Positions 1 to 32,043 of a DNA stretch of 32,043 nucleotides are shown in pieces (the stretch's first letter is position 1; every line of letters begins with the position of its first letter). The notes below the pieces were generated by a model. That model worked only from the letters and a program-made list of their open reading frames with translations. It was not told the origin of the DNA and searched no databases. This DNA is from Sphingomonadaceae bacterium (GTDB lineage Bacteria > Pseudomonadota > Alphaproteobacteria > Sphingomonadales > Sphingomonadaceae). Where the stretch lies: positions 1-32,043 of the forward strand of contig JAHRVR010000001.1 of the NCBI GenBank assembly GCA_019090585.1. Reading direction: 5' to 3'. The position numbers and the translations under genes are program-made.

Positions 1-1053
1 GCCTCGCCAGGGCTGCCGACTAAGCAAATCTGCCGCGTCAGATGTCAATTCACGGCGCGGCAAACCTTCGCTTGAAGCCATCTGAAGAAAATGCTGGGCC
101 AGCGCCGCTATATCTTCGGTTCTGTCGCGCAGCGGCGGCATCTGGATTGGCACCACGTTGAGACGATAATAGAGGTCTTCGCGGAACTGCCCCGCCGCGA
201 TCAAAGGTTCCAGATCCTTGTTTGTGGCTGCGATAATCCTGACATCAAGGCGCACCTCATCACGCCCGCCAACACGTCGGATGGATCCCGATTGCAAGGC
301 GCGAAGCAGCCGGGTTTGCGCTTGCATTGGCATGTCGCCGATTTCATCGAGAAACAACGTCCCTCCGGCAGCCTGTTCAAACTTGCCGATATGGCGGGCG
401 ACCGCACCGGTGAACGCGCCCTTTTCGTGCCCAAAAAGCTCACTTTCAATCAAATCGCCCGGAATCGCGGCTGTGTTCACCGCGATGAATGGGCCTGCTT
501 GCCTGTCTCCAAGCTGGTGAATGGCTTCGGCAACAAGCTCCTTGCCGGTGCCTGATTCCCCCAGGATGAGGACGGTAAGATCATTTCGCAGCACCCGCGT
601 AATCATTCGGAACACCGCCTGCATCGCGGCGCTCCTGCCGATCATCGGCATGTCGCCGCCAAGCTGCACGTCTTCGGTCTGCTTCGAAGTGTTTGTTCTC
701 GTCCCAACAGCCTGCCTGACGGTCCTGACGAGTTCCTCTATGTCGAAGGGCTTGGGAAAATACTCAAATGCACCGGTATCTGTCGCGCGAACTGCGGTAT
801 CGAGTGTGTTCTGCGCGGACAGGATCACTATCGGCAAGTCTGGCTGCGCGCGCCGAATCATACCAAGGCTCTCAATTCCGTCTCCGTCGGGAAGCATCAC
901 GTCTGTGACCAAAGCGGAATAGTCGTTACCGGCAAAAAATTCGTCGCGCTCCGCGATCGTCTCGCAATGCGTGACGGAGAGTCCTTCAGCCTCCAGCGCA
1001 GCTGTAATGACAATGGCAATCGAAGGATCGTCTTCAACCAGCAGGATACTCAT
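1..1053 (-). CDS. ntrC: Nitrogen regulation response regulator NtrC (C-terminus cut by window edge)
   Basis: Sigma-54 enhancer-binding response regulator, the partner of NtrB, controlling nitrogen-assimilation genes. It is absent from the ORF track because it is open at the window edge; I translated it by hand to 351 residues. Visible: receiver domain with acidic pair D8/D9, phosphoacceptor D51 and K101; AAA+ domain with Walker A GESGTGKE (about 165-172), the sigma-54 contact loop GAFTGA (about 212-217) and Walker B LFLDEIGDM (about 233-241). The C-terminal part of the AAA+ domain and the DNA-binding HTH lie beyond base 1. The ATG (1053-1051) overlaps the ntrB stop as ATGA, which supports this start and translational coupling. 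The dusB-ntrB-ntrC order is the classic alphaproteobacterial one. An NtrX-type paralogue is less likely given the immediate NtrB partner. Confidence 0.95.
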   Translation of the reverse strand, partial: MSILLVEDDPSIAIVITAALEAEGLSVTHCETIAERDEFFAGNDYSALVTDVMLPDGDGIESLGMIRRAQPDLPIVILSAQNTLDTAVRATDTGAFEYFPKPFDIEELVRTVRQAVGTRTNTSKQTEDVQLGGDMPMIGRSAAMQAVFRMITRVLRNDLTVLILGESGTGKELVAEAIHQLGDRQAGPFIAVNTAAIPGDLIESELFGHEKGAFTGAVARHIGKFEQAAGGTLFLDEIGDMPMQAQTRLLRALQSGSIRRVGGRDEVRLDVRIIAATNKDLEPLIAAGQFREDLYYRLNVVPIQMPPLRDRTEDIAALAQHFLQMASSEGLPRRELTSDAADLLSRQPWRG

Positions 1054-2177
1054 GTGACACCTTCACTTTCACGTGGCTTCCCCTGCCGCGCGGCCGCAAG
1101 TGGCAGATGAACGCGAAAATGTGTGAGGCCCATGTCCTCGTCGCGCTCGTGGCTGATACGCCCGTTCATGTCGCGCACCAGCTTCCTGACCAGGGCCAAG
1201 CCAAGCCCCTGCCCATTTTTCTTTGTGGTCACAAACGGTTCAAACAGATGCTCGCGCAAATTGGCGGGCACGCCCGGACCATTATCGCTAACCCTAATCT
1301 CAACCGACAACCTCACCGATTTTCCGGAATTGGCAGAGCGCAATTGCAAACCACTGGAAAAACGAGTGCGAACGAAAATCTCAGGCGCCGTCTGTCCAGA
1401 GCAGGCTTCCCGTGCATTCGCGAGCAGGTTGATCAGGACCTGAACCAGCCCATCTGGCTCGCCAAGCACTGGCGGGAGTGAGGGATCGAATTCCTCCCGG
1501 ATGGCAACTTCGGTCTCAGTTTCAGATTTCCCCGCCTCCAGCACCGCTATGGCCCTGCGGATGATTTCATGAAGGTTGCACGGCGCCACCGGCAACGTCG
1601 TCTTTCCGCTAAGCAGCTGCATCCGCTCGATAAGCCCTGCAACCCGGTCAACTTCAGACGTGATGAGATCGGTTAAAGCGCGATCCTTGTCTTTCAGCTT
1701 GCGGGCCAAAAGCTGCGCTGCGCCGCGAATGCCGGCCAGCGGGTTCTTGATTTCATGGGCTAGAATCTCAGGCCCGCGCAGCACTGTATCGTCCGCGCTG
1801 CCAGAATCCGCGCCAAAGGCCTCAAGCGCGCCATTGTCCTGCATCGACAACAGCTGCCAGCCCGAAAAATCTGCCACCGGCGCCGCCGTAAGATCAATCC
1901 TGCGATGTCCGAGGCCGACTATAGAAACATCCAGTTCACGCGCGGAAAACGGCGTTTCGCTGTCGCTTAGCTGCTCTATCACCCGCGCCTCGTTGAATGT
2001 GATGAGCTCGGTCAGCGCAAGACCGATCAGACGCCGGGAGCTCTGACCGAAGAATTGCTCTGCAACCGGGTTTACCGAAGCGATACGCATGCCCGGTTGG
2101 AGCAGCACGACGCCGAGAGGAAGACTGGCAAGTTGCCTGCGTGCATCGGGACCGCCATTGCACGGTGCGTTGGTCAT
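1050..2177 (-). CDS. ntrB: Nitrogen regulation sensor histidine kinase NtrB
   Basis: Cytoplasmic sensor kinase/phosphatase that phosphorylates NtrC in response to nitrogen status, normally through PII proteins (family knowledge). There is no membrane segment. Domains: N-terminal PAS (about 15-110), HisKA with H-box HEIKNPLAG (H141), then HATPase with N-box [10 protein letters not shown] (about 249-258), G1 DNGPGVP (about 298-304) and G2 GQGLGLAL (about 322-329). The ORF track begins at 2189, but I prefer the ATG at 2177 (MTNAPC, 375 residues) because it makes an exact ATGA overlap with the dusB stop, matching the ntrB/ntrC junction. All key residues are present. Confidence 0.95.
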
Positions 2178-3202
2178 GCCGCCTGGCACTGCCGATAAGG
2201 CGCGTAAAACTCCCCAAGGGCGCGTATCACCTCATCGGCATCGTCGATCACATTAACGCGGTTTCGAAATGCGGCGGAACCGGGGATTCCCTTGGTGTAC
2301 CAGCCAAGGTGCTTACGGGCGATTTTGGTGCCAACTGGCCTGCCATAGTGCGACAGCATCGTCTCGTAATGTTCAGCAAGGATACGATATTGCGCATCCA
2401 TCGATGGATCGGGCAATTGCGTTCCATGGTTGAGCCAGTGCATGACCTGCCCGAGCAACCACGGTTTGCCATAGGCCCCCCGCCCGATCATCAGGCCATC
2501 CGCGCCGGACTGATCCAGCGCGGCGGCGCAATCCTCGATCGAGCAAATGTCACCATTGACGATTACGGGAAGATCGACCGCTTCCTTCACTTTGCGCACA
2601 AACCCCCAGTCAGCATCCCCTTTGTACATCTGGTTACGGGTCCGGCCGTGAACCGTAATCATCTTTGCGCCGATGTCCTGCGCGATCCGGGCCAGTTCCG
2701 GTGCATTAAGCGAAGCATGATCCCAGCCCATCCGCATTTTGACCGTTACCGGAAGATCAACGGCCTTGACCGTCGCTTCAATCAGGCTTGCGGCAAGCTT
2801 GAGGTCTCGCATCAACGCCGAGCCAGCATCGCCATTTGTCACCTTACGGACCGGACAGCCCATATTGATGTCGATAATCGCCGCGCCGCGATCCGCGCTC
2901 AGCTTTGCCGCTTCGGCCATTTGCTCCGGCTCACAGCCAACCAGCTGCATAGAGACCGGGTCTTCGGCCGGGTCCCAGGCTGCTTTCTGGATCGACTGGC
3001 GCGTTTCACGGATGGCAGCAGGACTGGCGATCATCTCTGTGACGTTTAGCCCCGATCCAAACCGCCGGACAAGCCGCCTGAACGGCAGGTCCGTCACCCC
3101 GGTCATGGGCGCAAGCACTACAGGGGCCTCGATTGTAACCGGCCCTACCGAAATTGGTGCCAATGCAGGTGGTTTGGGTAGCGTCATGAAACTACTGGAC
3201 AT
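2174..3202 (-). CDS. dusB: tRNA-dihydrouridine synthase DusB (NifR3-like)
   Basis: FMN-dependent enzyme that reduces uridine to dihydrouridine in the tRNA D-loop. The 342-residue product starts its TIM barrel with [11 protein letters not shown] (about 28-38). The catalytic Cys lies in [16 protein letters not shown] (C116). FMN/tRNA-binding segments [17 protein letters not shown] and [11 protein letters not shown] follow in the expected order. It is the first gene of the dusB-ntrB-ntrC operon, the former nifR3 position. The start is uncertain: the track ATG at 3202 has no clear Shine-Dalgarno site, and a second ATG five codons later (3187, MTLPKP) is as good. A 15-base palindrome sits just upstream of the first ATG. 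Confidence 0.95.
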
Positions 3203-3206
3203 CCGT

Positions 3207-3221
3207 GCCTAAAATTTAGGC
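3207..3221. promoter_or_regulatory. Palindrome immediately upstream of dusB (candidate operator)
   Basis: The sequence GCCTAAAATTTAGGC is a perfect inverted repeat with 7-base arms around one central base. It ends 4 bases from the first possible dusB ATG, where a repressor or hairpin could affect initiation of the dusB-ntrB-ntrC transcript. Function is inferred only. Confidence 0.35.
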
Positions 3222-3347
3222 AGTCGCATAGTCGAAGCTCGGCTTTGCGACAAGTCCCTTGCGATCTGGCGGATCGAAACGGCCACCGCGTAAAACAAGG
3301 GCAATGTCCTACTGGATTGACGAGCTTAGCCCCGCTATCGGCACGGC

Positions 3348-4493
3348 ATGAGCGAAGCTGGAGCAACCACCGCGATCATCCTGGCCGCAGGAAGCGGAAC
3401 GCGCGTGGGTGGAGACGTGCCCAAACAGTTCCGGTCGATCCGGGGCCGCAGCCTTATTGCGCATTGCTATGATGCCTTTCGCTCACACCCGGCGATTGAT
3501 GAAATTGTGATCGTCATAGCCGAAGGGCAGGAAGAAATGGCCGGCATGGCGCTGGGTGATCGCCCCCTGCCCCGCTTTATCACCGGAGGGGCATCGCGCC
3601 GGCAATCGGTTCAAAACGCGCTGGCGGCGCTGAAATCGGAGGGCCGAACAGACCGGGTATTGATTCACGATGCCGCCCGCCCTTTCCTTTCCTCGGCGGT
3701 CATTGCGCGCCTGCTCAGCGCACTGGATGCCGCGGACGGGGCAATCCCGGCATTGCCTGTGGTCGATACAATCGCACGTGATGACGCAGGAATGCTGGGT
3801 GATACAGCTGCGCGCGATACCCTTCGCAGAATCCAGACGCCGCAGGCGTTTCACTTCGCTGCGATCCTTGCAGCGCATGACCGCTGGCCCAGCACTGCCG
3901 AGGCGACGGACGATGCGCAGATGCTGCATGCAGTTGGCAAAAATGTCGCTCTGGTCGAAGGAGACGAAGCCTTGAAAAAGCTCACTTTCCCGGAGGATTT
4001 CGAGGCGAGTCTTCCGCCTGTCCGCGTTGGCTCGGGCTATGATGTGCACCAGCTATCAGACGGCGAGGAACTGTGGCTTTGCGGCATTCGCATTGATCAT
4101 GATCGCGGTCTTGCCGGGCACAGCGATGCCGATGTCGCCATCCATGCGTTGGTGGATGCCATTCTTGGTGCAGTCGGGGCCGGCGACATAGGAGAGCATT
4201 TCCCGCCATCGGATACACAGTGGCGCGGGGCATCATCAGATCGCTTTCTTTTGCGCGCGATGCAGCTCGCCTCTGAAGCGGGCTACGGACTGGGCAATGC
4301 GGATGTTACGATTGTATGCGAAGCCCCCAAGCTTGCCCCCTATCGCGATGCCATGCGCGCAAAACTGGCCCAGATTCTGGGCGTTGACATCGGCGCGGTA
4401 AGCGTGAAGGCCACCACAACTGAAAAGCTTGGCTTTACGGGGCGCGCCGAAGGCATCGCCGCGCAGGCCATTGTCAGCCTCGTCAGGAATTGA
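3348..4493 (+). CDS. ispDF: Bifunctional IspD/IspF enzyme (2-C-methyl-D-erythritol 4-phosphate cytidylyltransferase / 2,4-cyclodiphosphate synthase)
   Basis: Carries out two non-consecutive steps of the MEP pathway to IPP/DMAPP: IspD makes CDP-methylerythritol and IspF cyclises its phosphorylated form. The 381-residue fusion has IspD in about 1-220: nucleotide-binding AIILAAGSGTRVGG, PKQF, IHDAARPF, and the terminal EDFE. IspF occupies about 225-381: metal ligands in GYDVHQL (D232, H234) and AIHAL (H266), GHSDADV, EAPKLAPYRDAM, KATTTEKLGFTGR. Fused ispDF is common in alphaproteobacteria. It starts at ATG and is divergent from dusB with about 145 bases between them. The fusion is seen directly in one uninterrupted frame. 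Confidence 0.97.
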   Translation: MSEAGATTAIILAAGSGTRVGGDVPKQFRSIRGRSLIAHCYDAFRSHPAIDEIVIVIAEGQEEMAGMALGDRPLPRFITGGASRRQSVQNALAALKSEGRTDRVLIHDAARPFLSSAVIARLLSALDAADGAIPALPVVDTIARDDAGMLGDTAARDTLRRIQTPQAFHFAAILAAHDRWPSTAEATDDAQMLHAVGKNVALVEGDEALKKLTFPEDFEASLPPVRVGSGYDVHQLSDGEELWLCGIRIDHDRGLAGHSDADVAIHALVDAILGAVGAGDIGEHFPPSDTQWRGASSDRFLLRAMQLASEAGYGLGNADVTIVCEAPKLAPYRDAMRAKLAQILGVDIGAVSVKATTTEKLGFTGRAEGIAAQAIVSLVRN

Positions 4494-4606
4494 GAAGAAC
4501 GATGCACAAATTGGCCTGCCATGTGGCTTGCACGCTTGTTACGCAGCCGCGCAGTGTTCTGCCCGCCCAGCGACACATATCTTTCTAACGGCAAAGAGTG
4601 ATAGCA

Positions 4607-5101
4607 ATGGAAAGCATGTTGCCAGATGACGTCATTGCCCTTGCCCGGCGCGTCATAGAGGAAAATGCCAAAAAGGGTCGGCGCGTCGCTCTTGCGGAAA
4701 GCTGCACAGGCGGCCTGGTAAGCGCTGCTCTGACCGAAATACCCGGTTCATCATCGGTGCTCGACCGCGGTTTCGTGACGTATTCCAACGAATCGAAGCA
4801 GGAAGTCCTCGGCGTGCAACCGGACATCATCGACGCTTTTGGCGCGGTCTCGGCAGCAACCGCCTGGTCCATGGCACAAGGCGCGATCAAGCACAGCGGC
4901 GCTGATGTTGCGGTTGCCATAAGCGGCGTGGCCGGACCGGAAGGCGGCACTGATCTCAAGCCGGTGGGAACGGTTGTTTTCGCATGGGCTGAACGCGGCA
5001 ATGACAAAGTCAATGCAGACGAACAGCTATTGAACGGATCAAACCGCGCCGAAATTCGCCATCAGGCGACGCTCGTCGCACTTGAGCTGCTCTTGCCGTA
5101 A
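4607..5101 (+). CDS. pncC: CinA C-terminal-type nicotinamide-nucleotide amidohydrolase
   Basis: Stand-alone CinA C-terminal domain enzyme that deamidates NMN to nicotinic acid mononucleotide, recycling pyridine nucleotides (family knowledge). The 164-residue product carries the family landmarks: AESCTGGLVSAALTEIPGSS near the N-terminus, VTYSNESKQEVLGV, and ISGVAGPEGGTDLKPVGTV. The track starts at GTG 4598; I prefer the ATG at 4607, which has AAAGAG at a workable distance. It follows ispDF by about 110 bases on the same strand and may share its transcript. Its last 40 bases overlap the end of the convergent Coq10-like gene. Confidence 0.9.
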   Translation: MESMLPDDVIALARRVIEENAKKGRRVALAESCTGGLVSAALTEIPGSSSVLDRGFVTYSNESKQEVLGVQPDIIDAFGAVSAATAWSMAQGAIKHSGADVAVAISGVAGPEGGTDLKPVGTVVFAWAERGNDKVNADEQLLNGSNRAEIRHQATLVALELLLP

Positions 5102-5523
5102 AGTTCTTCTGCACGCTCCTCGAACGCGGCAACCATCTTGCGGAATGCCTTGTCGAAATACTGCCCGGCTAGCTTCTCGAACAGGGGGTTGCGGAACTCG
5201 AATTCGACACGGAAATCCACTTCGCACCGATCGGGCCCCAGCGCGCGGAACGTCCAGTGATTGTCGAGATCTGTTAGCGGACCGTCGAGGTAATGGACGC
5301 GGATATTCTCAGGCCGTCGTTTTTCGACCCGCGATGTGAATTTCTCGCGCAGCGCCTTGAAGCCCACCAGCATGTCGGCAACCATTTCGCTTTGCGAGTC
5401 CGATTTCACGCGCGTGGCAACTACCCACGGCAGAAATTCTTCATATCGCCCAACATCAGCGACCAGATCGAACATCTTCTCTGCGCTGTACGGCATTTCG
5501 CACGTTTCGTGGATGCCGGGCAT
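5062..5523 (-). CDS. Coq10/RatA-type START-domain protein (ubiquinone-binding family)
   Basis: A 153-residue protein of the polyketide cyclase/START (SRPBCC) superfamily, Coq10-like branch. Family members bind ubiquinone or similar lipids and assist respiration; the E. coli homologue is named RatA. Landmarks: MPYSAEKMFDLVADVGRYEEFLPW at the N-terminus (strand-helix start typical of the family), the central VGFKALREKFTSRV, and the C-terminal helix region FEKLAGQYFDKAF. The start codon overlaps the lipA stop by one base (TGATG), so the two are translationally coupled. The lipA-coq10 pairing is frequent in alphaproteobacteria. The 3' end overlaps the convergent pncC by 40 bases. Confidence 0.88.
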   Translation of the reverse strand: MPGIHETCEMPYSAEKMFDLVADVGRYEEFLPWVVATRVKSDSQSEMVADMLVGFKALREKFTSRVEKRRPENIRVHYLDGPLTDLDNHWTFRALGPDRCEVDFRVEFEFRNPLFEKLAGQYFDKAFRKMVAAFEERAEELYGKSSSSATSVA

Positions 5524-6449
5524 CAGGCGCCTGCTTTTGCCAGTTTGGCTTCCCGCGCGGCGCGCATTACGCGAAAGTCATCACCGGCATGATAGCTGGA
5601 CCGGGTAAGCGGTGACGAAGCCACCTGAAGGAAGCCCTTGGCCCGGGCAATCGCGCCATAGGCATCGAATACCTGCGGCGTCACGAATTCGGCAACTGCG
5701 GTATGTTTGGGAGTCGGACGCAGGTACTGGCCCATCGTGAGAAAATCGATATCGACACAGCGCATATCGTCCATCACCTGATGAATTTCGAGCCGTTCCT
5801 CGCCAAGCCCTAGCATGACGCCGGATTTGGTGAATATCGACGGGTCGTGCCGCTTGACCTGCTCAAGCAGCCGCAGCGATGCGTAATAACGCGCACCGGG
5901 CCGAATTGTGGGATAGAGCCGCGGCACCGTTTCCATATTGTGGTTGAAAACATCGGGCCCGGCCGCAACGATCGCCTCTACGGCCCGCTCCATCTTGCCC
6001 CTGAAATCGGGAGTAAGGATTTCAATCGTCGTCGCCGGTGTTGTCCGCCGCAAAGATTGGATAACCTTGACGAACTGGTCCGCGCCGCCATCGGGCAGAT
6101 CGTCGCGGTCGACCGAAGTGATGACGATGTGCTCAAGGCCAAGCTGCGCAGCCGCCTCGGCGACATGATCGGGCTCTTGACCATCCACTTTACCCGGCAT
6201 GCCCGTCTTCACGTTGCAAAAGGCACAGGCGCGCGTGCAGGTATCGCCCAAAATCATCACCGTGGCATGTTTGTTCTGCCAGCATTCGCCAATATTGGGG
6301 CACGCGGCTTCTTCGCACACGGTGTTGAGATTGAGCTTGCGCATCAATTCACGGGTTTCGGCAAATGCCTTTGACGTTGGCGCACGAACGCGAATCCAGT
6401 CTGGCTTGCGTTGCGGCGTTGGATTCGAAGATGCAGAAAGATCGTTCAT
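5523..6449 (-). CDS. lipA: Lipoyl synthase LipA
   Basis: Radical-SAM enzyme that inserts two sulfurs into octanoyl-lysine to form the lipoyl cofactor. The 308-residue product has both iron-sulfur clusters: auxiliary cluster [12 protein letters not shown] (C45, C50, C56) and radical-SAM CTRACAFC (C71, C75, C78). The C-terminal RSSYHAG supplies the Ser ligand of the auxiliary cluster. [10 protein letters not shown] and MLGLGEE motifs are also present. It is the first gene of a lipA-coq10 pair and divergent from the carbonic anhydrase. A substrate for its product is encoded nearby: the lipoyl domain on PdhB at 20948-22339. Confidence 0.97.
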
Positions 6450-6502
6450 GCTGCCCAGATAGTGTCATGCGTGCAAGCTTGCCAGTCTCAATTCTGACCG
6501 CC

Positions 6503-7168
6503 ATGAAACAGCGGATGACTGATACCGAATCGCAAGACCCCGACAAGCTGATCGAGGGCTATCGTCGTTTCCGAAAAAGCGGGTGGAATCCCCACCGGGA
6601 GCGCTGGAAAGAATTGCGCGACGGCCAGCAGCCGGACCTGATGATCATCGCCTGTTCTGATAGCCGCGTCGATCCATCGCAGATATTTGACGTCGCACCC
6701 GGTGAGATGTTCGTTGTCCGCAATGTTGCCGCGCTTGTCCCACCTTTCGAGACGAGCCCCGGACACCACGGCGTTTCTGCAGCGCTCGAATTTGCGGTCC
6801 AGGTCCTGAAGGTCAAAGAGATCATGGTAATGGGCCATGGCATGTGCGGGGGCTGCAAGGTTGCCTTGACGCGCGAATTGCATGGAACGGTGCCAGGCGA
6901 AGGCGGTTTCATCGCCGACTGGATTGGCCTTCTGGACGAAGCGCGCGATCCCATTGCCAACGAAATGGGGACGGTTGGACGCAATGCGGAACGCGCCATG
7001 GAGCTGGCAGCCGTTCAGGTTAGCCTCGACAATTTGCGCACTTTCCCGTGCATCCGCAGGAAGCTCAAAGATGGTGAGTTACGGCTGCGCGGCTCTTTCT
7101 TCGCGATTTCGGACGGCGCTCTTCACATCATGGATGACGAAAGCGGGGCCTTCGCCCCTGTCCGCTAA
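6503..7168 (+). CDS. Beta-class carbonic anhydrase
   Basis: Zinc enzyme interconverting CO2 and bicarbonate. Zinc ligands are visible as ACSDSRVDP (C51, with the D53/R55 dyad) and MGHGMCGGC (H112, C115). RNVAALVPP and HHGVSAALEFAV match the beta-class fold. The track ORF starts at 6365, but its first 46 residues do not resemble the family and overlap the divergent lipA start, so I prefer ATG 6503 (MKQRM) or 6515 (MTDTES). The product is about 217-221 residues, normal for the class. A SulP-associated role is not indicated because no transporter is nearby. Confidence 0.93.
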   Translation: MKQRMTDTESQDPDKLIEGYRRFRKSGWNPHRERWKELRDGQQPDLMIIACSDSRVDPSQIFDVAPGEMFVVRNVAALVPPFETSPGHHGVSAALEFAVQVLKVKEIMVMGHGMCGGCKVALTRELHGTVPGEGGFIADWIGLLDEARDPIANEMGTVGRNAERAMELAAVQVSLDNLRTFPCIRRKLKDGELRLRGSFFAISDGALHIMDDESGAFAPVR

Positions 7169-7188
7169 ACACACAGCTGCAATAAAAT

Positions 7189-7211
7189 GGGGCGGCAATC
7201 GCTGCCGCCCC
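7189..7211 (-). terminator. Intrinsic terminator of the TPR-like gene
   Basis: A hairpin with perfect 9-base arms GGGGCGGCA/TGCCGCCCC and a 5-base loop. Reading the minus strand, it is followed directly by ATTTTATT, the U-tract expected for termination of the gene ending at 7238. On the plus strand no T-run follows, so it would work poorly for the carbonic anhydrase gene. Confidence 0.75.
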
Positions 7212-7237
7212 AATCGTTGGTGTAGGCTCGGAATTTG

Positions 7238-8578
7238 CTAGTTTGGTGCGGGCACCGGCGTAGCATCCGCAGCCGGCTCAGGCACCGCCTTGCTGGCAGC
7301 ATAAGCAGACCAGAGCTCCGCGATCGGTTTGCGCAGCCCCGTAACCTTGCCGAAGGTTGCCTGCGCATCGGCATAATTGCCCTGATCAAACTGGGTGATC
7401 CCAAGCCGCGTCAGCGCCCTTCCCGTATCGACGCCAGGCTTTGTCAGCGCGATAGCGTAGAGCTGCGCCGCAGCGGCCGCGTCTCCATAGCTGAGCAGAG
7501 CATCGGCAGCACCGGACACCATGCCCTCCTTTGCACTGGGATTGCGCGCATCAGCCGCATACCTCTTCAAAGAGGCCTTGTCGGCTCGAATACGCCCGGA
7601 TGCCTGCGCCTTTGCGTCAGAAACAAACGTGTCGGCTTCGCTCAACATTCCAGCAGCAAGGCCAGCATTGATCACGTCAAGCACCTCTCCGGGCAATCGG
7701 CGTGGATCGGCGGCCTGTATATACTCAACATAGTCACGCTGCTCTACATAGCTTTTCGAACGCCCCATCAAGCGCATGAGATCAAGCGTTTCCTTCGAAC
7801 CGAAATCACCCGTTTCGCGCAGGACGGTCACAGCCACGCCAATATTCTGCGGGCTGGGGTAGTCGGTTATGAGCATTGTGCCAAACCGGGTTGACCATCC
7901 GGCATTCTTCGATTTGAAGGCGGCGGTAAGCGCGCGGCGATACCAACGCACAGGGGCAAGCGTGCCCGAGATCTTGCTTTGGTTTATCGCAGATTCGAAG
8001 GCGCTCAGCCCCAGATCCACCTGATTCGAAGCCATGTAGGATTCGGCCAGAAAGACCAGATTCGTGCTATCGGAACCGCCAGCCTGAACCAGGGGCGCCA
8101 GGTAATAGATCGCGTCTGCGTAATCTTTCGCCTGATAGGCAAGCTGGCCAGCAGCCGATTGCAACTGGGCACCCATTGCCGGGGTTGTCTTACCACTCGA
8201 TAGCATTGTCTTGATGCCCATGCGCTGTCTCGCTGGGTCCTTGGCCTTACCGCCAAGGGTCAAGGCCAGCGAACCGGCCATGAAACGATCGTCTTCCTTT
8301 TCTACGGCGGCAAAGGCGGCATCAACGGCAGCCGCGGCGGCGGCGATTGATTGCGCATCGCCAGCAGTAACTGCATTCACAGCTTTCTGCGCAGGCTGCG
8401 CAGCGGCAATGAAGCCCTTCGAATAACTGAGCTTCGGAGCCTTCTTCTTTTTCTTCTTCGCTGCGACTGCAGCGTCTGGCGCGGCGGCGCCGCTCACCAC
8501 AACGCCAAGCGCCAATGCCGCGGCCAGTGCCGCGCGCGTAGTAAAACGGCCTGACCTGGCCCCTGCAATACACTTCAT
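7238..8578 (-). CDS. Secreted tetratricopeptide-like repeat protein, function unknown
   Basis: 446 residues. A Sec signal peptide is likely at 1-40: basic start with RFTTRAALAAALALGVVVSG, then AxA-type sites. Immediately after it is a run of six lysines. The rest is helical and Ala-rich with TPR-like repeats, for example QLAYQAKDYADAIYYLAPLV, VFLAESYMASNQVDLGLSAF and RLGITQFDQGNYADAQATFG, the last in a C-terminal TPR. This suggests a periplasmic scaffold; I do not recognise a specific function. A GAGGAG Shine-Dalgarno site precedes the ATG, and an intrinsic terminator follows. The gene is monocistronic, divergent from gyrA and convergent with the carbonic anhydrase. Similar proteins occur in sphingomonads as hypotheticals (recollection). 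Confidence 0.8.
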   Translation of the reverse strand: MKCIAGARSGRFTTRAALAAALALGVVVSGAAAPDAAVAAKKKKKKAPKLSYSKGFIAAAQPAQKAVNAVTAGDAQSIAAAAAAVDAAFAAVEKEDDRFMAGSLALTLGGKAKDPARQRMGIKTMLSSGKTTPAMGAQLQSAAGQLAYQAKDYADAIYYLAPLVQAGGSDSTNLVFLAESYMASNQVDLGLSAFESAINQSKISGTLAPVRWYRRALTAAFKSKNAGWSTRFGTMLITDYPSPQNIGVAVTVLRETGDFGSKETLDLMRLMGRSKSYVEQRDYVEYIQAADPRRLPGEVLDVINAGLAAGMLSEADTFVSDAKAQASGRIRADKASLKRYAADARNPSAKEGMVSGAADALLSYGDAAAAAQLYAIALTKPGVDTGRALTRLGITQFDQGNYADAQATFGKVTGLRKPIAELWSAYAASKAVPEPAADATPVPAPN

Positions 8579-8876
8579 ATACGATGTCTCCTCGAATTCA
8601 CTCCAGCGACAGTTATCGACTGTCCTGGCCGCCCAAAACCGTTCCCAATGCTACTGGCGTCGATTTCATGGCAATGCAACAGCTGTGACTATAGATCATC
8701 GCTACTGAACCTTGATTGAATGCGCCGTCACAGCGCAATTCAGGTTGCCGACCAAGAATGTGGAAAAAAGGCAGAAAACGGGCCGATTCAGAGGGGCTTG
8801 TCTGGTATTGGAGCGCGCCATCGCCTAAGTTGTGCGAGTACGATCTGAAACACAATAAAGAGAACGAAAACCCGGC
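8579..8876. other. Divergent intergenic region between the TPR-like gene and gyrA
   Basis: About 300 bases that should hold both promoters. I see an imperfect inverted repeat at about 8603-8628 (CCAG/GACAG against CTGTC/CTGG with a one-base bulge) upstream of the TPR-like gene. I see no confident sigma-70 promoter. The short ORFs across it are shadows. Confidence 0.5.
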
Positions 8877-11684
8877 GTGAGCGACGATACAGAAATCCCG
8901 AGCACCTTTGGACCAGAGGGCGAATTCAACCGCATCGACATCGTCGATGAAATGAAGACGAGCTACCTCGATTACGCGATGAGCGTTATCGTTAGCCGCG
9001 CCCTCCCCGATGTGCGTGACGGGCTGAAGCCGGTCCACCGGCGCATCCTGTTTGCCAGCCAGGAAGGCGGCATGGTCGCCGGTCGACCCTATCGCAAATC
9101 CGCCAAGATCGTTGGCGACGTGATGGGCAACTACCATCCGCACGGTGACAGCGCGATTTACGATGCTCTGGCGCGCATGACACAGGACTGGTCGATGCGT
9201 CTGCCACTGGTCGATGGCCAGGGCAATTTCGGCTCGATGGATCCGGACCCGCCAGCTTCCATGCGCTATACCGAAGCGCGACTGGCGCGTGTCACCAACA
9301 GCCTGCTTGATGATCTCGATAAGGATACGGTTGATTTTCAGGACAATTATGATGGTTCTCGCCGTGAGCCAAAAGTCCTGCCCGCCAGATTCCCGAACCT
9401 GCTCGTCAATGGCGCCAGCGGCATCGCGGTTGGCATGGCGACCAACATTCCCCCGCACAATCTCGGCGAAGTCATCGACGGCTGCCTCGCTTTTCTCAAC
9501 AACCCGGCGATCACGTCCGAAGAGCTGTTCGAGATCATTCCCGGACCTGATTTCCCAACCGCACCGTTGATCCTCGGCCAATCCGGAGCGCGCGCCGCCC
9601 ATTTGACCGGACGCGGATCAATCCTGATGCGCTGCCGCCATGAGATTGAGGAGGGGCGCGGAGACCGACGTTCGCTCGTTCTGACTTCCATTCCGTTCCA
9701 GGTCGGCAAGTCAAATCTCGTTGAAAAGATTGCCGAGGCGGCAAAGGACAAGCGAGTGGAAGGCATTTCCGACATTCGCGATGAATCCAGTCGTGAAGGC
9801 ATGCGCGTCGTTGTCGATCTCAAACGAGATGCCACACCGGAAGTCGTGCTCAATCAGATCTGGCGTCACAGCCCTGCTCAATCCAGCTTTCCCGCCAACA
9901 TGCTGGCGATCTGCGGAGGACGTCCCGAGGTCCTGAGTCTGCGTGACATCATCAAGGCCTTCGTTACTTTCCGTGAAGAAGTTATCACGCGGCGCACCAA
10001 GTTTGAGCTGAACAAGGCGCGTGACCGGGCGCATATCTTGCTTGGCCTCGTTATCGCCGTCACCAACCTTGACGAAGTGGTGGTGATCATCCGCGGGGCT
10101 TCCAACCCCGCCGAGGCACGTGCCAAACTTCTTACGCGCGACTGGCCGATAGGTGACATCGCGCAGTACATTCGTCTGGTTGAAGCGATCGAACCCGATG
10201 CTGAACAGGAAGGCGGCACTTATCGGCTGTCCGCAGCGCAAGTCAAAGCGATCCTCGATCTGCGCCTTCACCGCCTCACGGCGCTGGGCCGCGACGAGAT
10301 TGGGGACGAGCTTAAGGAACTGGCCGTTGCCATCGAGGAACATCTGTCCATCCTGGCTGATCGCGTGAAGCTATATGGCGTGATGCGCGACGAGCTTATC
10401 GAAGTGCGCGATGCCTATGCCACGCCTCGCGTGTCGGAAATCACCGCCGCTGTCGACGGGATCGACGATGAAGACCTGATCGCGCGCGATGAGATGGTCG
10501 TGACCGTCACGCTGGATGGTTATATCAAGCGCACTCCGCTCTCCACCTTCAGGGCGCAAAACCGGGGCGGCAAGGGCCGTGCCGGCATGGCGACCAAGGA
10601 AGAGGACGCCATTTCGGACATGTTCGTCACTTCGACGCACAATCCGGTGCTGTTCTTCTCAACATCGGGCAAAGTCTATCGCCTCAAGGTCTGGAAACTG
10701 CCCGAAGGCAGCCCTACCACGCGCGGTCGCCCGATCATCAATCTCCTTCCTGCGCTTGACGAAGGGGAAACAATCGCAACGGTCCTTCCTCTGCCGGAAG
10801 ATGAAAATACCTGGGGCGCGCTGCACGTCGTTTTTGCGACCGCCAAGGGCGGCGTTCGCCGTAACAGCATGAGTGCCTTCACAAATGTCCCGTCTAACGG
10901 CAAGTTTGCCATGCGTTTCGAGGACAAATCCGGCGACAGGCTCATCGGTGTTGCCCTGCTCGACAGCAATGACGATGTCCTGCTGGCATCGCGCAATGGC
11001 AAGGCCATCCGTTTCGCCGGCGATGATATACGTGAGTTCCGCAGCCGCACTTCAACCGGGGTGCGCGGCATGAACTTGAAAGGCGATGACGAAGTCATAT
11101 CGCTCTCGATCCTTCACCGCGTCGGGACGAACGCGGAAGAACGCGAGGACTACCTCCGTTTCGCGCCCTGGAAGGCCGAGAAAGAGGGCGAACCACAACT
11201 CTCTGCGGAGCGCTTCGAGGAATTGGCCGAAAGCGAACAGTTCATCCTGACGGTATGCGCCAATGGATATGGCAAACTGTCTTCTGCATACGAATACCGC
11301 CGGATCGGACGTGGCGGTCAGGGCATCGTCAACATCGACAACATCGAACGCAACGGCCCGGTCGTGGCGAGCTTTGCAGCCAGCAAAGAGCACCAGCTGA
11401 TGCTGGTGACCAATCAGGCAAAGCTCATTCGTATCAGCCTGAATTCTCTGCGAGTGATCGGACGAAACAGTGCCGGCGTGCGCCTGTTTGACGTTGCTGA
11501 GGGCGAATTCGTTGTCAGCACGGTCAGGATTGATGACGAGGCCGATCCTGAAAACGAGGCCGAAGAGGCCGTCACCGAGGAAATGCTCGGTCGCGGTTCC
11601 AACGAGACAGAGCCTTATACCACACTGGACCGCGATGATCCGCCGCCTACCGAACCGGGAGGGGACGCGGAGGACGAAGATTGA
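8877..11684 (+). CDS. gyrA: DNA gyrase subunit A
   Basis: Breakage-reunion subunit of gyrase, which introduces negative supercoils. 935 residues. The start is GTG at 8877: an in-frame TAA lies 21 bases upstream and no earlier-enough ATG exists. N-terminal VSRALPDVRDGLKPVHRRIL, the quinolone-resistance region YHPHGDSAIYDALARM with S92 and D96 (E. coli S83/D87 equivalents, both unmutated), and the active Tyr in MRYTEAR (Y131) are all present. The GyrA box, QNRGGKG (about 560-566), marks it as GyrA rather than ParC and begins the C-terminal DNA-wrapping beta-pinwheel. The tail is acidic (about 900-935), which can modulate wrapping. Slightly longer than E. coli GyrA (875 residues). Confidence 0.98.
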   Translation: MSDDTEIPSTFGPEGEFNRIDIVDEMKTSYLDYAMSVIVSRALPDVRDGLKPVHRRILFASQEGGMVAGRPYRKSAKIVGDVMGNYHPHGDSAIYDALARMTQDWSMRLPLVDGQGNFGSMDPDPPASMRYTEARLARVTNSLLDDLDKDTVDFQDNYDGSRREPKVLPARFPNLLVNGASGIAVGMATNIPPHNLGEVIDGCLAFLNNPAITSEELFEIIPGPDFPTAPLILGQSGARAAHLTGRGSILMRCRHEIEEGRGDRRSLVLTSIPFQVGKSNLVEKIAEAAKDKRVEGISDIRDESSREGMRVVVDLKRDATPEVVLNQIWRHSPAQSSFPANMLAICGGRPEVLSLRDIIKAFVTFREEVITRRTKFELNKARDRAHILLGLVIAVTNLDEVVVIIRGASNPAEARAKLLTRDWPIGDIAQYIRLVEAIEPDAEQEGGTYRLSAAQVKAILDLRLHRLTALGRDEIGDELKELAVAIEEHLSILADRVKLYGVMRDELIEVRDAYATPRVSEITAAVDGIDDEDLIARDEMVVTVTLDGYIKRTPLSTFRAQNRGGKGRAGMATKEEDAISDMFVTSTHNPVLFFSTSGKVYRLKVWKLPEGSPTTRGRPIINLLPALDEGETIATVLPLPEDENTWGALHVVFATAKGGVRRNSMSAFTNVPSNGKFAMRFEDKSGDRLIGVALLDSNDDVLLASRNGKAIRFAGDDIREFRSRTSTGVRGMNLKGDDEVISLSILHRVGTNAEEREDYLRFAPWKAEKEGEPQLSAERFEELAESEQFILTVCANGYGKLSSAYEYRRIGRGGQGIVNIDNIERNGPVVASFAASKEHQLMLVTNQAKLIRISLNSLRVIGRNSAGVRLFDVAEGEFVVSTVRIDDEADPENEAEEAVTEEMLGRGSNETEPYTTLDRDDPPPTEPGGDAEDED

Positions 11685-11688
11685 TCGA

Positions 11689-12357
11689 CTAGTCTTCGCG
11701 CGCCGCCCGGTCACCGCGTAAGGTCTGAATTGCGCCGGTGCAGATCAGGAAATGCCCCAGATAGAACAGAGGCCAGGCAAGCAGGTTGCCCGCTTCACTG
11801 TCTCCAAGCGGCCCCATCCCGGCAATGCTGATCAGGCTTGAGGCCACATAGAACGTAGCCCCGGCCCCAACCCGGTATCGCGGGAATACACTTACCCAGG
11901 CCGAAGCTGCCATCCCTCCCACGGCCAGTCCAAAAGTCGCCGCCGTTGCCTGTGCCGGATGGCCGGCTGCCATGAACCACGCAATAAGGGGCGTAAGCAA
12001 AAGCAACGCCGTAGCAGCAATTTTCTGCGATCCTGACGCAGTCTCGCGCCGGTTCTGGATGAAGACGCCGATCAGCAGACCAAGCCCGGCGACCAGTGCA
12101 AGCGTGCCGATGAACACATGAAGTTCGAGCGCAACGACTCCAATTGCGCCAAGCGCCATCGCCCCTGCAATCATCCGGGCATGACCGCTGCCATGCCGGA
12201 GCAATGCGTATAGCGCCAACAACAAGACGGATGCTGCTTCGATCACCATCAGGTACCCACCCGGAAACCGGGCGTCTTTCAGCAGATAATAGGCAATTGC
12301 CGCTGCCAGACTCGCCAGCAAAAAGGGCCGTCTTTCCAGAAGTGCGCGTTTGGGCAT
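11689..12357 (-). CDS. YhhN/TMEM86-family membrane protein (lysoplasmalogenase-like)
   Basis: 222 residues, almost entirely hydrophobic, with about seven or eight membrane helices separated by short polar loops. The C-terminal FYVASSLISIAG and LAWPLFYLGHFLICTG segments resemble the YhhN family, whose animal members hydrolyse lysoplasmalogens; bacterial roles are mostly unproven. A good Shine-Dalgarno GAGAGGA lies upstream of the ATG. The stop falls only 4 bases after the gyrA stop (convergent). It is divergent from trmFO with about 67 bases between. Family assignment is by overall pattern, not by a diagnostic motif, so it could be another polytopic protein. Confidence 0.65.
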   Translation of the reverse strand: MPKRALLERRPFLLASLAAAIAYYLLKDARFPGGYLMVIEAASVLLLALYALLRHGSGHARMIAGAMALGAIGVVALELHVFIGTLALVAGLGLLIGVFIQNRRETASGSQKIAATALLLLTPLIAWFMAAGHPAQATAATFGLAVGGMAASAWVSVFPRYRVGAGATFYVASSLISIAGMGPLGDSEAGNLLAWPLFYLGHFLICTGAIQTLRGDRAARED

Positions 12358-12424
12358 GGGAAAATCCTCTCTCAGGCGCAGCTAAGCCTTGTTTCGACCA
12401 CGCGACAAGCGGTAGGCGCGGGTT

Positions 12425-13747
12425 ATGAGCCATCAAATCCACATTATCGGCGGCGGACTGGCCGGCTGCGAGGCCGCCTGGCAACTCGCACGGCGCGGAA
12501 TTCGCGTTCGTCTTTCTGAAATGCGCGGAACCGGCGAAAGGTCCCCCGCCCATCAGACGGACGCACTGGCAGAACTCGTTTGTTCAAACAGTTTTCGTTC
12601 CGACGACGATACGAAGAATGCGGTCGGGCTGCTCCACCACGAAATGCGGCAGTGTGATTCTCTGGTCATGGCGGCGGCCGCTGTTGCTCAGGTACCCGCA
12701 GGATCGGCTCTTGCGGTGGACCGCGACGTCTTTTCCGCAGAAGTTGAGCGCGAGCTCTCCGCCCTGCCCAATCTGGAGCTAGTGCGCGAGCGAACCGACA
12801 CATTGCCCCCGGAAGGTTTGACGATCGTGGCAACCGGGCCACTCACCGCCGCAACGCTGGCGCAGAGCATCGCCGCAGCCACCGGCAGCGACAGCCTGGC
12901 CTTCTTCGATGCGATCGCCCCGATCATCTATCGCGAAAGCATAGACATGGACATCTGCTGGATGGCCTCGCGGTGGGACAAGGGAGAAACGAAAGACTAC
13001 ATCAACTGTCCGATGGACAGGGAGCAATATCTGGCCTTCCACGCGGGCCTGATCGCGGGTGAAAAAACCAGCTTCAAGGAATGGGAAGAGAACACGCCCT
13101 ATTTCGAAGGCTGTATGCCGATCGAAGTGATGGCCGAACGCGGAGTCGATACGCTCCGCTACGGGCCGATGAAACCGGTGGGACTGGATAACCCACGCAC
13201 CGGCCGCTGGCCTTATGCTGTGGTGCAGTTGCGGCAGGACAACAAGATGGGCACACTGTGGAATATGGTCGGCTTCCAGACGAAGCTGAAGCACGGTGCG
13301 CAAAAGGCGCTGCTGCGAACGATTCCCGGGCTGGAGGGTGCAGAATTTGCACGGCTGGGCGGGCTGCACCGTAACACCTTCCTGAACTCACCGCTGCTTC
13401 TCGACCGGCAGTTTCGCCTCAAGTCCGCGCCGCACATTCGCTTTGCAGGCCAGATTACCGGCTGCGAAGGCTATGTTGAAAGCGCCGCAATTGGCATGAT
13501 GGCTGGGCTCATGGCGGCCTCGGAGATTGCCGGGCGCGAATGGACTGCGCCGCCCCGCTCAACGGCCATGGGCGCCTTGCTTTCCCATGTGACAGGAGAT
13601 GCAGAAGCCGAGAATTATCAGCCGATGAATGTCAATTTCGGCCTGTTCCCGCCGCTGCACGATGTAAAGAAGAAGCAGCGCAAAGAAGCCTATACCAGCC
13701 GTGCCAAAGGGGATTTGGCGACCTGGCTCCCGGCAATCTCGGCCTGA
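12425..13747 (+). CDS. trmFO: TrmFO, folate/FAD-dependent tRNA (uracil-54 C5)-methyltransferase
   Basis: Forms ribothymidine at position 54 of tRNA using methylenetetrahydrofolate as methyl donor and FAD as reductant. 440 residues. The Rossmann FAD motif [16 protein letters not shown] is at about 7-22. Other family signatures are [61 protein letters not shown] and [13 protein letters not shown]. Length is normal. The stop is directly adjacent, with no gap, to the stop of the convergent EF-hand gene. Confidence 0.97.
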
Positions 13748-14215
13748 TCAGCAACGGCATTTCCGCTTGGATGGTTTCTTGGGCCGGGTCTTTGAAAATT
13801 CGCTACGCGACAGTTCAAGATTACCGTCGGCGTCGGCCTTGCCGAACTTGTCGACCGTGGTGACCGCCCATTCCTCAAATGTCAGCAAATTGTTGCCGTC
13901 CACGTCAAGCCTGCGAAATGCAGATGTGCGTCTTGAGAGCATTTCATTGCGCGTGATACGCCCGTCGTGGTCCCGGTCATAAGTGCGAAACCGGCGTTGT
14001 TCGCGTGACAGCTCAGTCGCTTCGGGTGGAACTGGTCCCACCATTCCTTCAAGATCCGCGATTGGTATTTCTTCCGGATCAACAGCAGCCGCGTCCGGAG
14101 CCTCGACAGCAGGCGGTAGCTCGCCCTGCTCCACTTGTGCGCGCCCTTGCAGCCAGAAGAGCCCGGCTGAAACGAACAGCAATGCAGATAAAGCTCCCAG
14201 CACAATTCGGTTCAT
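13748..14215 (-). CDS. Exported EF-hand protein
   Basis: 155 residues with a hydrophobic N-terminus (about 4-22, signal peptide or anchor) and a Pro/Ala/Glu-rich linker. Three calcium-binding-type loops follow: DRDHDGRITRNE (80-91), DVDGNNLLTFEE (104-115) and DADGNLELSRSE (128-139). All have acidic residues at positions 1, 3 and 12. The C-terminus is strongly basic and ends CRC. Shine-Dalgarno GAGGGAG sits 5 bases before the ATG. A calcium-binding periplasmic or membrane-anchored protein is likely; the target is unknown. It is separated by about 37 bases from the upstream phytoene-synthase-like gene and may share its transcript. Confidence 0.82.
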   Translation of the reverse strand: MNRIVLGALSALLFVSAGLFWLQGRAQVEQGELPPAVEAPDAAAVDPEEIPIADLEGMVGPVPPEATELSREQRRFRTYDRDHDGRITRNEMLSRRTSAFRRLDVDGNNLLTFEEWAVTTVDKFGKADADGNLELSRSEFSKTRPKKPSKRKCRC

Positions 14216-14251
14216 GACCGCTCCCTCTTTCAGCTTGATGCTAGCATCCGA

Positions 14252-14908
14252 TCAGAAACCTAACAATCCGAGACGCATGGCCGGGATAAACGAATGTGCG
14301 GAAATCTCACCGAGGTCCCCGCCCTTGCGCGCCGATCTGGCGGCTAGCCCATGCAGCACGGTCAATGGCCGCAAATCCCGCGGCAAGGCGCTCTTCTCCC
14401 ACTTCAATCCAGCAAAAACGCGCCGGGCAGCCTCCCGATCCTCAGGCGATTCTAGCCGTGTCGCCAAATCGGCGATTGCCCATTCGCGCCCCATCCTTCG
14501 TGCCTGAGAAGATGCCCCTTCATGCCCAAGCAATCCGGCAAGCACGGAAAATGCATCGCCTCTTGCGGCGGCAAGAGCTTCAATCGCCTGATCATCCAGC
14601 GGTGTGCCGCCCGCAAAATGCTCCCACCCATCGACTAGGCCGACGAGTTCGGGTGCCTTCCCCTCCCAGTGGGCAAGAAGCGCAAACAACGGCTCGCCCG
14701 CTGGCCATTGGCCCGGCTCTTGCGAGAGTGCTTCGCGCCACCAGGCAAGCTTGATCTGCGCGAGCACCGGTTCGCTTGTGCGGCGCACAGTGTCCGCTAT
14801 CCGGTTGTCGAAACCCAATAGCGCCAAAGTAGCATCGCGGGCTCTGCGCGGCGCATAAGATAAGGCGAGCCGTTGCAGGATTGGCAGGGTTTCGATCAAC
14901 TCACGCAT
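14252..14908 (-). CDS. Squalene/phytoene synthase-family protein without catalytic Asp motifs
   Basis: About 218 residues. LAWWREAL and RRVFAGLKWEKSALPRDLRPLTVL-type segments match the squalene/phytoene synthase fold, and length is shorter than true phytoene synthases (about 300). The two Asp-rich DxxxD motifs that bind the diphosphate through magnesium are not visible: the first position reads DNRIADTVRR and the second EWAIADLATRL. It is therefore probably a non-catalytic family member like NDUFAF6, which helps assemble respiratory complex I; this is analogy only. The track start at 14917 is a TTG; the ATG at 14908 (MRELIETL) is more likely. Confidence 0.72.
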   Translation of the reverse strand: MRELIETLPILQRLALSYAPRRARDATLALLGFDNRIADTVRRTSEPVLAQIKLAWWREALSQEPGQWPAGEPLFALLAHWEGKAPELVGLVDGWEHFAGGTPLDDQAIEALAAARGDAFSVLAGLLGHEGASSQARRMGREWAIADLATRLESPEDREAARRVFAGLKWEKSALPRDLRPLTVLHGLAARSARKGGDLGEISAHSFIPAMRLGLLGF

Positions 14909-14917
14909 TTCATGCAA

Positions 14918-15223
14918 GCGTCCGTAAGATTCAAATTAACCAGGATCGACGACCGATTTGTTGCGTCCGGAAATCCCCGGCCCCAACCTGACAGCCATGC
15001 CAGCAGCCTGAAAATCAACGAGGGAACCGTTGCAGCCACAAGGTTTTGAACTGCCACAGTCCCGCTGTCCAGCGCGAGATGATTGCCTGTTTCATCCATT
15101 CGGCGGCCCACGCCATGCGGTATTGTTAAGGATCGGTTTACCCAAATGTTTCAGACTGAAGTCACATTCCGCCGCTAAGTCCTGAACATTAGCAAAGTAA
15201 GTCCTATCACCACAGGTGGCCCT
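14918..15223. other. Intergenic region upstream of the Tad module
   Basis: About 300 bases with no convincing gene. It should hold the promoters of the divergent phytoene-synthase-like gene and the Tad operon. Near the Tad side an 8-base direct repeat TAAGTCCT occurs at 15176-15183 and 15198-15205, 22 bases apart. The Shine-Dalgarno AGGTGG (15214-15219) lies 4 bases before the Tad ATG. Confidence 0.5.
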
Positions 15224-16534
15224 ATGTTCAACGCACCACGCCGGTTTTTTCAGAAATTGCTTGGGAACTTAAGCGGCAATGCCGCGATGCTGGTTGCGCT
15301 TGGTATGCCGGTACTGATCGGCGGCACGGGCCTTGCGGTGGACACCGCGCAATGGTTCCTATGGAAGCGCGAATTGCAGCACGCTGTGGATCAGGCCGCA
15401 GTCGGCGGTGCGTGGGCACTTTCCAAGAAAGAATCCGATAGTTATTTCGAGGAACATTTCTACTTTCGTTACCGTGCATGGCAGGAATACAGCAACAACC
15501 GCGCCATCACGAAAGACTTCTCAAGCTGGCCCTCTATCACTCTGGCCAACTACGCAGGTGGCGATAACAACAGTGTCATAGTTGCCGCCTCGGCGACCAA
15601 GAAGCTGCCGTTCAGCGGCTTCATCACCAGCGACTCCGTGACAATTCGAGTGAGAGCGCAAGCATCTTTTGCTTCTGGGGCAGACTACAATGCCTGTCTC
15701 GTTGCCCTGAACGAAAGTGACGATGATACGCTGTCTATTGGTGGCAATGCCACCGTGAAGGCGCAATGCGGCCTTGCTGCACTTTCCTGTGAGGAAGATG
15801 CAGTCGTCATCGATGGGTCTGCAACGGTTGAAACCGATTCAATTGCCACATGCGGCACCGCAAATGTGCCGGAGGAACTTGAGGGTGTTGTGACCGAAGG
15901 TCTCCAGGGTCTTCAGGATATGTATGCGGCCCTGACACCGCCTGACAATCCGACTGCTCAAAACTACAAATGCACCGGCAAGGGCAACAAAAAACAGGCA
16001 TCGATCAGTCCTGGCACATACTCGGGCGGTCTTGTCGTCAAATGCACAACCGTCCTCGCCTCTGGAATCTATGTCATCGACGGAGGCGTGCTTGACCTTG
16101 CCGCAAACTATGATGTCACCGGCACCAATGTGATGTTCGTCCTGAAAAACGGCGCCAGGATGAAGTTTGGCGGCAACGGAAATGGCAACAAGATCACTCT
16201 GACTCCGATCGACGCGGCAACCCTTGCCAACACGCCATATGCCGGCCAGTCAGACGACTATGAAGGTATGCTCGTGTTCGAAGACAGAGATAATAATCCG
16301 TCGAACCCCGGGCATCTACTCAATGGCAATTCACAGTCGCTGATAGAGGGGCTGATCTACCTTCCTTCTGGAGAGATGACAGTGCTCGGCACGGCCGATG
16401 TCGCCTCGCAATGCCTCCAGATCTCTGCCAACAAAATCAGAATTTCGGGCAGCGCGGTACTGGAAACCCTTTGCCCGACTGAGGAAACAACCTCGGTTGG
16501 AACGTCGGTTACTGATGTAAGGCTGGTGGCATGA
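15224..16534 (+). CDS. Tad/TadG-like pilus-assembly protein with beta-rich C-terminal region
   Basis: 436 residues, first of the module. The N-terminus has a basic stretch, then GNAAMLVALGMPVLIGGTGLAVD (about 18-40), the membrane anchor of the Tad domain found in Flp-pilus TadE/TadG-type proteins. A helical ELQHAVDQAAVGGAWAL segment follows. The C-terminal two thirds is Gly/Asn/Thr-rich with repeated short strands such as LSIGGNATVKA, VVIDGSATVET and GVLDLAANYDVTGT, suggesting a beta-helix-like surface domain. It contains several cysteines for disulfides. No vWA motif is seen. Overlaps the next gene by 4 bases (ATGA). Exact role within a Tad pilus is not known. Confidence 0.78.
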   Translation: MFNAPRRFFQKLLGNLSGNAAMLVALGMPVLIGGTGLAVDTAQWFLWKRELQHAVDQAAVGGAWALSKKESDSYFEEHFYFRYRAWQEYSNNRAITKDFSSWPSITLANYAGGDNNSVIVAASATKKLPFSGFITSDSVTIRVRAQASFASGADYNACLVALNESDDDTLSIGGNATVKAQCGLAALSCEEDAVVIDGSATVETDSIATCGTANVPEELEGVVTEGLQGLQDMYAALTPPDNPTAQNYKCTGKGNKKQASISPGTYSGGLVVKCTTVLASGIYVIDGGVLDLAANYDVTGTNVMFVLKNGARMKFGGNGNGNKITLTPIDAATLANTPYAGQSDDYEGMLVFEDRDNNPSNPGHLLNGNSQSLIEGLIYLPSGEMTVLGTADVASQCLQISANKIRISGSAVLETLCPTEETTSVGTSVTDVRLVA

Positions 16535-17046
16535 CCCATTCGCTTCACAAGATCTTCAGGTGCCTTTCCAGGCTTGGCCGCGACAGCAACGGCAGCATGG
16601 TGATTGAAACAGCGCTGGTCACGCCGGTACTTATTCTTATGTCTTTGGGCGGATTCGAAGTCAGCCACATGATATCGCGCCAGCATGAACTGCAAGGCGG
16701 CATTTCCGAAGCCACAGCGATCTCGCTTGCTGCAAATCTTGGGGCGGAAACAGATGTTACCGAGCTCGCTACGCTGCTGCGTAGCTCTCTAGACCTCACG
16801 GACGGACAGGTCGTCGTCCAAAAAGTGTTCCGATGCGATGCCAGCACGAACTTTGTTGAACTCTCATCCGAATGCGAAAATTTCTACGGCAGTTCAACCG
16901 ATAACAGCGGCGGCGGTAACGATGCGGATACCATTTCATCCTATGTGAAGCTGCAACTCACGGACACTTATACGCCGGTCTGGTCAAAGTTCGGCGTCGG
17001 TGGGGCCGTCACTTACAAGGTTGAACGAATGGTCCAACTGTCATGA
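16531..17046 (+). CDS. TadE-like pseudopilin/pilus-assembly protein
   Basis: 171 residues. After a basic N-terminus, GSMVIETALVTPVLILMSLGGFE forms a pilin-like membrane segment with the Gly followed by Glu typical of TadE pseudopilins. The remainder is a small extracytoplasmic domain with two cysteines (CDAS, CENF) and a Ser/Asp/Gly-rich linker. Starts in an ATGA overlap with the previous gene and ends in one with the next, so the three are co-translated. The membrane segment could be cleaved by a prepilin peptidase, but none is encoded here. Confidence 0.8.
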   Translation: MTHSLHKIFRCLSRLGRDSNGSMVIETALVTPVLILMSLGGFEVSHMISRQHELQGGISEATAISLAANLGAETDVTELATLLRSSLDLTDGQVVVQKVFRCDASTNFVELSSECENFYGSSTDNSGGGNDADTISSYVKLQLTDTYTPVWSKFGVGGAVTYKVERMVQLS

Positions 17047-17483
17047 CACCCAGACTGCCATATCGCGAAGTGTTCAAAGACCGCGATGGCGCAGCGGCCA
17101 TTGAGTTCGCGCTGCTTGCTCCGGTCGTGATCGTGATGCTGTTGGGGGTGCTCATGATCGGCCTCTATATGCAGGACTATAATTCGGTCAGGTCAATCGC
17201 CTTCGATGTTGAACGCTATACGGTCGTTGAATACCAGAAGAACAACAATATGCTGCCCGCGCAAATTACTCAGGTCGCTTACGCGATTGGCAGGCAGTCG
17301 CCTTATAACTTCGACAGCGACCGCCTTTATGCCCTCGTCGAAGAAGAGCCAACAGGCGTGACGGGGGCGAAGAAATATTTGCTCACGCTTTCCTATACAC
17401 CGGCAGAAATCAGCGCGATCATGAAGATCCAGCCGCCGACGATCACGCAGACGCAGTCGATCATCGTCCCAACTGCTTCTTGA
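17043..17483 (+). CDS. TadE-like pseudopilin/pilus-assembly protein
   Basis: 146 residues. GAAAIEFALLAPVVIVMLLGVLMIG is a textbook TadE-like N-terminal segment with the conserved Glu at position +5 after Gly. The rest is a short periplasmic domain without cysteines. Third gene of the first three-gene module. A GC-rich palindrome GCGGCCGGGCCGC starts directly after its stop (17484-17496) but has no T-run, so it is a weak terminator candidate. Confidence 0.82.
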   Translation: MTPRLPYREVFKDRDGAAAIEFALLAPVVIVMLLGVLMIGLYMQDYNSVRSIAFDVERYTVVEYQKNNNMLPAQITQVAYAIGRQSPYNFDSDRLYALVEEEPTGVTGAKKYLLTLSYTPAEISAIMKIQPPTITQTQSIIVPTAS

Positions 17484-17607
17484 GCGGCCGGGCCGCCGCG
17501 CATGCTCCAACGCACCCCAAGGCGCAATGTGAGCTGCAAACCTTTAGCGCAAATCTCTCCAGATTAACCAATTATATTCGTCAAACCGTTACGGGTTCTG
17601 CCCTAAT
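17484..17607. promoter_or_regulatory. Gap between the two Tad modules (probable promoter region)
   Basis: About 124 bases separate the modules, far more than the 4-base overlaps within them, so a separate promoter for the second module is likely. An AT-rich patch TTATATTCGTC at about 17572-17582 could be a -10 region; the -35 is unclear. Inference only. Confidence 0.3.
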
Positions 17608-19644
17608 GTGCGCACGAAATTGATGGAGCGCGCCGACCTCATGGATCGCAAAAGCACCAATACAAAGATCAGCACCATTCGCCAGATGGTTGGCGGGGTT
17701 CTTCGACGATTGGTGCACGATCGCGCGGGCAACACCATTGCGCTGATCGCCGCCTCAACTGCTCCTTTGCTCGCCCTGGTTGGCGGGGGTATCGACATGA
17801 GCCGCAGCTACCTCTCGCAGGCACGGCTTCAGCAAGCCTGCGACGCTGGCGTTCTTGCAGCACGTAAGAAACTTGGCTCTTCCGTCGTCACCGACGGTAT
17901 CGTGCCTGTAACCGTCGTTGATGTCGGCAATCGCTTCTTCAATCTCAATTACCGTGATGGCGCCTATGGCACGGCGGGACGCACGTTCACCATGGGTCTG
18001 GAAGACGACTACGCGATTTCAGGCGAGGCGCACGTTGATGTGCCAACGACAATCATGGCTATTTTCGGCACCAAGAAGATGTCCGTCAACGTAAATTGCG
18101 AGGCCGCGCTCGGTTTTTCAGACACGGATGTCATGTTCGTGCTGGATACAACCGGGTCGATGGACAGCAAAAACCCAGGCGACTCCCTCACCCGCATCCA
18201 GGCGCTTCGCGACGTCGTCAAGAGTTTCCACGCACAGCTTGAGGGCAGCAAGGCCCCGAACACGCGCATCCGCTATGGTTTTGTGCCCTACTCGGTGAAC
18301 GTCAATGTCGGGCATCTGCTCGAGGATGATTGGGTTGTCGATGAATGGACCTATCAGTCACGCGAGCAGATCATTCTTCCCGGCGAGACAAAAACCAAGA
18401 CCAAGTGGGAAAACTGGGTCTACATTTCCGGAGGCTACACCGATTCAATAGTAAACTCCTATCCGGCCACGTTTGTTCCAGGATCCACTACAACCACGCC
18501 CAATCCAAATAGTAACTACGGCGAGGGCAGTTCCGGTAATTCGACATCCACAACAACCACGCAAGACAGATATGTCTGCAAGCGTCCATCGCCAAGAGAT
18601 ACGCTGGATTCCGAATATGACGTTCTATCTACCACTGAGGAGCCGTACGCCGGCCCTCCAGAAGGAACAAGAACTACCGTTCATATGAGCGGTGTTTACA
18701 ATGGACGGGATCACTGGACAAGTTTGTCTGGCCAAACCTGTGAGGTCTTTAGCCGCGAATATAACGATTTCACGATGGAATTCGACAAGATTAGCTATCC
18801 TGCATCAACATCTGAGACGTCATGGATGTACAAGCCTGTCACGATGGATGTGAGCAATTGGCGCAGTGAAACCGATGGCTGCATCGAAGAGCGCGATAGC
18901 TATGAAATCTATTCGATGGACGACACAGTTGATTTTTCGCGCGCGCTCGATCTGAATATCGACGCTGTGCCCATAGCAGGAAGCCCCTCGACACAGTGGC
19001 GTCCCATGTATCCTGACGTCATCTGGGCCCGCGCGCTCATGAACGGCTCCGCAAACAACTTCAAGGTTGAGCCTATCGAATATGACCGGGACTATTTTCA
19101 CCCAGCGGATCACTCCAGCCTTGTTGCCTGCCCTGTTGCGGCGCGAAAGCTTGCTGAAATGAATACGGGCGAGGTTTCCACTTACATGGAATCGCTATCG
19201 CCAGAGGGCCAGACTTATCACGATATCGGCATGATCTGGGGCGGCCGGCTGCTCTCTCCAACCGGGATTTTTGAGAGTGAGAATGCCGATCAGACCGGCA
19301 AGACTACCACGCGGCATCTCATCTTTCTGACAGATGGACATACCCAACCCCTCGATATCTCCTATACCTCCTATGGTCTTGAACCCATTGATCAACGGCG
19401 CTGGACCTTGCGCCCGGACCCGCTCCTCGACCGGACGATCGAGATGCGCTTTGGCATCGCCTGCAGAGAAGTGAAAAAACGCAACATCACTGTCTGGGTT
19501 GTCGGTTTCGGGACCTCGATGAACGACATTATGAAACAGTGCGCGGGCGACGGCCACTGGTTCCAGGCCGAGGACTCTGCCGAACTTGCCGAGACGTTCA
19601 ACAAAATTGCCAAGTCGATGGGTGAACTGAGGGTTTCCAGATGA
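17608..19644 (+). CDS. TadG-like pilus-assembly protein with von Willebrand factor A domain
   Basis: 678 residues. Tad-type N-terminus: DRAGNTIALIAASTAPLLALVGGGID (about 38-63) as membrane anchor, then SYLSQARLQQACDAGVLAARK. A vWA domain begins at DVMFVLDTTGSMDS, whose D180-x-T-x-S184 is a MIDAS variant of DxSxS, and ends with HLIFLTDGHTQ, IACREVKKRNITVWVVGFG and WFQAEDSAELAETFNKI. A long insert (about 240-560) interrupts the vWA fold and includes a Ser/Thr/Asn-rich low-complexity stretch. The start is uncertain: GTG 17608, ATG 17623 or ATG 17641; GGAG precedes the last. Likely an outer or surface adhesion component of a Tad pilus. Overlaps the next gene by 4 bases. Confidence 0.85.
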   Translation: MRTKLMERADLMDRKSTNTKISTIRQMVGGVLRRLVHDRAGNTIALIAASTAPLLALVGGGIDMSRSYLSQARLQQACDAGVLAARKKLGSSVVTDGIVPVTVVDVGNRFFNLNYRDGAYGTAGRTFTMGLEDDYAISGEAHVDVPTTIMAIFGTKKMSVNVNCEAALGFSDTDVMFVLDTTGSMDSKNPGDSLTRIQALRDVVKSFHAQLEGSKAPNTRIRYGFVPYSVNVNVGHLLEDDWVVDEWTYQSREQIILPGETKTKTKWENWVYISGGYTDSIVNSYPATFVPGSTTTTPNPNSNYGEGSSGNSTSTTTTQDRYVCKRPSPRDTLDSEYDVLSTTEEPYAGPPEGTRTTVHMSGVYNGRDHWTSLSGQTCEVFSREYNDFTMEFDKISYPASTSETSWMYKPVTMDVSNWRSETDGCIEERDSYEIYSMDDTVDFSRALDLNIDAVPIAGSPSTQWRPMYPDVIWARALMNGSANNFKVEPIEYDRDYFHPADHSSLVACPVAARKLAEMNTGEVSTYMESLSPEGQTYHDIGMIWGGRLLSPTGIFESENADQTGKTTTRHLIFLTDGHTQPLDISYTSYGLEPIDQRRWTLRPDPLLDRTIEMRFGIACREVKKRNITVWVVGFGTSMNDIMKQCAGDGHWFQAEDSAELAETFNKIAKSMGELRVSR

Positions 19645-20234
19645 TCCGCCGCCTGCACAGAGCATTCCCCTCGGATTCGCGCGGCGCTGCTGCGGTTGAA
19701 TTCGCCCTTGTAGCACCTGTGCTATTGATTGGGATGATGGGTGTCTTTGACCTTGGCCACAACATGTACACCGCCTCGGTCCTGCACGGCGCAATTCAGA
19801 AAACCGCGCGCGATTCAACGATCGAGGGTGCCGCAGGTCAGGGCGCGATACTTGACCAGCGCGTGACCGATATGGTCCGCCGTATCGCACCGGGCGCAAC
19901 ATTGCAGTTCAATCGCGATTCCTACACGACCTTTTCAAATGTGAGCCAACCCGAAGACTTTACCGATGTAAATGGCAGCGGCGCCTGCGATGCCAATGAA
20001 CCGTTCGAAGATGCAAACGGCAATGGCAGCTGGGATGCCGATATGGGCAAAACCGGATTTGGCGGCGCGCGCGATGCAGTGATGTATGAAGTCTCCGTCA
20101 CCTACAAGCGCCCCTTTCCTATCAGCAAGCTGATCGGCCAGTCCGATATGTTCACGACTGTTGTAAGGACTGTGCTCCGCAATCAGCCGTTTGGGCCACA
20201 AGGCAATAGCACGACGCCAGGTACTTGCCCGTGA
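19641..20234 (+). CDS. TadE-like protein with Asp/Asn/Gly-rich calcium-loop-like insert
   Basis: 197 residues. GAAAVEFALVAPVLLIGMMGVFDLG (about 15-39) is the TadE-type pilin-like segment. The central part has two short loops, DVNGSGACDANE and DANGNGSWD, that look like calcium-binding loops of EF-hand or dockerin type, followed by a region ending in SVTYKRPFPISKLIGQSDMF. This insert is unusual for a TadE of this size but is, from memory, recurrent in sphingomonads. Starts in an ATGA overlap with the vWA gene and ends in a GTGA overlap with the next. Confidence 0.82.
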   Translation: MIRRLHRAFPSDSRGAAAVEFALVAPVLLIGMMGVFDLGHNMYTASVLHGAIQKTARDSTIEGAAGQGAILDQRVTDMVRRIAPGATLQFNRDSYTTFSNVSQPEDFTDVNGSGACDANEPFEDANGNGSWDADMGKTGFGGARDAVMYEVSVTYKRPFPISKLIGQSDMFTTVVRTVLRNQPFGPQGNSTTPGTCP

Positions 20235-20893
20235 GATTGCCGCAGAAACTTCAGAAGAGCATCTCCGGTGTTGCCACCGTTGAGCTGGCCCTCGCCTTCC
20301 CGTTCCTTCTGATGGCGGGTCTTTGGGGTGTGGAACTGGCCAATTACGGCGTCATGACCATGCGCATCAATCAGCTTGCGATCCACATGGCGGACAATGC
20401 CTCGCGTATTGGCGACATGTCCACGCTGGAAGATCGCAAGATCTACGAAGCGGACATTAACGACCTGTTGATGGGGGCCAATATTCAGAGCGGCAACGCG
20501 GTTGCATTTTTTGACAATGGCCGCGCGATTATCAGCAGCCTAGAGGTCGATGGAGATGACGAACAATATATCCATTGGCAGCGCTGCATGGGCTCCAAAA
20601 ACTGGCAATCAAGCTACGGCGATGCAGACGATCGCCTGACAGATGGCATGGGCCCCGTTGGCCGGGAAATAATCGCTTTCGACGATGAAGCGGTGATGTT
20701 TGTTGAGATTGCCTATGATTACCAGCCACTCGTCTCAGCACGCTTTGTGGGAACGCCCGAAATCACCTCTATCGCATCGTTCACCGTTCGCGCTGACCGG
20801 GATCTTGCGCAAATCTATCAACGCGATCCCGGCTCTCCCGATCCTGTGGCCAACTGCAGCGGCTTTTCCAACCCTTTCGGCCCACCCGCATGA
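20231..20893 (+). CDS. TadE-like pilus-assembly protein
   Basis: About 220 residues. GVATVELALAFPFLLMAGLWGVELAN is the pilin-like anchor with the conserved Glu. The rest is a mixed extracytoplasmic domain with a Cys pair (QRCMG, ANCSG) and a Pro/Gly-rich C-terminus. The ORF track starts at TTG 20225, but GTG 20231 makes an exact 4-base GTGA overlap with the previous stop and is preferred. Last gene of the second module; it is convergent with pdhB, with about 54 bases between. Confidence 0.8.
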   Translation: MRLPQKLQKSISGVATVELALAFPFLLMAGLWGVELANYGVMTMRINQLAIHMADNASRIGDMSTLEDRKIYEADINDLLMGANIQSGNAVAFFDNGRAIISSLEVDGDDEQYIHWQRCMGSKNWQSSYGDADDRLTDGMGPVGREIIAFDDEAVMFVEIAYDYQPLVSARFVGTPEITSIASFTVRADRDLAQIYQRDPGSPDPVANCSGFSNPFGPPA

Positions 20894-20947
20894 CGTTGGG
20901 CCGGAAGTAGTCTCTCTGAAAATGGCTTCCTGGTCGATAGGGTCAGA

Positions 20948-22339
20948 TCAATCGCGGTAACATACGCGCTTTACGGCAGCTACAATCTGCGCGGAATTGA
21001 TGAGCGCAACCTGCTCGAGGTTAGCCGCATAAGGCATGGGCACGTCTTCATTGCAAACGCGCAGGACCGGCGCATCAAGATCGTCAAAGCCGTCTTGCAT
21101 GCAGATGGCAATCACTTCTGATGCAATGGAACATTGCGGCCAGCCTTCTTCCACCACAACCACCCGATTGGTCCTGGCAAGACTGTCCAAAATCGCCTGC
21201 CGATCGAGTGGGCGCAAGGTGCGCAAGTCTATCACTTCGGCATCGATCCCTTCCTCAGCAAGCTGATCGGCAGCCTCAAGTGAGAGGCCGACGCCGATTG
21301 AATAGCTGACGATCGTTACATCACCGCCCTTTCGGACAATGCGTGCCTTGCCGATCGGCAACACATGATCATCCAGATCGGGCAGATCGAAGTTGCGCCC
21401 GTAAATCAGCTCATTTTCCAGGAAGACGACCGGATCCTCGCAGCGGATAGCCGCCTTAAGCAGCCCTTTGGCGTCCGCTGCATCGTATGGCGCGATCACA
21501 ACGAGTCCCGGCACATGCGAATACCATGAGGCATAATTCTGGCTGTGCTGCGCACCAACACGCGAAGCGGCCCCGTTCGGCCCCCGGAACACGACCGGAC
21601 AGCGCATCTGACCGCCGGACATGTAATTGGTCTTCGCCGCCGAATTGATGATGTGATCAATCGCCTGCATCGCGAAATTGAACGTCATGAATTCAACAAT
21701 CGGGCGCAGTCCGCCCATTGCCGCCCCCGCACCAATGCCGGCAAAGCCATATTCGGTGATCGGTGTATCGATAACACGCCTGCCGCCAAACTCATCGAGC
21801 AAGCCTTGCGTCACTTTGTATGCGCCCTGATACTCGGCCACTTCCTCGCCCAGAATGAATATCCGGTCGTCGCGGCGCATTTCCTCGGCCATGGCATCGC
21901 GCAGCGCTTCACGCACGGTCACTGACTTCATCTCGGTGCCGTCCGGGATCTGCGGATCGGTGACAGCTTTCCGCTCGGCGTTTTCGAGCTGGGCAGGCAC
22001 TGCTGGCTTATCGCTCCCGGCGCCCTCGCCTTCGTCCGGTGTCTCTGCGGCGGCTGGAGCCGGCGTTGCAGCGGGCTGGGCCTCGGAAGCGTCCTCGTCA
22101 TCGCTTGCAAGCAACGCGATAATGGTTCCGACCTTCACACCCTCTGCGCCGTCGTTGACGATGATCTTGGCAATAGTCCCTTCATCAACCGCTTCGAATT
22201 CCATCGTCGCCTTGTCGGTTTCGATTTCGGCCAGAATATCGCCAGAGACGACTGCGTCGCCTTCCTTGACCAGCCACTGTGTGAGTTTGCCTTCCTCCAT
22301 CGTCGGGGAAAGCGCGGGCATCTTCAGCTCGATAGCCAT
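20948..22339 (-). CDS. pdhB: Pyruvate dehydrogenase E1 component, beta subunit, with N-terminal lipoyl domain
   Basis: Beta half of the heterodimeric E1 that decarboxylates pyruvate with thiamine diphosphate. 463 residues. N-terminal lipoyl domain (about 1-80): [11 protein letters not shown] and [15 protein letters not shown], with lipoyl-Lys K43. A Pro/Ala/Glu-rich flexible linker (about 82-125) follows. The E1-beta catalytic/transketolase domain then reads [67 protein letters not shown] and [14 protein letters not shown] lipoyl domain on E1-beta is typical of alphaproteobacteria. Start codon overlaps the pdhA stop (TGATG). The lipoyl group would be made by LipA at 5523-6449. Confidence 0.97.
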
Positions 22340-23424
22340 CAGTAACGCTCCACCAGCACATCGGTGTAGAGCTCCGACAGGTCCGGCTCGGGCGAGCTTT
22401 CGGCAAAGTCCGCCGCAGCCCCCACTTTTGCCCTGATAGATTTGTCGATCGCTTTAAGGCTGTCTTCGGACTCGCCCATCTTGAGCAGTTCTTTCTTCGC
22501 CCGTTCGATCGGATCGTTGTGTTCGCGCACATCCTTTACTTCTTCCCGGCTGCGGTATTTGGCCGGATCGGACATGGAATGACCGCGATAGCGATACGTG
22601 TTCAGTTCCATCAGCACCGGGCCATTGCCGCCTCGCACATATTCAATGGCCACTTCGGCGGCCTTGCGCACCTCAAGCACGTCCATGCCGTTCACATCCA
22701 TTCCAGGAATACGAAATGCAGTGCCCCGGCGGTAAAACTCTGTCTCCGCCGAAGAGCGTTTAACCGCCGTTCCCATCGCATACTGGTTGTTCTCGATCAC
22801 AAAAATGATCGGAAGCTTCCAGAGACTTGCCATGTTGAAAGTCTCATAAACCTGGCCCTGGTTGGCCGCGCCGTCACCAAAGTAGGAAAGCGTCACACCG
22901 CCATCCTCCCGGTACTGATGCGCAAATGCCAGTCCGGCCCCCAGCGGCACTTGTGCCCCGACAATGCCATGACCGCCGTAAAACCCATGTTCAGTGCTGA
23001 ACATGTGCATCGAGCCGCCCTTGCCCTTTGAAATACCAGCCTGGCGACCGGTCAGCTCTGCCATGATAACTTTCGGGTCAATGCCATAAGCGAGCATGTG
23101 GCCATGATCACGGTAGCCCGTGATGACGCTGTCCTTGCCCGGTTCAAGCGCAGACTGCAGGCCAACCGCAACCGCTTCCTGCCCGATATAGAGATGACAG
23201 AAACCGCCAATCAGGCCGAGGCCGTATAGCTGCCCGGCCTTTTCCTCAAAGCGACGGATCAGCAGCATCTGCTCGTATAGCTCAAGCAGCTTTTTCCTGT
23301 TCGCCTTGTACCGTGGATCGGCAGCGTGAGCTTCCTGAAGGCTGCGAAGCGCAAAATCAGAATTGGATGGATCGTCACCAGCGGATTTTCTGGTCTTGGC
23401 CTTCGATTTGGCGGCTCTTGGCAA
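22339..23424 (-). CDS. pdhA: Pyruvate dehydrogenase E1 component, alpha subunit
   Basis: 361 residues. Binds thiamine diphosphate through the GDG-to-NN motif: [10 protein letters not shown] (G183-D184-G185) and [11 protein letters not shown] (N212-N213). [30 protein letters not shown], and the phosphorylation-loop region [19 protein letters not shown] are present. Basic N-terminal tail (about 1-18). Upstream neighbour is the FtsB-like gene, the usual alphaproteobacterial order; downstream pdhB is translationally coupled. The dihydrolipoamide acetyltransferase and dehydrogenase genes are not in this window. Confidence 0.97.
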
Positions 23425-23543
23425 TGCGGCTTCCCTGGTTGATGCTTAAAGTCAGGATATAGCCATATGCTGCGCCCGGCGAAAGCGTCGTAACGCCAGA
23501 ATCGCCCAAGATTCGCAAATTTTACCAATGTGAGGCCTGTGCC

Positions 23544-23855
23544 TCAATCCAGCAGCATCACCATTTCATCTGGGTGCGCGACGTTAAGACGATCACGCAG
23601 CAACTGGCCGGCAAGATCTACGTCCGCGTGCTTTGGATCGAGCAATTCGACCCGGTTCCGCAGCTGGTCACGCTCAAACGTCAGCGCATCCACTTGCTGA
23701 CTACGCAGCTCAAGCAAGCGCTGGCTTTCACTCCAGGCGATGATCCCGCTTGGCCCGGCAAGTGCAAAACCCCCAAGAACAAGCAGCATGAGCAATGCAA
23801 AAAATTGCGTCATGCCTTCCCTGGCTATCCTAGGCTCGTTGCGCGGTGACCACAT
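23544..23855 (-). CDS. FtsB/DivIC-like septum formation initiator protein
   Basis: Up to 103 residues: short N-terminal cytoplasmic part, one membrane helix (about 16-36, FFALLMLLVLGGFALAG), then a coiled coil (about 43-72, SQRLLELRSQQVDALTFERDQLRNRVELL). This bitopic layout is that of FtsB/DivIC, which bridges FtsL and FtsQ in the divisome. Alphaproteobacteria often carry it between eno and pdhA, and it lies directly upstream of pdhA here. No clear Shine-Dalgarno is seen at ATG 23855; MTQFFALL at 23813 is an alternative start. Confidence 0.85.
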   Translation of the reverse strand: MWSPRNEPRIAREGMTQFFALLMLLVLGGFALAGPSGIIAWSESQRLLELRSQQVDALTFERDQLRNRVELLDPKHADVDLAGQLLRDRLNVAHPDEMVMLLD

Positions 23856-23937
23856 AGTCTGATAGAATCATAGTTGAATCAGCGTTTCAAGCGATTTCGT
23901 TCACCTGATTAAATAAGTCGGCGCCCTATCATCCCGG

Positions 23938-24252
23938 TCAGGCGCACTTGATGCACCGTATTGCCACCGGCAGGGCTTTAAGGCGCTGTGCAGATATTTC
24001 GGCTCCACAGGCAGAGCATTGACCATAAGTGCCACGTTCAATCCGCAGAAGCGCTTCGCGAATTTCACGGACTTCATCGCGCAAGACGTTATCGATACCA
24101 GCAAGCGCCTCGTCATCCGCCAGGTCTATCGCTTGTTCCGATGAATCGGCGTCAAGCTTATGGCGAAGATCGTCCTCGATACCTTCCGCCCGCTCAACCA
24201 GTTCGGCCAACCGCTTGTTGAAGGCTTTTTCCAGTTCTCCCAGATCAGGCAT
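23938..24252 (-). CDS. TraR/DksA-type zinc-finger protein
   Basis: 104 residues: N-terminal helical region (about 5-70) and C-terminal four-cysteine zinc site CSACGAEISAQRL...RCIKC (C79, C82, C100, C103). DksA-like proteins bind the RNA polymerase secondary channel and tune transcription with ppGpp; short family members of this size vary in function. The start is well supported by AAGGAG spaced 7 bases before the ATG. Shorter than canonical DksA (about 150), so a DksA paralogue rather than DksA itself. Confidence 0.88.
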   Translation of the reverse strand: MPDLGELEKAFNKRLAELVERAEGIEDDLRHKLDADSSEQAIDLADDEALAGIDNVLRDEVREIREALLRIERGTYGQCSACGAEISAQRLKALPVAIRCIKCA

Positions 24253-24557
24253 GATTGCACTCCTTCCATCTAATGCATACCAAGCAGAATAACCGTCTGC
24301 CCGGCTGCTGCATTGCGCAGGGTCAATTGACGCAGAACCGAATTGGGCTCATTTTCTAACCCAGCGAAAGTGACGTGAAAAACAGGATTGCATCATGCCC
24401 TCACCTGGCCGCCAGACCGTTGCAGCAAGAGCGGGATCATTGGGATGGACGAAGACGAAAGCACCGCATTTCTCGGCGAGCTGTATCGTCGGCGTCAAAG
24501 CCTGTTAGATAGCCCCCCGACTTATGCTTGATAACCACACGAATTAAGGAGCTCAAG
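24253..24557. other. Divergent intergenic region between the DksA-like and lipocalin-like genes
   Basis: About 300 bases with no convincing gene. A perfect 10-base palindrome GTCAATTGAC lies at 24322-24331, about 70 bases upstream of the DksA-like start. A 28-codon ORF starting ATGGACGAAGACG at 24451 ends just before the lipocalin-like gene; I see no Shine-Dalgarno for it and do not call it a gene. Confidence 0.4.
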
Positions 24558-24953
24558 ATGCTGGAAGGTCTGGAAGAATTGGTAGGCGCATGGGAACTGC
24601 GATCCTGCACGACCACAAAACCCGGCGGTCAAAAGCACTACGTCTTCGGGCCCAATCCTCGCGGGGTCATCATGTATACGCCCGATGGCTGGATGTCGTG
24701 CCACATGGCAGGCTCAGAAGGCACCGCAGACGGCACGGACACCGTGAGATATAGCGGTTATCACGGCCCGGTCATAATGCGCCCGGACGACCGGGTGGTT
24801 GAACACCACGTTCGCGGATCAACCCATGACTGGATGATCGGAACGGTCCAGGAACGGGCGTACCGTATTGACGGAGACACTTTGCACCTGTCGGCGGAAA
24901 TGAACGGCGATCAGATAAATGTCATCTGGAGCCGTGACCGGAAAGCAAACTGA
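24558..24953 (+). CDS. Lipocalin-like domain protein
   Basis: 131 residues from ATG 24558, which has a strong Shine-Dalgarno AAGGAG 8 bases upstream; the track start at 24528 adds ten residues without support. Pattern LVGAWELRSCTTT, PRGVIMYTPDGWMSCHM, VEHHVRGSTHDWMIGT and YRIDGDTLHLSAEM is that of the Lipocalin_5-type domain, a beta-barrel found alone in many bacteria and predicted to bind a small hydrophobic ligand. No signal peptide, so cytoplasmic. Convergent with the SDR gene (24 bases between), whose fatty-acyl-type substrate would fit a ligand carrier, but that link is speculative. Confidence 0.78.
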   Translation: MLEGLEELVGAWELRSCTTTKPGGQKHYVFGPNPRGVIMYTPDGWMSCHMAGSEGTADGTDTVRYSGYHGPVIMRPDDRVVEHHVRGSTHDWMIGTVQERAYRIDGDTLHLSAEMNGDQINVIWSRDRKAN

Positions 24954-24976
24954 CAAGGCCGGCCCGGTTCCATGCC

Positions 24977-25912
24977 CTAACGTGCCGCCTTGTCCTTGCT
25001 GTCCGTCGCACGAATACCCTCGCGCATCGCTCGCCATTGCTCGTCGGTCCAGTCCTTGCTCTGGTCCCACAAGGGGGCGGCCACCGACTGAAATCCGGCA
25101 CCGTCGATGGCAATTGACTGCCCACTGACGAACTGCGTGCCCGGTGCGAGGAGAAATGCCACGAGATTGGCCATTTCCGTCGGCTTGCCAGTGCGCGCCA
25201 TCGGATTAACTTCGCTCTTCCCGACTTCCGCTTCGGAACTGGCCGAACGCCCGGGCAATAGCCGCGCATGAGCGCCCTCGGTCGGGAAAGGCCCCGGACT
25301 TACCGTATTAAAACGAATACCGCGATTTCCCCATTCAACCGCCAGTGTCTGCGACATGTTCTCTACCGCCGCCTTCGCCATAGCGGACGGCGCAGTGAAC
25401 GGGCCGCCATTCATGGCATTGCGGGCAGTGATCGATACGACCGATGCGCTCACCCCCTCCTCCAGCCACCGCTTGCCGCAATTGAGGGTCATCATGAACG
25501 TGCCTTTGAACACGATATTGGCAATCGCCTCGAACCCCTTGACCGAAAGGTCTTCGGTTCGGCTGATGAAATTGCCTGCCGCGTTGTTGACCAGTCCTGT
25601 CAGTGCGCCGCCGTCTGCCCAGATCGCATCGAGCATCGCCGCAATCAGTTCTTCGTGGCGAATATCGCATTGCAGTGGCGAAACACTGCCGCCCGGTGCC
25701 GATGACGCCGAAACCGCGGCATTGATCTCACTGGCCGTCTCCTCAAGCACGGCCTGCCGCCGACCGCAAATATAGACCCGTGCGCCAAGAGCGGCGCATC
25801 CACTCGCGATCATTTTGCCAATCCCGGTCCCGCCGCCGGTCACAAGAATTCTTTCGCCCGCCAACAGCCCATGCTTCAATACCAGATCATCGGCTAGAAT
25901 TGGATTACTCAT
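24977..25912 (-). CDS. Short-chain dehydrogenase, 2,4-dienoyl-CoA reductase-like
   Basis: 311 residues. Rossmann cofactor motif TGGGTGIGK (about 25-33), NNAAGNF (109-115), and the PGP motif in FNTVSPGP. The standard catalytic YxxxK is replaced by SAMAK (S176, K180): the Tyr is absent. Mammalian 2,4-dienoyl-CoA reductases have the same Ser-for-Tyr form and the same run of residues after it (KAGVEAM... EWGKYGMRFN), here KAAVENM...EWGNRGIRFN. The likely role is reduction of 2,4-dienoyl-CoA during unsaturated fatty-acid oxidation, by analogy. Shine-Dalgarno GGGGGAG precedes the ATG. Confidence 0.85.
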   Translation of the reverse strand: MSNPILADDLVLKHGLLAGERILVTGGGTGIGKMIASGCAALGARVYICGRRQAVLEETASEINAAVSASSAPGGSVSPLQCDIRHEELIAAMLDAIWADGGALTGLVNNAAGNFISRTEDLSVKGFEAIANIVFKGTFMMTLNCGKRWLEEGVSASVVSITARNAMNGGPFTAPSAMAKAAVENMSQTLAVEWGNRGIRFNTVSPGPFPTEGAHARLLPGRSASSEAEVGKSEVNPMARTGKPTEMANLVAFLLAPGTQFVSGQSIAIDGAGFQSVAAPLWDQSKDWTDEQWRAMREGIRATDSKDKAAR

Positions 25913-25987
25913 AATGTCTCCCCCCGGTTTATTTTCAACAGCATAACACCAGAATGATGCAGGTTCGAGTGTCGCGCGCCTCCTCGA

Positions 25988-26791
25988 TCACCGATCAAGA
26001 ATGAAGGCAGCTCCCTTTGGGCCGCGCACCGTGACGGGGCCAGTGCCTAGATCAAACACTGCCATCTCCTCGCGGATAAAAGCCTCGCGCCGGCGCAACA
26101 GCCCCTGTGACAGACCGAGATCCCGTGCGAGCATGGCATGAAAATCATCGCTGCCTGTATTCGCTCCGTGGCTCATGTAGACGAGCAACTGCGGCTCCCC
26201 GGGCAGGCCACTCAGCTGACCGCGCGCCGCCAGCCGCTCGCACAGCTCAAGGTCCTCGCCGATCCGGGCCTTATCGCCCGTCTCGACATAGGAAATTGGC
26301 GCGTCAGCATGATAGATGATGGCCTGAGGAACGACATTCACCGCCGCCGCCCCCCAATTGGTCCAGTAGAGCTCGCGCGTTGCGGGGAAGAATTGCATGA
26401 TCTCTGACAACGCCGAGGCTTCGGTGCTTGATTCAAGCAACGCAGTCAGCTGCCGTTCGACACGTTCTGGATGGTGCAGGTCGTCGTCGTCCCACTGGCA
26501 GTGCACCGCCCCTCGCGCGGTGGCACCGGAAAGGTTGCGTAGCGCCCCCAAAGTGCTGCCAGCAGGTGCCTGGGTAAGGATGATGTCGTCTCGGTCAAGC
26601 GCGGCTATATGCCTGATGATAGCCGCCTTGGATTCCACCGGCCCGTCGTCCAGCACCACGACCAGTTCCTTGTTGGCATAAGTCTGGGCGCAATACGCCG
26701 CGATCGCCCGCTCTACAAAGCCCCGGCGCCTTGGCGAGGGCAGCGTGACCATTAAACAGCTGACGAGCAGGTCGTTTGAAATCGGTGTCAC
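25988..26791 (-). CDS. Family 2 glycosyltransferase
   Basis: 267 residues. N-terminal VSCLMVTLPSPRRRGFVERAI and CAQTYANKELVVVLDDG match the GT-A nucleotide-sugar fold, and the acidic CQWDDDDLHHPER (about 98-110) is the DxD metal/UDP-sugar site. No membrane segment. Starts with GTG; no clear Shine-Dalgarno. Acceptor and sugar cannot be told, and there is no neighbouring polysaccharide cluster. A 14-base palindrome (ACTAAAGATTTAGT) lies 10 bases upstream. Confidence 0.85.
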   Translation of the reverse strand: MTPISNDLLVSCLMVTLPSPRRRGFVERAIAAYCAQTYANKELVVVLDDGPVESKAAIIRHIAALDRDDIILTQAPAGSTLGALRNLSGATARGAVHCQWDDDDLHHPERVERQLTALLESSTEASALSEIMQFFPATRELYWTNWGAAAVNVVPQAIIYHADAPISYVETGDKARIGEDLELCERLAARGQLSGLPGEPQLLVYMSHGANTGSDDFHAMLARDLGLSQGLLRRREAFIREEMAVFDLGTGPVTVRGPKGAAFILDR

Positions 26792-26800
26792 CGTGACTTA

Positions 26801-26814
26801 ACTAAAGATTTAGT
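26801..26814. promoter_or_regulatory. Palindrome upstream of the glycosyltransferase gene
   Basis: ACTAAAGATTTAGT: perfect 6-base arms around GA, ten bases before the GTG start of the divergent-side gene. Candidate operator; function is inferred only. Similar in style, but not sequence, to the dusB palindrome. Confidence 0.25.
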
Positions 26815-27002
26815 ATAGGTTATTCCAAGGTTTAATGCCAGCGCGCAGCTGCGGACTGTCAAGGGCAGTGAGTAGCTGCCTTGTATTGCAATGCCGCCGC
26901 TCCAGATGACGCCCGATACTAGAACTAGCTGATGGTTTCGCCGGGCTGATCGCATTTGAAGACGCGCAGATTCAAAGCTCATTCACCTGGTGGGAGGCAA
27001 AC

Positions 27003-27269
27003 ATGCGTGGACTTGTCGGAATTCTGACTTTTCGGAAAATGGTGGCTCCGGTTGTGCTCCAGATTCTCTTCTGGGCAGGCGTCGCTGGCTGCTTGTACGG
27101 AGCCTATGTCCTATATCACCTGGGCAACTGGGCATGGCCGTTCCCTCTGTTTCTAGGCCCACTTATCGTTCGCGTGTTTTTCGAACACGCAATCCTGGCG
27201 TTTCGGGTCTATGATAGACTGGGAGATGTCCATGAGGTTCTGCGGATAACGAACGAGCATACATATTAG
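27003..27269 (+). CDS. Small membrane protein, DUF4282-like
   Basis: 88 residues with two membrane helices (about 14-38 and 44-62) and a short C-terminal tail. VVLQILFWAGVAGCLYGAYVLY and PLFLGPLIVRVFFEHAILAFRVYDRLGDV resemble DUF4282, a small two-helix family of unknown function. A strong Shine-Dalgarno GGGAGG lies 5 bases before the ATG. Stands alone between the glycosyltransferase and the first attachment scar; it is the last chromosomal-type gene before the accessory region. Confidence 0.75.
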   Translation: MRGLVGILTFRKMVAPVVLQILFWAGVAGCLYGAYVLYHLGNWAWPFPLFLGPLIVRVFFEHAILAFRVYDRLGDVHEVLRITNEHTY

Positions 27270-27382
27270 CGCTCGAAATTAAGCACGTGAGACCCAGCCT
27301 GGATTGCAAGCAAAACTGCGCCTCGCCCCGTCAGAATTCCCCATCGGAGACGTGAGCGAAGCGAACCGCCGCGAAATCAAAC

Positions 27383-27429
27383 AATGGTGCGCCCGACAGG
27401 ATTCGAACCTGTGGCCCCCAGATTAGGAA
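27383..27429 (-). repeat. Attachment-site scar 1: 3' half of tRNA-Arg(CCU)
   Basis: Reading the minus strand: anticodon loop TTCCTAA (anticodon CCT), 3' anticodon stem TCTGG, variable loop, T-arm ACAGG-TTCGAAT-CCTGT, 3' acceptor strand CGGGCGC and encoded CCA. The 5' half (acceptor, D-arm, 5' anticodon stem) is missing, because the adjacent bases on the 27430 side do not resemble it. Together with an identical copy at 28253 this is the core left by tRNA-targeted integration. It is not a functional tRNA. Confidence 0.85.
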
Positions 27430-28252
27430 ACGGCCTACTCTCCTGCCAAACCCCAGCGTTTCTGCTGGTTATGGGCGTCTTAGTCTCTTTCCAGTCGCTG
27501 AAATTGAGAGGCGAGGAGCTATGATCTTCTTTGGGTTTGAATGAGCTGCTTGCGATTCGTGCGGCGACAAGGTTGTGGATTAATCCTCCGCACAATGTAG
27601 CAAATCCAACTTGCGGTTGGTACATTCGATTCACGCATTGCGATTCCAACCGCTAGATGCACGGAAACCGTGAGCCCAAGTGCCTACGAAGCCACACTTC
27701 CCTTCCAAAAGGTAGTGTTCCTCGGCTCACTGCTTCCTCTTTTTCCCCTATTTCTCCCTTCGGGGCAATGCCATTTTCCACAGGATTTTTAGCTCAGCTT
27801 AACATTTCCCCGACGTTCTGAAGGCTTGGGCAAGCCAATTAAAGCCACTTTAGCTGAAATCAATTTTACGATGACCTTGGTCTATCCAATGACCATAATT
27901 CATCTTCTTTTCTTGAAAGTGCCAATCGTCAAATTAGTGTTTTGAACGATCGGTTAACAAAACCTCCGACAGAGCATCCGTCGCTACCAATTTGAACTGT
28001 TTAACTCCTGCCGCAAAATTGCTCTCGCCGAGCATATCGGCCATACCTCAGAAATCCTGCAAGCGACCACCTGGGAACAACCTAGCCGCTTCCGTTATTC
28101 GCGGTAAGAGTTAGTCACCTATTTGTCGCAACAATGTGAGAAGTATGGGCGATCTTGAGAGTCTTTTCGATCCGTTGAAAGATTGCGGTTTGATCTAAAC
28201 TTGGCGCCACGCACTTACTTCCAAAGACTTAACCCACTGATCTATATATGAG
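27430..28252. other. AT-rich segment between two attachment scars, no convincing gene (element remnant)
   Basis: About 820 bases. No ORF over 90 codons is convincing. By hand count the 120 bases 27841-27960 hold 42 G+C (35%), clearly below the coding chromosome around it. A perfect 8-base stem GCGGTTGG/CCAACCGC spans 27613-27653 with a 25-base loop. Likely what remains of an integrated element that has lost its genes. Confidence 0.6.
27613..27653. repeat. Stem-loop in the AT-rich remnant
   Basis: Arms GCGGTTGG (27613-27620) and CCAACCGC (27646-27653), perfect over 8 bases, loop 25. It could be a leftover recombinase or regulator site. No T-run, so not an intrinsic terminator. Confidence 0.3.
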
Positions 28253-28299
28253 AATGGTGCGCCCGACAGGATTCGAACCTGTGGCCCCCAGATTAGGAA
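28253..28299 (-). repeat. Attachment-site scar 2: 3' half of tRNA-Arg(CCU), next to the integrase
   Basis: Identical over 47 bases to 27383-27429; both flanks then diverge. On the right side the bases TGCTCT that follow soon after could match the tRNA D-arm/anticodon junction (AGAGCA on the minus strand), so the element may carry a degenerate extension of the tRNA. The acceptor 5' strand is absent, so it is not a whole tRNA. It marks the left end (attL) of the element carrying the integrase. Confidence 0.85.
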
Positions 28300-28452
28300 T
28301 TCTATGCTCTGGCTTTTCTCGGACCATCTCGGATGACAAAACTGGCTAATATTAGGGCTTTATAGTCCTATACTGTGCATTACCGTCCATCAGCATTTGC
28401 ACCAAAGTGGTACCTAAGGTAACAGGCGGGCATCCCAGTGAGAGGATGTCGC

Positions 28453-29682
28453 ATGGCTACGAAGCTCACCGATGCCAAGCTGAAGGGGCTCAAGCCACCG
28501 TCGGCAGGGCAATCCGAAATCAGTGACACGGACGTGCCCGGCCTTCGTGTGCGCATCGGCACGACTGGCGCGAAGACATTCATCATTCGCAAGCGAGTGG
28601 CGGGCAAGATCCGCAACATTACCGTCGGACGATATGGCCCTCGCTTCGGCCTGGCGGACGCTCGGCGAAAGGCGCGTTCCCTGTTGAGCGATATTGAAGC
28701 AGGGAAAGCACCACCAGCGCCTAAGGGAAAGGGCAGTGTCTCGTCCCTGACAATCCGAGCGATGATGCCGCAATATCTCGAAAGCAAGGCTGGCCTTCGA
28801 TCCTACTCTGAAGTCGAGAGGATCCTGCGCAGCTATGTTCTGCCAACCTTGGGCGATCGGCTTGCCGACACAGTGACGCGTGGTGACGTTACGCAACTGC
28901 TCGACCAGCTGCAGGCCGACGGCTCCCCGTCCCGCGCCCGCGCCGTGCATGCGCAGCTGTCCGCCTTCTATAGCTGGGCGCTGCCTCGCCTCGATCGGCT
29001 TCCGGCAAACCCATGCCGCGACGCGGGCAAGCCCGCCAAACCCAAAGCCCGCGACCGAGTGCTTGGCGATGATGAGTTGGCAGCGCTCTGGCGCGTCGCC
29101 GATGCAGAGTCTGCGCCCTGGGGGCCGGCGCTCAAGATCCTGATGCTAACTGGCGCGCGCCGCGATGAGGTGTTTTCGGCCGATCACAGCGAATTTGACC
29201 TTGACGCTCAGGAGTGGAGCATTCCTGCCGAGCGATCGAAGAACGGCCTGCCGCACCTGGTCCCGCTGTCCGATGTTGTGCTGGCGGTGGTGGCAGGAGT
29301 CGCCGAGGTAGAGGGCAGTGGCAAGCTGTTTCCGGCGCGCGGCAATATGGAGAAAGGGGTTAGCGGCTACTCCAAGGGCATACGTCGCATCCGTTCCGCG
29401 CTCGACAAGGCGCTGGACAGAAAGACCGGACCGCACTGGCAAATGCATGACATTCGCCGCACGGTGGCGACTGGCATGCAGCGCATTGGGGTCCGCTTCG
29501 AAGTGACCGAGGCAGTGCTCAACCATTTGAGCGGTGCGCGATCGGGCATCGCCGGCGTCTATCAGCGCCATGACTGGAAAGCCGAAAAGCGCGATGCACT
29601 GGATGCGTGGTCGCGGCACTTGCTCGCAATCGTCGCCAAGGCCGATCGCAGCAACGTCATCGATCTGGAGTTGGTTGGATGA
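28453..29682 (+). CDS. Tyrosine-type site-specific integrase (prophage/integrative element)
   Basis: 409 residues from ATG 28453, chosen because AGAGGA lies 6 bases upstream; the track GTG at 28438 is less likely. An N-terminal DUF4102-type arm-binding domain (about 1-90) has LTDAKLKGLKPP and VPGLRVRIGTTGAKTF. The core-binding domain is at about 100-190. The catalytic domain follows with R in LTGARRDEV (about 236), K in RSKNGLPHLVPLS (about 263), H332/R335 in MHDIRRT, H358 in LNHLSG and nucleophile Y370 in GVYQRHDW. All catalytic residues are present, so it is likely active. It lies about 150 bases from scar 2 and points into the element. Confidence 0.95.
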   Translation: MATKLTDAKLKGLKPPSAGQSEISDTDVPGLRVRIGTTGAKTFIIRKRVAGKIRNITVGRYGPRFGLADARRKARSLLSDIEAGKAPPAPKGKGSVSSLTIRAMMPQYLESKAGLRSYSEVERILRSYVLPTLGDRLADTVTRGDVTQLLDQLQADGSPSRARAVHAQLSAFYSWALPRLDRLPANPCRDAGKPAKPKARDRVLGDDELAALWRVADAESAPWGPALKILMLTGARRDEVFSADHSEFDLDAQEWSIPAERSKNGLPHLVPLSDVVLAVVAGVAEVEGSGKLFPARGNMEKGVSGYSKGIRRIRSALDKALDRKTGPHWQMHDIRRTVATGMQRIGVRFEVTEAVLNHLSGARSGIAGVYQRHDWKAEKRDALDAWSRHLLAIVAKADRSNVIDLELVG

Positions 29683-30149
29683 GCGGTAGGGAACCTGATA
29701 CGGTTGGTCACGAGTGGACGGCTTGGTATGCCCTCGAAGGCGATGAGCCACTGAGGCGAGTGAAAGAGGCAGCTGACCATTTCGCTCAACGGCTGCTCGA
29801 TTTGGGAGAGCGCTTGCGTGAGAATGGTGACCGCGAGGGCGATGAGCTGACGGCTTCGGTCGCGTTGCTTCTAATCGCTCTTTCAGAGATCGCGGACGAA
29901 GACGGCGAGTCGGCTTTCAAGATCGCGCGGCGCAAGGCCGGGAAGCCTGTGAACTATCACGAAAGGGCCCGCAAGGGGCGGCGTGCTGCAATTATCTCGT
30001 TTCGCTTGGAGTCTGAAGGTTGGAAGACTGAGGCAGCTGTGGAGCAGGCCGCGAGCGAGACTGATTTAAAGCGAGCTGAGGTATTCCATTGGCGGCGTTC
30101 ACACAGGGATTGGCTGCAGTCTCGCGGTCCGAATAATTGCCAAGACTAA
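29679..30149 (+). CDS. Small helical protein of unknown function in the mobile element
   Basis: 156 residues from ATG 29679, which overlaps the integrase stop by 4 bases (ATGA); the track start at 29607 lies inside the integrase and lacks support. Rich in charged residues and predicted mostly helical, with Glu/Arg-rich segments such as HFAQRLLDLGERLRENGDREGDEL. The C-terminal third (about 100-150) is basic, with a helix-turn-helix-like look: SEGWKTEAAVEQAASETDLK, then VFHWRRSHRDWLQ. I do not recognise the family. Coupling to the integrase suggests a role in integration, excision or its control. Confidence 0.65.
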   Translation: MSGREPDTVGHEWTAWYALEGDEPLRRVKEAADHFAQRLLDLGERLRENGDREGDELTASVALLLIALSEIADEDGESAFKIARRKAGKPVNYHERARKGRRAAIISFRLESEGWKTEAAVEQAASETDLKRAEVFHWRRSHRDWLQSRGPNNCQD

Positions 30150-30187
30150 CATATTGCTGACAGGGCGGGCCGTGCCGCTAATTAGTC

Positions 30188-30217
30188 CTGCATCCTTCCA
30201 AACGAAGATGGATGCAG
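30188..30217. promoter_or_regulatory. Inverted repeat covering the AlpA-like gene start
   Basis: Arms CTGCATCC (30188-30195) and GGATGCAG (30210-30217), perfect, with 14 bases between. The right arm includes the first possible ATG of the AlpA-like gene. Either an operator for autoregulation or an RNA hairpin hiding the start. Inference. Confidence 0.4.
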
Positions 30218-30400
30218 AACATGACAACACTTCTACGACTTCCTGAAGTTCTCGCTCGCACGAATCTGTCACGGAGCAAGCTGTACGAACTGCTTGACGC
30301 CGGCCAATTCCCTAAGCCTTGCAAAGCTGGCGAGCGGGTGAATACCTGGGCCGATACAGAGATTGAAGAATGGATACAGACGCGACTCGCTGATCGCTGA
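30212..30400 (+). CDS. AlpA-family excisionase/transcriptional regulator
   Basis: 62 residues (53-62 depending on start; ATG at 30212 or 30221). LLRLPEVLARTNLSRSKLYELLDAGQFPKP is the winged HTH of AlpA/MerR-like excisionases, and WADTEIEEWIQTRLA is the usual C-terminal end. AlpA proteins act as regulators of integrase genes or as excisionases in integrative elements and P4-like satellites. Five bases separate its stop from the ATPase start, so they are probably co-transcribed. Confidence 0.9.
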   Translation: MQNMTTLLRLPEVLARTNLSRSKLYELLDAGQFPKPCKAGERVNTWADTEIEEWIQTRLADR

Positions 30401-30405
30401 TTTCA

Positions 30406-31596
30406 GTGACCACTCGCGATATTTTATCCCCGCCCGGACGGCGCAATAATGGCAAGCCGGCACCGATCGATGGTGCAGAACTACTCGAGCGCGTCGAGCA
30501 ATTCGCGCAGCGGTTCATCGCATTCCCATCGTCAGAGACCGCTGTCGCCTTGGTCCTCTGGGTAACCCATGCGCACATCATGGACGCTTGGGACTCCACA
30601 CCCAGACTGGCGGTGCTTTCGCCTGAACCTGGCAGCGGAAAGAGCCGTGTACTTGAGGTAGCGGAAAGGCTGGTCCCTCGCCCGGTGCAGGCTGTGAACG
30701 TCACACCGGCATACCTATTCCGAAAGGTTGGCGATGAGGCGGGGCGGCCAACCATCCTATTCGATGAAATCGACACCGTGTTCGGACCAAAGGCAAAGGA
30801 CAATGAGGAAATCCGAGGGATGCTTAACGCTGGGCACAGGCGGGATGGCGTTGCAGGCCGGTGCGTCGTGAAGGGTAAGATCATCGAAACAGAAGAGATC
30901 CCGGCCTACTGTGCAGTGGCGGTTGCAGGCCTCGGCCGCCTTCCTGATACCATTCTTTCGCGATCAGTCGTCATCCGGATGCGTCGACGCTCGCCGGATG
31001 AGGTTATCGAGCCATTTAGGCGGCGGGTAGTTGAGGATGAAACACAGGCGCTTCGGGATGACCTGGCGCTATGGGCTGAACAGGTCGAGAGCCGTGTGCA
31101 TGGTGTCTGGCCAAATATGCCACCCGATATTGCAGATCGTGACGCGGACGTGTGGGAGCCGTTGCTTGCAATCGCAGACGCCGCTGGTGGTTCGTGGCCG
31201 GGACGGTCGCGTGTTGCGGCTGTTGCGCTTGTTGCGGACTCTAAGCGGGAGGCACCCAGCCTCGGAGTGAAGCTGCTTTCAGACCTTCGGTCAGTATTTG
31301 GTGAGCACGATCGCCTATCCACACAGTCCATCCTTAATGGATTACATGAGATAGATGAGTCTCCTTGGTCCGATCTCAGGGGGAAGCCATTAGACGCGCG
31401 GCGCTTATCGCTGATGCTCAAGGACTATGGGATTAAGTCGACGACAGTCCGCATTGGCGATCAGACTCCCAAAGGTTACCTTCGGACAGGCCTGTATGAT
31501 GCTTGGCAGCGGTATTTGAGTGAGCCTACCGATAACTCCGCAACAAGCGCAACAGCCGCAACGGAGGACAGGGCTTTCAAGGCGGACGATTGGTGA
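30406..31596 (+). CDS. DUF3631-type P-loop ATPase of the mobile element
   Basis: 396 residues from GTG 30406 (no other start near). Walker A-like SPEPGSGKS (K79; Pro at the place of the usual Gly), Walker B TILFDEID (D120, E121), then SRSVVIRMRR with arginines suited to a sensor or finger role. The C-terminal half has DUF3631 features such as VKLLSDLRSVF, and a DARRLSLMLKDYGIKS, TPKGYLRTGLYDAW region. These proteins occur in integrative elements and phages and are often near primase or replication functions; the activity is not proven. It ends in a low-complexity SATSATAAT tail. A 26-base inverted repeat lies inside the gene. Confidence 0.83.
   Translation: MTTRDILSPPGRRNNGKPAPIDGAELLERVEQFAQRFIAFPSSETAVALVLWVTHAHIMDAWDSTPRLAVLSPEPGSGKSRVLEVAERLVPRPVQAVNVTPAYLFRKVGDEAGRPTILFDEIDTVFGPKAKDNEEIRGMLNAGHRRDGVAGRCVVKGKIIETEEIPAYCAVAVAGLGRLPDTILSRSVVIRMRRRSPDEVIEPFRRRVVEDETQALRDDLALWAEQVESRVHGVWPNMPPDIADRDADVWEPLLAIADAAGGSWPGRSRVAAVALVADSKREAPSLGVKLLSDLRSVFGEHDRLSTQSILNGLHEIDESPWSDLRGKPLDARRLSLMLKDYGIKSTTVRIGDQTPKGYLRTGLYDAWQRYLSEPTDNSATSATAATEDRAFKADDW
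31213..31238. repeat. Left arm of a 26-base perfect inverted repeat inside the ATPase gene
   Basis: Made of three 9-base units, GTTGCGGCT, GTTGCGCTT and GTTGCGGA(C). In the ATPase frame it encodes VAAVALVAD. Its exact reverse complement lies at 31537-31562. Confidence 0.9.
31537..31562. repeat. Right arm of the 26-base perfect inverted repeat
   Basis: Exact reverse complement of 31213-31238 over all 26 bases; it encodes SATSATAA in the ATPase frame. Arms are 298 bases apart and both start at a codon boundary. Confidence 0.9.
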
Positions 31597-31879
31597 TGGG
31601 GGGCGGTCCAAAGTCCAGAAAGTTGGTGGCTTCCCTACCGCTGTCCCCCTCACGCGGAGACTTTTTTCCCGCGGAGAGAGTTTTTCGGACTGGCGGGTGC
31701 GATTTGACAGCGCAAGGATGCCGATTGTGCGCTGGGACCGTTCGAAGTGACCGTTGCAGCGAATGGCCTTCATTGCCAGCGAGACAGCGCGACAGGCCCG
31801 CGTCCCGAACCGATCTCATCCCCTGGCACCCCTTCCGCCGTTCCCGCTCTTATTTCCCGAATAGACGACCGAGGCGGCG
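31597..31879. other. Gap in the mobile element with no convincing gene
   Basis: About 280 bases. Track ORFs across it (31520-31750, 31590-31883) have compositions and arginine/proline content of frame shadows and no Shine-Dalgarno at their starts. A short direct repeat CGCGGAGA occurs at 31653-31660 and 31670-31677, each followed by a T-run, but without a stem. Confidence 0.4.
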
Positions 31880-32043
31880 ATGACTGATCTTGACTTATTC
31901 GGTGAGCCAATCCTGCCACCTCGCGGTCCTGGCCGTCCACGCCACGAGCCGACTCGTGCCACGCGAACGAACGTCAAACGGATGCAAAGCCAAGGCCACG
32001 CGCAGCCCGCGATCGCGGCAGCGTTGGCCATCACGATCCCAAC
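31880..32043 (+). CDS. Start of a small mobile-element protein (partial, runs off the window)
   Basis: Not in the ORF track because it is open at the edge. ATG 31880, with GAGG 6 bases upstream, gives about 54 residues beginning MTDLDLFGEPILPPRGPGRP. From memory this N-terminus is shared by short proteins found beside AlpA/ATPase genes in alphaproteobacterial elements, which continue into a helix-turn-helix; the visible GHAQPAIAAALAITIP fits its first helix. The C-terminus is outside the window, so the function is a guess. Confidence 0.7.
   Translation, partial: MTDLDLFGEPILPPRGPGRPRHEPTRATRTNVKRMQSQGHAQPAIAAALAITIP

What the first reader, a model, noticed from the sequence alone, without database searches (positions are those of the whole stretch)
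31213..31562. Perfect 26-base inverted repeat of 9-base units inside the element's ATPase gene
Both arms consist of three GTTGCGNNT-type units and are identical over 26 bases in opposite orientation, 298 bases apart, both in codon phase. On the minus strand the left arm encodes the same SATSATAAT peptide that the right arm encodes on the plus strand. This is too long for chance and is not explained by the protein. Options are iteron-like binding sites of a replication origin for the excised element, a protein-binding loop, or an invertible segment. In the last case I worked out that inversion would put a stop codon (TAA) about 20 codons after the left arm, truncating the ATPase.
Basis: partly seen in the sequence, partly recalled or inferred. 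Interest (0 to 1): 0.65.

Follow-up and report, generated by a model that had tools for sequence, protein, structure and literature searches.

The report
Replication-start binding sites hidden inside gene
The mirrored 26-letter repeat is real and is one example of a widespread signal: two sets of three 9-letter protein-binding sites, most likely the replication start of a mobile element, written inside the gene of the protein that probably reads them and changing spelling together from element to element.

Summary
In detail: a perfect 26-nt inverted repeat (31213-31238 / 31537-31562, 298 nt apart) made of three GTTGCG units at 9-nt spacing per arm. Synonymous shuffles of the gene never exceed 16 nt. 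It is not peculiar to this element. Among 59 diverged clusters of DUF3631 (RepAM) genes from alphaproteobacteria, actinobacteria, capsid-bearing satellites and Streptomyces integrative elements, 59% carry three-unit arrays of form [G/C]TNNC[G/C] on both strands around the gene's 3' end; 0 of 2186 control windows do. The two middle bases differ between elements but agree between the two strands of one element (63.6 of 70 versus 33.5 +- 3.0 permuted, p<1e-5), even where the peptides are identical and only synonymous bases differ. The arms flank exactly the segment encoding the protein's predicted winged-helix domain, and unit sequence tracks that domain, not the ATPase domain. Best explanation: iterons of a replication origin recognised by the DUF3631 AAA+ initiator helicase, analogous to PICI/SaPI and SCCmec Cch2 origins but embedded in coding sequence. 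Binding and origin function are inferred, not shown. Invertible-switch and protein-repeat readings are rejected; a pure stem-loop is unlikely. RepAM was already a known initiator; its recognition code and placement appear new in the library searched.

The parts
31213..31238 (+). Left iteron array: three GTTGCG units at 31213, 31222, 31231 (9-nt period), inside the DUF3631 coding sequence (VAAVALVA)
   Evidence: homologous arrays at the aligned site in about 20 of 59 clusters
31537..31562 (-). Right iteron array: three GTTGCG units on the - strand (CGCAAC at 31539-31544, 31548-31553, 31557-31562), coding for SATSATAAT in the predicted disordered C-terminal tail
30406..31596 (+). DUF3631 / RepAM-family AAA+ ATPase, 396 aa; Walker A (SPEPGSGK) and Walker B (FDEID) regions conserved in 25 homologues; the presumed initiator
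   Evidence: PMC3218068
31261..31515 (+). Segment encoding the predicted winged-helix domain (aa 286-370), lying exactly between the two arrays
31239..31536 (.). 298-nt inter-array segment, 47% AT against 40% upstream in the gene; possible unwinding region
30221..30400 (+). AlpA-type excision/regulatory protein (PF05930)
28438..29682 (+). Tyrosine integrase of the element
28253..28299 (-). Probable left attachment site: 47-nt copy of the 3' part of a tRNA gene (anticodon read as CCT, Arg); second copy at 27383-27429
   Evidence: direct reading; no whole tRNA found in the window

Best explanation
The inverted repeat is a pair of oppositely oriented iteron arrays, each three 6-bp units at 9-bp spacing, forming the replication origin (or its core) of an integrative element. 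The DUF3631/RepAM protein, an AAA+ helicase-type initiator with a C-terminal winged-helix domain, binds the units through that domain, assembles on the two arrays, melts the DNA near or between them and unwinds it for the host or element replication machinery once the element has excised. The arrays are written into the initiator's own coding sequence, one in a helix just before the winged-helix domain and one in the disordered tail after it, so the recognition domain and its target stay linked and diverge together. SHOWN by sequence: the arrays, their conservation, their covariation across strands at synonymous sites, and their association with the winged-helix domain. INFERRED: binding by this protein, origin function, hexamer loading and melting between the arrays.
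For: Arrays on both strands in 59% of 59 clusters and on at least one strand in 85%, against 0 and 2.6% of 2186 control windows from the same loci. The chain on each strand was chosen independently, yet the middle bases N3N4 agree within elements: 63.6/70 against 33.5+-3.0 permuted, p<1e-5. Synonymous covariation: with V-A codons at the left arm and A-T codons at the right arm, left GTT goes with right GCA (L003, L017, L102), GTA with GCT (L147, L129, L022, L131, L135, and L026 and L051 at their conserved units), GTG with GCC (L128, L021, L013, some units mixed with GCA). Unit type changes at least 15 times on a tree of 22 labelled rows built without the array region. Unit distance is associated with winged-helix distance given the other protein segments (partial r 0.265, p 0.0005) and not with the ATPase segments (p 0.12-0.97). 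L017/L018: about 97% identical protein up to aa 264, about 55% after, GTTGCG versus GTTTCG. Model: AAA+ plus winged helix, Foldseek hits to MCM, ORC, RuvB, D5 and NrS-1. PF12307 = RepAM, reported responsible for autonomous replication of pMEA300 (PMC3218068). The segment between arms has a lower GC3 only in elements with the left arm (drop 0.075 versus -0.009, p 9e-7). Two Streptomyces relatives are circular plasmid records with int, xis-like gene, DUF3631, primase/polymerase and FtsK/TraB. SaPI Rep and SCCmec Cch2 recognise iterons through their C-terminal domain; Cch2 needs a 23-bp stretch with three 5-nt iterons (PMC7581432).
Against: No binding or replication experiment exists for this protein and these sites. 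Array geometry is not constant: 16 clusters have -> <- arms, mostly about 325 bp apart, and 19 have <- -> arms 40-265 bp apart, so a strict inward double-hexamer model does not fit all. The inter-arm region in the window is only mildly AT-rich (47%), unlike the AT-rich centre of PICI origins. Some relatives have only one recognisable array or none (L132, L136, L075). The association of unit with winged helix could come partly from physical linkage, and the GC3 comparison is partly confounded by host lineage. PMC3218068 reports a prediction that RepAM works by rolling circle.
Confidence: 0.8

Rival explanations
1. The arrays are initiator (or other element protein) binding sites but act as operators or copy-number (handcuffing) sites, and the true origin is elsewhere.
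For: Many iteron arrays serve control roles (established knowledge). In Streptomyces relatives one array lies between the DUF3631 gene and the next, xis-like gene. Variable geometry.
Against: The left array lies deep in a coding gene and no promoter-like site was found near it; arrays stay in pairs on opposite strands; lower GC3 between the arms; the best-studied analogues use such arrays as origin (PMC7581432, PMC6092414).
Confidence: 0.13
2. The two arms form a long stem-loop (pRN1-type stem-loop origin) and covary because they base-pair.
For: The single strand folds better than shuffles (z -5.3). pRN1, whose replication protein also ends in a winged helix, uses a stem-loop downstream of its gene (PMC4234260), and a Sulfolobus plasmid (pXZ1) holds a distant relative.
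Against: Spacer middle bases do not covary (0.37 versus 0.32 permuted, p 0.27) while unit bases do (0.90 versus 0.52). Register differs between arms in 5 of 35 clusters, and unit order differs in others (L012, L028, L090), which would break pairing. Some elements carry three or more arrays (L048, L135, L014).
Confidence: 0.05
3. The arrays belong to a rolling-circle double-strand origin, as PMC3218068 reports was predicted for RepAM elements.
For: A published prediction based on putative nick sites.
Against: The protein has conserved Walker A and B regions and a predicted AAA+ plus winged-helix architecture matching replication helicases. Its conserved His-x-His (HAH, aa 55-57) starts at the end of a predicted helix ahead of the Walker A loop.
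Confidence: 0.05
4. Invertible DNA switch that truncates the ATPase when the 298-nt segment flips.
For: Perfect arms; inversion would give TAA about 20 codons after the left arm.
Against: Homologues keep covarying units with imperfect arms, different register and different geometry; every homologue examined has the segment in the same orientation; 26 nt is short for homologous inversion and no dedicated recombinase site is apparent.
Confidence: 0.01
5. A protein-level repeat (VAx VAx VAx / SAT SAT SAT) with incidental DNA similarity.
For: Both arms are coding and in phase.
Against: Synonymous shuffles, synonymous covariation, peptides that change with the units, and arrays outside coding sequence in Streptomyces.
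Confidence: 0.005

Closest known systems
RepAM (DUF3631, PF12307) replication initiator of actinomycete integrative elements (pMEA300 type)
   Same: Same protein family; gene next to int/xis and sometimes a Prim-Pol gene; reported responsible for autonomous replication
   Different: The paper available here reports no iterons and a rolling-circle prediction; in alphaproteobacterial members one array lies inside the gene ahead of the winged-helix segment
PICI / SaPI rep-ori
   Same: Initiator helicase recognising two sets of short iterons near the 3' end of rep (PMC6092414, PMC7581432)
   Different: Known ones lie just downstream of rep around an AT-rich region; here arrays are partly or wholly coding, bracket the winged-helix segment, use a DUF3631 initiator and show only weak AT enrichment
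SCCmec Cch2 origin
   Same: C-terminal domain of an AAA+ helicase binds a short stretch with three 5-nt iterons; 23 bp holding three 5-nt iterons would imply about 9-bp spacing if evenly placed (my inference)
   Different: Single direct-repeat stretch downstream of the gene, AAGTG, different helicase family
pRN1 ORF904 stem-loop origin
   Same: Helicase initiator with C-terminal winged helix; origin at the 3' end of its gene; a Sulfolobus plasmid (pXZ1) holds a distant relative (26% identity over 59% of the query)
   Different: Stem-loop with no iterons; primase fused
pWTY27 RepA iteron region
   Same: Streptomyces plasmid with a primase/polymerase gene; iterons of 7-8 bp on both strands bound by RepA (PMC3583192)
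   Different: Non-coding 300-bp region; whether RepA is DUF3631 could not be checked (record not held)

Membership tests
DUF3631 / RepAM initiator family | Match to PF12307 above the curated cut-off | tested here: met
   211 bits against cut-off 24, aa 191-370
DUF3631 / RepAM initiator family | Drives autonomous replication of an element | not testable with these tools
   Reported for pMEA300 RepAM (PMC3218068); needs an experiment here
Iteron-type origin | Multiple short repeats with fixed spacing next to or in the initiator gene | tested here: met
   Three units at 9 nt in each arm; conserved across relatives, 158 of 170 spacings are 9 nt and 12 are 8 nt
Iteron-type origin | Repeats bound by the cognate initiator | not testable with these tools
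   Indirect only: unit sequence associated with the winged-helix domain and not with other segments
Iteron-type origin | AT-rich unwinding region next to the iterons | tested here: inconclusive
   47% AT between arms versus 40% upstream; lower GC3 in left-arm elements, p 9e-7, confounded by lineage
[quoted passage not shown]
   Two sets exist, but both lie inside the gene and AT enrichment between them is weak
PICI (phage-inducible chromosomal island) | Phage-dependent induction and packaging | not testable with these tools
   The element is cut off by the contig end at 32043; relatives L126 and L135 carry portal and prohead-protease genes, L126 also a capsid gene
Actinomycete ICE (AICE) | FtsK/SpoIIIE-type Tra protein | tested here: inconclusive
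   Present in Streptomyces relatives L097 and L098; none seen in the part of the element in the window, but the element is truncated
pRN1-type stem-loop origin | Structure conserved without sequence units | tested here: not met
   Unit bases covary, spacer middle bases do not; register broken in 5 clusters
Rolling-circle HUH initiator | HUH-endonuclease fold with catalytic Tyr | tested here: not met
   Model is AAA+ plus winged helix and structural hits are AAA+ proteins; no Pfam rolling-circle match. Sequence and model level only
Invertible DNA switch | Both orientations observed, or recombinase sites at the arms | tested here: not met
   All homologues read are in one orientation; no sequencing reads available

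The most novel reading that the evidence does not exclude
A self-contained specificity cassette: in the alphaproteobacterial and satellite branch, the origin's two iteron arrays bracket the coding sequence of the very domain that reads them. Recognition domain and target would then be inherited, diverge and possibly be exchanged as one roughly 350-bp block, letting related elements acquire new, mutually compatible origins while keeping the same ATPase. The rule [G/C]TNNC[G/C] with variable NN would be a readable code between winged-helix residues and DNA.
Probability: 0.35. Interest if true: 0.75.

Novelty: new variant of a known kind. Interest (0 to 1): 0.62.

Why it matters
DUF3631/RepAM initiators are spread over actinomycete conjugative elements, satellites and proteobacterial islands, yet the only paper in the library that names the family describes no DNA target and reports a rolling-circle prediction. 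The arrays give a concrete target sequence for each element, predict which elements should be compatible, and give a natural set of matched domain/site pairs from which a recognition code could be learned. They also show a likely origin signal under strong selection inside a coding sequence, covarying at synonymous sites, which gene annotation does not record.

Tried and rejected
Invertible switch: the stop-codon arithmetic is right, but homologues argue against it. Pure stem-loop: rejected on spacer and register data. Gene conversion between arms as the cause of identity: would copy spacers too, whose middle bases do not covary. Protein repeat: rejected by synonymous shuffles and synonymous covariation. 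L017/L018 as a recent domain swap: not upheld, because DNA identity is only about 82% in the conserved part, so an old exchange and fast divergence of the winged helix cannot be told apart. Independent-pairs tests on the tree had too few pairs for significance. In that tree the right-arm labels were set by hand, equal to the left, so the independent evidence for covariation is, not. PDB sequence search: no relative. Papers on SaPI origins and on AICEs (te Poele 2008) and the pWTY27 and pMEA300 records were not held, so prior description of repeats in RepAM origins cannot be excluded.

Full report
OBSERVATION. The repeat is present as described: 31213-31238 and 31537-31562, 26 nt, perfect, 298 nt apart. 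Each arm holds three GTTGCG units at 9-nt spacing on opposite strands, and the pair is unique in the assembly. The host gene (30406-31596) is a DUF3631 protein, 211 bits against a cut-off of 24. It lies downstream of a tyrosine integrase (28438-29682) and an AlpA-type gene (30221-30400). The contig ends at 32043, so the element's right end is missing. Shuffling synonymous codons of the gene gave no inverted repeat longer than 16 nt in 300 trials.

RELATIVES. Protein searches brought in more than 100 relatives from genomes, viral contigs and plasmids. A de novo scan for 9-nt periodicity showed arrays near the 3' end of most of these genes, and reading them showed the same pattern with different letters: GTTGCG (window, L017, L102), GTTTCG (L018, L088), GTAGCG (L022, L129, L135 and many Streptomyces), GTGGCG (L021, L033, L128), GTAACG (L020, L126), GTGACG (L080), GTTACC (L127), GTAACC (L029, L040, L094), GTCGCG (L145), CTAGCG (L014). 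A distant relative (37% identity, L004) also has a 19-nt inverted repeat of this type with one arm near its C-terminus and one after its stop codon.

TEST. I clustered relatives at 85% protein identity (59 clusters) and chose the best three-unit chain on each strand independently. Either strand passes in 85% and both strands in 59% of clusters, against 2.6% and 0 of 2186 control windows from the same loci. In the 35 clusters with both, the two middle bases agree between strands far beyond permutation (63.6 of 70 against 33.5+-3.0, p<1e-5). Relatedness inflates such a test, but unit type changes at least 15 times on a tree made without the array region (22 labelled rows; right-arm labels in that tree were set by hand equal to the left, so the independent evidence for covariation is). 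The cleanest evidence is synonymous: with V-A codons at the left arm and A-T codons at the right, the Val third base and the antisense Ala third base change together.

ANATOMY. Spacing is 9 nt in 158 of 170 cases and 8 nt in 12; the consensus is T-G-T-N-N-C-G-G-N-T. Two layouts exist: arms facing each other, mostly about 325 bp apart, with one arm in the gene ahead of the winged-helix segment (the window's layout), and arms facing away, 40-265 bp apart, with one arm in the C-terminal tail or just after the stop and one further downstream, common in Streptomyces. L135 has an internal array, a C-terminal array and downstream arrays. In the window the arms flank exactly the region coding for the predicted winged helix (aa 286-370), and the right arm codes for a predicted disordered tail.

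PROTEIN. Walker A and B regions are conserved. The AlphaFold model (mean pLDDT 76.5) is an AAA+ domain followed by helices and a winged helix, and Foldseek finds MCM, ORC, RuvB, vaccinia D5 and NrS-1 helicase. TM-scores are low (0.2-0.4), so this supports the class only. Unit distance correlates with winged-helix distance after accounting for the rest of the protein (partial r 0.265, p 0.0005) and not with the ATPase segments. L017 and L018 have about 97% identical protein up to aa 264, about 55% after, and different units; their DNA is only about 82% identical in the conserved part, so this is not a recent swap.

WHAT IT IS. PF12307 is RepAM, reported responsible for autonomous replication of pMEA300 (PMC3218068). 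Streptomyces relatives L097 and L098 are circular records with int, xis-like gene, DUF3631, primase/polymerase and FtsK/TraB. Viral-contig relatives L126 and L135 carry integrase, prohead protease and portal, and L126 a capsid gene, like capsid-forming satellites. SaPI Rep and SCCmec Cch2 recognise short iterons through their C-terminal domain (PMC7581432), and PICIs have two iteron sets by rep (PMC6092414). The simplest reading is an iteron origin read by the DUF3631 winged helix. In left-arm elements the inter-arm segment has a lower GC3 than the rest of the gene, compatible with an unwinding region, though lineage confounds this.

ALTERNATIVES. A stem-loop is disfavoured because spacer middle bases do not covary (p 0.27), register differs between arms in 5 clusters and unit order differs in others, although the strand folds well (z -5.3). 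An invertible switch has no support in homologues. Operator-only function remains possible. Rolling-circle replication, predicted for RepAM, does not fit the AAA+ architecture.

LIMITS. No binding or replication test is available. Changing geometry between lineages is unexplained. Only one paper in the library names DUF3631, and key older papers are not held, so priority of the repeat observation in pMEA300-type elements is unverified.

Noticed in passing
window 27383-27429 and 28253-28299: A 47-nt direct repeat equal to the 3' part of a tRNA gene (anticodon read as CCT, Arg), 870 nt apart, with no complete tRNA in the window: attachment sites, suggesting an older insertion or remnant next to the current element.
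   Followed up: partly
L126 and L135 (viral contigs): DUF3631 initiator with embedded iterons in elements that also carry integrase, prohead protease and portal (capsid too in L126): they look like capsid-forming satellites rather than phages.
   Followed up: partly
window 31880-32043: Open reading frame cut by the contig end, matching PHROG 12540 (unknown function, phage proteins).
   Followed up: partly
L025 3297-3326 and 8900-8932: Further arrays of the same type (CGTAAC / GTTACG) away from the DUF3631 gene, while the expected right arm is missing at the gene's end: perhaps a second related element nearby.
   Followed up: no
L099 (Phipami28) and L100 (vB_Pae_U1): Two Pseudomonas aeruginosa 'phage' records carry a DUF3631 relative plus Rhs-type genes; the 16-kb one looks like an integrative element rather than a phage. 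L099 has scattered TGTCGCGGAT motifs on both strands near the gene's end.
   Followed up: partly
window 30568-30576 (protein aa 55-57, HAH): A conserved His-Ala-His starting at the end of a predicted helix ahead of Walker A; could be mistaken for the HUH motif of rolling-circle initiators.
   Followed up: no
L017, L022, L129 versus L027, L031, L097 (all clusters): Array orientation reverses between the layout with an internal left arm (-> <-) and the Streptomyces layout (<- ->); no explanation found.
   Followed up: no
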